DNA from: Sphingorhabdus sp. YGSMI21 | Lineage (GTDB): Bacteria > Pseudomonadota > Alphaproteobacteria > Sphingomonadales > Sphingomonadaceae | Length of the DNA: 64,000 nucleotides | Direction: 5' to 3' | Assembly: GCF_002776575.1 (NCBI RefSeq) | Contig: NZ_CP022548.1 | Location: 2,433,001 to 2,497,000 of the forward strand | Part shown: in pieces, positions 1 through 64,000 of the stretch | How positions within the stretch are numbered: position 1 is the first letter of the stretch | Layout: each line of letters starts with the position of its first letter | Program-made: the position numbers and the translations under genes | Notes under the pieces: model-generated | Seen by the model: only the letters and a program-made list of their open reading frames with translations | The model's database searches: none | What the model was told of the DNA's origin: nothing

Positions 1-210
1 GGCGCGCTTCTTGGTGGTCGACGCGGTGATGCCGGCTTTCAGCTGTTCGCGGCGTTCGTTGAGCGCCTTGACCCGTTTTGCCATCGGGTCCCGGACCGTT
101 ACGGCAGCATAGATCGCGAAGAATACAGCCGCAGCGGCAACGGCCGCCAGGATGGTCGCAACCCAGAGCACGTCTATGCCGAATAATGTTGGTCCGCCGC
201 CGCTTGTCAT
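1..210 (-). CDS. tadC: TadC pilus assembly membrane protein (5' part only)
   Basis: The first 70 codons are present; the rest runs off the left edge. The ATG is at 208-210, 18 bases after the tadB stop, with AAGG just upstream. Residues 12-38 form a hydrophobic segment, followed by a basic region with RDPMAKRVKALNERREQLK, which resembles the stretch after the first membrane helix of TadC proteins. TadC and TadB are paired inner-membrane platform proteins (type II secretion F family) that assemble Flp pili. The name rests on this N-terminus and on position after tadB. Confidence 0.8.
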   Translation of the reverse strand, partial: MTSGGGPTLFGIDVLWVATILAAVAAAAVFFAIYAAVTVRDPMAKRVKALNERREQLKAGITASTTKKRA

Positions 211-228
211 TTGCCTTGTACCTTCATT

Positions 229-1200
229 CTAAATCTCGAAGTTGACCATCTTGGCCATGATGAAGACGCCGATGCTCATCCAGCAGAGGCCACCGAGGCC
301 CGCGATGATAAGACGTTCTTCATAGAAAAAGCCGGCCAGATAGGTCGGGTTCACGGTGTAAACCAGCGCGAACACAATGAACGGCAGCGAACCGACGATA
401 TAGGCCGAAGCCTTGGATTCCGACGACATCGCCTTGATCTTGAGCTTCATCTGTCCACGCTTGCGCAAAACGTCGGCAAGATTGAACAATGTTTCCGCCA
501 GGTTGCCGCCGGTTTCACGCTGGATCGCCAGCGTGATGCAGAAAAACTGGAACTCGGGTGTTTCCATGCGTTTGGCGCTTTCCTGCAGCGCGTCTTCCAT
601 GGTCTGGCCGATCTTGATGCGATCGACCACTTTCTGGAATTCCTCGCCGACGGGACCGTCGATTTCCTTGGCCACCACGCCGATTGTCTCGGTGACCGGA
701 AGACCCGAACGAAGGCCGCGAACAAGCAGTTCGATAGCGTCGGGAAAGGTCGCGGTAAATCTGGCAACGCGCCGGTTGATCAGGAAGCTGACGATGAAAT
801 GCGGTATTCCGGCACCGACCAGCAGTCCGACGAACAGGCATAGCAGGAGCGGCGCGCCCTTGAGCAGCAGCAAACCGGAGACGACGACGAACAGGCCGCC
901 CGCCGCATAGAAAAAATAGGACAGCGGCCATTGTTTGCCGGTCTTTTCCAGGCGGATCGCAAGAATTTCCAGCTTGGTCATATTCTCGCCGCGCGGACGC
1001 GTGGTCTTGCGCCGCGCCGAGAGCGCCTTTTTCATCTGCGCTTCCACCCGCACATTGGCGCTGTCGGAATGGCGATATTTGACCTTGTCCAGTCGCCGAG
1101 CAGTGGCCTTGGATTGCGACGGGCCGGCATAGGCAAAGATGAGCAGCAGCAGAACCGCCAGAACGCCGGCACCCAATATTGCAGTTTGCATTAATCCCAT
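229..1200 (-). CDS. tadB: TadB, type II secretion F-family platform protein
   Basis: 323 aa. An N-terminal helix (about residues 5-25) is followed by a basic cytoplasmic segment, a central pair of membrane helices (about 92-140), the GSPII_F cytoplasmic domain (about 150-275, with FPDAIELLVRGLRSGLP and RETGGNLAETL) and two C-terminal helices. This is the usual TadB plan. With TadC it forms the inner-membrane platform for Flp pilin assembly. It lies 41 bases after cpaE in the same direction. In the Caulobacter locus cpaF separates these two genes; here it does not. A second ATG three codons in (MQTAIL) is an alternative start. Confidence 0.9.
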   Translation of the reverse strand: MGLMQTAILGAGVLAVLLLLIFAYAGPSQSKATARRLDKVKYRHSDSANVRVEAQMKKALSARRKTTRPRGENMTKLEILAIRLEKTGKQWPLSYFFYAAGGLFVVVSGLLLLKGAPLLLCLFVGLLVGAGIPHFIVSFLINRRVARFTATFPDAIELLVRGLRSGLPVTETIGVVAKEIDGPVGEEFQKVVDRIKIGQTMEDALQESAKRMETPEFQFFCITLAIQRETGGNLAETLFNLADVLRKRGQMKLKIKAMSSESKASAYIVGSLPFIVFALVYTVNPTYLAGFFYEERLIIAGLGGLCWMSIGVFIMAKMVNFEI

Positions 1201-1241
1201 TGTCTAATCCCTATGAAGCCGAAGAAATCCTGCCGCCCGGT

Positions 1242-2528
1242 TCAGGCTTCAGGCGCATCCTCTTTGGCTTTCTTTGACGGCAGCAGTGATTTGAAATCCC
1301 CGAACTTGTCCATGAAGGATTTCTTGCCGCCTTCCTCTTCGGGGTCCAGTCCGCCACTGACCGAGCCGAGTACCAGGCTGGTCAGTTCGACGATTTTTGC
1401 CGAAGCCTTGCTGGACTTGCCGGCCTCGACCATCGCCTGGCCCAGTTTCGCCGCCTGCGCAGCGGTCTTGGCGTCATGCGGGATCATGATATCGATCTTG
1501 CGCTCGATGGAGCTTTCGAAATCCTGACGGCCGATTTCCAGATTGGTGGCCTGCACCTTGTTGGCGACAACATAGACCTTGCTCTGCGCGGCGTGGGACT
1601 TCAGCCAGGACAGCAAGCGAATGCAGTCGCGCGCCGAAGCGAGCGTCAGTTCCGTCACGATGACGGTTGCGTTCACGTCGCCCAGAAGATGGGGATAGTT
1701 GATCAGCATGTCGCGCGGCAGATCGATCACCGTGCAGTCGAAAGCGGCGCGGAATTCTTCCTGTAGCTGGAAGAAGGCGGTGCCATCGGTCAGGATCGGC
1801 GAATTGATCGGTGCCTCAGCGGACAGCAGCGACAGTTTCTCATTGGCCTTGATCATCGCGCGTTCGATGAACAGCCCGTCGATCCGGCTCGGATTGTCGA
1901 TTGCATCGGTAAGGCCGCGACCGGGCTCGAGATCCAGCGACAGCGCGCCGGTGCCGAAATGGACGTCCAGATCCAGCAGGGCGGTCAGCCGCTCCCGGTC
2001 ATGGCTGAGCAGCCAGGCCAGGGAAGTGGCGATGGTCGACGCGCCGACGCCGCCACGGGTGCCGATAACGGCGGTCGAAATATGCGGCTTTTCGGCCTGC
2101 GGATCGTCAATTTTCGGGGCGTTGATGACCGCTTGCGCCTGTGCCAGTACGTCGCGGAGCTGGTCCGGGCTGAACGGTTTCAGCAAATAGTCCTGCAGAC
2201 CGCTGACGATCAGGTCGCGGTAGAGGCGGACGTCGTTGACCTGGCCCATGGCCACCACGACAGTGCCCGGTTCGCAGACTTCGGCCAGCGAATTGATATC
2301 ATTGAGCGGATCGCCGGATTCCGACAGATCCACCAGCAGGATGTTGGGGCTGGCAGAAACGGAGAGGGTCTGGACCGCGTTGCGCAGTCCGCCCTTGCTG
2401 CATTTGTCGATCGACCAGCCCATTTCCTCGGCCACGGGGCGGAGCATTTCCAGCGTGTCATCGTCGCAGACAAAAGCGGCAAAGGGTTCACGTCCGTTGA
2501 CCGAACCTGGTTTCCAGGGAGCGTTCAT
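1242..2528 (-). CDS. cpaE: CpaE-like pilus assembly ATPase with receiver-like N-terminus
   Basis: 428 aa. The N-terminal part (about 15-130) resembles a response-regulator receiver, with the acidic pocket CDDD and Asp67 in ILLVDL. The C-terminal part is a MinD/ParA-type P-loop domain with the deviant Walker A GTRGGVGAST at 156-165. CpaE/TadZ proteins mark the pole where the Tad pilus machine assembles. The start codon overlaps the last base of cpaD, so the two are probably translationally coupled. It is upstream of tadB in the same operon. Confidence 0.92.
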   Translation of the reverse strand: MNAPWKPGSVNGREPFAAFVCDDDTLEMLRPVAEEMGWSIDKCSKGGLRNAVQTLSVSASPNILLVDLSESGDPLNDINSLAEVCEPGTVVVAMGQVNDVRLYRDLIVSGLQDYLLKPFSPDQLRDVLAQAQAVINAPKIDDPQAEKPHISTAVIGTRGGVGASTIATSLAWLLSHDRERLTALLDLDVHFGTGALSLDLEPGRGLTDAIDNPSRIDGLFIERAMIKANEKLSLLSAEAPINSPILTDGTAFFQLQEEFRAAFDCTVIDLPRDMLINYPHLLGDVNATVIVTELTLASARDCIRLLSWLKSHAAQSKVYVVANKVQATNLEIGRQDFESSIERKIDIMIPHDAKTAAQAAKLGQAMVEAGKSSKASAKIVELTSLVLGSVSGGLDPEEEGGKKSFMDKFGDFKSLLPSKKAKEDAPEA

Positions 2529-3127
2529 TATTGTCCTCCAACTTTCTTGTCACGATAGGCGCGGATGGCCTTCGAAGCCTGCGACTGATCCTCGCCTTCG
2601 GCAGCCTGGCCGCGGACGAGATCTTCCGGATTGGCAATCATGGCAGAAAGCGTGCTGTTCGTTCCGCACCCGTAGTTGGCGCTTGTCCGCACCTGAAAAT
2701 CGGTATGGCTGCGATAGCTGAAATCGGGGCATCCCGGCACCGAAGCCTCGGTGCGCGTCACGACGACCCGCATCAGGCCCGCAGGAACATGGCCTTCGGT
2801 TACCGGAGCGTTTTCGCTGATCAGCAAGCCATAGCCGGCCACGATATTTTCGACCGCTGCCTTGGCAACGGGGCTGGCCGAATAGCTCGGGTCATCGATC
2901 GACACCCGATCGCCATAGCCCAGCTCGAGCGCGTCGAACCAGCCGGACAGGCGGTTCTGCTCTGCGGCGGACAATCCGCCATGACCGGCGCTCAGGTCGA
3001 GCACGAAATTCGATTTGGAAACGACCGGCTGGCGTTCGCTATAAACGCTGCGGTTGGCAGTGTTGCTTCCACAGGCGGTTACCGAGAGCCCGAGAGCGGT
3101 GATGAGTGCCATTGAAACGATGCGCAT
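2528..3127 (-). CDS. cpaD: CpaD pilus biogenesis lipoprotein
   Basis: 199 aa. It begins with a short signal sequence and a lipobox (SVTAC, Cys19), which predicts an outer-membrane-anchored lipoprotein. The C-terminal half has the CpaD hallmarks GCPDF and ANYGCGT, followed by NPEDLVRG. CpaD is thought to help assemble or stabilise the CpaC secretin. The gene is 21 bases downstream of cpaC and overlaps cpaE by one base. Confidence 0.92.
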   Translation of the reverse strand: MRIVSMALITALGLSVTACGSNTANRSVYSERQPVVSKSNFVLDLSAGHGGLSAAEQNRLSGWFDALELGYGDRVSIDDPSYSASPVAKAAVENIVAGYGLLISENAPVTEGHVPAGLMRVVVTRTEASVPGCPDFSYRSHTDFQVRTSANYGCGTNSTLSAMIANPEDLVRGQAAEGEDQSQASKAIRAYRDKKVGGQ

Positions 3128-3148
3128 GATCTGTTCTCCTGATCGGGC

Positions 3149-4774
3149 TTATTTGTCGAAACTGAAACCCGGAGCGCTGCCGCCGGACTTCTTGGATTTT
3201 TTGGCCGACTGGACGGGAGCCGGAGCCTGCAGGGCGCCAAAGCCCTGGCCGTCGGGAGTGGCCGGAGCTACGCTCGGCTTGGGCCGATCCTCACCGGTGC
3301 CGCTGTGGTTGCGGTTCATCAGGAACCGCTCTGCATCATTGGCAGCCTTGAAGCCGTCGGTTGGCAATACGATCTCGCTGTCGCTGACCGGCTTGACCAG
3401 ATAAGGCGTGACCACGATCATCAGCTCGGTTTCGTTGCGGCTGTAGCCATCGGACTTGAACAAGGCGCCCAATACCGGCACGTCGGCCAGACCCGGGGTC
3501 TTTGCGATGGCGGAATTATAGCTGTTCTGCATCAGGCCGGCGATCATGAAGCTTTCGCCCGATCCCAGCTCGACGGTGGTCTCTGCCCGGCGGGTCGAAA
3601 CCGCAGGAATGCTGAAACCGTTGATGATGACGGCGCCATTGGTGGTGATTTCCGATACTTCCGGTGCGACGCGGATCGAGATCCGGCCGTTGGAAAGCAC
3701 GGTTGGCGTGTAGGACAGGCTGACACCGTAATTCTTATACTGGACGGAAACCTCGCCCAGACCGGTTGAAATCGGAATGGGAAACTCGCCGCCGGCCAGA
3801 AATGTCGCCGTTTCACCGGAAATGGCCGTCAGATTGGGCGATGCCAGGGTGCTGACAAGACCCACGCGTTCGGAGACGTCGAGCGCGGTGGCAATGTCGA
3901 TGCCGAACAGGCGGCCCGCCGCCTGAATGGTGTTGAGCTCCGAACCGGTATTATAGTTGAAAGCGGTTCCGCCGGCCGTCACGAACTGGCCGGTCGCCGT
4001 GTTGAACGGCAGCGAGACAGAACCTGCGGGCAAACCAAACAGGCTGGATGCGTCCAGGCTTGGGAAGGACGAGGTGTCGAAATTGGTAATCGAACCGAAG
4101 TCGCGGCCACGGGACACTCCGAACTGGAAGCCGCCAGTGGTGTCACGGGTCAGCAGATTGCCGTTGATTTCCTTCGCCAGCGAACGGCTGACCTCGGCAA
4201 AACGGACCTTCAGGTTGACCTGCATCGGCGTCGCGGTTTTCAGCCGGCTGACCACACGTGTGGTGTCGCCGACAAATGCCTGGACGAGATTTTCCGCTTC
4301 TTCCGCATCATCCGGATCGGCGATGGTACCGGTAAGCAGCACGAAATTATTGGTCGTGCTAACCGCGATATTCGCATTCGGCATCGCCAGGTTCAGCATC
4401 TGGTCGATCGAGGAAATTTCCGCACCGACCGAGACTTCCGCCGAGTAGATGACCTTGCCGGACGCGCTGGTTGCGTAGAAGCTCGTCTGGCCACCCTTTT
4501 TGCCGAAAATATAGATCTGGCGCGGCGAGCGGACCTGGACATCGGCAATCGCATTTTCAGCGATGAAAATATCCTCGATCGAAGCGGGCAGGGTGATCAG
4601 CTTGCCACGGCCGACCGACAATGTGATCCGCGAATCCGGCTGGGATACATTGACCGACTGGGCGTTAAGCGCAGTGCTACTGTTGGCAGCCAGAGCCAGA
4701 GCGAGAGCGGCTACGGCGGTCAAGCCGATTGCCTTCTTCGCGAGGCGGCTATGCTGTGCATATACTACGGCCAT
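3149..4774 (-). CDS. cpaC: CpaC/RcpA secretin, outer-membrane Flp pilus channel
   Basis: 541 aa. A signal peptide precedes the N-terminal secretin domain (about 45-110, VGRGKLITLPASIEDIFIAE), a BON-like segment (about 115-180, NNFVLLTGTIADPDDAEEAE) and the secretin core (about 285-465, with TFLAGGEFPIPI and ETELMIVVTPYLVKP). The C-tail is Pro/Lys rich. It should form the multimeric outer-membrane channel for the Flp pilus. Its start overlaps the end of cpaB by one base. Confidence 0.94.
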   Translation of the reverse strand: MAVVYAQHSRLAKKAIGLTAVAALALALAANSSTALNAQSVNVSQPDSRITLSVGRGKLITLPASIEDIFIAENAIADVQVRSPRQIYIFGKKGGQTSFYATSASGKVIYSAEVSVGAEISSIDQMLNLAMPNANIAVSTTNNFVLLTGTIADPDDAEEAENLVQAFVGDTTRVVSRLKTATPMQVNLKVRFAEVSRSLAKEINGNLLTRDTTGGFQFGVSRGRDFGSITNFDTSSFPSLDASSLFGLPAGSVSLPFNTATGQFVTAGGTAFNYNTGSELNTIQAAGRLFGIDIATALDVSERVGLVSTLASPNLTAISGETATFLAGGEFPIPISTGLGEVSVQYKNYGVSLSYTPTVLSNGRISIRVAPEVSEITTNGAVIINGFSIPAVSTRRAETTVELGSGESFMIAGLMQNSYNSAIAKTPGLADVPVLGALFKSDGYSRNETELMIVVTPYLVKPVSDSEIVLPTDGFKAANDAERFLMNRNHSGTGEDRPKPSVAPATPDGQGFGALQAPAPVQSAKKSKKSGGSAPGFSFDK

Positions 4775-5733
4775 TATTTGTCTCCAAACTCGATGTCATT
4801 GACCGTGTTGCCACGCGCGACGCGGACGACCGGACCTCTTGGTTTTTCTTTCTCGGCCAGTGGTGGCGGCGAGCGCGTTTCAAAACGGGATACGTCTCCG
4901 CCAGTTGAAAAGCTTGATTTCGTGCTGGTCGGACGCGCAGCCAGCGAACGGATCATGTCGGCTTCGACAACCGGGTCATCGGTTTTCGGAAGCTTGATTG
5001 CGCCAGAGGCGATGGCTTCTTCCAGTTCGGCGGCGCTGTCGGCGAGCGAACGCAGCGACAGGCTCAATGTTCCCAGTGTCTGGGCGACCGAAATCTGTTC
5101 GGCAATTTTCGGGGTGGCTTCGAGCGTGACCAGCTTGGCCTTCTTGGCGACTTGCTGACCCGCTTCGTTTTTCGTCGCCGTCACGCGGTTGTCGGTGGCG
5201 AGCACGCGCAGGTTGCGGATCACGGTTTCGGAAACCTTGAGCTCGGGGCCTTCGCCCTGCACCGACTGGGTCAGCATCAGGTCGACCCGGTCGCCAGGAA
5301 ATACAAAGCCGGCGACGCCGGTCAGTCCGGATACGGGAATGGTAACGGCGCGCATGCCGGGGCCGAGCGCTGCAGCGAGGAAACCGCGATCACCCGGTGC
5401 CACGAGAGAGCCCTTGGTAAGCGGCTGGCCGGCGGTGACCGGATTGCGGACAACGGTACCGGCAAGCGATTCCACGTCGGTGCTTTCCTTCATGAAATAG
5501 GCTTCCTCGACCAGATCCTTCGGCCATGGCTGGAAGCGGAAACTGTCGGGCGTGATGATTGTGCCAACGGGAAGCGCGCGGGTTGCGACGAGGACTTCTT
5601 CCCCTACCACTTCAGCTTTCTTTGCAGCAACTTGTGGCGCGGAGGCACCATCAAACATGTTTTTTGCGAGCAACGCCGTAACCGCAGCCACGATCAGTGC
5701 GCCGACCAGCAAAATGATTTTCTTCTTGTCCAT
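4774..5733 (-). CDS. cpaB: CpaB/RcpC pilus assembly protein with SAF domain
   Basis: 319 aa. It has an N-terminal membrane anchor (about 5-25), an SAF domain (about 47-115, VLVATRALPVGTIITPDSF), then an RcpC region (about 125-225, RAVTIPVSGLTGVAGFVFPGD). The last 60 residues are Pro/Arg rich. CpaB is a periplasmic partner of the CpaC secretin. It is 74 bases downstream of cpaA and its stop overlaps the cpaC start. Confidence 0.93.
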   Translation of the reverse strand: MDKKKIILLVGALIVAAVTALLAKNMFDGASAPQVAAKKAEVVGEEVLVATRALPVGTIITPDSFRFQPWPKDLVEEAYFMKESTDVESLAGTVVRNPVTAGQPLTKGSLVAPGDRGFLAAALGPGMRAVTIPVSGLTGVAGFVFPGDRVDLMLTQSVQGEGPELKVSETVIRNLRVLATDNRVTATKNEAGQQVAKKAKLVTLEATPKIAEQISVAQTLGTLSLSLRSLADSAAELEEAIASGAIKLPKTDDPVVEADMIRSLAARPTSTKSSFSTGGDVSRFETRSPPPLAEKEKPRGPVVRVARGNTVNDIEFGDK

Positions 5734-5807
5734 GACGTCTAACGCCTCCTGAATGCCCCCGCCCGATTGGTTCCATTGGCGGTCTTTGCCTCTTTCGAGT
5801 AAAATGG

Positions 5808-6290
5808 TTAAAATATCGTTTGTGAATTATGTCCCGTGATGCCCCAGATCATCCAGAGCCCGGAAAATGCGATGGCGACCCCGTAAGGAACCTTTATTGG
5901 GTCTTCGGTCTTTTGGATTGTCTTGCTGATCATCATTAACAACGTCAGCAGTCCACCGGCGATCGACATGATCACCAGCAGTTCCAGAAATGTCAGCCAG
6001 TGCATCCACAGGGACAGGGCGGTCAGTAGTTTGACGTCGCCCCCGCCCATCGCTCCGGCAGCGAACATCGCGGCAAATATGGTGAATATGATCGTGGCCA
6101 GTCCCAATTGCCCGATCATTTCCGGCCAGAGGCTCATGCCGCTCGCTATCCACAGAACCGGTGCCCCCAGGGCGATGCCCAGGTTCAGCCAGTTCGAGAT
6201 ATGGCGGCTTTTGAGATCGGTAATCGCGGCTGCAATCAGCGCAATTGCCAATCCGCCCCAGAGCAAGTAGATGAAGGTTTCACTATCCAT
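5808..6290 (-). CDS. cpaA: Type IV prepilin peptidase (A24 family) of the Tad locus
   Basis: 160 aa, almost entirely membrane helices. The two aspartates that define the A24 aspartic peptidases are present: Asp25 in TDLKSRHISN and Asp85 in GGGDVKLL. CpaA processes the Flp prepilin leader. It is the first gene of the minus-strand operon. No Flp pilin gene lies between it and the divergent hydrolase at 6384, so the pilin must be elsewhere. A TTAAC half-site (read on the minus strand) lies close upstream, too little for a regulator call. Confidence 0.92.
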   Translation of the reverse strand: MDSETFIYLLWGGLAIALIAAAITDLKSRHISNWLNLGIALGAPVLWIASGMSLWPEMIGQLGLATIIFTIFAAMFAAGAMGGGDVKLLTALSLWMHWLTFLELLVIMSIAGGLLTLLMMISKTIQKTEDPIKVPYGVAIAFSGLWMIWGITGHNSQTIF

Positions 6291-6383
6291 GGACAGACCG
6301 TCTAGTTAATTTGCCTTACCAAATAGTAACCATGATTTCCGGAACGGCTTCTCTTCGACCCTGTGACAACGATAAAGCGTGAT

Positions 6384-7352
6384 ATGACAGACTTGAAAGA
6401 TGTGCGCTTCGATCGCCGGTCCGTCCCCGCAGATGCAAAAGAAGAGTCATGGACCGGGCCTGACGGCTGGGAGTTCCGCAGGCTGGAGTGGCAGCAGGAT
6501 GACCGGCAGCCGGGTTCGAGAGGGTCGGTTCTGTTCATGACCGGGCGCGCGGATTTCTACGAAAAATATCTCGAAACCTTTCACGATTTCCACGAGCATG
6601 GCTGGAACGTCACTTCGGTGGACTGGCGCGGACAGGGCGGCTCGGGCCGTTGCGGGCCGCACCCGCATGTCGGCCATATCGACGATTTCGCGACATGGGT
6701 GTCCGATCTGGAGACGCTGTTTAACGAATGGCGTGCCAGTCATCCCGGTCCGCATGTCTTGTTGGGCCACAGCATGGGCGGGCATATCGTGCTGCGGGCG
6801 ATGACCGAGCAGCGCATCCGGCCCGATGCCGTGATCCTGAGCGCGCCGATGCTTGCTCCAGCCGGCGGCGGCATGCCGGAATGGACCGCTCAGCTGGCCG
6901 CGAAGATCATGTGCCTGATTGGTCGCGGCAAGCGGCGTGCCTGGAAACCGATCGAAAATCCGCTGGAACCCTATGTCCCGCGGCAGGCTTTGCTGACCCA
7001 TGATGCGGACCGCTATGCAGACGAGTTTTTCTGGTTTCGCGAGCGCCCCTTCGTCCGGCTGGGGCCGGCCAGCTGGCGCTGGGTCGAACGCGCCTATTCC
7101 TCGACCCGGCTATTGCGCAACCGCAAGCGGCTGATGCAGATGGACATACCGCTGCTGGTGCTGGCGACATCGACCGATGAATTGGTTGATCATCCGACCA
7201 TCGAGCGGGCCGTGCATCTGATGCCCCGGGCCGAGCTAAAGCTCTACGGCGCGGAATCCGCCCATGAAATATTTCGTGAAGTTGATGAAGTGCGCAACGA
7301 CGCGCTCGCCAGCTGTTTTTCCTTTCTCGACCGAGTGGCCCCCAAAAAATGA
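6384..7352 (+). CDS. Alpha/beta hydrolase, monoacylglycerol lipase / lysophospholipase-like
   Basis: 322 aa from the ATG at 6384; an in-frame GTG at 6363 would add seven residues, but neither has a strong ribosome site. The nucleophile elbow GHSMGG places Ser130; the acid is in TSTDELVD and the histidine in SAHEIFRE near the C-terminus, giving a full Ser-Asp-His triad. The order and spacing match the PldB/monoacylglycerol lipase group (serine aminopeptidase S33). It probably cleaves lysophospholipids or monoacylglycerols; the substrate cannot be read from sequence. It overlaps the next gene by four bases (ATGA). Confidence 0.85.
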   Translation: MTDLKDVRFDRRSVPADAKEESWTGPDGWEFRRLEWQQDDRQPGSRGSVLFMTGRADFYEKYLETFHDFHEHGWNVTSVDWRGQGGSGRCGPHPHVGHIDDFATWVSDLETLFNEWRASHPGPHVLLGHSMGGHIVLRAMTEQRIRPDAVILSAPMLAPAGGGMPEWTAQLAAKIMCLIGRGKRRAWKPIENPLEPYVPRQALLTHDADRYADEFFWFRERPFVRLGPASWRWVERAYSSTRLLRNRKRLMQMDIPLLVLATSTDELVDHPTIERAVHLMPRAELKLYGAESAHEIFREVDEVRNDALASCFSFLDRVAPKK

Positions 7353-8464
7353 AGCAATATGACGTCATCATCATCGGAGCCGGTATTGCCGGTGCCAGCA
7401 TCGCCTCAGAAATTGGTGCGGATCGTTCGGTGCTGCTGCTCGAGGCGGAGGAGCATCCCGGCTATCATTCGACCGGCCGCTCGGCTGCTTTCTGGACGGA
7501 AAGCTACGGAGGGCCGATGGTGCAGCCCCTGACGTCGGCCTCGCGCGCCTTTCTGGAAAAGCCGCCGGCAGATTTTTCGGACATGCCGTTTCTCGGTCCG
7601 CGCGGTGCGGTCAATATCGGACGGGACGAGGATCTGCATCTCGCCGATCAATTCCTGGCCGATTTTGCCGACAGCGGGCTGAATATGGATCGCTGGTCCC
7701 GGGAACAGCTTCTGTCCCTGGTCCCCGATCTCAAGCCGGCGTGGCAACATGCCGTTTACGAACCGGATTGCCGGGATATCGATGTCGCGGCGCTGCATGC
7801 TGCCTATCTGAGAAACGCCAAGCGTCAGGGGGTGGAGCTTCTATGCCGGGCGCCGGTCCGCCAGATCCTGAAAAAGGACGGCATTTGGGAACTGACTGCC
7901 GGCGAAAGGGAATTTCGCGCGACCGTGCTGGTTAACGCGGCCGGCGCCTGGGCCGATGCCGTGGCCGGCATGGCCGATGTGAAGCCTGTGGGTATACAGC
8001 CGCTAATCCGCAATATGGTTCAGATCGAGACTAATCCGCCGTCGTCGCAGGCGATGCCGCTGGTCGTCGGGATCGACGGCAGCTTTTATTTCAAACCCGA
8101 AGCGGGTGGTGGCTACTGGCTCAGTCCGCATGATGAAGTTCCTTCCGAGCCTGGCGATGTGGCGCCTGATGAACTGAGCATTGCCATCGCTATCGACCGG
8201 TTTGAAAAGGTGATGGATGTCGAAGTCAAGCGAGTCAGCCGGAAATGGGCGGGGCTGCGCAGTTTCGCACCGGACAGGCTGCCGGTGATCGGCTTTGACT
8301 CCGCTGACGGTGGGTTTTTCTGGTTCGCGGGGCAGGGGGGCTTTGGTATTCAGACCGCGCCCGCCGCGGCAAAGCTGGCTCGTTCACTCCTGTTGGGAGA
8401 GGCGCCGGATGAAAGCCTGCATGCCGTCGATGCCAGCCTTTATGCGGCAGCGCGCTTTTCCTAG
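7349..8464 (+). CDS. FAD-dependent D-amino-acid oxidase/dehydrogenase-family protein
   Basis: 371 aa. The N-terminus has the FAD-binding GAGIAGAS (Gly10, Gly12, Gly15) and a VLLLEAE strand end. VNAAGAWAD near residue 196 and GQGGFGIQTAPAA near the C-terminus are typical of DAO-family enzymes (DadA, SoxB, D-arginine dehydrogenase). HSTGRSAAFW near residue 40 resembles the D-arginine dehydrogenase type. The reaction is probably oxidation of a D-amino acid or related amine. It is translationally coupled (ATGA) to the upstream hydrolase. Confidence 0.85.
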   Translation: MKQYDVIIIGAGIAGASIASEIGADRSVLLLEAEEHPGYHSTGRSAAFWTESYGGPMVQPLTSASRAFLEKPPADFSDMPFLGPRGAVNIGRDEDLHLADQFLADFADSGLNMDRWSREQLLSLVPDLKPAWQHAVYEPDCRDIDVAALHAAYLRNAKRQGVELLCRAPVRQILKKDGIWELTAGEREFRATVLVNAAGAWADAVAGMADVKPVGIQPLIRNMVQIETNPPSSQAMPLVVGIDGSFYFKPEAGGGYWLSPHDEVPSEPGDVAPDELSIAIAIDRFEKVMDVEVKRVSRKWAGLRSFAPDRLPVIGFDSADGGFFWFAGQGGFGIQTAPAAAKLARSLLLGEAPDESLHAVDASLYAAARFS

Positions 8465-8548
8465 GAAACATCGTTTTACAACGGGCCGGTTGCACGGGCA
8501 GCCGGTTTGCGCAATAGTTCCTCCATCCAACCGAAGGAGAAGATAGCA

Positions 8549-8725
8549 ATGGCGCACAAGTTTGAAATCTGGAAAGACAAGAAGGGCGAGTTTCGCGTTC
8601 GCTTCAAATATAATAGCGAAGTCATTTTCTCGACCGAGGGCTATTCCAGCAAGACCAGCGCTAAAAATGCGATCAGTTCGATTCTGAAAAACGGACCGAA
8701 TGCCGAGATTGAAGACAATAGCTAA
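8549..8725 (+). CDS. DUF1508 (YegP-like) small protein
   Basis: 58 aa. The start is the ATG at 8549, preceded by AAGGAGA; the open frame extends upstream without a better start. FEIWKDKKGEFRVRFKY and SKTSAKNAISSI match the single YegP/DUF1508 repeat, a small beta-beta-alpha fold found alone or in tandem. Its function is unknown. It ends ten bases from the convergent rnhA stop. Confidence 0.85.
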   Translation: MAHKFEIWKDKKGEFRVRFKYNSEVIFSTEGYSSKTSAKNAISSILKNGPNAEIEDNS

Positions 8726-8734
8726 GGTCTGATC

Positions 8735-9196
8735 CTAAAAACTACGACGATTGGCGGCGACGTTCATGGCAGCGTCGCTCGCCAGTTGATCGGCGCGCTC
8801 GTTGTCGGCGTCGCCGGCATGGCCCTTGACCCAGTGCCATTCGATCTGGTGCGGCTCGACCGCCTTTAGCAGATCCTGCCAGAGATCGGCATTCTTGACC
8901 GGCTTGCGAGCCGCCGTCCGCCAGCCGTTTTTCTGCCAGCCGAAAATCCATTTGGTAATGCCGTCCTTTACATAGGTGCTGTCGATCGAGAGCTTGACCT
9001 TGCACGGACGCTTCAGCGCGTTGAGCGCTTCGATTGCGGCGCGCAATTCCATGCGGTTGTTGGTCGTGTCCGGCTCGCCGCCGGAGATTTCCTTTTCCTT
9101 GTCGCCATGCCGGATCAGGGCGCCCCAGCCACCCGGCCCGGGATTGCCCTTGCACGCGCCATCGGTGGCGATTTCGACAATTTTCGGTTCGGTCAT
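8735..9196 (-). CDS. rnhA: Ribonuclease HI
   Basis: 153 aa, the usual bacterial RNase HI length. Catalytic carboxylates are visible: Asp12 ([10 protein letters not shown]), Glu50 ([12 protein letters not shown]), Asp72 (SIDSTYV), and the last Asp in the [12 protein letters not shown] segment. The enzyme degrades the RNA strand of RNA:DNA hybrids. Its ATG overlaps the thrB stop (ATGA), so it is the third gene of ispH-thrB-rnhA. Confidence 0.97.
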
Positions 9197-10152
9197 GCGG
9201 TGAAAATATCCTTGTGGGTCCGGTAATATTGCAGCCTGTTGAGAAAGGCCTGCGGGTCCTTGCGCGTCACCAGCGCACCGGCGGGCGTGTTGATCCAGTC
9301 ATAGGCCCGGGTCAGCAGGAAGCGCAGTGCCGCACCACGTGCCAGCAGCGGCAGCGCCCGGCGTTCGGCTTCGCTGAGCGGGAAGGCCGAACCATAGCCC
9401 TCCAGCAGGGCGCGGGATATCGGCGCGTGAAATTCCGTACCGTCTTCGGAAAAGCACCAGGCTGCATGGGTTACCGCGAGGTCATAGGCGCGGATGTCGG
9501 TGCAGGAGAAATAGAAGTCGATCAGTCCGGTTACCCGGTCATCCAGCATCAGCACATTGTCGGGGAACAGGTCGGCATGAATGGCCGAGCGCGGCAGATC
9601 ATCCGGCCAATATTTGTCGAGATGGTCGAGTTCCTGCGCGATCGCCTCGGCCAGACCGAGGGCGATATCGTCGAGCTGCGCAGGACCGCATTGGTCGGCC
9701 AGCGCCCGCCAGCCTTCGTGATCCATGCTGTTGCGGCGTTCCGGCGTAAAATCCGCCAGTGCGCGGTGCATGTCTCCCAGCGCCCGACCGGTGGCCCTGG
9801 CCTGGTCCGGGGTCGGGTGGCTGACCGATACGCCGGGCAGGAAGGTTATGAGACAGGCGCTGCGTCCGCACAATTGCTGGATCTTCGTGCCATCGCGATC
9901 CGCGATCATCGGCGGTACCAGACAGCCTGCTTCGGCAAGATGATCGAGCAGCGCAATGAAAAAAGGCAGGTCGGCGGGGTCGACGCGCTTTTCATACAGG
10001 GTCAGGATGAACTTGTCCTGCGTAGTTTCCAGCAGATAATTGCTGTTCTCGACGCCTTCGGCAATGCCCTTGGCGGAGACCAGTGTTCCCACATCGAAGC
10101 GGGTGAGGAAGCGGTCGATTTCCTCTGCGCTAACCTTGGTATAGACCGCCAT
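9193..10152 (-). CDS. thrB: Homoserine kinase, type II (aminoglycoside-phosphotransferase fold)
   Basis: 319 aa. Unlike the GHMP-type ThrB of E. coli, this belongs to the choline-kinase/APH-fold homoserine kinases common in alphaproteobacteria. Visible motifs are [11 protein letters not shown] (nucleotide-binding strand), [11 protein letters not shown] (catalytic loop) and LIDFYFSC (metal-binding Asp). It phosphorylates homoserine in threonine synthesis. Its start overlaps the last base of ispH and its stop overlaps rnhA. Confidence 0.93.
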
Positions 10153-11111
10153 CAGGCCGCTTCAAGGCCGCGCGGCAGCTTGAAGACCATATTCTCGTCC
10201 GCCGTCCGGACTTTTTCTTCCCTGATATCGAAATGTTGCTCCAGCAAAGTAACCACTTCGCGGACCAGTATTTCCGGAGCGGATGCCCCGGCTGTCAGGC
10301 CCAGCGTGCTGACACCGTCCAGCCATGCAAGATCGATTTCATCGGCCCGCTGGATCAGCTTCGCCATCGCGCCACCGCGTTCGGCGACTTCGACCAGCCG
10401 CAGGCTGTTCGAACTGTTGGGTGCGCCAATCACGAGAACCAGCTGGCAGGTTTCGGAAATCTTTTTCACCGCATCCTGACGATTGGAGGTGGCATAGCAG
10501 ATATCCTCGCCTTTCGGGCCAACGATATTTGGGAACCGAGTCTGCAGCGCCTCGACGATCGCGTGTGTGTCATCGACCGACAAGGTGGTCTGGGTCAGGA
10601 AGGCCAGGGCGTCTGGGTCTTCGGGGTTCAGCGCTTCTACATCGGCCAGCGTTTCGACCAGCGTCATCCGGCCTTCATCAACCTGGCCGAAAGTGCCGAT
10701 GACCTCGGGATGATTGGCGTGGCCGACAAAGATGATATGGCGCCCCGCCTCGGTCTGCCGTTCCGCCTGCCGATGCACTTTCGACACCAGCGGGCAGGTC
10801 GCGTCGAGATATTCCAGGCCACGCTCTTCGGCCTTGTGCGGCACTGCCTTCGGCACGCCGTGGGCGGAAAAGACCACCGGAACCCCGTCCGGAACCTCGT
10901 CCAGTTCCTCGACAAATATCGCGCCCAGTTTCTTCAATTCATCGACGACATAGCGGTTGTGCACGATTTCGTGCCGGACATAGACTGGCGAGCCATATTT
11001 TTTTATCGCCAGCTCGACGATTTTAATCGCCCTGTCGACGCCTGCACAAAAGCCGCGAGGCGCGGCCACAAGCAAGTCTATCTGCCGTTTCTGCTTATCG
11101 GAATGAATCAT
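10152..11111 (-). CDS. ispH: 4-hydroxy-3-methylbut-2-enyl diphosphate reductase (LytB)
   Basis: 319 aa. The three cysteines that bind the iron-sulfur cluster are Cys22 ([12 protein letters not shown]), Cys106 (DATCPLV) and Cys205 ([11 protein letters not shown]). FSAHGVP and [11 protein letters not shown] are also family motifs. It carries out the last step of the MEP isoprenoid pathway. It heads the ispH-thrB-rnhA operon and is divergent from the lipoprotein gene at 11271. Confidence 0.97.
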
Positions 11112-11270
11112 GGTTTCAGCTCTTAGGGAATAAGTTCACCGGCGAAAAGCCCGTCTGTTCATCTTATGGACGGTTGCACCGCATTAAAGGCCCAGATAAG
11201 GGTTGCGAAATTTTTATCGGCGCGCATGGAACCTATGTGTGTAGCCCGTGATCAAAGGCAAGGATTGAAA

Positions 11271-11930
11271 ATGATGGCGAATGGCCGGTTGAAAAAAATG
11301 GTTTTGGCAGGGATCGCGGTTCTCGCCGTCACCGGATGTGCGCGGGAAGGCGCCATCGACCTGAGTTCCGGCGTCGGTATTTCGGTCATCCGCAGCGGTT
11401 GTCCGGCGGTTGCGGTGCCCGATCACACCGGCGATATCACCATCTTCAACCCGGCCAGCAGCACCGATGCCAGCGCCATCGACGTGGTCGCCTATATCAC
11501 CAATGTCCGCTCGACCTGTAACAGCGAAAGCGCCCGGATTTACAGCGAGGCGGCCTTTGATGTCCACGCGTCGCGGACCAATCCGGCCGGCGCCCGTACG
11601 GTTACCATTCCCTATTTCTCGACGGTCGTCCAGGGCGGCACCGCCGTGGTCGCCAAACGGATCGGCAATGTGACCCTGCAATTTGCCGATGGCGCCTATC
11701 GGGCGACAGCCTCGGCCAAGGCCGGTTCCTATGTCGATGCTTCCGCCGCACGCTTGCCGGACGAGGTGATCGAACGCCTGACCCGCCGCCGCAAGGCCGG
11801 TGATCCCGATGCAGCGCTCGATCCGCTCGCCGATCCGACGATCAAGGCTGCGGTTGCGCGGTCCTCGTTCGAGCTGCTTGTCGGTTTTCAACTGAGCCAG
11901 GCCCAGCTACAATATAACGCAACCCGATAA
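11271..11930 (+). CDS. Predicted lipoprotein of unknown function
   Basis: 219 aa from the ATG at 11271, which has AAGGA six bases upstream; the open frame upstream is not convincing. A basic n-region and hydrophobic core end in the lipobox AVTGC (Cys23). The mature part is rich in Ala, Thr and Ser, with beta-type alternation and no motif I recognise. It may be an envelope protein particular to sphingomonads. It is isolated, with ispH divergent and argS 73 bases downstream. Confidence 0.75.
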   Translation: MMANGRLKKMVLAGIAVLAVTGCAREGAIDLSSGVGISVIRSGCPAVAVPDHTGDITIFNPASSTDASAIDVVAYITNVRSTCNSESARIYSEAAFDVHASRTNPAGARTVTIPYFSTVVQGGTAVVAKRIGNVTLQFADGAYRATASAKAGSYVDASAARLPDEVIERLTRRRKAGDPDAALDPLADPTIKAAVARSSFELLVGFQLSQAQLQYNATR

Positions 11931-12003
11931 GGGTCGCCTGAAATGACAAGCAACCGCGCCTGATTCTGTCGGGCCCCTTTTCCTATGACGAACTGAACCA
12001 ATC

Positions 12004-13725
12004 ATGCTGTTCCACATTTTTCAAAAGCATATTGATGCGATATTGGATAAACTGACCGAAGCGGGCGTGCTTCCGGCCGGGGTCGACCGGTCGAATGTCA
12101 CGCTGGAGCCGCCGCGCGATCCGTCGCACGGTGACCTGTCGACCAACGCGGCGATGGTCCTGTCCAAGGCGGCGGGCATGAAGCCGCGCGATCTGGCGGA
12201 AAAAATTGCGGAAAAGCTGGGTGGGCTTGATGACGTGCAGTCAGTCGATATCGCCGGTCCCGGATTTATCAACCTGCGGGTTGCAGCGCCCGTATTGCTC
12301 GGCGAATTGCTCGAAATCGAGCAGCTGGGCGCAGAATATGGCCGCTCCGACAAGGGCAAGGGTGTGACCGTCAATATCGAATATGTCTCGGCCAACCCGA
12401 CCGGACCGATGCACATGGGCCATTGCCGTGGTGCGGTGGTCGGCGACGCGCTGGCTGATCTGCTCGAGGCGGTCGGTAACAAGGTGATCCGCGAATATTA
12501 TGTCAATGATGCCGGATCGCAGGTCGACACGCTCGCCCGCTCGGCGCATCTGCGTTATCTCGAGGCGCTGGGCGAGGATATCGGCACGATACCCGAAGGC
12601 CTCTACCCGGGCGACTATCTGAAACCGGTTGGCGAAGCCCTGGCCGCAGAATTTGGCGACAAATACAAGGATGCGGCGGAAGCCGACTGGCTGCTGACCT
12701 TCCGCAAGGCCGCGGTCGCCAAGATGATGGACATGATCCGTTCCGATCTGGCCATGCTCGGCATCCGCCACGATGTTTTCTCCTCCGAGGCAGAATTGCA
12801 CGAAGCGGGCAAGGCGGACGCCGCCGAGGCCGAGCTGCGCTCCCGCGATCTCGTCTACGACGGGGAGCTGGAACAGCCCAAGGGCAAGGTGATCGAGGAC
12901 TGGGAAGCGGTCGAGCTGCCGCTGTTCCGTTCAACGCAATTTGGCGATGACCAGGACCGCCCGATCAAGAAATCCAACGGCCGCTGGACCTATTTTGGCG
13001 GCGATCTCGCCTATCATTTCCAGAAAGCGCAATCGGCCGACGAACTGATCGATATCTGGGGCGCCGATCACAGCGGTACGGTCAAGCGGATCAAGGCCGC
13101 GGTCGCGGCGCTGACCGGTGGCAAGACCAAATTCGACGTGAAGCTGGTGCAAATGGTGCGCCTGCTGCGCAACGGCGAGCCTGAGAAAATGTCCAAACGC
13201 TCGGGCAATTTTGTCACCATCGCCGACATGGTCGAGGAAGTCGGCAAGGACGCCGTGCGTTTCACCATGCTGACCCGCAAGGCCGACGCGCAGATGGACT
13301 TCGATTTTGCCAAGGTGATGGAAGCCTCTCGCGACAATCCGGTCTTCTATGTGCAATATGCCCATGCCCGGATCCAGTCGATGCTGCGCAAGGCGGCGGA
13401 AGACGGCGTAACCCCTTCGGCCGATCATCTGGATCGTCTAGGCGAGGAGGAAATGGACCTCATCAAAATGGCGGCGCAATTCCCCCGGATCATCGAATCG
13501 GCCGCGGCATCGCGGGAGCCCCATCGAGTCGCATTCTATCTGAATGATCTGGCAGCGGCTTTTCACGGCTATTATAATCTCGGCAATGACCGGCCTGACA
13601 AGCGGATCATAATGGTTAACGACCCGGAAACGACATCGGCGAGGCTTTTCTTAGCCAAGAATATAGGGCAGACTGTGAAGAACGGTCTTGCATTGATGGG
13701 TGTAGAGGCCGCAGAATCGATGTAA
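12004..13725 (+). CDS. argS: Arginyl-tRNA synthetase
   Basis: 573 aa, normal for the class I ArgRS. The N-terminal additional domain (1-115) is followed by the HIGH-type motif HMGH at 137-140 (NPTGPMHMGH). The KMSKS-type motif reads EKMSKRSGNF, and the C-terminal anticodon-binding domain contains VQYAHARIQS. The enzyme charges tRNA-Arg. It is followed by a SPOR protein 27 bases downstream. Confidence 0.98.
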   Translation: MLFHIFQKHIDAILDKLTEAGVLPAGVDRSNVTLEPPRDPSHGDLSTNAAMVLSKAAGMKPRDLAEKIAEKLGGLDDVQSVDIAGPGFINLRVAAPVLLGELLEIEQLGAEYGRSDKGKGVTVNIEYVSANPTGPMHMGHCRGAVVGDALADLLEAVGNKVIREYYVNDAGSQVDTLARSAHLRYLEALGEDIGTIPEGLYPGDYLKPVGEALAAEFGDKYKDAAEADWLLTFRKAAVAKMMDMIRSDLAMLGIRHDVFSSEAELHEAGKADAAEAELRSRDLVYDGELEQPKGKVIEDWEAVELPLFRSTQFGDDQDRPIKKSNGRWTYFGGDLAYHFQKAQSADELIDIWGADHSGTVKRIKAAVAALTGGKTKFDVKLVQMVRLLRNGEPEKMSKRSGNFVTIADMVEEVGKDAVRFTMLTRKADAQMDFDFAKVMEASRDNPVFYVQYAHARIQSMLRKAAEDGVTPSADHLDRLGEEEMDLIKMAAQFPRIIESAAASREPHRVAFYLNDLAAAFHGYYNLGNDRPDKRIIMVNDPETTSARLFLAKNIGQTVKNGLALMGVEAAESM

Positions 13726-13752
13726 TCGGCCGCATGGCTAACGGAGCATAAC

Positions 13753-14391
13753 ATGTCAGATACCACCCGCGACAATCTTGATCTCGACGATGATGATCGT
13801 CTGCCCTGGCTGGAATCGGCCGAAGATTATGATGACGACGGGGAATATTCCCCGGTCCGGGTGGCCTTGTTCGTCGGATTCGGCCTGCTTTTGCTGGCCG
13901 CGATTGTCGGCGGCATCTACTGGTTGCAGAACCGTGATGGCGGTGGGCTCGACGGCAGCGGCGAACTGATCGCGGCGCAGGAAGGCGATTACAAGGTCCG
14001 TCCCGACGATCCGCAGGCCCGGAAATTCGAAGGTGAGGGCGATGCCAGCTTCGCCGCCAGCGAAGGCCAGGAAACACCCGCGCAGCTGGGTGATCCGGTC
14101 GCCAAGGAAGCGCCGATCCGCAAATCCGACGCCGAACCGGCAGCCGATGCCGCGGGAAGCGCTCTGATCCAGCTGGGTGCCTTCAGTTCGGCCAGCCTCG
14201 CCGACAGCAGCTGGTCCGGCTATGCCCGCCGGTTTGAATCGATCGGTTCGCTGCCGAAGAAGATCATCCCCGGCAAGCTGGATGGCGGTACGATTTACCG
14301 GTTGAACGCGGTCGCACCCAGCGGCGACGCGGCGCAGGAAATCTGCAACAATCTGAAAGCCGCAGGTGAAAGCTGCCTCGTCGTTCGCTAG
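13753..14391 (+). CDS. Membrane-anchored SPOR-domain protein
   Basis: 212 aa. An acidic cytoplasmic N-terminus (LDLDDDDRLPW) leads to one membrane helix (about 37-58), a low-complexity periplasmic linker (60-135) and a C-terminal SPOR domain (about 138-212, ALIQLGAFSS and GTIYRLNAVAPSGDA). SPOR domains bind peptidoglycan lacking stem peptides and gather at division sites. It lies between argS and nagZ; the nagZ link fits a role in cell-wall turnover. Confidence 0.88.
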   Translation: MSDTTRDNLDLDDDDRLPWLESAEDYDDDGEYSPVRVALFVGFGLLLLAAIVGGIYWLQNRDGGGLDGSGELIAAQEGDYKVRPDDPQARKFEGEGDASFAASEGQETPAQLGDPVAKEAPIRKSDAEPAADAAGSALIQLGAFSSASLADSSWSGYARRFESIGSLPKKIIPGKLDGGTIYRLNAVAPSGDAAQEICNNLKAAGESCLVVR

Positions 14392-14497
14392 TTTTCAGGC
14401 AATTGATGGTTGAAGCGCTGTGGATAACGGCGCTTTCGCCTTTACCCGGCTGCAAAACGGCGCGAGTATAAGACATGTTGCGTGAAAAGAGTTCATC

Positions 14498-15523
14498 ATG
14501 GCTATGACACCGGCGGTTTTTGGAATTGCAGGCCTGCGCCTGACTGCCGACGAGAAGGCTTTTTTTCGCGACAGCGATCCCGCCGGTTATATCATTTTTG
14601 GTCGCAATATCGACAGCAAGGCGCAGCTCAGGACGCTGACCGACGAATTGCGCGCTCTTCATGGCCGCGACGATGTAGCGATCCTGATCGATCAGGAAGG
14701 TGGCCGCGTTGCGCGAATGCAGCCCCCGCTATGGCCCAAATTCCCGGCCGGGGAAATATTCGACAAACTCTATGACATCGCCCCCGCCACCGCGATCGAG
14801 GCGGCGCGGCTCAATGCGCAGGCAATTGCCGTCACGCTGAACGAGGTCGGGATCACCGTCGATTGCCATCCGTTGCTCGATGTCCGCCAGCCCGACGCCG
14901 ACAATGTCATCGGCGATCGTGCGCTGGGTAGCGAACCGCTGCGCGTAGCCGCTCTGGGGCGCGCGATCCTCGACGGGCTGCAGCGCGGCGGCGTGGTTGG
15001 CGTGGTCAAGCATCTGCCGGGCCATGGCCGGACCAGCGTCGACACGCACAAGGCCTTGCCGACGGTGACCGCCAGCGATGCGGAACTGGAGCTGGATATC
15101 GCCCCGTTCCGGACGCTCAGCAAGGCGCCGATGGGCATGACCGGCCATTTGCTGTTCACCGCCTGGGATGCGGAGACGCCGTCAACCCTGTCCAAAACCG
15201 TCGTTCAGGACATCATTCGTGACCGCATCGGCTTCGACGGCCTGCTGTTCACCGATGATCTGGATATGGAGGCCTTGTCGGGTACCGTTCCGGAGCGGGC
15301 CGAGCGGGCGCAGGCTGCCGGTTGCGATATTGCGCTCAATTGCTGGGCGAAGATGGACGATATGACCGGTATCGCCGAACGTCTGGCACCGATGTCGGAA
15401 AAGACACAGCAACGGTTGGATGATGCCATGGCGACGATTGCAGGCGTGAGTGTTGCGGAGGCGGAAGAGGAACTGGCCAGCCTGCTCGCCCGCCGCGACG
15501 GGCTGATGGCGGCGGTCGCATGA
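14498..15523 (+). CDS. nagZ: Beta-N-acetylhexosaminidase (glycoside hydrolase family 3)
   Basis: 341 aa. The NagZ loop KHLPGHGRTSVDTH is at 171-184 (family pattern KHFPGHG...DSH), and the nucleophile Asp is in FTDDLDMEAL near residue 250. DQEGGRVARM at 65-74 is also typical. NagZ removes GlcNAc from anhydromuropeptides in cell-wall recycling. No signal peptide is seen, as expected for the cytoplasmic enzyme. Its stop overlaps scpA (ATGA). Confidence 0.96.
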   Translation: MAMTPAVFGIAGLRLTADEKAFFRDSDPAGYIIFGRNIDSKAQLRTLTDELRALHGRDDVAILIDQEGGRVARMQPPLWPKFPAGEIFDKLYDIAPATAIEAARLNAQAIAVTLNEVGITVDCHPLLDVRQPDADNVIGDRALGSEPLRVAALGRAILDGLQRGGVVGVVKHLPGHGRTSVDTHKALPTVTASDAELELDIAPFRTLSKAPMGMTGHLLFTAWDAETPSTLSKTVVQDIIRDRIGFDGLLFTDDLDMEALSGTVPERAERAQAAGCDIALNCWAKMDDMTGIAERLAPMSEKTQQRLDDAMATIAGVSVAEAEEELASLLARRDGLMAAVA

Positions 15524-16305
15524 GCGAGGAAGCCGAAAACGAGGGTTTCTTCTTCCCGGCCGATCCGGCGGCATCCGAAGAGGGTGCGCTGACCCTCAAC
15601 ATCGACGGCTGGGAAGGGCCCCTCGATCTGCTGCTCGCTTTGGCCCGTAACCAGAAGGTCGATCTGCGGGAGATCTCGATTCTCGAGCTTGTGCAGGAAT
15701 ATCTGAAATATATCGCCAGCGCGCAGACGCTGCGGCTGGAACTGGCGGCCGACTATCTGGTGATGGCCGCCTGGCTGACCTATTTGAAGTCGGGTCTGCT
15801 GCTGCCGCGCGATCCGGAGATCGAACCGTCGCCGGAAGAACTGGCCCTGCGTCTGCAAATGCGGCTGGAACGGCTGAACGCAATGCGGGAATCGGGCGCT
15901 CGCTTGCTGGCACGGGACCGGATCGGCCGCGACGTCTTCATGCGCGGCGCGCCGGAGGGGCTGCGCGTCGTGAAGGAACGGCAATGGCAGGCGGAATATT
16001 ATGACCTTATTTCCGCTTATTCCCGCGTGAAGGTCCGCAGCGCACCGGCCATCCATATCGTGCGTCAGCGGATGGTGATGACGCTGGAGGATGCGCTGGC
16101 CCGGGTTTCGATGATGCTCGGCGAAGCGATCGACTGGATGGATATAAGGCATTTCCTGCCGCCCGGCGCGCCGCCCGAGCTGCGCAAATCTGCGCTGGCG
16201 TCCAGTTTTCTGGCAACGCTCGAACTGGCCCGGCAGGGAAAGCTGGAATTGCAGCAGGAAGAAAGTTTTTCACCGCTCAGGATAAAGGCGACGACCCATG
16301 GGTGA
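15520..16305 (+). CDS. scpA: Segregation and condensation protein A
   Basis: 261 aa. The kleisin N-terminal domain is seen at about 25-110 (WEGPLDLLLALARNQKVDL, LADYLVMAAWLTYLKS), the middle is acidic, and the C-terminal winged helix at about 190-245 holds FLATLELARQGKLELQQ. ScpA bridges the SMC heads in chromosome condensation. It overlaps nagZ by four bases and scpB by eight, so the three are likely co-translated. Confidence 0.96.
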   Translation: MSEEAENEGFFFPADPAASEEGALTLNIDGWEGPLDLLLALARNQKVDLREISILELVQEYLKYIASAQTLRLELAADYLVMAAWLTYLKSGLLLPRDPEIEPSPEELALRLQMRLERLNAMRESGARLLARDRIGRDVFMRGAPEGLRVVKERQWQAEYYDLISAYSRVKVRSAPAIHIVRQRMVMTLEDALARVSMMLGEAIDWMDIRHFLPPGAPPELRKSALASSFLATLELARQGKLELQQEESFSPLRIKATTHG

Positions 16306-17005
16306 ACATGACATCGAAGATACCAGCCTGATCGACCCGATGCCCGACTCCCTGGATATCGGCAAGCGTGCGGTCGAGGCGACGCTATTTGCGTCGGAAA
16401 AGCCGATGACAATCGCCGATATCAGGGCCTATGTCGGCGAAGAGCTCGATATACGCCGGATATTGGCCGATCTGCAGGAGGATTTCCGGGATCGCGGCAT
16501 CGTGCTGGTCAGGACCGGCGACCGCTGGCATTTCCAGACCGCGCAGGATCTCTCGCATCTTCTGCGGCGGGAACGGGCGGAAATGCGCAAGCTCAGCCGC
16601 GCCGGCATGGAAACGCTGGCCATCATTGCCTATCACGAGCCGGTCAGCCGGGCAGAAATTGAAGCCATCAGGGGCGTGCAGGTCGCCAAGGGAACGCTCG
16701 ATGTGCTGATGGAAGCGGGATGGGTGCGTCCGGCGGGGCGCCGCGAAGTGCCGGGCCGGCCGCTGATCTATGCGACCACCGCCGAATTTCTGACTCATTT
16801 CGGTCTGCAAAGTCGCCGCGATCTGCCCGGTATCGAAGACCTCAAGGCCGCCGGTTTGCTGGACCCTGTCGATATGGCGCTGGAGCAGATGGAGCTGGAA
16901 GCGGAAGCCGAGGTCGAAGCCGAGCGGGAGCAGGCAGAATCCGCTGAGCGAGAGAATGAAGATGATGATGGTGTTTTGCTGGAAAACGAAACCGAAAGCG
17001 CTTAA
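16298..17005 (+). CDS. scpB: Segregation and condensation protein B
   Basis: 235 aa. It has tandem winged-helix domains: RAVEATLFASEKPMT near the start and LAIIAYHEPVSRAEIEAIRG at about 108-128, the latter a hallmark of ScpB. The C-tail after residue 190 is very rich in Glu and low in complexity. ScpB dimers bind ScpA in the SMC complex. It overlaps scpA and is followed by tatA after 25 bases. Confidence 0.96.
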   Translation: MGEHDIEDTSLIDPMPDSLDIGKRAVEATLFASEKPMTIADIRAYVGEELDIRRILADLQEDFRDRGIVLVRTGDRWHFQTAQDLSHLLRRERAEMRKLSRAGMETLAIIAYHEPVSRAEIEAIRGVQVAKGTLDVLMEAGWVRPAGRREVPGRPLIYATTAEFLTHFGLQSRRDLPGIEDLKAAGLLDPVDMALEQMELEAEAEVEAEREQAESAERENEDDDGVLLENETESA

Positions 17006-17030
17006 ATAGGGCGCATAAGGAGAAAATCGC

Positions 17031-17261
17031 ATGCAACCGAGTGTTTGGCAGATTTTAATTGTAGCGGCGCTGGTTCTGATATTGTTCGGCCGTGGCCGGA
17101 TTTCTGAGATGATGGGTGATGTCGGCAAGGGCATTCGCTCGTTCAAGAAGGGCATTACCGAGGAAGAGGCCAATGCCGCGAATCCTGCCCCCAAGATTGA
17201 CAACAAGAGCGCCGATACATCGGCCGAGACCAGCAAAACCGCCGACAAGACGGCTGGTTGA
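17031..17261 (+). CDS. tatA: Sec-independent translocase subunit TatA
   Basis: 76 aa. A short N-terminal membrane helix (about 5-20) ends in the FGRGRI hinge, followed by the amphipathic helix [17 protein letters not shown] and a soluble tail. AAGGAGA lies just upstream of the ATG. TatA oligomers form the pore for folded twin-arginine substrates. First gene of tatABC. Confidence 0.95.
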
Positions 17262-17295
17262 ATTGCCGGCCTCTGGATCGAGGGCCGCATGATAT

Positions 17296-17664
17296 ATGTT
17301 TGACCTTTCCATATCCGAGATCGCGATCATCGCGATCATTGCCGTTGTTGTCATCGGTCCCAAGGAACTGCCGCGCGCACTGGCGACGGCGGGCAAATGG
17401 ATGGCCAAGGGCCGCGGCATAATGGCCAATTTCCGGGCCGGCCTCGACGCCATGGTCCGCGAGGCCGAGTTGCAGGAAATGGAAAAGAAATGGGCGACCG
17501 AGAACGAGCGGATCATGCGCGAGCATCCGGCGCTTCCCGACGACAGCGGGGCAAGCGAGGCGAAAATGGAGCCGCTGGACACACCGCCGGCGGACGCGTC
17601 TGACCCGTCCGATCCCTCAGATAACCGGACGGACTTTCCGCCCGCAGGCGATCCCAAGCCGTGA
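17296..17664 (+). CDS. tatB: Sec-independent translocase subunit TatB
   Basis: 122 aa. It begins MFDLSISEIAIIAIIAVVV and continues to the GPKELPRAL motif that separates TatB from TatA, followed by a long amphipathic helix. The C-tail is acidic and Pro/Asp rich. TatB and TatC together receive Tat signal peptides. It ends in a GTGA overlap with tatC. Confidence 0.95.
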   Translation: MFDLSISEIAIIAIIAVVVIGPKELPRALATAGKWMAKGRGIMANFRAGLDAMVREAELQEMEKKWATENERIMREHPALPDDSGASEAKMEPLDTPPADASDPSDPSDNRTDFPPAGDPKP

Positions 17665-18440
17665 ACGATCACAGCCAGCCGGATCTCGACGAAAGCAAGG
17701 CGCCGCTGATCGAGCATTTGATCGAGCTGCGCCAGCGGCTGCTCTGGTCGGTGGCGGCGCTGACCGTCGCTTTTCTGGTGAGCATATTTTTCGCCGACGA
17801 GATTTTCGGGATATTGGTGCAGCCACTGACCGATGCCTTTCCCGCTGGTGAAGGCAAGATCATTTACACCAAGCTCTACGAAGCCTTTTTCGTCGAGATC
17901 AAGGTGGCGATGTTCGCGGCATTCTTTCTGGCCTTTCCGATCATCTCCAACCAGCTCTGGGCCTTTGTAGCGCCCGGCCTTTACGCCAACGAGAAAAAAG
18001 CGTTCCTGCCCTTTCTTGTCGCCACGCCGCTATTGTTCATCGCCGGCGCATCGCTGGCCTATTTCATTGTCATGCCAACGGCCTTCCGCTTCTTTCTCGG
18101 GTTCGAGGGATCGGTTGGCGGCCTGCAGCAGGAGGCCCTGCCGGCGATGGGCGACTATCTGTCGCTGGTGATGCAGTTCATATTGGCCTTCGGCGTCTGT
18201 TTCCAGCTGCCGGTGCTGCTTTTACTGCTTAACCGGGCCGGTATTGTCAGCCGTCAGCAGCTGCAGGGCATAAGGCGCTATATGATCGTCGGAGCATTCG
18301 CCCTGGCGGCCATCCTGACGCCACCGGATGTGGTCTCGCAGCTGATGCTCGGCATCCCGCTGATCCTGCTCTACGAGATCTCGCTGCTCATCATGTGGAT
18401 CACCGAGCGGAAGAAGAAAGAGATCACGCCCGCAGCGTAA
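17661..18440 (+). CDS. tatC: Sec-independent translocase subunit TatC
   Basis: 259 aa, initiated at GTG 17661 inside the tatB stop. It has the cytosolic signature IEHLIELRQRLLWS near residue 20 and six predicted membrane helices, with FAFxxPGLYANEK-type features (AFVAPGLYANEKKAFLPF) at about 106-123. TatC is the twin-arginine receptor. The tail is lysine rich (ERKKKEITPAA). Tat substrates may include periplasmic cofactor enzymes elsewhere in the genome. Confidence 0.97.
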   Translation: MNDHSQPDLDESKAPLIEHLIELRQRLLWSVAALTVAFLVSIFFADEIFGILVQPLTDAFPAGEGKIIYTKLYEAFFVEIKVAMFAAFFLAFPIISNQLWAFVAPGLYANEKKAFLPFLVATPLLFIAGASLAYFIVMPTAFRFFLGFEGSVGGLQQEALPAMGDYLSLVMQFILAFGVCFQLPVLLLLLNRAGIVSRQQLQGIRRYMIVGAFALAAILTPPDVVSQLMLGIPLILLYEISLLIMWITERKKKEITPAA

Positions 18441-18504
18441 AGCTGAACCGGCAATATTGGTACGGTGCTGGTCTGTGCCGCTAGTGATAGGCTTGCCAAA
18501 CCAC

Positions 18505-18522
18505 GCCTCCCGTTCGAGAGGC
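18505..18522. terminator. Weak hairpin between convergent tatC and the entericidin gene
   Basis: GCCTC pairs with GAGGC across an eight-base loop, with an extra CG/CG pair possible inside. It sits between two convergent genes, where a shared terminator is expected. There is no T-tract on either side, so the call is weak. Confidence 0.3.
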
Positions 18523-18552
18523 GCCGTTCGACAAGCCCTGGGCTAAAATTAA

Positions 18553-18678
18553 TCAGTCAATCGCGTCCTGACCGGCTTCGCCAACCGACTCGATATCCCT
18601 GCCGACACCTTTAACGGTGGCGCAGGCGCTGAGAAGAACCATGGTAGAGATCAAGATTGCTGCGGTAATTTTCTGCAT
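18553..18678 (-). CDS. Entericidin EcnA/B-family small lipoprotein
   Basis: 41 aa. MQKITAAILISTMVLLSAC is a lipoprotein signal with the lipobox LSAC (Cys19). The 22-residue mature part is Gly/Asp rich (VGRDIESVGEAGQDAID), as in entericidin-like peptides. AGGAT overlaps the stop codon of the upstream receptor gene, giving a good ribosome site eight bases before the ATG. The 11-base spacing implies co-transcription with the TonB-dependent receptor. Entericidins are linked to envelope stress and cell lysis in enteric bacteria; the role here is unknown. Confidence 0.8.
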   Translation of the reverse strand: MQKITAAILISTMVLLSACATVKGVGRDIESVGEAGQDAID

Positions 18679-18689
18679 GTCTAAACATC

Positions 18690-20849
18690 CTAAAAACTGA
18701 ACTTTGCACTGACGCGAATATCACGACCGGACAGAGGTACATAGTCTTTAGTGAACGAGGCATGACGACGGGCTTGGACGTCGAAGATATTGTTGGCCGA
18801 TGCGAGCAGCGTTACGCCGCCATCCTTGCCGAACGGCCGCCAGGCCGCGGTGGCGTTGACCATGGTAAAGCCGTCGGTCGGCGTCTCGAAAGCGGTGACT
18901 TTTTTCTGGCTGTCGGACCATTCGACTTCGGCGCGCAGGTCGAGATTGTCGCTATGCGCCTTGATCCCGCCGAGCAGACGCAGCGGCGGGATACGCGGTA
19001 CCGCGCCGCCGCCATTGTCGATCTTGGCGCGGACATAGTCTGCCACGCCGTCGGCGATCAGGTCGAAACCGCCGACATGGGCAATGACGGCCGATGCCGA
19101 GGCCTCGAAGCCATAATAGGTCGCGTCACGCTGGAAATATTGGAACACCGGCAATCCGTCTTCTTCCGCAGCGGTTTCCGCCTCGAAAATATAGTCCTTG
19201 AAGAAATTGGTGTAGACGGTGGCGCTGAGCTGGACATTGTCACTGTCCCAGCGGGCGTAGAGCTCGCCGCCCCAGCTTTTCTCCGTCGTGAAATCGGGGT
19301 TGCCGATTTCATAGGCTTGTGTGGCAATATGGGGGCCGTCGGAAAGCAGCTCTTCCGCCGATGGCGCCCGTTCGGAGCGGGAAATATTCGCGCCTATCTT
19401 GAACGCTGCATCGTCCGGCGCATAGGCCAGGCCCACCGCACCGGAAACCGTGTTGAAACTGAGGTCGAAATTGATGCTGTTGGCGGTCACCGTGGTCTGG
19501 TCGAAGCGCAACGCCCCTTCCAGCTCGATATCGCCGAGATCGGCTTCCTGGACGGTGAAAAAGGCCCAGCTTTCGATGCTGTTCTTGGGGACAAAGGCTT
19601 CGGCACCGATCGCGTTGAAATCGCGCGCCAGAACCTGGGTGCCGATCACCCCGCGCCAGCCGTCATGGTCGGCCTGAACCAGCTCGGCGCGCGCCTCGAT
19701 GCCGGAGACGGAGAAGACCGTGCCGACTTCGTCGCCTTCAAATTCGGTATGTTCATAGTCCGAATAGCCGGCGCGGAAGTTCAACGCCTCGAAAAAGCCG
19801 CCGATATTCACGCCGCCGCGCAAATCAACGCGAATCTGTTCAAGGCCGATGGTGACCGGACCTTCTTCCTCATGGCCTTCTTCCTCCTCGTGATCCTCGC
19901 CTTCCTCTTCCTCGCCATGCGCATGGCCGGTGCCGGGCCGCGAGGGGACACCATAATCCGTGTCATAATAGCTGACCGAAAAACCCAGATTGCCGCCGTC
20001 GTCGATGAAGGCAATGCCCGCGCCGGCCGTCTGGGTGCGGCTTGCGGTATTGGCCACGCGGCCGGACTGGTTGGCGGCCTCGGTCAGTTCTTCTGCCTCG
20101 TCAAGATGACCTTCCTCGGTTTCCTCTGCCGCATCTGCCAGCAAATCGGCGCGCAGATCCGGTGACAGGACATAGCCCGGCACCCGGACATCACCCGTAT
20201 CGCGGTAGCTGCCGTCTGCATGGATCACCAATTTGGGGGTCAGCGGGACGTCCACCGATCCGGCGAGGCTCCAGTCGTCAGCCGCGCTGCCATAGCCGCC
20301 AATCGCGTCGAGATGAATGGCATCATCGGGAATATCGCGGGGGATGCGCTTGTCGATGACATTCACCGCCCCGCCGATCGCGTCGCCACCGAACAGCAGG
20401 ACCGCTGGGCCGCGCAATATCTCGACTCGCTGCGCGGTCAGGGGATCAATCGTCACCGCGTGATCCACCGAGGTGTTGGAAGCATCGAGCGAGCCGATGC
20501 CGTCGGTCAATACCCGGACCCGTGGCCCCTGAAAGCCGCGCAGGACAGGGCGCGATGAACCGGGGGAGAAGGATGTGGAAGACACGCCGGGCAGGCTGGT
20601 CAGGCTGTCGCCAATCTGGCCGCGCAGATCTTCCGCCAGTTCGTCGCCGGACAGGGCCGATGTTCCGGCCAGCAGGTCGAGCTGGTCGACATAGGGGGCG
20701 GTGACAATGATCATATCGTCATCGTGAAAGTCGTCGGACAGGCCGCTGGTGCGCTGCTGTGCGCCATTTTCTTGCTGGGCGAGGGCGGGGGTCGCGGGCA
20801 GGGCCAGAATTGCAGCGGAAATCAGGAATTTTCTGTGTGACACATTCAT
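18690..20849 (-). CDS. TonB-dependent receptor with His/Glu-rich loop, candidate zinc (ZnuD-like) importer
   Basis: 719 aa. Signal peptide 1-24 (ATPALA), TonB box-like IIVTA at 47-51, plug domain about 55-170 (RVLTDGIGSLD, RVEILRGPAVLLFGG), then a beta-barrel ending in F-S-F. Residues 309-330 hold four His and many Glu, and 241-256 are acidic; in ZnuD-type receptors such loops capture metal. That makes Zn (or another divalent metal) the likely substrate, by inference. A 20-bp AT-rich palindrome lies 40 bases upstream of the start. An entericidin-like gene follows after 11 bases. Confidence 0.85.
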   Translation of the reverse strand: MNVSHRKFLISAAILALPATPALAQQENGAQQRTSGLSDDFHDDDMIIVTAPYVDQLDLLAGTSALSGDELAEDLRGQIGDSLTSLPGVSSTSFSPGSSRPVLRGFQGPRVRVLTDGIGSLDASNTSVDHAVTIDPLTAQRVEILRGPAVLLFGGDAIGGAVNVIDKRIPRDIPDDAIHLDAIGGYGSAADDWSLAGSVDVPLTPKLVIHADGSYRDTGDVRVPGYVLSPDLRADLLADAAEETEEGHLDEAEELTEAANQSGRVANTASRTQTAGAGIAFIDDGGNLGFSVSYYDTDYGVPSRPGTGHAHGEEEEGEDHEEEEGHEEEGPVTIGLEQIRVDLRGGVNIGGFFEALNFRAGYSDYEHTEFEGDEVGTVFSVSGIEARAELVQADHDGWRGVIGTQVLARDFNAIGAEAFVPKNSIESWAFFTVQEADLGDIELEGALRFDQTTVTANSINFDLSFNTVSGAVGLAYAPDDAAFKIGANISRSERAPSAEELLSDGPHIATQAYEIGNPDFTTEKSWGGELYARWDSDNVQLSATVYTNFFKDYIFEAETAAEEDGLPVFQYFQRDATYYGFEASASAVIAHVGGFDLIADGVADYVRAKIDNGGGAVPRIPPLRLLGGIKAHSDNLDLRAEVEWSDSQKKVTAFETPTDGFTMVNATAAWRPFGKDGGVTLLASANNIFDVQARRHASFTKDYVPLSGRDIRVSAKFSF

Positions 20850-20888
20850 CTCTTTTATGACGGGGGTTGGGGTCGGCGATTAGATAGG

Positions 20889-20908
20889 TGATATGATATA
20901 ATATATCA
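20889..20908. promoter_or_regulatory. Candidate metal-responsive (Zur-type) operator upstream of the TonB receptor
   Basis: TGATAT-GA-TATA-AT-ATATCA is an imperfect 20-bp palindrome (16 of 20 positions symmetric) in an AT-rich pocket 40 bases before the receptor ATG. Zur and Fur operators are AT-rich palindromes of this size. The match to a defined alphaproteobacterial Zur consensus was not tested; the assignment follows from the zinc-like receptor beside it. It is also 76 bases upstream of the divergent VOC gene. Confidence 0.45.
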
Positions 20909-20983
20909 AATACTATTTTGAGGGAGTCGGCAAGGCGAGCGAAATTTGCTATAAGCGGCGCTTCACAGGAGAGGAGAGCGAAC

Positions 20984-21448
20984 ATGGCGCAGTGGAAGGA
21001 AGAGGGCTATCACAGTGTGACCCCCTATATCACGGTGGATGATGCCGAGGCGGCGATCGAATTTTACGCCAAGGCCTTTGGTGCGACGGAGCATATGCGC
21101 CTGCCGATGGGCGACAAGATCGGCCATGCTGATCTGCTGATCGGCGACAGCCATGTGATGCTGTCGGACGAATTTCCCGAAATGGACAAGCTCGGCCCGA
21201 CCAAGCGCGGCGGCGCGACGGCCAGCCTGATGATCTATGTGCCGGATGTTGATGCTGCTTTTGCCAAAGCGGTCGCTGCCGGAGCGGAGATCGTCCGTCC
21301 GGTGGAGGACCAATTTTACGGGGACCGGTCTGGCTGGGTGAAAGATCCGTTCGGGCATGAATGGACCTTGTCGACTCATGTCGAGGATGTCTCGGAAGAG
21401 GAAATGGGCCACCGGATGGAAAAGATGATGGCGGGCGAGGGGGGATAA
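20984..21448 (+). CDS. VOC-superfamily (glyoxalase/PhnB-like) protein
   Basis: 154 aa from the ATG at 20984, which follows [34 protein letters not shown] is the opening of a PhnB/glyoxalase-like VOC domain; [18 protein letters not shown] starts the second half, and [17 protein letters not shown] is the last strand. Substrate not known. It is divergent from the TonB receptor and is followed by a fold-back repeat. Confidence 0.85.
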
Positions 21449-21457
21449 GCAATCATA

Positions 21458-21571
21458 TTTTCTCCCCGTTGCGCAGCAATGGGGAGGTGGCAGCCGGAAC
21501 GGCTGACGGAGGGGCCCCTCCACCACGCTGCGCGCGGTCCCTCTCCCCAAAGCTTCGCTTCGGGGAGGAAA
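21458..21571 (+). repeat. Fold-back intergenic repeat, family 1, copy A
   Basis: A chain of hairpins: CTCCCC/GGGGAG, AGCCG-GAA-CGGCT, the palindrome GGAGGGGCCCCTCC, ACCACGC/GCGCGGT, and CTCCCC/GGGGAG. A second copy at 55688-55801 shares a 46-base core without mismatch (ATGGGGAGGTGGCAGCCGGA through GGGGCCCCTCCACCA) and the same ends. It fills the space between the VOC gene and purT. Confidence 0.85.
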
Positions 21572-21615
21572 TATTGTGGCTTGCACCCTTCAGCCTATCC
21601 CAACATAGTCACCCG

Positions 21616-22806
21616 ATGACTTACAGCAAAAAAATCCTCCTCCTCGGCTCGGGCGAACTCGGCCGCGAATTTACCATCTCGGCCAAGCGGCTTGGCGCCT
21701 ATGTCATTGCCTGCGATGCCTATGATGATGCTCCCGCCATGCAGGTGGCAGACGCCCGCGAGATATTCTCGATGCTCGACGGCGAGAAGCTGCGCGCAGC
21801 GATTGAAAAGCACCATCCGGATCTGATCGTGCCCGAGGTAGAAGCCATTCGCACCGAAATCCTTGCCGATATGGAGGCCGAGGGTTTTCATGTCGTGCCA
21901 TCCGCCCGCGCCACCCAACTGACAATGAACCGCGATGCCATTCGCGATGTTGCGGCCAAGGAACTGGGCCTGACCACCTCGCGCTACCATTATGCCGAAT
22001 GCTTCGCCGAAGTCGCCAGCGCGGCGGAGGATATCGGCCTGCCGCTGGTGATCAAGCCGGTGATGTCCTCCTCCGGCAAGGGGCAGAGCAAGGTCGACAG
22101 CGCCGACAAGCTGGAAGCAGCGTGGGACTATGCCGTCGCCAATATGCGGGGCGACCGGGCGCGGGTGATTGTCGAGCAATTCATTGACTTCGATTACGAG
22201 ATCACCCTGCTGACCGTCCGCACCCGCGACGGCGTGCTGTTCTGCCCGCCGATCGGCCATAGGCAGGAGCGCGGCGATTATCAGGAAAGCTGGCAGCCGG
22301 CGGCTATGACCGACGCGGCGCTCGCTTCGGCTCAGGAGATGGCGCGCAAGGTCGTCGAGAATCTCGGCGGCGACGGCAAGGGTTGGGGTCTGTTCGGGGT
22401 TGAGTTTTTCGTCACCAAACAGGGCGAAGTCATCTTCTCCGAACTCAGCCCGCGGCCGCACGATACCGGTATGGTCACCTCGATCGGCCAGAATCTCAGC
22501 GAGTTCGACCTCCACGCCCGCGCCATCATGGGGCTCCCGGTCCCGCATATCGCGCTGACTGCACCCGCCAGCGCCAGCGCGGTTATCCTTGCGGATCGTG
22601 ATAGCGAACAGTTTGAATTTACCGGTGTGGCGGAAGCTCTGGCGCTGGGCAGCGAAGGCGCGGAGACGGACGTCAGGATATTCGGCAAGCCGGTTACGCG
22701 GCCCTATCGGCGGATGGGCGTGGCCTTGGCCACTGGAGCGGATACGGACGCGGCGAGGGCGCTGGCGAAGCGCGCGGCGGATGCGGTGGAAATCGATTAT
22801 TCCTGA
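21616..22806 (+). CDS. purT: Formate-dependent phosphoribosylglycinamide formyltransferase (PurT)
   Basis: 396 aa from the ATG at 21616; the open frame upstream is the repeat read through. An N-terminal Rossmann-like domain ([20 protein letters not shown]) precedes an ATP-grasp core with [18 protein letters not shown] and [18 protein letters not shown]. Length equals that of E. coli PurT (392). It makes FGAR from GAR, formate and ATP in purine synthesis. Confidence 0.95.
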
Positions 22807-22832
22807 ATCAACAACGACGTGCGCCGCTATTC

Positions 22833-22996
22833 GCCTTCTCCCGTGCGGGAGAAGGATACAAAGCCTTGCTGAGGAACGAAGCTAGGCGGCGTTGGATGAG
22901 GGCGTACTGCGCTTCGGATTACAGAACACCCTCATCCAGCTACGTCTAGGCAGCAAGCTGCCAAGTCTCCGCATCCTTCTCCCTCACGGGAGAAAG
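22833..22996. repeat. Fold-back intergenic repeat with hairpin ends
   Basis: The left end CCTTCTCCCG-TG-CGGGAGAAGG and the right end CTTCTCCC-TCAC-GGGAGAAAG are each hairpins, and they are inverted repeats of one another (22 of 24 positions). Inside, GGATGAGGG pairs with CCCTCATCC. It occupies the purT-GST interval. Only one copy is in the window, but the plan (terminal inverted repeats that themselves fold) is the same as that of the elements at 52589 and 57428. Confidence 0.7.
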
Positions 22997-23061
22997 ATCA
23001 GGACTTTCCATTCTCCGATCAATCCGGCAAAGAACTTCCAAACATCAGGAGACACACACCC

Positions 23062-23760
23062 ATGACCGCATCCCTCGTCCTCTACGGCTCGCCGCTTTCC
23101 CCGTTCCAGCGCAAGGTGGAGGCGGTGATGGCGCTCAAGGGGCTCGACTATGATTGCGAGGACGTCAATGTCATGGGCATGCCGGACTGGTACAAGGCAA
23201 TCAGCCCGCTTGGCCGCATTCCGTCATTGCGCGACCGGGATATTGCCGAAGACGGGCCCGCCGGGACGATCACCGACAGTTCGGCGATTTGTGGCTATCT
23301 GGAGAAACGGCAGCCCGATCCTTCGGTCTATCCTGCCGACGCCTTCGACTATGGTAGGGCGCTGTGGCTCGAGGAATATGCCGATACCGGCATGGCGATG
23401 GCTGGTGGCATGGGTGTGTTCCGGCCGATCATTTTCAATCTGTTCCAGCGCAAGGAGCCGGATATCGAAACCGCGCGCAAGACCTGGAATGAAAAATTGC
23501 CGCCGCTTTATGACTATCTCGAAGCGCAGCTCGACGGCCGCTCCCATTTTATCGGCGATAGTATCACGATCGCCGATATCGCGGTCGCCGCACAGATCGC
23601 CCAGACCGATATGCTCGCCGGTCTGCCCGACAATTCCCGCTGGCCGGCTTTGGTGGCGCATTATCAGGCGATGCGCGCGCATGACTGTTTCCAGCGCAAC
23701 AACGCGGGCTGCGACAAAATCATCGCGAAGCTGGTGCCGGAGAAATTCGACCTGAGCTAA
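23062..23760 (+). CDS. Glutathione S-transferase-family protein
   Basis: 232 aa. Thioredoxin-like N-domain (LVLYGSPLSPFQRKVEAVM; the glutathione-site motif DSSAICGYLEKRQP) and an all-helical C-domain with SITIADIAVAAQ, the hydrophobic staple region. The SPFQ segment could supply the catalytic Ser or be non-catalytic. Substrate unknown. Convergent with the AEC gene after 18 bases. Confidence 0.88.
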   Translation: MTASLVLYGSPLSPFQRKVEAVMALKGLDYDCEDVNVMGMPDWYKAISPLGRIPSLRDRDIAEDGPAGTITDSSAICGYLEKRQPDPSVYPADAFDYGRALWLEEYADTGMAMAGGMGVFRPIIFNLFQRKEPDIETARKTWNEKLPPLYDYLEAQLDGRSHFIGDSITIADIAVAAQIAQTDMLAGLPDNSRWPALVAHYQAMRAHDCFQRNNAGCDKIIAKLVPEKFDLS

Positions 23761-23778
23761 CGCGGTAAGGTGGGTTTT

Positions 23779-24696
23779 TCAGGACTGGGTCAGCAGATAG
23801 AGCGCGTAGATCGCCGGCATGGACAGCACCGAGAAGACCGTTTGCACGGCGACCAGATTGGCCGACAAGGTGGCGTCGCCGCCGAGTTGCCGTGCCAATA
23901 TATAGCCGCTGCTTGCGGTCGGCGTGGCGGCCGCGATCATGATGATCGCCAGGCTGTCCGGCGCGAGATCGAGCAACAGTCCGGCGGCCAGAGCCACCAG
24001 CGGGAAGCCGAGCAGGCGCACCGCCGACCATGTCAATGTCGTGTGTCCCGCCCGTCTAAAGGCCCGCAGATCAACCGCCGCGCCGACCACGAGAAGACCG
24101 AGCGCCAGCGTCGCCTGACCCAATATGTCGAGCGTCTTCTCGGCTATGCCGGAGGGCGCGATACCCAGCAGGTTGAGCGCGATGCCGATCACGCAGCCGA
24201 TGATCAGCGGATTGCGTACCATATCCATCACAACATGCGGTTTTTTCTTTCCGTCGTCGCGGGCGAAATGGGTCAGCGCCAGTACCGAAATGACATTGGC
24301 GGTCGGCGTCAGGGCGGCGACCGCGATGGCCATCAGGGCAAGGCCCGGCTCGCCAAACAGCGCGCTGGCAATGGACAGTCCGACAAAGGTGTTCCAGCGG
24401 ACATTGGACTGGATGATCGATCCTTTGCGCGGGCCGTCATCGGCCCGCTTGGCGAACAGCCCCAGCACAGCAAGCGCCACTTGCGAACCGATCAGCGCCA
24501 GCACCATCGCCCAGGGCACGGTTTCGAAAGAGGCGCTGGCCAGCACATTGATGATCAGCGCCGGGAAAAAGATGAAATAGACCAGTCTCTCGATCGCGCG
24601 CCAGCCCTCGGCGGGCAGGAAATTCCTGTGCGCCAGCAACCATCCCAATGCGGTGATCAGGACCACCGGGATCAGGGCATAGATAAAGTTTATCAT
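23779..24696 (-). CDS. AEC-family (auxin efflux carrier-like) transporter
   Basis: 305 aa, about ten membrane helices. ALIPVVLITALGWLLAHR at the N-terminus, the amphipathic centre NPLIIGCVIGIALNLLG (about 160-177), and AATPTASSGYILARQLGGD in the C-terminal half are AEC/BASS-fold features. It probably exports or imports an organic acid or related small anion; substrate not readable. It is 21 bases downstream of the crotonase gene on the same strand. Confidence 0.88.
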   Translation of the reverse strand: MINFIYALIPVVLITALGWLLAHRNFLPAEGWRAIERLVYFIFFPALIINVLASASFETVPWAMVLALIGSQVALAVLGLFAKRADDGPRKGSIIQSNVRWNTFVGLSIASALFGEPGLALMAIAVAALTPTANVISVLALTHFARDDGKKKPHVVMDMVRNPLIIGCVIGIALNLLGIAPSGIAEKTLDILGQATLALGLLVVGAAVDLRAFRRAGHTTLTWSAVRLLGFPLVALAAGLLLDLAPDSLAIIMIAAATPTASSGYILARQLGGDATLSANLVAVQTVFSVLSMPAIYALYLLTQS

Positions 24697-24717
24697 CGCT
24701 GGATAGCGCGCGCGATA

Positions 24718-25569
24718 CTATAATGCTGTGGTTCGGAGCGGCAACAGATCGGGGAAATCCGGTTCGCGTTTTTCGCCCATCGCAGCGACAGCTTCCTGGA
24801 TATGAGATGGCGGGAACATGCCGGCGTTCCAGACGCCGATATAGTCGAGCGTGTCGGCGGTATTGTGGTCGCGGCCATAGTTGATCAGAACCTTGCAGCC
24901 AGTCACCGCCAGCGGCGATTTCGACGCAATTTCTTTCGCGGTTGCCATGACATAAGCGAGGCATTCTTCCTGGGTTTCGAATACGTCGTTGACCAGCCCG
25001 ATTTCCTTGGCTTTTGCCGCATCAATCCGGCGGCCGGTATAGGCCATTTCCTTGACCCAGCCTTCTGGGATATAGCGTTGCAGGCGCGGGAAAGTGCCGA
25101 CATCGGCGGTCATGCCGATATTGGTTTCCTGAATGCAGAAAATTGCGTCCTTGCTGCACCAGCGGATATCGCCCGCGCTGATCATGTCGATCGCGCCGCC
25201 GATCACGCCGCCGTGGAGCGCGAACAATACGGGGATGCGGGCTTCTTCCAGAGCGTTGAAACTATGCTGGATGCGCTTGACGTTGGAGCGGAACATTTCG
25301 GCAAGCACATGCTTGTCGGCACCGTCAATCTTGCTGTCGGGCTGAGGCGCGAAAACGGAGAGGTCCATGCCGGCAGAAAAATGCTTGCCGGTAGAGCTGA
25401 TGACGATCACCCGCGCGCGGGCGTTGATATCGATATCCTCGACAATTTCTGGCAGATCATTCCAGAATGCACGGTTCATGCTGTTGAGCTTTTCCGGACG
25501 GTTCATCCGGATATGGGCGATGCCGTCGGCTATCTCGACATCGAAACATTCATATTTTTTCTCGACCAT
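24718..25569 (-). CDS. Crotonase-fold enzyme, dienoyl-CoA isomerase (ECH1)-like
   Basis: 283 aa from the ATG at 25569, which is preceded by AAGGATAAGAGG. Oxyanion-hole segments are HFSAGMDL (about 63-70) and HGGVIGGAIDM (119-129). Asp128, Glu148 and Asp156 (TADVGT) fall at the spacing of the catalytic Asp176, Glu196 and Asp204 of rat ECH1 (intervals 20 and 8). This points to a delta(3,5)-delta(2,4)-dienoyl-CoA isomerase for unsaturated fatty acids, not a plain enoyl-CoA hydratase. An AEC transporter follows. Confidence 0.88.
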   Translation of the reverse strand: MVEKKYECFDVEIADGIAHIRMNRPEKLNSMNRAFWNDLPEIVEDIDINARARVIVISSTGKHFSAGMDLSVFAPQPDSKIDGADKHVLAEMFRSNVKRIQHSFNALEEARIPVLFALHGGVIGGAIDMISAGDIRWCSKDAIFCIQETNIGMTADVGTFPRLQRYIPEGWVKEMAYTGRRIDAAKAKEIGLVNDVFETQEECLAYVMATAKEIASKSPLAVTGCKVLINYGRDHNTADTLDYIGVWNAGMFPPSHIQEAVAAMGEKREPDFPDLLPLRTTAL

Positions 25570-25747
25570 GATCCTCTTATCCTTATGCTTTGTCAGAAGT
25601 TGCAATTCGCCTAGCATGATAAACTTCCGCTGCGCACCAACAATTTGCGGGGGAGGATAGAAGCCGCGCGTCCGACTAAAGCCATGCTATCGGCCCTGAA
25701 AAGGCTTCAAGCTTGCGGCGCGAAATCGCGCGCACTATGTATCATCC

Positions 25748-26743
25748 ATGAGCATCATTCCAAACACACTCGAACTGATCGGCAATACGCCGCTCGTGCG
25801 CCTCTCCGGACCCAGCGAGGCTGCCGGTTGCGACATTTACGGCAAGTGCGAATTTGCCAATCCCGGCGCCTCGGTGAAAGACCGCGCCGCGCTGTTCATC
25901 ATTCAGGATGCGGAAGAACGCGGCCTGCTCAAGCCGGGTGGACGCATCGTCGAAGGGACGGCGGGCAATACCGGTATCGGCATCGCGCTCGTCGCCAATG
26001 CCAAGGGCTATAAATCGACCATTGTGATGCCGGAAACCCAGAGCCGGGAAAAAATGGATACGCTGCGCGCCCTGGGCGCCGAGCTTATCACGGTGCCGGC
26101 TGCGCCTTATTCGAACCCCGGCCATTTCGTTCACACCTCGCGTCGTCTGGCCGAGGAAACCGAAGGCGCCGTCTGGGCCAACCAGTTTGACAATGTCGCC
26201 AATCGCCGCGCCCATATCGAAACCACCGCCGAGGAAATTTGGGAACAGATGGACGGCAAGGTCGACGGCTTTACCTGCGCGGTTGGAACCGGCGGCACGT
26301 TGGCCGGTGTCGGCATGGGACTGAAGGCGAAGGATGAAAATATAACCATCGCCCTGTCCGATCCGCATGGTGCGGCGCTCTACGAATATTATGCCCATGG
26401 CGAGCTGAAGTCCGAAGGCAGCAGTGTCGCCGAAGGCATCGGGCAGGGGCGGATCACCGGCAATCTGGAAGATGCGCCGGTGGACAGGCAATATCGCATT
26501 TCCGACGAGGAAGCGCTGGTCTGGGTCGAGCGGCTGCTGATGGAAGAGGGACTGTGCCTTGGCCTGTCATCGGGCGTGAATGTGGCCGGCGCGATTGCGC
26601 TGGGCAAGGAACTGGGGCCGGGCAGCCGGGTTGCGACAATCCTGTGCGATACCGGATTCCGCTATCTGTCCTCGCTCTACAACGCCGCCTGGCTGAAAGA
26701 AAAGGGACTGCCGATATTCCCGTGGCTGGACAGTGATGGATAA
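25748..26743 (+). CDS. cysK: Cysteine synthase A-like PLP enzyme
   Basis: 331 aa. The PLP lysine is Lys44 in NPGASVKDRAAL. The phosphate/substrate loop reads GTAGNTGIGIA, where most CysK have TSGNTG. The C-domain has GTGGTLAGVGMGLK. It condenses O-acetylserine (or O-phosphoserine) with sulfide. The two genes that follow are translationally coupled or abutting, so this is the first gene of a three-gene set. The annotation cysM-like is an alternative. Confidence 0.88.
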   Translation: MSIIPNTLELIGNTPLVRLSGPSEAAGCDIYGKCEFANPGASVKDRAALFIIQDAEERGLLKPGGRIVEGTAGNTGIGIALVANAKGYKSTIVMPETQSREKMDTLRALGAELITVPAAPYSNPGHFVHTSRRLAEETEGAVWANQFDNVANRRAHIETTAEEIWEQMDGKVDGFTCAVGTGGTLAGVGMGLKAKDENITIALSDPHGAALYEYYAHGELKSEGSSVAEGIGQGRITGNLEDAPVDRQYRISDEEALVWVERLLMEEGLCLGLSSGVNVAGAIALGKELGPGSRVATILCDTGFRYLSSLYNAAWLKEKGLPIFPWLDSDG

Positions 26744-27098
26744 GAGGCCACCCAATTCCGGCCGACAGGACACGATGCAGCGCATCCAGGTCGGGGTCGT
26801 CGGGCTGGCGGCTGTACTGCTGTTGGTCAGCGTGGCCAATTTCATCATCCAGCGGGCCAGTGATGAGCAGACGGTGATCGAGGAAATGCAGGCGGAAGCG
26901 ACCGGCATCGCGCCACCGGTCGCCACCAAGTCCGAAGAAAAGCCTGCCGAACCGCTGGCGGAGCTAGGCCTCACCCCGGCGCCGGCAACCGGCAAGCCGG
27001 AAGCGCAGAAACCTCAGGCCAATCTGCCGGGACAGACCGTACCGGACTTGAAGCCCGATCCCAATCTGGACGCGCCGATGGATCGGGAGCGGCGCTAG
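26736..27098 (+). CDS. Single-pass membrane protein of unknown function
   Basis: 120 aa from the ATG at 26736, which overlaps the cysK stop; a GTG three bases earlier is possible. One membrane helix (about 17-38, VGVVGLAAVLLLVSVANFII) is followed by a Pro/Glu/Lys-rich tail. No domain recognised. The TTG start of the next gene follows its stop directly. A membrane partner for the exported product of that gene is one possibility. Confidence 0.6.
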   Translation: MDKRPPNSGRQDTMQRIQVGVVGLAAVLLLVSVANFIIQRASDEQTVIEEMQAEATGIAPPVATKSEEKPAEPLAELGLTPAPATGKPEAQKPQANLPGQTVPDLKPDPNLDAPMDRERR

Positions 27099-27890
27099 TT
27101 GGCCCGCTCGTGGCAGACGGTCCCGTCGGCCCTGCTGGCTCTCCTGCTTTTCGCCCAATGCAGCGCCGGTGAATCCCCGGCTGATCCGCCAGAGTTCAAG
27201 CCGAGCATCCAGATCATGACCAGCCTGCCTCTGATTTGGGGCGAGGGGGCGTCTATGGAGTCGATCCTCTCCGGCGGTTCTGAACCGGCGCCGATCTACC
27301 GCCATTGGCAGGCGCAATATGAAATAGCGCCAGTCGACAGTCTGGAAAATCTGGCGGCGGAAGATCCGGACATTGTCATTCTGGCCCAGCCGCGGGCGAT
27401 GGATCCGGCGGATCTCACAGACCTTGATGCCTGGGTCCGGCAAGGGGGCGATGTCATTATTTTTACCGACCCCGATCTCGTCTGGCCATCGCACCTGCCG
27501 CTCGGCGATCCGCAGCGACCGCTGGTGAGCGGCCTGTTGTCGCCGCTGCTTGGCCACTGGGGTCTGGAGCTTGTCGGTACGACCGGAAACAGTACCGAAA
27601 TCGTCGATCTCCGCGCCGGCGGCCATCGCTTCGCCAGCCGCGGGGCCGGAAAGATCGAGCCGATAAAGGCAGCCCGGCCGGTCGGTGTCGTCTGCGACGG
27701 TGGCACAGCCGCATTCATCATCCGATGTTCGGTCGGGCAGGGGCGGGCAACCATCGTTGCGGACGCAGACTTTCTCGATGCAGGGCTCTGGCCGGAAGCG
27801 GCCCGCGAGTCGCCGCAGCAAAGCGGTGCCGTACGCTTCGTAGATGCACTGGTGCAGGAACATGGCGCTGCCAATGGCCGCCGGAAATAA
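27099..27890 (+). CDS. Exported protein of unknown function, GldG/DUF4350-like features
   Basis: 263 aa, starting at a TTG that abuts the TAG stop of the previous gene. A hydrophobic segment (9-20) ends at Cys21 in LLFAQC, which may be a weak lipobox (Gln before the Cys is unusual) or a plain signal peptide. QIMTSLPLIWGEG, then ILAQPRAMDPADLTDLDAWVRQGG and IIFTDPDL resemble the GATase-like fold seen in GldG and DUF4350 proteins. I do not claim the family. It may form an envelope unit with the preceding membrane protein. Confidence 0.6.
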   Translation: MARSWQTVPSALLALLLFAQCSAGESPADPPEFKPSIQIMTSLPLIWGEGASMESILSGGSEPAPIYRHWQAQYEIAPVDSLENLAAEDPDIVILAQPRAMDPADLTDLDAWVRQGGDVIIFTDPDLVWPSHLPLGDPQRPLVSGLLSPLLGHWGLELVGTTGNSTEIVDLRAGGHRFASRGAGKIEPIKAARPVGVVCDGGTAAFIIRCSVGQGRATIVADADFLDAGLWPEAARESPQQSGAVRFVDALVQEHGAANGRRK

Positions 27891-27990
27891 TCACAGGAAG
27901 AGCGTTTCGGAACAGCGGGCAGGGATGTCCAGATTGGTGGTCATATTGGCGTAATTTTAAATCAAGTAAATACAGTGAGTTAACAGACGC

Positions 27991-28037
27991 ATCCCATAAA
28001 TTCCCGTAAAAAACCCTTTTATCCCAGCCTCACCCCT
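27991..28037 (-). promoter_or_regulatory. Candidate MraZ operator: five GGG repeats at helical spacing
   Basis: On the plus strand CCC triplets begin at 27993, 28003, 28014, 28023 and 28033, with intervals of 10, 11, 9 and 10 bases. On the minus strand this is a run of GGG boxes (mostly TGGGA or CGGGA) once per helical turn. MraZ binds direct repeats of about TGGGN at 10-11 bp spacing upstream of its own gene in E. coli. The repeats lie about 125 bases before the mraZ GTG, in an AT-rich stretch. They are on the opposite strand from the E. coli arrangement. Confidence 0.5.
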
Positions 28038-28161
28038 GTTAGCAATTATTTGTTATCGGGGTATTCTTCCTGTCCGGATTCTACTTTTCGGAAAGGCGCT
28101 GGAAAACGCACTTCTGGAGCGGGAAGAGCATTGGCCCCGGTTCGGATAAGGGATTTCCACG

Positions 28162-28665
28162 GTGTCAGTTGCATATGCATATTCAGGCTCTGCAATATCG
28201 GCGATAGACGACAAGGGTCGTCTTTCGGTCCCCGCATTTCTGCGCAAAAATCTGGTGGAAAGCAGCGACGGCCGGACCCTCTGCCTCGGCACCCACGAGA
28301 AATGGGATTGCCTCGTCGGCTTCGGCCTCAGCCGCAAGGCCGACATGCTCGCCGAAATCGACAAGCAGTGGGAAGCGGCGATCGCGCGCGGCGAAAGCTT
28401 TGACAAGGACGCGGCCGGTGCCCGGAAATTCTCCTCGCTGCAGGACCTGAGCTTTGACGCCAGCGGCCGCTTCATCTTGCCACCGCAATTGCGCGATATC
28501 GGCAATCTTGATGGTAATGTCCTGTTCCACGGCATTGGCACGACTTTCTGTCTGTGGAACCCGCAGACCCTGCTCGACACCACCGACGATGTGCCGGTCG
28601 ATCGCCGTCTGGTCGAATATCATCTGAAGGAAGCCGGCGAGAAAAGCGGAGGGAAGCAGAAATGA
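28162..28665 (+). CDS. mraZ: Transcriptional regulator MraZ
   Basis: 167 aa, GTG start at 28162. Two SpoVT/AbrB-like swapped-hairpin repeats: [19 protein letters not shown] (about 10-28) and [18 protein letters not shown] (about 95-112). MraZ represses the dcw operon, including itself, in other bacteria. It is the first gene of the division cluster; its stop overlaps rsmH (ATGA). Confidence 0.95.
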
Positions 28666-29609
28666 CCCCCGCTACCGCTGCTCGCCACGTCCCTGTCCTG
28701 ATCGATGAAGTGATCGACGCGCTCGCCATCACCCCGGGTGAAACGCATGTCGACGGCACTTTCGGTGCGGGCGGCTACAGCACCGCGATGCTGGAAGCTG
28801 GCGCGCATGTGCATGCCTTTGACCAGGATCCCGATGCGATAGCCACCGGTCAGAAAATGGTCGACGATGCCAAGGGCAAGCTGACTCTTCACCACGCCCG
28901 CTATTCAGAAATGGCCGAAATACTGGTCGGTGACGAGATTGACGGTGTCACGCTGGATATCGGCGTTTCCTCGATGCAGCTCGACCAGGCCGAGCGCGGC
29001 TTTTCCTTTCAGAAGGACGGCCCGCTCGATATGCGCATGGCCCGCGACGGCGAGAGCGCGGCCGATTTCCTCAACGAAGCCGATGAGGAAATGATTGCCG
29101 ACGTTATTTACCGTTATGGCGAGGAACGCCGGTCGCGGCGGATCGCCAAGGCGATTGTTGAAGCGCGGCCGCTGACCCGCACGTCCGAACTCGCGAAAGT
29201 CGTCCGCAAGGCTCTGGGCTATCGCGCCGGGGACAAGAAGGACCCGGCGACCCGGACCTTTCAGGCGATCCGCATCCACATCAATCGCGAACTGGGCGAG
29301 CTCGAAGACGGTCTGGCCGCAGCGGAAAAATTGCTGCAGCCCGGTGGCCGTCTGGCGGTTGTAACATTTCACAGCCTGGAAGATCGCATCGTCAAGAATT
29401 TCCTGCGGGATCGCAGCGGACAGAAGTCCGCCGGTTCCCGCCATCTACCCCAGGTTAACGAGACACGGCCGGCACCCACCTTTCATAAACCAGCCAAAGC
29501 GGTGCGTCCGGCCGGGGCGGAGCAGGCTCTTAATCCCCGGGCCCGCTCCGCCACCCTGAGATCTGCGGTGCGAACAGATGCGCCCGCCGGCGATGGTGGC
29601 GGACTGTGA
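28662..29609 (+). CDS. rsmH: 16S rRNA (cytosine1402-N4)-methyltransferase
   Basis: 315 aa from the ATG at 28662, overlapping mraZ by four bases. [13 protein letters not shown] and [16 protein letters not shown] (SAM motif I), then [20 protein letters not shown] and [13 protein letters not shown] are RsmH signatures. The enzyme methylates C1402 of 16S rRNA. The C-tail is Ala/Arg rich. It overlaps ftsL (GTGA). Confidence 0.97.
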
Positions 29610-30208
29610 AGCTGGCGATCAAGCGCCTCGAAGGCATGGGATGGCTCGCCCTGGTTTTTCTGGTGGCGATTCTGCTTTATCCGCTCTCGCTCAGCGTCGC
29701 GACCCTGCGCAGCGATCTCGCGCGCACCGATCAAAAGATCGTCGAGATCAAGAAAGACATTCGCTATCTGGAAACGGAATTCAGCGCGCGCGCCAATCTG
29801 CGCCAGCTGGAGGACTGGAACAAGCTTGAGTTCGGCTATGCCTCGCCGCAGGCCTCGCAATATCTTGATGGCGAGAGAGCGCTGGCCAATCTCGGCGGCA
29901 AGGATCTGCGCAAGCCGGTGCAGGTTGCCGTGATCAGTTCCATGGAAGGCGTCCGGCCGGCCGGCATAATCGGCTCGGTCTTCGGCACCGCCCGGGCCCA
30001 GGACCGGAATGCCGACGGCAGCGCGATCGGCAGCCAGGCAAATCTCGTGCGGAATGTTTCGGATGCCGCCCAGGGCAAGGCTGCAGGCGGCGCGCAGGCC
30101 CGCACCACCCGCGTGGCGCATATCGAGGAAAAACTGCTCGATGACGGACTGGTACGCGATCTCGGGCGCAAGGCCATTGCCGAGAAAATCGAAAGCATGG
30201 CCGAATGA
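29606..30208 (+). CDS. ftsL: FtsL-like division protein with extended C-terminus
   Basis: 200 aa, GTG start at 29606 in the rsmH stop. A membrane helix (about 12-30) precedes a leucine-type coiled coil (about 35-65, [20 protein letters not shown]). This is the FtsL layout and position (after rsmH, before ftsI). It is about twice the usual 90-120 aa; the extra 100 residues are Ala/Gly/Arg rich with no motif I recognise. It stabilises the FtsB/FtsQ complex in other bacteria. Confidence 0.8.
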
Positions 30209-31923
30209 CTACACTTCTGGCCAACAGCAAGAAGGTGCAGTTTTCGGGAAAGGCCAAGGAAATAACCGCGAATGCGCATTTCCGGCTGATGGTCCTGTTG
30301 CTGGTATTCCTCGCGGCCTTCACGATCATCATCGGGCGGCTGATCAGCCTCACGATCCTGGAAGACGCTATTCCCAATCGCGCATCGAGCAGTGCGTTCG
30401 TACCGCCGCGCGGCGATATTGTCGATCGCAACGGCGTGCCGCTGGCCCGGACAATTCTGGGCTATGCCGTGCGCGTTGTTCCGGCACGGGTGCTGGGCGA
30501 CAAGGAGGTGCTGGCACGGCAGCTGGCAACAATTTTCCCTGACACCAGCGCCGCCTATTTTCTCGACAAGCTGAACGGTCCCCATCCGACCTATCTTCGC
30601 CGCCGGGCGCTGCCCGAAGAGGTCAAGCAGATCCATGCGCTCGGTGAAATCGGTATCGAATTTCCCCGCGAGGACGAACGGCTCTATCCGCAGCGGGAGC
30701 TGGCGGCGCATGTGCTGGGTTATGTCGACGCCGACGGCAAGGGCGTGATGGGCATGGAGCGAGCGCTCAACGACCGTCTTCTCGACGAGAAACTGCGCGG
30801 CACACCATCGACCCTGTCGATTGACAGCCGGGCCCAGGCGGCGCTTGAAAGCGAACTTCAGGACGCCATGATCATGACCGAGGCGCGCGGCGCTGCAGGG
30901 ATTATTCTCGATGTCCAGACCGGTGAAGTCATGGCGCTGGCTTCGCTGCCATTGTTCGATCCGAACAAGATCCGCCGGGCGTCGATGAAGCATCAGAACA
31001 ATGAAGTGACCCAGAGCGTTTTTGAACTCGGTTCAACCTTCAAGCCGCTGACGATCGCCGCCGCGCTCGACGCGGGCACGGTGACGGACCTGGCGGTGCG
31101 CTATAATGCGATGGAGCCGATCAAGGTCGGCGGCTTCACGATCAAGGACGACCATAGCCAGGGACGCTATCTGAACGTGCCTGAAACGCTGGTGCACAGT
31201 TCCAATATCGTCACTGCACGGATCGCCGATAATCTGGGGCAGGAGGCGATGGAAAATATGTTCCGCCGGCTCGGTTTCGACGAACGGCCGCATATCGAGC
31301 TGTTCGAAAGGGGCCACCCGCTGTGGCCGCGCAACTGGGGCCGGGTCACCAACATGACCGTCGCTTATGGTCATGGCATCGCCGTCACTCCGCTGCATCT
31401 CGCCAGCGCCTATGCGGCGATGGTCAACGGCGGCATCTGGCGTCCGGCGACTTTGCTGAAAGTGGAACCGGGCGAGGAAGCGAAGGGCCGCCGTGTGTTC
31501 AAGGCCGCGACCAGCGCCCGTATGCGGCAATTGCTGCGGATGATTGTCTCCGACGGCACGGGCCGCAAGGCCGATGCGCCGGGTTACCGGATTGGCGGAA
31601 AGACCGGATCGGCGGAGAAGCCTTCCGAAGGCGGCTATAACAAGACCTCGCTGGTCTCGACATTTGCCGCTGCTTTTCCGATGGACAACCCGCGCTACGT
31701 CGTCATCGCCATGCTCGACGAACCGAAGGGCACCGCCGAGACCTCTTTCCAGCGCACCGCCGGCTGGACGGCGGCACCGATCGTCCAGAAAGTCGTGTCG
31801 CGGGTCGGACCGATGCTCGGCGTGATCCCCGACGAGCATCGCGATGTCGACGTATCCGAATTGACGCCGCTCCTCTGGAAGCCCAAAACCACAGCCAAAG
31901 AGCCAAATGATGCGATTGAATAA
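30205..31923 (+). CDS. ftsI: Penicillin-binding protein 3 (division transpeptidase)
   Basis: 572 aa. One membrane helix near residue 30, a PBP dimerisation domain (PPRGDIVDRNGVPLA, about 70-85), and a transpeptidase domain. Catalytic motifs are STFK at 277-280, SSN in VHSSNIVTARI, and KTGS at 466-469. It cross-links septal peptidoglycan with FtsW. Its start overlaps ftsL by four bases and its end overlaps murE by 17. Confidence 0.97.
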   Translation: MTTLLANSKKVQFSGKAKEITANAHFRLMVLLLVFLAAFTIIIGRLISLTILEDAIPNRASSSAFVPPRGDIVDRNGVPLARTILGYAVRVVPARVLGDKEVLARQLATIFPDTSAAYFLDKLNGPHPTYLRRRALPEEVKQIHALGEIGIEFPREDERLYPQRELAAHVLGYVDADGKGVMGMERALNDRLLDEKLRGTPSTLSIDSRAQAALESELQDAMIMTEARGAAGIILDVQTGEVMALASLPLFDPNKIRRASMKHQNNEVTQSVFELGSTFKPLTIAAALDAGTVTDLAVRYNAMEPIKVGGFTIKDDHSQGRYLNVPETLVHSSNIVTARIADNLGQEAMENMFRRLGFDERPHIELFERGHPLWPRNWGRVTNMTVAYGHGIAVTPLHLASAYAAMVNGGIWRPATLLKVEPGEEAKGRRVFKAATSARMRQLLRMIVSDGTGRKADAPGYRIGGKTGSAEKPSEGGYNKTSLVSTFAAAFPMDNPRYVVIAMLDEPKGTAETSFQRTAGWTAAPIVQKVVSRVGPMLGVIPDEHRDVDVSELTPLLWKPKTTAKEPNDAIE

Positions 31924-33352
31924 TCTGGTACCCGGAGTGGAAGGCGAGGCCGGCGAGCAGGCGGTCACAGGCTTTGCCATCGATCATCGCAAGATTGCGC
32001 CCGGCAATATATTCGGTGCGTTCAGGGGCGCCAGGTTCAACGGCGAGGAATTTGTCGACGCTGCGATTGCCGCCGGCGCCATCGCCGTGGTCGCGCTTCC
32101 CGAAGCCATGGTCGAGGGCGCGGTTCATGTCGCTGACGAAGAGCCGCGGCGATTGTTCGCCCGGCTGGCGGCGCGTTATTACACGCCGACGCCTGCCCAT
32201 GTGGCGGCAGTAACCGGGACCAACGGCAAGACATCGACCGCGGAACTGACGCGGCAATTGTGGCGGATGGACGGTTTCAACAGCGCCTCGATCGGGACGC
32301 TCGGCGTCACCACCGCCGATGACCAGGTCAAGACCGGACTGACCACTCCGGACATTGTCACCTTTCTTTCCAACATGTCCGGTCTGGCGCGCGAAGGGGT
32401 TAGTCATGCGATTTTTGAAGCGTCGAGCCACGGCCTGTCGCAATATCGCACCGAGGGATTGCCGGTCAATGTCGCCGCCTTCACCAATCTGAGCCGCGAC
32501 CATCTCGACTATCACGGCGATATGGACAGCTATTTCGAAGCCAAGATGCGGCTGTTCGACGAAGTCGTGGAAAGCGACGGGACCGCTGTCATCTGGGCCG
32601 ATGACGAGCCCTGGTCGGGCAAGGCGATCGAGCGCGCGAAGGATCGCGGGCTTGAATTGTTCACCGTTGGAGAAAAGGGCGAAACGCTGAGGCTGGTCTC
32701 GCAGACGCCAACCCATCTGGGTCAGGTGCTGATGGTCAAGGCGCAGGGCAACACCCACCGAATCTCGCTGCCGCTGATCGGCGCCTATCAGGCGGCCAAT
32801 ATTCTGTGCGCCGCGGCCATTGTGCTGGCCACCGGCGGCAAGCTTGAAAATATCTTCGATCATATGCAGCGGGTCCAGCCGGTACGCGGCCGGATGGAGC
32901 GCGCGGTCATCACCCGGGCCGGTGCACCGGTCTATGTCGATTATGCTCATACCCCCGATGCCCTGCGAGCTGCGATCGAAGCGCTACGGCCGCATGTAAC
33001 GGGAAAGCTGATCACGATTTTTGGCGCTGGTGGCGACCGCGACAAGGGCAAGCGTCCGGAAATGGGGAAGATAGCCGTTGACAATTCCGATCATGTCATT
33101 GTCACCGACGACAATCCGCGCAGCGAAGATCCCGCCACCATCCGTGCCGAAATCATGGCCGGAGCATCCGGTGCCGAGCAAGTGGCCGACCGGCGCGCGG
33201 CCATTGCCAGGGCGATCGAGCTGGCCGGCCCGCAGGACATCATATTGCTCGCCGGAAAAGGTCATGAACAGGGCCAGATTGTCGGCGACCGGGTCATTCC
33301 CTTTGACGATGTCGAAGTTGCGAGAGAATGTGCCGGAGCGCAGCCATTATGA
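31907..33352 (+). CDS. murE: UDP-MurNAc-tripeptide synthetase (MurE)
   Basis: 481 aa, starting at ATGATG 31907, so that its first 17 bases are inside ftsI. ATP loop GTNGKTSTAEL (about 104-114), the Mur triad FTNLSRDHLDYHGDM, and DNPRSEDPATIRAEI near the C-terminus. DNPR marks a meso-diaminopimelate-adding MurE. It adds the third residue of the stem peptide in the cytoplasm. Coupled to murF. Confidence 0.96.
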   Translation: MMRLNNLVPGVEGEAGEQAVTGFAIDHRKIAPGNIFGAFRGARFNGEEFVDAAIAAGAIAVVALPEAMVEGAVHVADEEPRRLFARLAARYYTPTPAHVAAVTGTNGKTSTAELTRQLWRMDGFNSASIGTLGVTTADDQVKTGLTTPDIVTFLSNMSGLAREGVSHAIFEASSHGLSQYRTEGLPVNVAAFTNLSRDHLDYHGDMDSYFEAKMRLFDEVVESDGTAVIWADDEPWSGKAIERAKDRGLELFTVGEKGETLRLVSQTPTHLGQVLMVKAQGNTHRISLPLIGAYQAANILCAAAIVLATGGKLENIFDHMQRVQPVRGRMERAVITRAGAPVYVDYAHTPDALRAAIEALRPHVTGKLITIFGAGGDRDKGKRPEMGKIAVDNSDHVIVTDDNPRSEDPATIRAEIMAGASGAEQVADRRAAIARAIELAGPQDIILLAGKGHEQGQIVGDRVIPFDDVEVARECAGAQPL

Positions 33353-34746
33353 CTGTATTATGGACATCCGCCGCGATAGCGGAGGCCACGGGCGGCAAGC
33401 CAAGCACCGATTTTTCGGTGAGCGGCGTTGCTTTTGATTCACGTGAAATCGGGCCGGGCGATCTGTTCGTGGCGCTCAAGGGAGAGCATAGCGACGGTCA
33501 TCTGCACGTCGACCAGGCTTTCGCCTCTGGAGCGGCCGGCGCCATTGTCAGCGAGCCGGTCGACGGTCCGCATGTTTTGGTATCCGACACCGTTAAAGCG
33601 CTCGATGCGCTGGCCATTGCGTCACGAGCCCGTACCTCCGCAAAAATCATCGGGGTGACCGGATCGGTCGGAAAGACCGGCACCAAGGAGGCTCTATTTG
33701 CCGCGCTTGACCGCTGTTCCTTCGGAAAGGCGCACCGATCGGTCAAAAGCTACAATAATCATGTCGGCGTCCCGCTCAGCCTGTCGCGGATGCCGGAAGA
33801 TACCAAATATGGCATTTTCGAAATGGGTATGAACCACGCCCACGAACTGTCTGCGCTCACCCGTCTGGTACGGCCGCATGCTGCAATCATTACCGCCATC
33901 GCGCCGGCCCATATCGGCAATTTTTCCAATGGTGAAGCCGGCATCGTTGATGCCAAGGCCGAGATATTCGAGGGCCTGATGCCCGGCGGCACTGCGATCA
34001 TCCCGCATGACAGCCCGCATTGTGCGCGGCTGCGGAAAAAGGCGGAACGTCACGCGGAACATGTGATTTCCTTCGGCTTTGAGGCCGGCGCCGACGTCCG
34101 CGCGATCGATATGGTGCCCGCCCCCCGTGGCGGCTCGCTGGTCACGGCGAAACTGGGCGAGCAAAGTCTCTGCTTCACCATCGCCGAAGCGGGGCGGCAC
34201 TGGGTATCCAATTCCCTGGCCATTCTCGCAGCGGTGCGCGCGGTCGGCGGCGATCTCGCCACCGCCGGTCTGGCGCTCGCCGAAATGAGCGGCATCGACG
34301 GTCGTGGCCGGCGGCATCTCGTCTCGCTCAAGTCCGGTGGCACAGCGACAGTTATCGACGAGAGCTACAATGCCAATCCGGCATCGATGAAAGCGACCTT
34401 ACAACATTTTACCGGCGAGCCCTGCACCGGCCAGAAAATCCTCATATTGGGCGCGATGGGCGAGCTGGGCGAGCAATCGGCCCGCTATCACACGGCTCTG
34501 GCCGACGATATTCTGCTGACCGGAGCCAAAGCCATCATATTGGTCGGCGAGGATATGGCACATACTGCCGCGAAACTCGAACAGGGCCTTGATCGGGACG
34601 TGAAAATGTCACATGCGGCAAGTGCTTCGGACGCGCTGGCCGAGGTCGCAAAATTGCTCAGCGACGGGGATATCCTTCTGGTCAAGGGTTCAAATTATCT
34701 GGGACTTTCCTCCGCGGTTTCCGCGCTGGTGAGCGGGGAGTATTGA
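33349..34746 (+). CDS. murF: UDP-MurNAc-tripeptide-D-Ala-D-Ala ligase (MurF)
   Basis: 465 aa from the ATG at 33349, inside the murE stop. ATP loop [15 protein letters not shown], then [14 protein letters not shown] and [16 protein letters not shown] are MurF signatures. It adds D-Ala-D-Ala, completing the pentapeptide. It overlaps mraY by one base. Confidence 0.96.
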
Positions 34747-35816
34747 TGTTTTATTTGCTGGCCCAATGGCTTGAGTTCGAAGGTATTTTCAACGTCTTCC
34801 GCTATCTGAGCTTTCGCTCGGGTGCGGCCATATCGACATCGCTGTTCATCGGCCTCCTGATCGGGCCAAAGTTCATCAACATGCTGCGCATGCGGCAGGG
34901 CAAGGGCCAGCCGATCCGCGAAGACGGGCCGATCACCCATCTCAAGAAGGCGGGAACGCCGACCATGGGCGGCCTGATGATCCTGATTTCGGTGGTGACC
35001 TCGCTGCTGCTGTGGATGGACCTCAGCAACATGTTCGTCTGGGCCTGTATTTTCGTGACCTTGGGTTTTGGCGCTATCGGCTTCATGGACGATTATGACA
35101 AGGTCCGCAAAGCCAGCCACAAGGGCGTTCCGGGCCGGGTCCGGCTGCTGCTGGAATTCGCGGTCGCCGGTTTTGCAACCTGGCTGATCGTCCAGCAGAT
35201 CGGTACCAGCCTCTACGTGCCCTTCTTCAACGATGTGCAGATAGACCTAGGCTATTTCTATATCCCCTTCGCGATGTTCGTGATTGTCGGCGCCGGTAAC
35301 GCGGTCAATCTGACCGACGGTCTCGACGGTCTTGCCACCATGCCGGTGGTCATCGCCAGCGCCACTTTCCTGGTGCTCGTCTATCTGTCCGGCAATGCGG
35401 TTTTCTCCGAATATCTTGGCATTCCCTTCGTCCGCGGAGCCGGCGAGTTGGCGATTTTCTGTGCCTGCGTGATTGGCGCCTGCCTTGCGTTTCTGTGGTT
35501 CAACGCGCCGCCGGCCGCTGTTTTCATGGGCGATACCGGTAGCCTCGCGCTCGGGGGGGCGCTCGGCGCGATTGCTGTTTCCATCCACCATGAAATCGTG
35601 CTGGCGCTGGTCGGCGGTCTGTTCGTGCTCGAAGCCGTGTCGGTGATCGTCCAGGTCTTCTTCTTCAAGCGCACCGGTCGCCGCGTGTTTCGCATGGCGC
35701 CAATCCATCACCATTTCGAACAGCTTGGCTGGTCCGAATCCACCATCGTGATCCGCTTCTGGATCATCAGCCTGGTGCTCGCGCTTGCCGGATTGGCGAC
35801 GTTGAAACTCAGATGA
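34746..35816 (+). CDS. mraY: Phospho-MurNAc-pentapeptide transferase (MraY)
   Basis: 356 aa, ATG 34746 in the murF TGA (TGATG). Ten membrane helices expected; catalytic motifs FMDDYDK (about 116-122), [13 protein letters not shown] (about 187-199), [13 protein letters not shown] and the histidine motif PIHHHFEQ. It transfers phospho-MurNAc-pentapeptide to undecaprenyl phosphate, making lipid I. Confidence 0.98.
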
Positions 35817-37147
35817 TAATCTCTCCCGTCTTTGCCGGAAAGCGCTATGCCATCCTCGGACTGGCCCGGTCCGGCATGGCGGTGCTGGAAAGCCTGCACG
35901 CGAGCGGCGCCGAACTGCTCGCCTGGGACAATCGTGAAGAATTGCGCGACAGCGTTGCCGACAAGGCGCTGATCGCCGATCCGCTGGAAAGCGACCTGAC
36001 CGGCTATGATGCGATCGTCGTGTCGCCGGGCGTCCCGCTCAACAGCCATCCGATCGCGCAAAAGGCAAAAGCTGACGGTGTTCCGATTATCGGCGATATC
36101 GAATTGTTCGCCCAGGCCCGGGCGGCGCTGCCCGCCCATCGCGTCGTCGGCATCACCGGCACCAACGGCAAGTCGACAACCACCGCTCTGGTCCACCATA
36201 TACTGCAATATGCCGGCCTGCCGTCGGTAATGGGCGGCAATATCGGGGCTCCGATCCTGTCGCAGGATCCGCTGCCCGAAGGCGGTGTCTATGTATTGGA
36301 GCTGTCGAGCTACCAGATCGACCTGACCAACAGTCTCGACTGCGATGTCGCGCTGCTGCTCAACATCAGTCCGGACCATCTTGACCGTTATGACGGATTT
36401 GATGCTTATGCCGCTGCCAAAGCGCGGCTGTTCGACATGCTGGGATCCGATCACGCCGCGATCTTTGCCAGCGATGACGAAAAGACGCAGCTGGCCTTGC
36501 ACGGTCTGCGCGATCTTGGCCGGGTGAAGAATATCTTCGACACCAGCGGCATCGAACTGGCCGGACAGCCGGACTGGCCTTCGCTGCAAGGTCCGCACAA
36601 TCTCCAGAACGCGATTGCAGCGATCGCCACGGTCGAGGCTCTCGGCATTGACGAAGAGCAATGGCGTCCGGCGCTCGCCGCCTTCAACGGACTGCCGCAC
36701 CGGATGGAACGCATTGTCGAAGCCAATGGTGTGCTGTTCGTCAACGACAGCAAGGCAACCAATCCCGCTTCAACCGGCCCGGCGCTGGGTGCTTATCCGA
36801 AAATCCACTGGATTCTCGGCGGTCTGCCGAAAAGCGACAGGCTGACCGAATGCGAGCCTTTCTACGGAAATGTCGTCAGGGCCTATACGATAGGCGAAGC
36901 CGGCCCCCTGTTTGAAAAATTGCTGACCGGACATATGCCGGTTGAATCCTGTGAAATGATCCTCACCGCCGTGCAACGCGCCGCTGCCAATGCACAGCCT
37001 GGTGAAGTGGTGCTGCTGTCGCCAGCCTGTGCCTCGTTCGACCAGTTCCGGGATTTTGAAGCGCGCGGCAATTGTTTCCGCAGCGCCGTCAATTCGGTGA
37101 TCGAGAAAAATCTGATCGGATCCGCGAGCGGGGAGATAAGGAAATGA
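35813..37147 (+). CDS. murD: UDP-MurNAc-L-Ala-D-Glu ligase (MurD)
   Basis: 444 aa, ATGA overlap with mraY. N-domain [17 protein letters not shown] loop [15 protein letters not shown] (about 113-127), [13 protein letters not shown] and [19 protein letters not shown]. It adds D-Glu to UDP-MurNAc-L-Ala. It overlaps ftsW by four bases. Confidence 0.97.
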
Positions 37148-38403
37148 GCGCATCGGAACCAGCGACAGGACCTGTTCAACCGCTTCCCGAAATTTCCGGG
37201 GCACTCAAGAAGAAGCGCTTCCAGCTGCAATCGCGGTTCGGGCGCAGCGATCGTTCGCCGCTCGCGATCTGGTTCTGGGAACTCGACCGGGTGCTGCTCG
37301 GCCTGATCCTCACCCTGATCGCCATTGGCCTGATCGCGGTTGCCGCTGCCTCTCCGGTTACCGCGCTGAAGCAGAGCACTGCAGCGGTCACGATCGAGCC
37401 GCTCTATTATTTCTACCGGCAGCTCGGCTGGGTGGTGGTCGGTGTTCCGGTGATGCTGGTCGTTTCGATGCTGCCGAAGGAGCAGGCGCGGCGCTTTGCC
37501 ATTCTCGCGGCGCTCGCTGCCTTCATCTTGCTGTTTCTGGTTCCGGTGTTCGGGAAATCGGTCAACGGTGCCCAGCGCTGGATCGGCTACGGTTTCGCGA
37601 CTATCCAGCCCGGCGAATTTCTCAAGCCGCTTTATGCGGTTTCGCTGGCCTGGCTGCTGTCTCTGCGGATCAAGGATCCGGCCCTGCCGGTGATTTCGCT
37701 GTCCGTGATCCTGACGGCTATCATCGCCATCCTGATGATGATGCAGCCCAATCTGGGCGAGACCATCCTGATCTGCGGCATCTGGTTCGCGGTGATGACC
37801 GTGTCCGGCCTGTCTGCCCGCCTGATCGCCGGCATTGGTGTCGCCGGTGTCGGCGGGCTGGTCGGGGCTTATTTTCTCTATCCTGTCGCAACCCAGCGGA
37901 TCAACGCCTGGCTGTTCGGCGGCGGCGAATTTGACCAGGTGATGTTTGCCCACAAGGCGCTCACCGGCGGTGGTTTGCTCGGCACCGGACCCGGTCTGGG
38001 CAGCGCCAAATTCAAGCTGCCGGAAGCGCATACCGACTATATTTTCTCCGTGATCGGCGAGGAATTCGGTCTGCTCGCCTGCATGGCGATCGCGCTCGTC
38101 TATCTCGCGATCATCGTGCGGGTGTTCCTGCGGTTGCTGGATGAAGAGGATAATTTCATCATTCTCGCGGTAACCGGCCTGACCGCCCAGTTTGGCGGAC
38201 AGGCGCTGGTGAACATGGCGGTAAACCTGCAGCTATTCCCGTCGAAGGGCATGACTCTGCCGTTCATCAGCTATGGCGGATCATCGATAATAGCGCTGTG
38301 CATCGGGATCGGACTTTTGCTCGCATTTACCCGCCGAAACCCGTATCTTGACCGTTCACAATATGTCTCGGCCTGGCCCGAGCAAGGACGGATAGCGGTA
38401 TGA
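37144..38403 (+). CDS. ftsW: Septal glycosyltransferase FtsW (SEDS family)
   Basis: 419 aa, ATG 37144 overlapping murD. A charged cytoplasmic N-terminus of about 45 residues precedes ten membrane helices. SEDS signatures: GAQRWIGYGFATIQPGEFLK, LPEAHTDYIFSVIGEEFGLL, and MTLPFISYGGSSI. FtsW polymerises septal glycan in partnership with FtsI. Confidence 0.97.
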   Translation: MSASEPATGPVQPLPEISGALKKKRFQLQSRFGRSDRSPLAIWFWELDRVLLGLILTLIAIGLIAVAAASPVTALKQSTAAVTIEPLYYFYRQLGWVVVGVPVMLVVSMLPKEQARRFAILAALAAFILLFLVPVFGKSVNGAQRWIGYGFATIQPGEFLKPLYAVSLAWLLSLRIKDPALPVISLSVILTAIIAILMMMQPNLGETILICGIWFAVMTVSGLSARLIAGIGVAGVGGLVGAYFLYPVATQRINAWLFGGGEFDQVMFAHKALTGGGLLGTGPGLGSAKFKLPEAHTDYIFSVIGEEFGLLACMAIALVYLAIIVRVFLRLLDEEDNFIILAVTGLTAQFGGQALVNMAVNLQLFPSKGMTLPFISYGGSSIIALCIGIGLLLAFTRRNPYLDRSQYVSAWPEQGRIAV

Positions 38404-39662
38404 GTTTTTCGAAACATTATGTTCTGGCGGCCGGCGGTACCGGCGGTCACATGATCCCGGCCTATGCGCTGGCCAAGGAGCTGGTTCTGCGCGGTCACCG
38501 GGTCGCGATGATAACCGATGAACGCGGCGCGAAAATACCCGGCATGATCGAAGAGGCGCAGGTGCATGTGCTGCCCGCCGGCCGGATTACCAAGGACCCG
38601 CGCAGCTGGATCGGCGGTACCCGCGCCATCCTGAAAGGGCGCCGGATGGCGATGCAGCTGTACGATACGTTCCAGCCTGCCGCGGTCGTCGGCTTTGGCG
38701 GCTATCCCGCCTATCCCGCGCTGCTCGCCGCGAACAGCAAGGATATTCCGACCATCGTGCACGAACAGAATGCGGTTCTCGGCCGGGTCAACCGGCTCGC
38801 GTCACGTTCGGTCAATGCCATTGCCACGGCCTATCCCGACGTCCTGCGGATCAAGCCGAAATATCAGGAAAAGGTCCATCTCGTCGGGAATCCGGTGCGT
38901 GAGGAAGTGGTGGCACTGCGCGACGAACTCTATCCGATCCTGTCCGACGACGGCATTTTCCGCGTATTGGTAACTGGCGGCAGCCAGGGTGCCTCCATTC
39001 TTTCCGATGTCGTGCCCGATGCCATGGCCATGCTGCCCGTGCATTTGCGCCGCCGTCTGCAGATCACCCAGCAATGCCGGGAAGACGATATCGAACGGGT
39101 GCGAGCGAAATATGCCGAACATGATATCCCGGCAGAGCTGGCGACCTATCTGCCCGATCTGCCGGACCGGCTGGGCTGGGCGCATCTGGTTATCGGCCGG
39201 GCAGGGGCTTCGACCATTGCCGAACTGACCACTGCCGGCCGGCCGGCGATCCTCATCCCGCTGCCCGGCGCTATGGATGATCACCAGACCTATAATGTGA
39301 AGGAAATGGTGGCCGCAGGCGGTGCCCGCGTGATCCGGCAGCCGGCCATTACCACGCGGAATTTCGACTCCGGCAGCGACGACAGGACCAACAAGCTGCG
39401 CCTGCAGCAATCTGCGGCGCTCGACAAGATGCGCGGGGCGATGGTCAAACAGATCCAGAAGATCGCCTTGAGCACCGGCGCGCTCGAAAATGCGGCGCGT
39501 TGTGCAAAGGCCTGCGGGCGTCCCGAAGCGGTCAATGACTTGGCCGACCTGGTCGAAAGTTTCGGCACTTCGCCGCTGGGCAAGACGATGAAAACCGAAA
39601 AAGAGACGCCGCAGCGGCTGACCGCGCGCAACGAGGCGCTGGCAAAGGATAGTGCGCAGTGA
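38400..39662 (+). CDS. murG: UDP-GlcNAc:lipid I N-acetylglucosaminyltransferase (MurG)
   Basis: 420 aa. GT28 motifs [16 protein letters not shown] near the start, [29 protein letters not shown] and [10 protein letters not shown]. It converts lipid I to lipid II at the inner leaflet. The protein is about 60 residues longer than most MurG; the extra is a charged tail after about residue 380. ATGA overlap with ftsW, GTGA overlap with murC. Confidence 0.96.
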
Positions 39663-41065
39663 AGGGTGTCGGCACCGATATCGGAACAATCCATTTCGTC
39701 GGCATCGGCGGCATCGGCATGTCGGGCATTGCCGAGGTGATGCACAATCTCGGCTATCAGGTGCAGGGCAGCGATATTGCCGAGAGCTATGTCGTCGAAG
39801 GCCTGCGCGCCAAGGGCATTGATGTAAAGATCGGCCATAGCGCGGAGAATGTCGAAGGCACTGCGGTGGTCGTGACCTCGACCGCGGTCAAGCGCGGCAA
39901 TCCGGAAGTGGAAGCGGCGCTGGCCAGCCGGATACCGTTGGTGCGCCGGGCGGAAATGCTCGCCGAACTGATGCGGCTGAAATCGACCATTGCGATAGCC
40001 GGGACCCATGGCAAGACGACCACCACCTCGATGGTTGCCGCCATGCTCGACGCCGGCGGTATCGACCCGACCGTCATCAATGGCGGGATCATCAACCAAT
40101 ATGGCTCGAACGCGAGGCTCGGCGCCGGCGAGTGGATGGTGATCGAGGCTGACGAAAGCGACGGCAGCTTCCTGCGGCTCGACGGCACGATTGCGGTTGT
40201 CACCAATATTGATGCCGAGCATCTCGACCATTATGGCAGCTTCGACAAGATCAAAGACAGTTTTCTCGAATTTGTCGAAAATGTGCCCTTTTACGGCGCA
40301 GCGATCCTGTGCATCGACCATCCCGAGGTCCAGGCCCTGTTGCCGCGCATCCGCGACCGGCGGATCATCACTTATGGTTTCTCCGCCCAGGCTGACGTCA
40401 AGGGGATCAATGTCACGCCGGTTCCGGGCGGCAACCGTTTCGATGTCGATGTCCGCGACCGCGATGGCGAGACCCGGCGGATCACCGGTATCGAACTGCC
40501 GATGCCGGGCCGTCACAATGTCCAGAACGCGATTGCTGCCGTGGCGGTCGGGCTGGAAATGGGAATCAGCGACGAACAGATTGCCAAGGGCTTCGATCAA
40601 TTCGGCGGCGTCAAACGGCGCTTCACCAAGGTTGGCGAAGTCGACGGCGTGACGATCATAGATGATTATGGCCATCATCCGGTCGAGATACAGGCCGTGC
40701 TGTCGGCAGCCCGCGAAGGCGCGCAAGGCCGCGTCATCGCCGTGGTCCAGCCGCACCGCTTCACCCGGCTACGCGACCATATGGAAGAATTCCGGGGCGC
40801 CTTCAACGACGCCGATATGGTGTTCGTGACCCCGGTCTATATCGCCGGCGAAGATCCGATCGAAGGCATTGACAGCGAGGCACTGGTCACCGGCCTGAAA
40901 ACACGCGGCCATCGTCTCGCCGAGACCGTTGCGGACCAGAAGGCTCTCGCCGAGCGACTGGCGCAGGAAGCGCAGCCTGAAGACATGATCATCTGCCTCG
41001 GGGCAGGGGACATCACCAAATGGGCCGCTGCGCTCGCAGATAATATTGCCGAGGCCCGCAAATGA
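39659..41065 (+). CDS. murC: UDP-MurNAc-L-Ala ligase (MurC)
   Basis: 468 aa, GTG start at 39659 in the murG stop. [20 protein letters not shown] (N-domain), [15 protein letters not shown] (ATP loop, about 118-132), [13 protein letters not shown] and [10 protein letters not shown]. It adds L-Ala to UDP-MurNAc, the first stem-peptide step. Overlaps murB by four bases. Confidence 0.98.
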
Positions 41066-41964
41066 GCGCGATTGCCACCATGCCCCAAACCCGCGGCAAG
41101 CTGACCGAAAACGCGCCACTGGCCCCGCTCGTCTGGTTCAAGAGCGGCGGCTCTGCGCAATGGCTGTTCGAACCGAAAGATATTGACGATCTGCAGCAAT
41201 TTCTGCGAAATCTCGATCCGGCGATAGCGGTCTGGCCGCTTGGCCTGGGGTCCAATCTGATCATTCGCGATGGCGGAATCCACGGTGTGGTGATCCGGCT
41301 GGGCAAGGCCTTTGCGGGTATTGAAGCGGACGGCATGACCTTGCGTTGTGGCGCAGGAGCACCCGGCATTTCCGCAGCGAGCAAGGCGCGCGACCATGGC
41401 ATTGCAGGGATGGAATTTTTGCGCGGCATACCAGGCACCATCGGCGGCGCTGTCCGCATGAACGCCGGCGCTTATGGCCGCGAAGTCTGCGACATATTGC
41501 AGAGCGCCGATGTGATCCTGCGCAACGGCGATCTGGTGACGATCCCGCTGGCCGACATGGGCTATACCTATCGCCATTCGGCGCTACCCGACGGCGCGAT
41601 TGTGGTCAGCGCGACCATGGTCGGTGAAGTCGGCGATCCGGCGATTATCGGCGCCGAAATGAAGCGTATTGGCGATGAACGCGAAGCCTCACAGCCACTG
41701 CGCTCCAAGACCGGCGGCTCCACCTTCAAAAATCCCGAAGGCAAAAAGGCTTGGCAGCTGGTCGATGAAGCCGGTTGCCGTGGTCTGCAAATCGGGCAGG
41801 CACAAGTGTCTGAAAAACACTGCAATTTCCTGCTGAACCTCGGTGGCGCGACATCTGCCGACATCGAAGCACTCGGCGACGAAGTGCGCAGGCGGGTCAA
41901 GGCCCATTCGGGCATCGAACTGCATTGGGAAATCCAGCGGGTGGGGATGAAGCATGACTGCTAA
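41062..41964 (+). CDS. murB: UDP-N-acetylenolpyruvoylglucosamine reductase (MurB)
   Basis: 300 aa. FAD motif [20 protein letters not shown] (about 54-73), [18 protein letters not shown] (about 124-141) and [10 protein letters not shown] with the catalytic Ser. The last Glu sits in HSGIELHWE. It reduces UDP-GlcNAc-enolpyruvate to UDP-MurNAc with NADPH. Overlaps ddl by 11 bases. Confidence 0.97.
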
Positions 41965-42886
41965 TAATGAAAAAAGTCTCCACGTCGCTGTGCTTATGGG
42001 CGGCTGGTCTGCTGAACGCGAAGTATCGCTGAGCAGCGGCAATGGTGTGGCCGATGCGCTGGAGAAAAACGGCCATCAGGTGAGCCGTGTCGACATGGAT
42101 CGCAATGTTGCACAGGTGCTGGCCGCTCTTCGGCCTGATGTGGTGTTCAATGCGCTGCACGGCGTGCCGGGTGAAGACGGCAGCGTCCAGGGCATGCTCG
42201 ACCTGATGCAGATTCCCTATACCCACAGCGGCATGGTCACATCGGTGATCGCGATCGACAAGGAATTGACCAAGCAGCAGCTGGTTCCCGCCGGTATCCC
42301 GATGCCCAAGGGCCGGATTGTTTCCAGTGCCAGCCTGTATGAAGCCGATCCCTTGCCGCGGCCCTATGTCCTGAAACCGGTCAACGAAGGCTCGTCGGTC
42401 GGCGTCGCAATCGTGACCGATGACAGCAATTACGGCAATCCGATTGGCCGCGACGTTGACGGGCCGTGGCAGGAATTTGACGAACTGCTCGCCGAGCCTT
42501 TCATCAAGGGCCGCGAACTGACCACCGCCGTTCTGGGCGACAAGGCGCTTTGCGTGACAGAACTGAGAACCGCGCAGGGTTTCTATGACTATGCTGCCAA
42601 ATATACCGAGGGCCTGACCCAGCATGTCTGTCCCGCCGAAATCCCCGCCGATATCGAGAAATTATGTCTCGACTATGCCTTGCGCGCCCATCAAGTTCTC
42701 GGCTGCAAGGGCACGTCGCGCACCGATTTCCGCTGGGATGACGAACAGGGTGCGGCCGGTCTGTTCGTACTGGAAACCAATACCCAGCCGGGCATGACCC
42801 CGCTCAGTCTGGTCCCCGAACAGGCAAAGCAGATGGGGATCAGCTATGAAGAGCTGGTCGAGATAATCGTGAGAGAAGCGCTATGA
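41954..42886 (+). CDS. ddl: D-alanine-D-alanine ligase
   Basis: 310 aa. VLMGGWSAEREVSLSSG near the N-terminus, FNALHGVPGEDGSVQGML, the ATP-grasp segment YVLKPVNEGSSVGV, and the metal-binding end VLETNTQPGMTPLSLVP. It makes the D-Ala-D-Ala dipeptide used by MurF. It starts 11 bases before the murB stop and overlaps ftsQ (ATGA). Confidence 0.97.
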   Translation: MTANNEKSLHVAVLMGGWSAEREVSLSSGNGVADALEKNGHQVSRVDMDRNVAQVLAALRPDVVFNALHGVPGEDGSVQGMLDLMQIPYTHSGMVTSVIAIDKELTKQQLVPAGIPMPKGRIVSSASLYEADPLPRPYVLKPVNEGSSVGVAIVTDDSNYGNPIGRDVDGPWQEFDELLAEPFIKGRELTTAVLGDKALCVTELRTAQGFYDYAAKYTEGLTQHVCPAEIPADIEKLCLDYALRAHQVLGCKGTSRTDFRWDDEQGAAGLFVLETNTQPGMTPLSLVPEQAKQMGISYEELVEIIVREAL

Positions 42887-43764
42887 CAGCTACCCGCAAA
42901 CGCACCAATCGCCAGGCCAGGGGCAAGCCCCGCAAACAGGCGAAACGCAAAGTCCGGCAGGTTTCGGTTTTCGACAAGATTTTGCGCGCCATGCCGGTGA
43001 CCGAGGAGCAGGTGCAAAAGGGCCTGACCTGGGGCCTGGTGGCGGTGTTCATCCTGGGCGCCTATAGCGTTGCCCATTATTCCGGCATCAATGAACGGAT
43101 CAAGACCGAGGTCGCGGAAGCGGTCGGCAATGCCGGCTTCGAAGTGAAGCGGGTCGAGGTGACCGGCGTCAACCGCATTGACGAGCTGAAAGTCTATGAA
43201 ATCACGCTGGCGCAGAAAGACCGTTCGATGCTGCTGGTGGATATTGACGAGGTCCGCGAGGATCTGCTGTCGAACGGCTGGATCAAGGACGCGCGGATTT
43301 CGCGGCGGCTGCCCGACACGCTGATCGTCGATATTGTCGAACGCGAGCCCGTTGCCGTCTGGCAGAACCAGGGCAAGCTCTCGCTGATCGACAAGACCGG
43401 CTATCCGCTGGAAGAAATCGTTAAGGAAGAAATCCCTGACCTGCCGGTGATTGTCGGCAAGAAGGCCAATCTGAAATTCTCCCAGCTGGATACGTTGCTC
43501 GATGTGGCGCCGGCGTTGCGCCCGATGGTGACCGGCGCGACCTGGATCGGCAACCGGCGCTGGGATCTGGAATTTGACAGCGGCGAGACGCTGGCCCTGC
43601 CCGAAGGGGAGGAAACAGCGTCGGCGGCCTTGCTGAATTTCGCGCGGATGGACGGGATCAACCGGCTGCTCGGACGCGGGGTCGTCCATTTCGACTTGCG
43701 CGACGCCGAGCGCGCTTATTTGCGGATGCCGCCGAAAGAAGAAGCGGTCGAACCGGACAGTTGA
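42883..43764 (+). CDS. ftsQ: Cell division protein FtsQ
   Basis: 293 aa. A long basic cytoplasmic N-terminus (about 1-28, very Lys/Arg rich), one membrane helix (about 46-66), a POTRA domain (about 84-155, FEVKRVEVTGVNRIDELKVY) and the beta domain (GIDKTG-type SLIDKTGYPLEEI, then RRWDLEFDSGETLALPEG). It links FtsBL to the periplasmic division complex. Gap to ftsA is 51 bases. Confidence 0.93.
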   Translation: MTATRKRTNRQARGKPRKQAKRKVRQVSVFDKILRAMPVTEEQVQKGLTWGLVAVFILGAYSVAHYSGINERIKTEVAEAVGNAGFEVKRVEVTGVNRIDELKVYEITLAQKDRSMLLVDIDEVREDLLSNGWIKDARISRRLPDTLIVDIVEREPVAVWQNQGKLSLIDKTGYPLEEIVKEEIPDLPVIVGKKANLKFSQLDTLLDVAPALRPMVTGATWIGNRRWDLEFDSGETLALPEGEETASAALLNFARMDGINRLLGRGVVHFDLRDAERAYLRMPPKEEAVEPDS

Positions 43765-43815
43765 TGGTCCGGATCGCGCAATGCATGATGATGAACGAGG
43801 TGAAGGAATAGGCTC

Positions 43816-45075
43816 ATGGCAGCACGGGTAGAAAAAATCTTCACATCGCTGGATATCGGTTCGTCGAAAATTTCGGCGATGATAGCCGGGCGGATGGACA
43901 ATGGCGAACTGACCGTATTGGGCACTGGTCATCACGCCAGCAAAGGCGTGAAACGCGGTTATATCGCCGATACCGAGACCACCGAGACCGACGTCCGCGC
44001 AGCGGTGGAGCAGGCCGAGCGCATTGCCGGCACCAATATCGACGATGTCTGGGTCAGCTTTTCCGCAGGCGGCTTGCAGAGCATGCTGACCTCGGTCGAG
44101 ACCGAACTGGGCGGTCACCGGATCGAACAGGATGATATCGATCTGCTGCTCGACGCCGGTCGCAACAGCATCGATCCCAAAGGCAAGATGGTGCTGCACG
44201 CCCAGCCGGCACTCTATACGCTTGACGGTCTGACCGGCGTGAAGAAACCCAAGGGGCTGCACGCCGATCGTCTCGGCGTGGATATCCATGTCATCCTCGC
44301 CGAAGCCTCGCCGGTCCGCAATATCGAGATGAGCGTGCGCGGCGCCCATCTCAACGTCCGGTCGATCGTCGCATCGCCTATCGCCGTCGGCAATGCCTGT
44401 CTGTCGCGGGAAGAGCGCGAGCTTGGCGTGGCGCTGGTCGAAATGGGCGCGGAAGTAACCAATGTCTCGCTGTTCGCCGGTGGCATGCTGGTCGGCTTGA
44501 AGACGCTGCCATACGGCGCCGCCGACATTACCGACGATATTGCCTCGTCCTTCGGTTTGCGGCGGGCGCAGGCCGAGCGGATCAAATGTTTCTATGGGTC
44601 CGCCACCACCAGTCCGCGCGACAATCATGACGTGATCAATCAGGGGCTCGACGACAATCCCGAAGTCAGCGAGGAAGACAGCCGGATCACGCGGGCGCAG
44701 CTGATTGCGGTTATCCGTCAGCGGCTTGACCATCTGATCGGTGAAATCGGCCGTTCGCTCAAGGAACTGGGCTTTACCGGTCCGGTTGGCCGGCAGGTTG
44801 TGCTGACCGGCGGTGGCGCGGAACTCAAGGGGATTGCCGATTATGCGCAGTCGGCGCTCGGCCGTACGGTGCGCATTGGCCGTCCGACAGGGCTGAGCGC
44901 GCTTCCCGAAGCGCATAGCGGTCCGGCCTTTGCCGGCCTTGCGGGGCTGGCGCTCTATGCGTCGCAGGAGCCGGTCGATCTGCGCTTCATGTCGAGAAGC
45001 CACCAGAATGTTCACAAATATGGCGGATCGGCAGTAATCGGACGGCTGATGTCGGCGATCCGCGGAAATTTTTAG
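43816..45075 (+). CDS. ftsA: Cell division protein FtsA (actin fold)
   Basis: 419 aa. Phosphate-1 loop SLDIGSSKISAMIAG (11-25) and adenosine motif LTGGGAELKGI are clear. Phosphate-2, which in E. coli is DIGGGTMD, is here EMGAEVTN (209-216), lacking the Asp and two Gly. The C-terminus ends in an amphipathic helix SAVIGRLMSAIRGNF for membrane binding. FtsA tethers FtsZ to the membrane. No overlap with ftsQ or ftsZ, so ftsA may have its own ribosome site only. Confidence 0.96.
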   Translation: MAARVEKIFTSLDIGSSKISAMIAGRMDNGELTVLGTGHHASKGVKRGYIADTETTETDVRAAVEQAERIAGTNIDDVWVSFSAGGLQSMLTSVETELGGHRIEQDDIDLLLDAGRNSIDPKGKMVLHAQPALYTLDGLTGVKKPKGLHADRLGVDIHVILAEASPVRNIEMSVRGAHLNVRSIVASPIAVGNACLSREERELGVALVEMGAEVTNVSLFAGGMLVGLKTLPYGAADITDDIASSFGLRRAQAERIKCFYGSATTSPRDNHDVINQGLDDNPEVSEEDSRITRAQLIAVIRQRLDHLIGEIGRSLKELGFTGPVGRQVVLTGGGAELKGIADYAQSALGRTVRIGRPTGLSALPEAHSGPAFAGLAGLALYASQEPVDLRFMSRSHQNVHKYGGSAVIGRLMSAIRGNF

Positions 45076-45135
45076 TAAAATGCCGAAAATAAATTAACTT
45101 TTCGGGTGATTCCTGCGGGAAATTTGTGCAAAGCG

Positions 45136-45150
45136 TTAAACAAATATTAC
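45136..45150 (+). promoter_or_regulatory. CtrA-like site upstream of ftsZ
   Basis: TTAA-N7-TTAC, close to the alphaproteobacterial CtrA consensus TTAA-N7-TTAAC. It lies 32 bases before the ftsZ ATG in the only sizeable gap of the division cluster (45076-45181, AT rich). CtrA represses ftsZ in Caulobacter. A single site by eye; short motifs of this kind arise by chance in AT-rich stretches. Confidence 0.4.
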
Positions 45151-45181
45151 AGCACGATAAAATGTCTCGGGAGACAGTGAG

Positions 45182-46699
45182 ATGAGTATCAATATTGGCC
45201 CACCGGAAGTCGAGGAACTGAAACCGAAAATCGCGGTTATCGGTGTCGGCGGTGCCGGGGGCAACGCGATTGCCAACATGATTGCCGCACAGGTCGAGGG
45301 CGTGGATTTCATCGTCACCAACACCGATGCGCAATCGCTGAACAGTTCTACCGCCGAACGGCGTATCCAGCTTGGCCCCGATATCACGCAGGGTCTGGGT
45401 GCCGGGTCGCGTCCCGAAGTCGGTCGTGCCGCTGCCGAAGAAACGATCGATCTGGTCGAGCAGGCGCTGGACGGCACGCATATGTGCTTTATCGCTGCCG
45501 GCATGGGCGGCGGTACCGGTACCGGTGCTGCTCCGGTCATTGCCAAGGCAGCACGCGACCGCGGCATATTGACCGTTGGCGTGGTGACCAAGCCATTCAC
45601 TTTCGAAGGCACACGCCGGATGAAAGCGGCCGAAGCGGGCATCGAAGAGCTGCAGAAAAATGTCGATACATTGATCGTCATTCCGAACCAGAATCTGTTC
45701 CTCGTGGCCAATCCGAACACCACTTTCAAGGAAGCCTTTCTGCTGGCTGATGAAGTGCTGCAGCAGGGCGTCCGCGGCATTACCGACCTGATGGTCATGC
45801 CGGGCCTGATCAACCTCGACTTTGCCGACGTGCGCAGCGTGATGCACGAAATGGGGCAGGCGATGATGGGCACCGGCGAAGCGGAAGGCGACGGACGTGC
45901 GCTGGAAGCTGCCGAGAAAGCCATTGCCAACCCCTTGCTCGACGGCGTGTCGATGCAGGGCGCCAAGGGCGTTATCGTCTCGATCACCGGTGGCGAGGAT
46001 ATGCGCCTGATGGAAGTCGACGAGGCCGCCAACCATATTCGCGAACTGGTCGATCCGGATGCCAATATCATCTGGGGCAGCGCGTTTAACCCGAATCTCG
46101 ACGGGCGTATCCGCGTATCGGTAGTCGCCACCGGTATCGACAATGACGGCAGCCGGCCCGCATCCGCGCCTTCGGCGTCATTTGCCATGGGCAGCCCGGT
46201 TGCAAAACCGGAAGAGACTCCTGCGCCAACCAGCTTCGCTTCGTCCATTGCCAGCGACGAAAGCGTCGAAGAAGCCGCGCAGGAAGCTGAAATCGCCTCT
46301 GCGCCGGTTCCCGACGAAGAGCCGGAAGTCGAAGCGCCAGCCGAGCCGGAAAGCTCGCCTGCACCTGTTGCTACCTATGGCGACGACGATGATCTGAGCG
46401 TCACGCCGTCCTTTGCGTCGCTGACTCCCGGGATTGCCTCGACAAGCTCGGCGCCCGAAGAGGATGAGCTGATTCTGGGTGACGATGCCATTCAACCGGC
46501 TGAGGAAGACACCGCTCCGCCCGCCAGCCAGGCACCGCCGGCACCTCGCGTGGCCACCGGTGGCGGGACATTGTTCGAACGGATGTCCAATCTGACCCGT
46601 GGCGGGTCGAAGGGCGATGACGCCGAAGATGGCGAGGAAGACAAATCCCGCGATCCTCTCGACATCCCGCGCTTCCTGAATCGCCAGAATAATCAGTGA
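45182..46699 (+). CDS. ftsZ: Cell division GTPase FtsZ
   Basis: 505 aa. The GTPase core has [14 protein letters not shown] at the start and the tubulin signature [11 protein letters not shown] near residue 111. The synergy-loop region [11 protein letters not shown] follows. After about residue 320 comes a long acidic, Ala/Pro-rich linker, ending with the C-terminal peptide [12 protein letters not shown] that binds FtsA and other partners. The long linker is typical of alphaproteobacteria. 106-base intergenic region upstream with a CtrA-like site. Confidence 0.98.
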
Positions 46700-46806
46700 T
46701 TGCAGGTTCCGGCCGGACTGTCTGACCGACTGATGGGGCAGCGCGAGGGAGTTTGTCTTTCGCGTGCCACCATTGGCCTTGCCGGAATGCGGGAACGATT
46801 GATTTC

Positions 46807-48648
46807 ATGTGCAATCGTTCCTTTATAGATCTTGTGACTCACAAATTGAAAATTCTACTGGCCGTTGCGGCGGCCGTTGCAACTGTTGCCGTGCCACAGT
46901 TGCCTGCTATCGCCCAATCCAGCGCCCAGTCCAACAGCGACGACTTGCAGGATGCATTGCGCCGGATTGCGATCAATTCCAATGATTCCTCGGCGCTTGC
47001 GGACGCCGGACTCGCGGCTCTGGAACTGGGCGACATGCGCGCTGCAATCGGGTTTCTGGCCAAGGCGGACCAGATTTATTCGACCAGCGGGCGAGTGAAA
47101 GCCGGTCTTGGCCGGGCGCTGCTGGCAGAGGAAAATCCGTTTGGCGCGATCCGCTATTTCGACCAAGCCGTGGCCAATGGCATAGCGGTAAGCGAAATCG
47201 CGGCGGATCGCGGTCTCGCCTATGACCTGATCGGGCGGAACCGGGACGCGCAGAAAGATTATGAACTGGCGATGCGCAATGGCGCCGACAATCAGCTGAT
47301 CGCGCGCTATGCAGTGTCCCTGGGCATCAGCGGCGACGTCGAGCGGGCCGATGCCCAGCTCAATCCCCTGTTGCAGAAAAGCGACCGCGATGCCTGGCGT
47401 AATCGTGCTTTCATCTACGCGATGAATGGCAAGAAAAAGGATGCGGAAAATATAGTCGAACAGACGATGGAGCGGAGAATGGCAAAGGCCATCAAGCCGT
47501 TTCTCGACCGTATGCCCAAGCTGACCGCGGCGCAGAAGGCGGCTGCGGTCCATTTCGGCCATTTTCCCGCCAGCGAGAATATCGGCGTTGATGTCGCGGC
47601 GGTGCAGCTGGCGTCCAGTCAGGCGGCCGAAAATGGCAGCGGCGTGGATGCGGGCCTGATCCCCGTCGGTGAAGCTCTGGGCACGGATAGCAAGCGTCCC
47701 CGCGTACTGGCCATGCCTGACAAATCGCCCCGTCGTCGTCCCGGTACTACGGAGCGCAAGCCCTCCGAGCGCGAGTTGCGGCGTGCCGCGAAGAAAAAGG
47801 AAGCCGAATCGTCGGCCCGGATGGCAGCGACAACGCCATTGCCCGCCAGCACAGCCAGCTCACCTACTCTGACGCGCAGCCAGCCGGATCCCGCGCCGCT
47901 GCTGGCAACATCTCAGGTGAAAGAGCCGGATGCGGTCGTCGCCGCCACAATGCCGCCCGAGCGCAACGGCACTTCGCCCGGCTTTGCCACGACGCTGGGC
48001 GTCAGTCAGCCGCCGGTGCTGGTGTCGCAGACCGTTGAACGCAAGGTTGAAATTGCCGGGCGTCAGCCGGAATCCGCTGCGGCCGTCGCGCAGCCGGTCC
48101 AAAGCCCCGCTGCCGAGCCGGATAGAACCGGTGGGCCGGTGAACCTGATCAGTTTCGACCTTGCGAAACAGTCCGCCACCCCGACCGGGATGGCAGCGGC
48201 CGAACCGGCGTCCCGGCCGCTCGCCGATATCATCAGCGGCATCCGCATTCCCGAGCGCGAGATCAGAAGCGAAGTGGTGCCGGTCGATCTGGATGAAATC
48301 GAGCCGGCCAAGCCGCAGCCGAAAGTCGTGGCCAAAGCGGTAGACAAGACCCCGGCAAAGCCGAAAGAGCCGGAACATCCGAAACGCTACTGGGTGCAGA
48401 TCGCCACGGGCTCCAATCTTGACGCCCTGAAATTCGACTATCGCCGCATGACGAAGAAGCAGCCTGATGTGTTCAAGGGGCAAAAGGCATGGACATCGCC
48501 CTGGGGACGGACCCGGAGGCTGGTGGTCGGGCCCTTTGCCGATTTCAAGGCGGCCAAGGCCTTTGAAGCGGATTACCGCAAGGATGGCGGTGACGGCTTT
48601 GCCTGGGCCAGCGCCGACGGTGTCGAGGTTAACGAGCTCGGCAAATGA
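46807..48648 (+). CDS. Exported TPR-SPOR protein
   Basis: 613 aa from the ATG at 46807. Signal peptide-like N-terminus (about 12-36, ending PAIAQ). TPR-like helices span about 45-240 ([40 protein letters not shown]). A low-complexity Pro/Ala/Ser region follows (260-530) and a SPOR domain ends the protein (about 535-605, [27 protein letters not shown]). SPOR domains bind denuded peptidoglycan at the septum. It follows ftsZ by 107 bases and overlaps dgt by four. Confidence 0.85.
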
Positions 48649-49805
48649 CCCTGTTGAAAAGCTATGCCAGCGATCCCGCGCACAGCCGGGGCCGGCTGCA
48701 CGACGAGAAACGCGAAGTGACACGCGGTCCGCGCGACGATTTCCAGCGCGACCGTGACCGGATCATCCACAGCATTTCCTTCCGCCGCCTGCGCCACAAG
48801 ACGCAGGTCTTTGTCGCGCCCGATGGCGACCATTATCGCGTCCGCCTTACCCACAGTCTGGAAGTGGCTCAAATCGGCCGCACGATGGCGCGGGCGCTTG
48901 GTCTCAACGAGGATCTCACCGAAGCGCTCTGCCTCGCCCATGATATCGGCCATCCGCCCTTCGGCCATGCCGGGGAAGACGCGCTGGAAGAAGCCTTGGC
49001 AGACTTCGGCGGTTTCGACCATAATGCCCAGACCATCCGCACACTGACCAAGCTGGAAACGCCTTATCCGCGCTGGAACGGGCTCAACCTGACCTGGGAA
49101 ATGCTCGAGGGGCTAGCCAAGCACAACGGGCCGGTGGCCGAACCGACCTGGGCGCTGGCCGAGGCCAATGCGGCGATGGATCTCGACCTCGACAGCTGGC
49201 CGTCGCTGGAAGCGCAGATTGCCGCGATTGCGGACGATATCGCCTATGACAATCATGATATTGACGACGGGATGCGGGCTGGCCTGCTGACGCTCGACCA
49301 GTTGCTCGAATTGCCGTTCATTGCAGAGCGCTGGACCGCGCTTCGCAGCCGCTTTGCCGATGTGTCGCAGGAACGGCTGTTGCCGGAATTGATCCGCGAC
49401 CAGATCGGGCTGATGGCCAATGATGTATTGGAGACGACGCAGGCCCGCATCGCCGAGCTGGGCATCGAAACACCAGAAGATGTTCGGCAAGCGGGCCGTA
49501 TGATCGGCGGTTTCTCCGATGCGATGGCGGATAAGGAACGCACGCTAAAGCGTTTCATGTACGAAAATCTCTATCACCACCCCAAGCAGATGGCGGCAGC
49601 GGAAGAAGGCAAGATGATGGTTGGCGATCTGGTGAAAGCCTATCGCGCGCAGCCGGAGCTGATGCCACACGACTGGGCCTCGGCGCTGCCCGAAGCGGAA
49701 CCCGACCGGATCCGCCATATCGCCGATTTCCTCGCCGGGATGACCGACCGCTATGCCCGCAACCGGCACCAGGAGATTTTCGGCGATCTGAACAGTCGGT
49801 CGTAA
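48645..49805 (+). CDS. dgt: dGTP triphosphohydrolase (HD domain)
   Basis: 386 aa. HD-domain metal ligands: [10 protein letters not shown], then [17 protein letters not shown], and [13 protein letters not shown] further on. [10 protein letters not shown] precedes the first. The enzyme splits dGTP (or other dNTPs) into nucleoside and triphosphate. It overlaps the TPR-SPOR gene (ATGA), so its translation may depend on that gene. Confidence 0.95.
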
Positions 49806-49809
49806 TATC

Positions 49810-49893
49810 GTCACCCCGGCGAAGGCTGGGGCCCAATCCAATCGGGTAAGTCTCGCAAAAATGGGTTTGGATAGCAGCCTTCGCTGCTATGAC
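49810..49893. repeat. Dispersed palindromic repeat with GCGAAGGC loops
   Basis: The left arm GTCACCCCGGCGAAGGCTGG and the right arm CAGCCTTCGCTGCTATGAC each fold into a hairpin with a GAAGG/CTTCG-type loop. CCAATCCAA pairs loosely with TTTGGAT between the arms. The GGCGAAGGC core is common in intergenic DNA of sphingomonads and other alphaproteobacteria. It fills most of the dgt-SDR gap. Confidence 0.65.
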
Positions 49894-49928
49894 AACTTAT
49901 CAACAGATAATTTGCGGAGACCCAGTCC

Positions 49929-50588
49929 ATGGCCGAAAAAATCCTGATCGTCGGCGCCACCGGCCTGATCGGCGGACTGCTGACCCGCAAGCTGGTCGAA
50001 CAGGGCAGGGACAAGACTCTCCATCTGCTGCTGCGCAGGCCCTATCGCGAGGATGTCGGCAAGGCGAAAATCCATGTCCAGCTGCAGGAAAACTGGCCCG
50101 CTACTATCGCGAAGATCAAGCCCGATATCGTGATATCCTGTTTGGGATCGACGAGGAAAAAGGCCGGGTCGAAAGAAGAATTTGCCGCGGTCGACCGCGA
50201 TCTGGTGGGTGCTGTGGCAGCAGCGGCCAAGGCAACGGGGGCGCGTCAGTTCATTGCCATATCCTCGACCATGGCGGACAGCAGCGCGTCGAGCTTCTAC
50301 CTGAAGACCAAGGGCGAGGCAGAAGACCTCATGCGCGCGCAGAATTTCGACCGCCTCGACATCATCCGCCCCGGCTTGCTGCGCGGCGAACGGGCCAATG
50401 ACAACCGCCTCGGCGAGCGGCTCGCCATAGCCGCCAGTCCGGTAATGGACATGTTATTGCACGGCAAGTTCCGCCGCTTCCGTTCGATCCTCGCCAGCGA
50501 TGTCGCCGAAGCCATCCTGGTGCTGACGGGAGACAAGGCGCCGGGTGCATTCATTCATGAAAATGATGATGTCTGGGCACTCGTTTGA
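49929..50588 (+). CDS. NAD(P)H-binding atypical SDR-family protein
   Basis: 219 aa. The Rossmann loop reads VGATGLIGGLL (about 8-18), and CLGSTRKKAGSKEEFAAVD is a strand-loop typical of the NmrA/HTATIP2-like group. The active-site Ser/Tyr region FIAISSTMADSSASSFYLKT holds Tyr followed by Lys two residues on, not the usual Tyr-x3-Lys. Function not assigned. It is followed by the glycine riboswitch. Confidence 0.8.
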   Translation: MAEKILIVGATGLIGGLLTRKLVEQGRDKTLHLLLRRPYREDVGKAKIHVQLQENWPATIAKIKPDIVISCLGSTRKKAGSKEEFAAVDRDLVGAVAAAAKATGARQFIAISSTMADSSASSFYLKTKGEAEDLMRAQNFDRLDIIRPGLLRGERANDNRLGERLAIAASPVMDMLLHGKFRRFRSILASDVAEAILVLTGDKAPGAFIHENDDVWALV

Positions 50589-50703
50589 ATGGCGATCGAA
50601 AAATACTGCACCGCACAACAGAATCATTGACTCCACCCGGCCGCTGATCCACTCTCGAATCTGCTTTTTGATCGGCGCTCTCGGGCAAGGTTCAGGAGGC
50701 GTT

Positions 50704-50991
50704 GCGGGAGAGCGTTTTCTGTCCCACCAGACAAAAAGCCGCCGAAGGAGCAACCGCCCCGGAAACTCTCAGGCCCCTGGACCGCAATCGTCTCACAAGC
50801 ACTCTGGAAAGAGAGCGGATGGTTATAACGACCGGCGCTCCACCGAAGGGGTAAATGGCGCTGGAATTTATCCGGCATGAACGCTCGCCGTTCGTCCTGA
50901 GCTTGTCGAAGGATGACTGGAAAGCGTGCTTCGACAAGCTCAGCGCGAGCGGAAGTGTAAAGCCATGAAACTCTCAGGTTCCGTGACAGAG
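50704..50991 (+). ncRNA. Tandem glycine riboswitch upstream of gcvT
   Basis: Aptamer 1 spans about 50704-50785: GCGGGAGAGC, GCCGAAGGAGCAA, AAACTCTCAGG, GGACCGC. Aptamer 2 spans about 50802-50991: CTCTGGAAAGAGAG, CACCGAAGGGGTAA, AAACTCTCAGG, and CAGAG closing P1. Both have the conserved cores of the gcvT element, and the pair is followed by gcvT 50 bases on. Glycine binding is expected to turn the operon on. Aptamer 2 contains a 72-base palindromic repeat in its P3 arm (ATGGC 50855-50859 with GCCAT 50962-50966), making it about 100 bases longer than usual. Confidence 0.92.
50881..50952. repeat. Dispersed palindromic repeat inside the second glycine aptamer
   Basis: CTGAGCTTGTCGAAG (50897-50911) and CTTCGACAAGCTCAG (50929-50943) are perfect 15-base inverted arms around a 17-base loop; CGCTCG and CGAGCG extend the stem outside. 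This arm is the core of a repeat known from intergenic regions of many alphaproteobacteria. It lies within P3 of aptamer 2, whose conserved parts on both sides are intact. Confidence 0.8.
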
Positions 50992-51041
50992 GGGGCAGTT
51001 TTGCAGGGCTTTGCTGCGGGCTGTCTTCTTGATGCGGAAAA

Positions 51042-52187
51042 ATGATGAGTGAAAATAGCAAAAATCTGAAACAACTGCCGCTCGGCGACTGGCATCGCGG
51101 CCTCGGTGCGCGGATGGTGCCGTTCGCGGGCTATGAAATGCCGGTGCAATATGAAGGCGTGATGGCCGAACATATCTGGACCCGGACCGAAGCGGGTCTG
51201 TTCGACGTGTCGCACATGGGGCAGCTGCAGCTAATCGGCGAGGGCGCTGCCGACGCGCTCGAGCGGATCACGCCGGGCAATCTCTCGGCACTGGCGCCGG
51301 GCAAGATCCGCTACACATTGCTGCTCGCTCAGGATGGCGGGATATTGGATGATCTGATGGTCACCAACACCGGTCACAATCTCTATCTGGTGGTCAATGG
51401 CGCGACCAAGCATGATGATATCGCCTATTTGCGCGAACAATTGCCTGACAGCCTGACGCTGAACCATCTCGAAGATGCGGCGCTTCTCGCGCTGCAGGGC
51501 CCCAAGGCGGCGGAAGCGCTGGCCAAGCTTGGCATCGATCCGTTCGAGCCGGACTGGCCTGTCCCGACCGATCTTCACTTCATGGAAGCTGGGCCATTTC
51601 TCTGGAACGGTATCCCGCTGGGCATCAGCCGCTCGGGCTATACCGGCGAAGACGGCTTTGAAATCAGCGTGCCGGCCGAACATGCGGTGACGCTGGCAGC
51701 CGCGCTGACGGAATTGGAAGAGGTTCGCCCGATCGGCCTCGGTGCCCGCGACAGCCTCCGGCTTGAAGCAGGCCTGCCGCTTTACGGCCACGACATGAAT
51801 GCCGACATATTGCCGGTCGAGGCCAATCTGAATTTTGCCTTGTCCAAGGCGCGTCGCGAGGAAGGCAATTTTGCCGGAGCGGAGCGCGTACTGGCACAAT
51901 ATCCGGACAAGGCGGCAAAGAAACGCATCGGCCTGTTCGTCGATGGCCGGCAGCCGGTTCGCGAAGGCGCAACGGTTGTCGATGCCGCCGGCGAGACCAT
52001 CGGCACGGTGACCAGCGGCGGCTTCTCGCCCACGCTCCAGCGCCCGATCGCCATGGCCTATGTCCCGACGGACATGTCCGCAACCGGCACCGCCATCACG
52101 GTCGAGCAGCGCGGCAAGAAAATTGCCTGCACCGTCGCCGACATGCCCTTTGTGCCGCATAACTATCACCGCAAACCCAAGCCATAG
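51042..52187 (+). CDS. gcvT: Glycine cleavage T-protein (aminomethyltransferase)
   Basis: 381 aa; ATG at 51042, with a second ATG directly after. Folate-binding fold with [28 protein letters not shown] (with the catalytic Asp region) and [16 protein letters not shown]; the C-domain begins near residue 280. It transfers the methylene group from the H-protein to tetrahydrofolate. First gene of the riboswitch-controlled gcv operon. Confidence 0.97.
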
Positions 52188-52210
52188 ATTGACAGGAAGA
52201 GGAAACGAGA

Positions 52211-52582
52211 ATGAGCCGATATTTTACCGATGAACATGAATGGGTCGAGGTCGAAGGCGACACGGCGACCGTCGGTATTACCGACTATGCGCAGGAACAG
52301 CTGGGCGACATCGTGTTTGTCGAAGTGCCGGAAGTCGGCACGGAACTGGAGCAGGGCGATGATGCTGCCGTGGTCGAATCGGTCAAGGCGGCGTCCGACG
52401 TTTATGCGGCGGTCTCCGGCGAGGTGATCGAAGTGAATGACGCGCTGGAAGACGAGCCGGGACTGGTCAATAGCTCGGCCGAGGAAGACGGCTGGTTTTT
52501 CCGGCTGACCCTCTCGGACAAGAGCGAACTCGACGATCTGATGGACGAAAAAGCCTATAAGGCCTTCGTCGACAATCTGTGA
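52211..52582 (+). CDS. gcvH: Glycine cleavage H-protein
   Basis: 123 aa. [20 protein letters not shown] is the family opening, and the lipoylated lysine is Lys59 in [11 protein letters not shown]. It carries the aminomethyl group between P, T and L proteins. 23 bases after gcvT. The L-protein (dihydrolipoyl dehydrogenase) is not in the window. A fold-back repeat separates it from gcvPA. Confidence 0.98.
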
Positions 52583-52588
52583 TGATTT

Positions 52589-52702
52589 CCCCCTCCTCTT
52601 CAGAGGAGGGGATCAAGGGGTGGTGGCGATGCTCCAGCGTCGCTCGTGTTAGCGATCTGCGGCACGCAACCACCCCATTCCCTCCTTTGAAAAGGAGGGG
52701 GC
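52589..52702. repeat. Fold-back intergenic repeat, family 2, copy A
   Basis: Ends are CCCCTCCTCTTCAGAGGAGG and CCCTCCTTTGAAAAGGAGGG, each a hairpin and roughly complementary to each other; GGGGTGGT near the left pairs with ACCACCCC near the right. The same ends flank the copy at 57428-57576; the interior shares GGTGGCGATG and CGCTCG but then differs. It lies inside the gcv operon, between gcvH and gcvPA. Confidence 0.85.
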
Positions 52703-52721
52703 TAAAGTGAAGGAAGACCCT

Positions 52722-54080
52722 ATGCGTTATCTCCCGCTGACCCCCGACGACCGGCAATCGATGCTGTCCAAGATTGGCGCACAATCGATTGATGACCTGT
52801 TCGTCGATGTACCGGAAGAAGCCCGGCTGGATGGTCCGATCGAGGGCCTGCCGATGCACGCCGGCGAGATGGCGGTGGAAGCGCATATGAAGGCGCTGGC
52901 CCGCAAGAACCATGCGGCTGGTGACATGCCCTTCTTCCTCGGGGCGGGAGCCTATCGCCACCATGTCCCGGCCAGCGTCGACCATATCATCCAGCGCGGG
53001 GAGTTTCTGACCGCCTACACGCCCTATCAGCCGGAGATCGCGCAGGGCACGCTGCAGACCCTGTTCGAATTCCAGACCCAGGTCGCGCGCCTGTTCGGTG
53101 TCGATGTCGCCAATGCGTCAATGTACGATGGCTCGACCGCTTGCTGGGAAGCGATCGTCATGGCCCGCCGGATTACCAAGCGCGGCAAGGCGATTCTGTC
53201 TTCCGGTCTGCATCCGCATTATGTTTCGGTTGCCAAGACGATGGCACGCTTTACCAAGGACGATCTGTCCTATCAGGCGCCGACCCTCGAGGCCGCCACC
53301 GATGGTCAAGCCATGCTCGATCAGATCGATGACCAGACCAGCTGCGTTGTCGTGCAATATCCCGATATATTGGGCCGCATCGGTGACCTTTCCGCCATCG
53401 CGGAAAAAGCGCATAAGCACAAAGCATTGCTAATTGCTGTGGTCACGGAGCCGGTCGCTCTCGGAGCGATCAAGTCACCTGGCGAAATGGATGCCGATAT
53501 CGTGGTCGGCGAAGGCCAGTCGCTCGGCGTCGGCCTGCAATTCGGCGGTCCTTATGTCGGCCTGTTCGGCTGCAAGCAGAAATATGTCCGGCAGATGCCC
53601 GGCCGGCTGTGCGGCGAGACCGTCGATGCCGAAGGCAAGCGCGGCTTCGTATTGACCTTGTCGACCCGCGAGCAGCATATCCGCCGCGAGAAAGCGACGT
53701 CCAATATCTGCACCAACAGCGGCCTGTGCGCCTTGGCTTTCTCGGCGCACATGACCTTGCTCGGCGAGAAAGGGCTGCGCGAACTGGCGATGCTCAACCA
53801 TAAAAAGGCGGTGCAGGCAGCGGACCGGCTGTCGCAGATCGATGGCGTGAAGCTGTTGAATGACAGTTTTTTCAACGAATTCACGCTGGTTCTTGATGCC
53901 GATTCTCGGCCGTTGGTGCGTAAGCTTGCCGACCAGAGAATATTGGCCGGCGTGTCTCTCGGACGCCTTTATCCGGAGGTCACACCACTCGCGCACGGAT
54001 TGCTTGTCGCGGTGACCGAAACATCGACCGAGGAGGAGCTCGAGCAATTCGCGACCGCTCTCGAAGGAGCCCTGTCATGA
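52722..54080 (+). CDS. gcvPA: Glycine dehydrogenase (decarboxylating) subunit 1
   Basis: 452 aa from the ATG at 52722 (AAGGAAG upstream); an in-frame GTG at 52707 is less likely. N-terminal half of a split P-protein: [38 protein letters not shown], and [14 protein letters not shown]. With GcvPB it forms the PLP-dependent decarboxylase. It overlaps gcvPB by four bases. Confidence 0.97.
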
Positions 54081-55660
54081 GCATGCTATCCGAAGGCCGT
54101 CCGACCAGACAGGAAGACAATCTGCAGATGACCGACACTGGCTCGATCACCACCCACACCGGCAACCGCGCGCTGATGGTTGACGAACCGCTGATTTTCG
54201 AAATCGGTTCACCGGATCGCAGTGGCGTTGACTTGCCCGAGGCACCGCAGGTCGAAAGCCGTCTCGGCGGTTTCGAACGCGAAGCGCCGATTGCCATTCC
54301 CGGCCTGTCCGAGGGTGAGATGGTGCGTCACTATACCCGCCTCAGCCGTCAGAATTACGCCATTGACGTCGGCCTGTTCCCGCTTGGCAGTTGCACGATG
54401 AAACATAATCCGCGGCTGAACGAGAAAATCGCGCGGCTCAAGGGCTTTGCCGATATTCACCCGCTGCAGCCGGTCGACAGCGTGCAGGGCGCGCTCGGCG
54501 TGATCAACGAACTGGCTGTCTGGCTGATCAAGCTGACCGGCATGCACGGCGTGGCGATGACCCCCAAGGCCGGCGCCCATGGCGAGCTTTGCGGCATCCT
54601 CTGTATCCGCGCCGCCCTGGAAGCGCGCGGCGATGCCCGCGAAGTGATCCTCGTTCCCGAAAGCGCCCATGGCACCAATCCGGCGACCGCCGCTTTTGCC
54701 GGCTACAAGGTCGAGGATATTCCCGCCAATGCCGCTGGCCGGGTCGATCTGGAGGCGCTCAAGGCGCGTCTGGGACCTGATGTTGCAGGGGTGATGATCA
54801 CCAACCCGAACACCTGCGGCCTGTTCGAGCCGGATATGAAGGCGATTTCCGATGCGGTCCATGCCGCTGGCGGTTATGTCTATTGCGACGGCGCGAATTT
54901 TAACGCGATCGTCGGCAAGGTCCGTCCGGGCGATCTTGGCATCGACGCGATGCATATCAATCTGCACAAGACCTTCTCCACCCCGCATGGCGGTGGCGGA
55001 CCGGGCTCCGGGCCTGTCGTATTGTCCGAAGCGCTTTCTCCTTACGGGCCACTGCCCTTTACCGAGCGCCATTCGGACGGGCATATCACCCTGGTCGAGG
55101 AAGAGACGGTCGAGGACCGGCATCCGCACACATTCGGCCGGATGAGCGCCTTTCATGGCCAGATGGGCATGTTCACCCGCGCGCTGACCTATATCCTCAG
55201 CCACGGCGCAGACGGTCTGAAACAGGTGGCGGAAGACGCTGTGCTCAACGCGAATTATATTCTGCGCAGCCTCGAGGACGTGCTCGACGCACCTTTTGCC
55301 CACAGCGGACCGTGCATGCATGAGGCGCTGTTCTCGGACAAGGGCTTCACCAACGAGCTGACGACGCTCGATCTGGCCAAGGGCATGATCGACGAGGGCT
55401 ATCACCCGATGACCATGTATTTCCCGCTGGTCGTCCACGGCGCGATGCTGGTCGAGCCGACCGAGACCGAGAGCAAGGCGGCGATCGACCAGTTCATTGG
55501 TGCCTTCCGTTCGGTGGCCGAGCGGGCGAAAGCGGGTGACGAAAGCCTTAAAAGCGCGCCCTATTTCGCTCCCCGACGCCGGCTGGATGAAACGCAGGCG
55601 GCGCGCAAACCGATATTGGTGTGGACGGAAGACGAGGATTTTGCTCAGGCTGCGGAGTGA
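54077..55660 (+). CDS. gcvPB: Glycine dehydrogenase (decarboxylating) subunit 2
   Basis: 527 aa. [29 protein letters not shown] and the PLP lysine in [17 protein letters not shown]. The N-terminus is slightly long (about 30 residues before [11 protein letters not shown]). C-terminal subunit of the P-protein, coupled to gcvPA by ATGA. Last gene of the gcv operon; a family-1 repeat follows after 27 bases. Confidence 0.97.
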
Positions 55661-55687
55661 GGGGGAAATAGGGTGCTCGTTATGCAA

Positions 55688-55801
55688 TTTCCTCCCCGTT
55701 GCAAAGCAATGGGGAGGTGGCAGCCGGAACGGCTGACGGAGGGGCCCCTCCACCATCCTTCGGATGGTCCCCCTCCCCACGGCTCCGCCGCAGGGAGGAA
55801 A
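55688..55801 (+). repeat. Fold-back intergenic repeat, family 1, copy B
   Basis: Same hairpin chain as 21458-21571 on the same strand. The two share the stretch from CAATGGGGAGG to CCCCTCCACCA exactly and differ mainly in hairpin loops, with paired changes such as ACCATCC/GGATGGT here against ACCACGC/GCGCGGT. Its last bases, GGGAGGAAA, lie a few bases before the GTG of the next gene and look like that gene's ribosome site. Confidence 0.85.
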
Positions 55802-55806
55802 GGGCG

Positions 55807-56790
55807 GTGATCCACCGTCTGACCAACCTCTTTGCCCTGTGGACAGTTTTGGGGACAGCCTGGGCATGGTTTGTGCCCGACCATTTCCTCTGGGTCGTCG
55901 ATGGCCGCTTCCGTCCGCTTGGCCAGCCTTTGGTCAGCGTCATGCTCGGGCTGGTGATGCTCGGCATGGGCCTCACTCTGTCGTTCGACGATTTCAAGCG
56001 GATCACCAGAATCCCGCGATGCGTCACCACCGGCGTCATATTGCAATTTACCGTAATGCCGCTGGCCGGGATTTTCCTCGCCACGATATTCGGGCTGGAA
56101 ACCGGTCTCGCGGTCGGCCTGATCCTCGTCGCCTGCTGCCCTGGCGGGACCGCGTCCAATGTCGTTGCCTATCTGGCCAATGCCAATCTGGCGCTGTCGG
56201 TGACGATGACCATGGCCTCGACCCTGATCGCGGTCATTGCCACGCCTTTGCTCACCGGCTGGCTCGCCGGCAAATATGTCGAGATCGACCAGTGGAGCCT
56301 GTTTATCAACATGGTCTCGATCGTATTGCTGCCGGTGATCGCGGGCGTGCTGTTCAACCGCTATCTGCCCAGGGCGACGGAGAAGATCGCCGTGATCTCG
56401 CCGCTTGTCTCGGTGATTGTCGTCGTGTTGATCATCGGCGGGATTATCGCCAACAGCAAGGCGCTGATCGAGGCGCATTTCGGGGTGCTGATGCTGGCGA
56501 TATTCCTGCTCCACGTCTTTGGCTTCGGGCTCGGCTATCTGATAACCAGGGCGATGGGGCTCGGCGTGGCAGAACGCCGAACGATCAGCATCGAGGTCGG
56601 CATGCAGAATAGCGGTCTCGGCTCCAGCCTAGCCTCCACGCCAAGCTTCGCGGCGCAATTTGCCAGCCCGATGCAGGCGGCGCTCGCGCCGGTCCCGGCC
56701 GCGATTTCGGCCGTCTATCATGTCGTGATCGGCAGTTTTCTGGCGGCCATCTGGCGGCGGCAGCCGATTGATGCAGGAGGCAAGATATGA
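55807..56790 (+). CDS. Bile acid:sodium symporter (BASS)-family transporter
   Basis: 327 aa from the GTG at 55807. The frame stays open upstream through the repeat, but the first 36 codons there only read the repeat. Nine or ten membrane helices; VACCPGGTASNVVAYLANAN (about 115-134) is the BASS crossover motif, and IEVGMQNSGLGSSLA is the second. The substrate is probably an organic anion taken up with sodium. It overlaps the DUF938 gene by four bases. Confidence 0.9.
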   Translation: MIHRLTNLFALWTVLGTAWAWFVPDHFLWVVDGRFRPLGQPLVSVMLGLVMLGMGLTLSFDDFKRITRIPRCVTTGVILQFTVMPLAGIFLATIFGLETGLAVGLILVACCPGGTASNVVAYLANANLALSVTMTMASTLIAVIATPLLTGWLAGKYVEIDQWSLFINMVSIVLLPVIAGVLFNRYLPRATEKIAVISPLVSVIVVVLIIGGIIANSKALIEAHFGVLMLAIFLLHVFGFGLGYLITRAMGLGVAERRTISIEVGMQNSGLGSSLASTPSFAAQFASPMQAALAPVPAAISAVYHVVIGSFLAAIWRRQPIDAGGKI

Positions 56791-57428
56791 CCGATTCCAA
56801 ACCCTGGACCATCGATGAAGCGGGGGCGGGCGAACAGCGCCACGCCCCGGCGACGCTGCGCAACCGCGATGCGATCGTCGAAGTCTTGCGCGATATCCTG
56901 CCCGGTCAGGGCACGATATTGGAAATCGCCAGCGGCACCGGCGAACATGCCGTCTATTTCGGGCGAACCTTTCCCGGCTTGACCTTCCAGCCGAGCGATC
57001 CCGATCCGGCCTGTTGCGATTCCATCGCCGCCTGGACGAAGCGGGAAGGCGTGACCAATATCCTGCCGCCGCTCCAGCTCGACGCGCAGGCCGCAGGCTG
57101 GGATGTTCAGGACATAGCGGCGATCCTGTGCATCAACATGGTCCATATCAGCCCGTGGGAATCGAGCATCGGCCTGTTTGAAAAGGCCGGCAAGCTGCTC
57201 GCTCCTGGCGCGCCTTTCTATCTCTACGGCCCCTATCTCCGCGACGATGTCGAAACCGCACCCGGCAATCTCGCCTTCGAACGCAGCCTCAAGAGCCGCA
57301 ATCTGCGCTGGGGCCTGCGCGATGTCGCCGACATGGACGCGCTGGCGGCGCGCAACGGCTTCGTTCGTGAGAGCCTGATCGAGATGCCGGCTAATAATAT
57401 ATCTTTGGTGTACAGGAAGCAGGGTTAG
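56787..57428 (+). CDS. DUF938-family SAM-dependent methyltransferase-like protein
   Basis: 213 aa. RHAPATLRNRDAIVEVLRD near the start and EIASGTGEHAVYFGRTFPGL (SAM motif I, about 46-65), then CINMVHISPWESSIGLFEKA are DUF938 hallmarks. The substrate is unknown. It overlaps the BASS gene (ATGA), so the two are likely made together. A family-2 repeat starts at its stop codon. Confidence 0.88.
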   Translation: MTDSKPWTIDEAGAGEQRHAPATLRNRDAIVEVLRDILPGQGTILEIASGTGEHAVYFGRTFPGLTFQPSDPDPACCDSIAAWTKREGVTNILPPLQLDAQAAGWDVQDIAAILCINMVHISPWESSIGLFEKAGKLLAPGAPFYLYGPYLRDDVETAPGNLAFERSLKSRNLRWGLRDVADMDALAARNGFVRESLIEMPANNISLVYRKQG

Positions 57429-57576
57429 CCCCTCCTCTTTAGAGGAGGGGTTGGGGTGGTGGCGATGCATCAGCATCGCTCGCGCTAGCGAAATGCAACG
57501 AAGAAGATAGGATTGCAATTTCGAGCGATCTTCGACGAGAGAAACCACCCCAACCCCTCCTTTGAAAAGGAGGGGC
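57428..57576. repeat. Fold-back intergenic repeat, family 2, copy B
   Basis: The terminal 32 bases at each end are inverted repeats with 29 matches (CCCCTCCTCTTTAGAGGAGG and on to GGGGTGGT, against ACCACCCC and on to CCTTTGAAAAGGAGGGG). Each end also folds alone. The centre has GATGCATCAGCATC and CGCTCGCGCTAGCG. 35 bases longer than copy A. It lies between the DUF938 gene and the acyl-CoA ligase. Confidence 0.85.
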
Positions 57577-57647
57577 TTATCGCCGTTCCCCTTGCCATGG
57601 CTTAATCGCGCGATTAACAGAGGCGTAAAGTAACAAGGAGCGGGCAA

Positions 57648-59222
57648 ATGACTGAGACACGACGCTGCATGGGGTCTTCCATCGCCCATTGGGCTGCGAA
57701 AACTCCGGACAATATCGCGATTGACGATCCGGACGGCCAAGTCAGCTATGCCGAACTCGACCGGCGTGTCACCGAATATGCGCAGGCCTTTACCGGTGCG
57801 GGTCTTTCCAGAGGCGACCGGATATGCTGGTTGGGCAAGAATAGCGGTCTCTATTTCACCCTGTTCGCCGCCGCCAGCCGCGCCGGCATGGTCATCGCGC
57901 CAATCGGCTGGCGTCTCGCGGCACCGGAAGTCGCCTATGTGTTGAAAGACACCGGCGCACCGCTGCTGATCTGCGAGCCGGAATTTGCCGGGGTCGCGAA
58001 AAATGCCGCGAAAGAAGCGCCCGATACGAAGACCATCCTCTGCACCAAGTCCGGCACAGACCTGCCGAACCTCGCAGACTTAGTCGCCGGCACGACGCCC
58101 GGCGAATTGCCCGAGTGCGATCCGGCGGAAGGCGTGCTGCAGCTCTACACATCCGGTACCACCGGCAATCCCAAGGGCGCGGTGCTGACCAGCGACAATC
58201 TGTTCAAGTTGCGGCCTTTGGTCGAGGATCATCCCGACCATGCCTGGATCGACCTGAAGCCCGGTGACAGCACGCTGGCGGTCATGCCCTGCGCGCATAT
58301 CGCCGGGTCCGGCATCGGCCCGATTGCCTTTTACAATGGCGCGACGATGATGGTGATTCCCGAATTCCATCCCGACCATGTCCTCGATTGTATCGACAAG
58401 GGGCTGAACCAGTTTTTCCTCGTGCCGACCGCACTGCAGATGCTGGTCAACTGGCCGCGCGCGAAAGATACGGATTTCTCCTGCGTCCGCTCGGTCACCT
58501 ATGGCGCCGCGCCGATCCCGCTGGAATTGCTGCGCCAGTGTATCCAGACCATGCCGCAGGCTTTGTTCTGCCAGCAATATGGAATGACCGAGACCACCGG
58601 CACCGTCTGCATCCTGCCACCCGGCGACCATGATCCCGACGGCAATGAGCGGATGCGCGGCATCGGGGTCCCACTGCCCAGCGTCGAGATGAAAATCGTC
58701 GACGAAAAAAGGCAGGAAGTCCCGCCCGGCACGATTGGAGAAATCGCCACACGTTCCGGCCTCAACATGCTGCATTATTTCAACAATCCGGAGAAGACCG
58801 CGGAGACGGTCGACGCCGACGGCTGGCTCTACACCGGCGACGCGGCGGTGATGGACGAGGACGGCTATTTCTATATCAAGGACCGGGTCAAGGACATGAT
58901 CATTTCCGGCGGCGAGAATGTCTATCCGGCGGAAGTGGAGAATGCGATCTTCGGCCATCCGCAGGTCAACGAAGTCGCTGTCATCGGCATTCCCGACGCG
59001 AAATGGGGCGAGGCGGTGAAAGCCGTGGTCTCGCCCAAGCCCGATGCCGGCGAAGTCGATACCGACAGCGTCATCGCCTGGGCGCGGGAGCGGATTGCCG
59101 GGTTCAAGGTGCCGAAAACGGTCGACGTGATCCCGGAACTGCCGAGAAACGCCAGCGGCAAGATCCTGCGCCGTGAATTGCGCGCGCCTTACTGGGAAGG
59201 CAATGATCGCGGCGTGAACTGA
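57648..59222 (+). CDS. AMP-dependent acyl-CoA ligase
   Basis: 524 aa. The AMP-binding loop YTSGTTGNPKGAVLT (about 168-182), QQYGMTETTGTV, the adenylate motif YTGDAAVMDEDGYFYIKDR and the C-domain with GGENVYPAEVE. The catalytic Lys is in NASGKILRREL. Long-chain or aromatic acid activation is likely. A thioesterase of the PaaI type follows after 131 bases. AAGGAGC precedes the ATG. Confidence 0.93.
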   Translation: MTETRRCMGSSIAHWAAKTPDNIAIDDPDGQVSYAELDRRVTEYAQAFTGAGLSRGDRICWLGKNSGLYFTLFAAASRAGMVIAPIGWRLAAPEVAYVLKDTGAPLLICEPEFAGVAKNAAKEAPDTKTILCTKSGTDLPNLADLVAGTTPGELPECDPAEGVLQLYTSGTTGNPKGAVLTSDNLFKLRPLVEDHPDHAWIDLKPGDSTLAVMPCAHIAGSGIGPIAFYNGATMMVIPEFHPDHVLDCIDKGLNQFFLVPTALQMLVNWPRAKDTDFSCVRSVTYGAAPIPLELLRQCIQTMPQALFCQQYGMTETTGTVCILPPGDHDPDGNERMRGIGVPLPSVEMKIVDEKRQEVPPGTIGEIATRSGLNMLHYFNNPEKTAETVDADGWLYTGDAAVMDEDGYFYIKDRVKDMIISGGENVYPAEVENAIFGHPQVNEVAVIGIPDAKWGEAVKAVVSPKPDAGEVDTDSVIAWARERIAGFKVPKTVDVIPELPRNASGKILRRELRAPYWEGNDRGVN

Positions 59223-59353
59223 ACCGCAACGCGCAATCAGCCGATCCGACTGCGTCCGCAGCAGAAGTGATCGTGGCCGGCTGTGCGACGCCATGTTGAA
59301 ATTTGAAACGAGAATTGGAGCGTCGCGAAGAGCGACGGACGCGAGATATTTTA

Positions 59354-59779
59354 ATGATCGATAAAGAAAAAATGATTGAAGAGCGGAACCGGACGAGCCC
59401 GGAATTTATTCGCCTGCTCGGCGGGAAGCTGGTAGATTTCAACAGCGATAAATGCGCCTGCACTTTCGAATTTGATATCGGGAAAGACTATTGCCATTCT
59501 GTCGATATCGTACAGGGCGGCTTTGTCACCGCGATGCTCGATGCGGCCATGAGCCATGCGATTTTTCTCCATGATCAGAATGTTGTCGGTCTTTCATCGC
59601 TGGAGATTAAAACCACTTATCTGGAACCCACGCGAGCCGGAAAATTGCGCGTTGAAGGCTGGGCGATCAAGCAAGGCTATAAGATCATTTTCATGGAAGG
59701 CCATGTTTACAACGAGGATGATGTTTTGACCGCAACAGCCAGCACGGTCAGCAAAATATCCCGCGCGCCCGCCGGCTGA
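59354..59779 (+). CDS. PaaI-type hotdog-fold thioesterase
   Basis: 141 aa from the ATG at 59354; an in-frame TTG at 59303 would add 17 residues. The hotdog core reads SVDIVQGGFVTAMLDAAMSH (family HGG...D pattern, with QGG), then LEIKTTYLEPTRAGKLRVEG. It likely hydrolyses an acyl-CoA, possibly the product of the ligase upstream. Convergent with the LysR gene. Confidence 0.85.
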   Translation: MIDKEKMIEERNRTSPEFIRLLGGKLVDFNSDKCACTFEFDIGKDYCHSVDIVQGGFVTAMLDAAMSHAIFLHDQNVVGLSSLEIKTTYLEPTRAGKLRVEGWAIKQGYKIIFMEGHVYNEDDVLTATASTVSKISRAPAG

Positions 59780-59841
59780 GCCATATTGGAGATATCCCAT
59801 TGACGGCAGGGCAATCTCGGTATTGAGGGAGTCGCCGTGGA

Positions 59842-60753
59842 TCAGGCGAATTCTGACGACTGCATCAGGTTTCGCGGATCGCTCGCGACCTCGTTGAGAA
59901 GCCACTGGCTGAACCAGCGGATCGCACGTCTGCTGCCGGACGCATTTTTGACCGCAAGAAAATAGCTGTAAGGAGTCTCGGCGCTTTCGCCAAAGGGGCG
60001 AACCAGTCCGGATGTTCCGGATTTGAAATTGACCATATCTTCGAGCACCAGCGCCATTCCCAAGCCGTGTTGTGCTGCCGAAACCAGTAATGGACCATTG
60101 TCATAATATTCGATCTTGCTGGAAGGCAGCGCGTCCAAACCGACAGCCTTCAGCCAGTTGGGCAATATTTCCGGTAAGGCGCGGTGGATCAGAAGCGGCT
60201 GCTCTTTCAAGGCACGCTTCAGCCCGGTGCGCGTGTCAACCAGACTTGGTGCGGTGATCGCAAAGGCGCGCTGCGGACGCAGTTCGTGCATTTCGATCTG
60301 ATGGTCATTCTTGTTGGCGAACAGGATGATGGCATCAAGACTCATGCCCAGTTTCGCCATCGGCGAACCGGAACTGTCCAGGGTCAGTTCGACTTCGGGA
60401 TGTTTTTCCCTGAATTGCTGTATACGCGGCATCAGCCAGGCTGTTGCAAAGGACGGGGGAACGCCCACGGTGATCTTATATTGTTTTTCCTCACGCAATT
60501 CTTCCAGAAGCAGCCCGAGCTTCTCGAACACAGGCTCGGTACCGATCAGCAGGCGCTTCCCGGTCGGGGTGAGCTGGAATTCATGGTGTCGCCGCTCGAA
60601 AAGAGGCTGGCCGACATAGGTTTCCAAATTCTGGATGCGCCGGCTCAACGCCGATGGGGACAGATTCAGATCAGCTGCGGCTGCGCGTAGCGTGCCGCTT
60701 CGTGCTGTGGCCAGAAAAGCTTCAAGGGCACCGGTTGGGGGAAGCCTGCGCAT
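59842..60753 (-). CDS. LysR-family transcriptional regulator
   Basis: 303 aa. Winged helix-turn-helix at about 5-65 (GALEAFLATARSGTLRAAAA, LNLSPSALSRRIQNLE), then a LysR substrate-binding domain (about 90-295). The N-terminus resembles the GcvA group, but the gcv operon is 4 kb away and under a riboswitch, so I do not link them. The divergent gene is an UrcA protein 307 bases off. Confidence 0.92.
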   Translation of the reverse strand: MRRLPPTGALEAFLATARSGTLRAAAADLNLSPSALSRRIQNLETYVGQPLFERRHHEFQLTPTGKRLLIGTEPVFEKLGLLLEELREEKQYKITVGVPPSFATAWLMPRIQQFREKHPEVELTLDSSGSPMAKLGMSLDAIILFANKNDHQIEMHELRPQRAFAITAPSLVDTRTGLKRALKEQPLLIHRALPEILPNWLKAVGLDALPSSKIEYYDNGPLLVSAAQHGLGMALVLEDMVNFKSGTSGLVRPFGESAETPYSYFLAVKNASGSRRAIRWFSQWLLNEVASDPRNLMQSSEFA

Positions 60754-61060
60754 TTTTACTCCTGATACTCATTACGACAGCATGATCCGTCATCAGGAAC
60801 CTTGTCCCTGCAAAGGGTGAGTCAGGATCAGATACGCGCTGTGTCGTGACACTAGCTGATTTTATGCTGCAATGCACCATTTTTTGAGAAAAGCTTTTTC
60901 TGCGCTTTTTCTTGATCTGGCGACACTGTAGTAGTGGTCTGAAAATAAAAGAAAAAATACGGTTTTGCAAAGATTGCAACGGGTCGTGCGCAAGCTGCGA
61001 TGGTGCTTTTTGTCCGAATCGAGAATGTTGCAACGCACAAATTCAGAAGGGAATTACATT
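60754..61060. other. AT-rich intergenic region between LysR and UrcA genes
   Basis: 307 bases without a gene. The centre (about 60855-60965) is much richer in A and T than the rest. GTGTC-GT-GACAC at 60841-60852 is a perfect inverted repeat 88 bases upstream of the LysR start, a possible operator. AGAAGG before the UrcA ATG is a good ribosome site. Nothing else recognised. Confidence 0.5.
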
Positions 61061-61390
61061 ATGAACACCGTCAAAAGCACAGCCTTATTTGCCCTCGCCG
61101 TATCGGCGATCACTACCACTCCTGCGGTAGCAGCAGAGGAAAAAGCATCGTTCCAATTTGTTGCGCAAGAACTGCAGAGCGAAAGCAGCCGCGAACGGAT
61201 GATGATGCGCCTGGAAAGAGAAGCGCGCTCTTATTGCCGCAGCGGAAACTACTCGGTTTTGATCCCCCGTCACAGTCTGAGCAAGTGCAGCGATGCCATC
61301 AAAACACAGTGGATGACGGCCATCGACAGCGTTGAGATGAGCGGTGTCAGCGCACATGCAGGCACGGAACTGGCTGACGCCCGTCCCTGA
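61061..61390 (+). CDS. UrcA-family exported small protein
   Basis: 109 aa from the ATG at 61061. Signal peptide about 1-25 (ending TTPAVAA). The mature part has the UrcA layout: SFQFVAQELQSESSRERMMM (helix), then LEREARSYC (Cys59) and SLSKCSDAIKTQWM (Cys76), the two Cys likely forming a disulfide. Function unknown; the family is abundant in sphingomonads and Caulobacter. Upstream frame is open but has no better start. Confidence 0.78.
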   Translation: MNTVKSTALFALAVSAITTTPAVAAEEKASFQFVAQELQSESSRERMMMRLEREARSYCRSGNYSVLIPRHSLSKCSDAIKTQWMTAIDSVEMSGVSAHAGTELADARP

Positions 61391-61393
61391 TAT

Positions 61394-61624
61394 CTACGAC
61401 GCGCCTGACATATCGTCCTGGCGCACCGATATATAGTCAAACAGGCCCTTTCCGCTTCTGGCGGGGAGGGCCTGAATGGTGCTGACGGTTTCAACTTGTC
61501 CCGCCAACAGGGGCCGGGCGAAGACCATGATCATTTCCGACGGCTTCCTCGTCCGCTCCGATAAATGCCACTTTCCTGCAGGCGTCTGCATTGCATCCAA
61601 AGGTGGTGGGGGCCAGCCATACAA
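61394..61624 (-). pseudogene. Possible gene remnant or small hypothetical protein
   Basis: 76 codons from a TTG at 61624, antisense and abutting the UrcA stop. The frame has coding-like third positions (strongly G/C), for example in SERTRKPSEMIMVFARP and QALPARSGKGLFDYISVRQ. The TTG is preceded directly by a TGA in frame. The next frame carries a longer reading (SIKDYIGPKMIVW) that joins upstream, which would fit a frameshifted remnant. No family recognised. The 61391-61748 gap has otherwise only the hairpin at 61444. Confidence 0.25.
61444..61476 (+). terminator. Strong hairpin downstream of the UrcA gene
   Basis: CAGGCCCTTTCCGC pairs over 14 positions (two G-T) with GCGGGGAGGGCCTG across the loop TTCTG. 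It lies 54 bases after the UrcA stop. No T-tract follows on either strand, so it may be a terminator of an unusual kind or a structured repeat. Confidence 0.4.
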
Positions 61625-61748
61625 TCATTTTCGGGCCGATATAGTCCTTGATACTGTCTCGATTTTGCATATAGCCACCGGACTCGAATGCCGATAGCGT
61701 GCATTTACATTTGCCAGATTCGTAAAAGCAGGGGGGTCGAGTGGTGCT

Positions 61749-62171
61749 ATGTCAAATGAGATGATTTCATCGATCAGCTATATCAGCACCGCGCGCGCCG
61801 GCCTCACCGACGCCGATTTCCAGGCCATTTTGGAAGAAGCGAGCAAACGGAACGAGACCTTGGGTCTGACCGGGCTGCTTACTTTCAACGGACTGAATTT
61901 CATGCAAACTCTCGAAGGGTCCAAGAAAAGCGTCGGCGAGTGCATCAGGCTGATCGAGGCCGACCGGCGGCATGATGGCCTGGTCTTCTTCGATCGCCGT
62001 GAGATCAAGCACCGGGAATTTCCCGATTGGCGCATGGCGGGAATCATGGTCGGCCAGGACCGTCAGCATGGCAAGGCCCAGCTCGATGAAATTCTGTCCG
62101 CTGCGGAGATTGCACCGGAGACGAGGAAGCATTTCGAAAGTTTCCAGTCTTTCGGGACGCCAGCGCAATAA
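61749..62171 (+). CDS. BLUF-domain blue-light sensor (single domain)
   Basis: 140 aa. Tyr11 (SSISYIS), Asn35 (SKRNETLG), Gln53 (NFMQTLEG), Trp94 and Met96 (FPDWRMAGI) fall at exactly the spacing of AppA Tyr21, Asn45, Gln63, Trp104 and Met106 (offset 10). This supports FAD binding and light-driven hydrogen-bond switching. There is no output domain, only about 40 residues after the core, so it acts through a partner. Convergent with the persulfide dioxygenase gene. Confidence 0.93.
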   Translation: MSNEMISSISYISTARAGLTDADFQAILEEASKRNETLGLTGLLTFNGLNFMQTLEGSKKSVGECIRLIEADRRHDGLVFFDRREIKHREFPDWRMAGIMVGQDRQHGKAQLDEILSAAEIAPETRKHFESFQSFGTPAQ

Positions 62172-62177
62172 TCGGCG

Positions 62178-62202
62178 GGCGGGATACGGCCGCTATCCCG
62201 CC
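62178..62202. terminator. Bidirectional terminator hairpin between BLUF and persulfide dioxygenase genes
   Basis: GGCGGGATA and TATCCCGCC are perfect nine-base arms around the loop CGGCCGC, placed 7 bases after the BLUF stop and 20 bases after the stop of the convergent gene. GC-rich stem; short T-runs only. Confidence 0.6.
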
Positions 62203-62221
62203 TGACCGCTGACAAGATTTT

Positions 62222-63580
62222 CTAATTCTCTTCCTCGGCGGCTTTCCAGGCGCCCATCGAGCCAAGATAGATATCGAGCTTCTGAAATCCCCGACTGGCC
62301 AGCCAGCCCGCGGCCACGGTTGCGCGCATGCCGCTGGCGCACATCAACGTATAGTGATGCGCCTTGTCGAGTTCCTTCCACCGTTCGTTCAGTTCGCCGA
62401 CATAGATATGCTGCGAGCCGTCGATCGCGACTTCGCTCCGTTCATCCGCATCGCGCACGTCGAGCAAGGTCCAGTCGCTGCGATGCTCTTGCAGCCGCTT
62501 CCTGACTTCCTCGGTCTCGATCATCGGGATTTGCTCCATGCTCTTCCCTGACGCCGCCGCCGGGACCACGCCACTATAGCCGCCAACGATATTGTCGAGC
62601 GCGATCCGCACGAGATGCTCTGTTGCACTGGCAAGCTGGCTTTCGTCCGAACCGATCAGCAAAATGCTGTCTTCCTCGCCGATATACCAACCGGCAAATG
62701 CCGATATCATGCCAACCGGCAGGCTCATAGATCCAGGAAAATGACCCGAGGCATAAGCCATCGGATCGCGCACATCTACCCAATGGGTGGCGTTGCAATT
62801 GTCCAGTTCCGACAGCATCAGGTTTTTCGGCCTTGGCACCCGCGGAGCCGGATCGCCGCCTTTCAGATTGAGCCGTTCCATCAACCGGAAATAGGGTGGT
62901 TGATAATGATTCTCGCTGATCTTGGCCTCGATAAACGCATCCCGGCTCCCGATTTGCAGCCGGGGATTGTTCTTGCGTTCATGGCCGACCGTCGAAAATT
63001 CCCGTTCCGCCATGCCCGATCCGCAAACCGATCCGGCCCCATGGGCGGGATAGATCATCGCCTGATCGCCGAGCGCCAGAATTTTCTGCAGGGAATCGAA
63101 CAAAAGCCCGGCAACTTCCCGTTTGCGATCCGGGTAGAAATCGGTCCGGCCGACGTCACCGACAAAGAGGGCATCACCCGTGAATACACCGACAGCGCCG
63201 TCCGGATATTCCGAGTCATAAAGCGCAAAGGCGATATGATCATCGGTATGGCCCGGGGTTTCGATGATCTCGACAGTGAGTTGTCCGATATCGAAGCGAT
63301 CGCCTTCACGGGCGGTCTTCGCATAAACAACGTCACCCGCCGGATTGGGACCATGATATACTGTGGCGCCTGTCATGCTTGCCAAGATCGGCGCGCCGGA
63401 GACCAGATCCTCGTTGCGATGGGTCTCGAAGATATGGGTGATTTCAAGGCCTTCGGCCCGCGCGGTCTCGAGATAGATATCGCAGTCCCGTCGCGGATCG
63501 ATCACGGCGGCCTTGCCGCCGGAACCGACCAGATAGGAAAGATGGGAGAGACCTGGTGTCTTGATTTTCCTGAGCAGCAT
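62222..63580 (-). CDS. Persulfide dioxygenase (ETHE1-like) fused to two rhodanese domains
   Basis: 452 aa. The N-terminal metallo-beta-lactamase domain (1-240) has THRNED at 53-58 in place of the common THxHxDH. His54, His111 (PGHTDDH) and Asp136 (TGDALF) would be the ETHE1 iron triad (His79, His135, Asp154); the second-site His81 is Asn56. Next is a rhodanese domain with no Cys (about 265-345) and a last rhodanese with Cys414 in CASGMR. It would oxidise persulfide to sulfite and/or handle thiosulfate. The ancestor-like plan is as in CstB. Confidence 0.88.
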   Translation of the reverse strand: MLLRKIKTPGLSHLSYLVGSGGKAAVIDPRRDCDIYLETARAEGLEITHIFETHRNEDLVSGAPILASMTGATVYHGPNPAGDVVYAKTAREGDRFDIGQLTVEIIETPGHTDDHIAFALYDSEYPDGAVGVFTGDALFVGDVGRTDFYPDRKREVAGLLFDSLQKILALGDQAMIYPAHGAGSVCGSGMAEREFSTVGHERKNNPRLQIGSRDAFIEAKISENHYQPPYFRLMERLNLKGGDPAPRVPRPKNLMLSELDNCNATHWVDVRDPMAYASGHFPGSMSLPVGMISAFAGWYIGEEDSILLIGSDESQLASATEHLVRIALDNIVGGYSGVVPAAASGKSMEQIPMIETEEVRKRLQEHRSDWTLLDVRDADERSEVAIDGSQHIYVGELNERWKELDKAHHYTLMCASGMRATVAAGWLASRGFQKLDIYLGSMGAWKAAEEEN

Positions 63581-63687
63581 ATTTCCTCCTCATGTTGACC
63601 AGATTACGCACGAACCCGGCTCGGGTTCCGCTCGATTACGGCCGATAGCAATGGCTTCGCTACCGGATTGCCGCTCCCGCTCTTCGA

Positions 63688-64000
63688 TCAGAACCAGAAC
63701 CGCAGCCCGATCACATAGCTGGTGACCTCCGGATCCTCACCGGCCAGTCGGGCAAAGTCTCGACTGCCACCCAGTTTCCATTCCTGCTCGACCCCGACAT
63801 AGGGCGCGAATTCCGGCACAATCTCGTAACGGAGCCGGAGACCAAGCTCGATATTGTCGATACCGGAACCGATTCCCAGTCGGGGAATCTCCTGAGCCGA
63901 GAGATTTATTTCTGCGCGCGGTTGCAGGATCAGGCGCTGGCTGATCCGCTGGTCATATTCCGCCTCGATCCGCGCGGTAAGGTCGCCCTTGTCGGAGAGG
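63688..64000 (-). CDS. copB: CopB-like copper resistance outer-membrane protein (3' part only)
   Basis: The last 103 codons of a minus-strand gene whose start lies beyond the right edge. LTARIEAEYDQRISQRLILQ, PRAEINLSAQEIPRLGIGSG, and ELGLRLRYEIVPEFAPYVGV are typical of the C-terminal beta-barrel of CopB, which ends in Trp-Phe here (IGLRFWF). CopB acts with CopA in copper tolerance; copA should lie upstream. The persulfide dioxygenase gene follows after about 107 bases. Confidence 0.85.
   Translation of the reverse strand, partial: LSDKGDLTARIEAEYDQRISQRLILQPRAEINLSAQEIPRLGIGSGIDNIELGLRLRYEIVPEFAPYVGVEQEWKLGGSRDFARLAGEDPEVTSYVIGLRFWF

Follow-up and report, generated by a model that had tools for sequence, protein, structure and literature searches.

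A dispersed palindromic repeat in the P3 arm of the second aptamer of a Sphingorhabdus tandem glycine riboswitch

The leader of the gcvT gene of Sphingorhabdus sp. YGSMI21 raises the question of how a long palindromic repeat came to lie within an arm of a riboswitch, and in what state it has left the aptamer that carries it. The window, i.e., the whole 64,000-nt stretch of DNA that was analysed, spans positions 2433001-2497000 of the contig in a genome of 4.06 Mb (L111 in our set of leaders). Within it, gcvT is preceded by a tandem glycine riboswitch and followed by gcvH and gcvP ORFs, all named by eye; the nearest relatives of its GcvT among the 80 named loci kept belong to a Sphingorhabdus MAG (88%) and a Sphingomonadales MAG (86%). 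As in the RF00504 tandem glycine riboswitches found before gcvT, there are two aptamers with conserved cores and CCCC/GGGG tracts, but here a dispersed repeat element sits in P3b of aptamer 2. The features are as follows.

50695-50794, + strand: glycine riboswitch aptamer 1 (RF00504, 57 bits, cut-off 32)
50757-50760, + strand: CCCC tract, in the P3 loop of aptamer 1, that could form one half of a P5 pseudoknot (sequence; 83/83 tandem leaders)
50799-50995, + strand: aptamer 2 (alignment and pair counts in 17 leaders; split model matches in the window)
50802-50806 and 50987-50991, + strand: P1 of aptamer 2, CTCTG paired with CAGAG
50813-50840, + strand: P2 arm of aptamer 2, compact here (pairing; a type C motif lies there in some relatives)
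50855-50966, + strand: P3b arm of aptamer 2, made of the closing stem ATGGC/GCCAT, a small hairpin GCTGGA/TCCGGC and the long repeat hairpin
50888-50952, + strand: 65-nt palindromic repeat element, type B, CCGTTCGTCCTGAGCTTGTCGAAGGA ... CTTCGACAAGCTCAGCGCGAGCGG (inverted repeat; copies in the genome; fold)
50991-50995, + strand: GGGGG tract that follows aptamer 2 and might pair with the P3 loop of aptamer 1 (sequence; 83/83 leaders)
51042-52187, + strand: gcvT, aminomethyltransferase of the glycine cleavage system (ORF of 381 aa, named by eye and from relatives)
52211-52582, + strand: gcvH (ORF of 123 aa, named by eye from sequence)
52707-54080, + strand: gcvP subunit 1 (ORF of 457 aa, named by eye from sequence)

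The reading that we favour, with a probability of about 0.7, is that of a tandem glycine riboswitch in which P3b of aptamer 2 received a dispersed REP-like palindrome doublet, the arm being later exchanged between relatives while the aptamer core stayed intact. The preliminary description of this DNA had placed the stem ATGGC/GCCAT around some 100 bases with a perfect 15+15 inverted repeat, and its coordinates are exact: the stem halves at 50855-50859 and 50962-50966 enclose 102 nt, the 65-nt element included. It had also held that the cores and P1 of aptamer 2 are kept, and the alignment with pair counts (17 of the 29 parsed leaders from the genus) bears this out. The core columns are invariant, and P1 and P3a, likewise invariant, form standard pairs in 100% of cells; P2 is paired in 94.1% of cells, and so is the P3b closing stem, where four of the five pairs have changed on both sides. 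When the partners are slid by 1-3 columns, the paired cells drop from 86.6% to 37-52%. Only the paired cells, the changed cells and the covariation score exceed shuffles in these 17 leaders; the pairs changed on both sides (10 vs 10.1 in shuffles) and the further pair types (35 vs 34.8) show no excess, and part of the both-side changes is replacement of whole arms, not single compensations. As judged from the aligned leaders, the core of aptamer 2 is unchanged despite the insert.

Covariance models present a less direct picture. The Rfam model RF00504 calls aptamer 1 in the window and does not call aptamer 2, not even at E<=10; at the loci of 20 relatives (19 from the genus and the Novosphingobium MAG locus L053) it finds aptamer 1 in all 20 and aptamer 2 only in L053. 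Because relatives with compact arms are missed too (19/19 genus loci), the miss is not due to the insert, and we dropped the idea that rejection by Rfam is a sign of decay. A purpose-built model of aptamer 2, R1, made from 48 compact aptamers, spans the full-length aptamer across the insert in two relatives outside its training set, L113 (70.9 bits) and L120 (73.5 bits), and gives 70.9-92.5 bits to the 14 genus aptamers outside that set, the window excepted. In the window it splits aptamer 2 into two partial matches of 34.3 and 24.8 bits, probably because CTGGAAAGCG at 50917-50926, inside the insert, resembles and thus mimics the motif with which aptamer 2 starts at its 5' end. Rejection of aptamer 2 by a covariance model had been named beforehand as an observation that would speak against the preliminary description; Rfam does reject it and R1 does split it, but Rfam misses the compact relatives alike. 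Given these misses and the split, model recognition is weak evidence here, and it is the alignment that carries the claim. A loss of function of aptamer 2 in these species, with its P3 arm free to drift, could be argued from the absence of Rfam calls in the genus and the existence of long arms; we regard it as very improbable, since it agrees poorly with the invariant core columns, the full pairing of P1 and P3a, the R1 scores outside the window and the preserved closing stems.

The element itself belongs to a family. The perfect 15+15 inverted repeat lies at 50897-50911 and 50929-50943 and extends to 24+24 at 88% (50888-50911 and 50929-50952). That it comes from a dispersed family, as initially proposed, is confirmed by 34 exact matches of the 15-mer half-site CTTCGACAAGCTCAG in the 4.06-Mb genome vs 0 for the reversed control; in the window there are four matches at <=2 mismatches vs 0.12 expected. 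In the 30 of 34 half-sites that were read in context, the common element reads CCGTTCGTSCTGAGCYTGTCGAAGS...SCTTCGACAAGCTCAGSACGAACGG as judged by eye, and each position of GAACGG (+4 to +9 from the half-site) is kept in 29-30 of 30 copies. Inverted pairs of half-sites occur at three places of the genome, 32, 37 and 42 nt apart from start to start. The half-sites of this genome group into 28 clusters, and among the 24 that were scanned the window copy is the only one in a called Rfam RNA, so that the repeat family itself appears to have no preference for RNAs. The half-site is present in 28/32 genomes of the genus, in up to 45 copies, and across the class in 25/192 genomes, patchily, in up to 117 copies. 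Among the species with compact arms, 11/12 have <=3 half-sites genome-wide, and the three species that carry the element have 27-45; shared descent may explain this difference.

The element is in this respect like REP and BIME sequences, i.e., repetitive extragenic palindromes, which are short palindromes in many copies and sometimes in inverted pairs; unlike for those, no associated RAYT enzyme was found in its own genome. Four Y1_Tnp matches are present in that genome, two of them long, and no repeat copies were found beside the two long genes. These are two intact Y1 transposase genes (L178, L179), IS200-type TnpA by eye. A transposase of the own genome as the source of the element was dropped on account of the IS200-like appearance of the two long genes and the lack of adjoining repeats. 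Positions 50890-50950 of the window match the Rfam family AaHKsRNA41 weakly (25.1 bits, cut-off 97), and that model has a similar palindrome; membership was rejected, as the palindrome is the only common feature. Rickettsia palindromic elements occur also in RNA genes. The available excerpts of PMC10969869 describe Rickettsia elements that, like the one here, are palindromic repeats that enter genes and are tolerated there; unlike the one here, those sit within protein genes and in other hosts. In open-licence papers we found no report of the repeat sequence, and none in which a glycine riboswitch and the term repetitive extragenic palindromic appear together.

Taken alone, the element folds into a closed hairpin of -46.3 kcal/mol, i.e., the repeat adds a long hairpin, as had been anticipated. 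In silico, the minimum free energy structure outside the element is identical with and without it, forcing aptamer 2 costs 11.8 kcal/mol in both cases, and the ensemble probability of the aptamer 2 P1 is 0.0 in both, in a folding model that omits glycine, tertiary contacts and kinetics. Glycine switching is most likely little affected by the insert. The arm would be tolerated because it is a self-contained hairpin that points away from the core. The element arms of the three carriers are stabler than shuffles (z of -9.5, -5.2 and -7.5). Selection might conceivably maintain the hairpin for a role of its own, whether as a site of RNase III/E processing, as a site where a protein binds or as a folding module by which the switch is tuned: three species keep it, their P3 arms are 84-89% identical, and the inner 15 pairs are unchanged in all three. 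We consider this unlikely. The unchanged inner 15-mer is the half-site of the family, three sequences are too few for compensatory selection to be seen, sister species have no hairpin or a different arm, and model folding predicts no change elsewhere.

If the repeat entered a riboswitch arm, the question arises why only aptamer 2 received it. A leader parser applied to 137 loci yielded 86 tandem leaders, or 83 after removal of the duplicates L031-L033; the 51 loci without a parsed tandem leader are 48 among L058-L109 (mostly other Proteobacteria) plus L132, L148 and L150. Aptamer 1 has a P3 segment of 16 nt in 75 of these 83 leaders, of 17 nt in seven and of 18 nt in one, in keeping with the initial remark that aptamer 1 has no such insert, and the P3 segment of aptamer 2 ranges from 5 to 126 nt. 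All 83 have CCCC in the P3 of aptamer 1 and GGGG after aptamer 2. The excerpts of PMC13104608 describe a P5 pseudoknot of the tandem glycine riboswitch and the ON and OFF classes of glycine riboswitches. The partner of the GGGG tract here would be the P3 loop of aptamer 1, and this pairing would limit the length of that loop and keep it short; aptamer 2 may thus be the only one to take inserts because the P3 of aptamer 1 is held by the P5 pseudoknot. The same source reports that the tandem glycine riboswitch of Neisseria gonorrhoeae gcvT, a working translational ON switch, also has a lengthened P3 loop in its second aptamer, of 73 nt and Y-like by RNAfold, which varies between species; in its excerpts, unlike here, that arm is not linked to a repeat family or to exchange.

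The history of the arm can be followed among close relatives. There are 30 genus loci with gcvT, our own included, of which 29 yielded a tandem leader, and their P3 arms comprise 3 with the element, 8 of a 64-nt type C, 12 compact and 6 others. The element is carried by L111 (the window), L113 and L120, in all of which the repeat is preceded by a similar non-repeat left flank, a G-rich small hairpin followed by TCCGGCATGAACG, at the same distance in each; on the right, the flank of L120 has 7 nt more. The type C arm is also palindromic (GTCGC..GCGACGGCGGACC..GTCCGCCGAAGCCTTGGCGAAGG) and is found in L112, L114-L117, L119, L123 and L124. These eight arms have z of -2.6 to -5.4 against shuffles, and none of them has lost any of the 19 consensus pairs, four of which show changes on both sides. 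The compact arms are of a TGG type and 23-29 nt long; among the six others, L121 has a 57-nt arm without the element, and the remaining five have other arms. P3 is a variable and tolerated place, as had been proposed, and most relatives have no element or another arm.

The claim that a mobile-type repeat entered this arm stands in part. A dispersed repeat does lie in a tolerated arm, and the carrier genomes G003 and G008 contain 27 and 45 half-sites, so that the same long arm in relatives devoid of copies elsewhere, which would have argued against this claim of the preliminary description, is not what is found. The search among related gcvT leaders for the empty site did not succeed: none of the genus leaders read has a base-exact one, and in the nearest element-free arm, that of L121, the closing stem is common and most of the arm differs. 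No target-site duplication of the kind expected of a MITE was seen by eye at the ends of 50888-50952, and no mobilising enzyme for the element was found. For these three reasons, entry by transposition is something we infer. A single copying event would have brought the repeat into the P3b loop, after which relatives would have exchanged the arm like an allele, recombining through the conserved cores of the riboswitch that flank it. Between L113 and L114, 50 of 52 bases agree before the arm and 72 of 72 after it; the arms themselves differ.

Comparison with the gene trees points in the same direction. On the gcvT-to-gcvP tree, a single clade of the three carriers is rejected (AU p 5.5e-58), as are the pairing of the carriers L111 and L113 (p 2.9e-4) and that of the type C bearers L112 and L114 (p 1e-55); the pairing of L113 and L114, whose arms differ, is not recovered there and not rejected either (p 0.356), and the four closest species form an open fork. 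In the tree of gcvT alone, L113 with the element and L114 with the type C arm are sisters (support 100/99). The upstream 1.3 kb reject none of the three pairings (p 0.107, 0.341 and 0.144), and given this and the open fork on the longer tree, the case for exchange comes mainly from the gcv genes. Under the coding used, the minimum number of changes is at least 8 for the P3 type (30 rows), 8 for the P2 type and 6 for the state of the RNase P arm discussed below. These counts depend on the coding, which was done by eye or by simple patterns for the types of P3 and P2 and, in L118 and L123, for the RNase P state; L117 and L131, which yielded no RNase P, are excluded from the RNase P count. The distribution of the arms does not follow the gcv genes; since the carriers do not form a single clade, the arm and the operon seem to have changed independently of each other, and among close relatives it looks to have been swapped like an allele. 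Alternatively, the same repeat may have been inserted independently in separate lineages, with losses; in favour of this, the half-site occurs >=10 times in 18/32 genus genomes. Independent insertions would not, however, yield the similar left flank at the same distance in all carriers, and we consider them improbable, somewhat more so than a function of the hairpin.

A second palindromic motif appears to have filled arms in a similar way, in P2 and P3b of aptamer 2 and in P3 of RNase P RNA. The type C motif CGCYAARGCTNYGGCRG has 60 matches in the 32 genus genomes vs 8 for the reversed control, and 27 of the 60 lie in just two RNAs, 12 in leaders of gcvT and 15 in RNase P RNA (P3 arm), vs 0.013 expected if evenly spread, an excess that is inflated by shared descent and is not a count of events. 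At <=2 mismatches, the motif occurs in P2 of aptamer 2 in 11/82 and in its P3 in 9/82 (0-0.05 expected from shuffles), and in P2 of aptamer 1 in 0/79. The 15 RNase P matches sit near the 5' end of the RNA: 11 fall within the Rfam match, in G014, G015 and G016 the motif lies just 5' of it in the same arm, and in G012 the placement follows from sequence likeness, at a contig end. RNase P RNA was found in 30/32 genus genomes. In our own genome (L189) its P3 arm is compact. G017, G027-G029, G011 and G014-G016 have a long P3 arm composed of the type C motif or of a sequence close to it, and in G002 and G006 the arm is short and contains the motif.

Taken together, the repeat in the riboswitch arm, the short or other arms of sister species and the similarly filled arm of RNase P RNA make such arms seem landing places for repeats that leave the RNA core unbroken. 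A broader proposal, which we put forward tentatively and hold to be somewhat less probable than its negation, is that the outer arms of structured RNAs in this genus are a niche colonised by palindromic repeats and then traded between species as interchangeable arm cassettes, with the cores untouched; the glycine riboswitch would have received two such repeat families, and RNase P RNA one of these as well. If so, peripheral domains of RNAs would grow by capture of mobile repeats and recombination, not by gradual lengthening. The compact, element and other-palindrome forms, present in related species before the same operon, offer a comparable series for the gain of a peripheral arm, and they suggest a rule that could be applied across RNA families, i.e., that arms without tertiary partners accept repeats and arms held by a pseudoknot do not. 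They also carry a warning, as aptamers with inserts of this kind may go unrecognised by family models or be recognised only in pieces.

Several further observations concern these arms and motifs. Within the genus, the P3 arm of RNase P RNA at L203-L210, L256 and L257 is either compact or filled with a palindrome that consists of the type C motif or a closely similar sequence. L142 and L143, which belong to a different genus of the family, have this motif in aptamer 2, within P2, at <=2 mismatches. In the Novosphingobium MAG, the P2 of aptamer 2 (L053, 1215-1406) contains a long, near-perfect palindrome with the ends GGGGACACTATACTTAATTCC; Rfam calls this aptamer at 37.7 bits, and R1 matches only its 3' part, at 44.4 bits. 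A third dispersed family was considered for this insert and rejected, there being no other copy in the incomplete L053 genome and none in 199 genomes of the family. In several species, copies of the type C motif also lie about 90-140 nt from a tRNA gene (L212, L226, L249, L252, L253 and L235), and the one at L226 adjoins a probable GIY-YIG nuclease gene, identified by eye.
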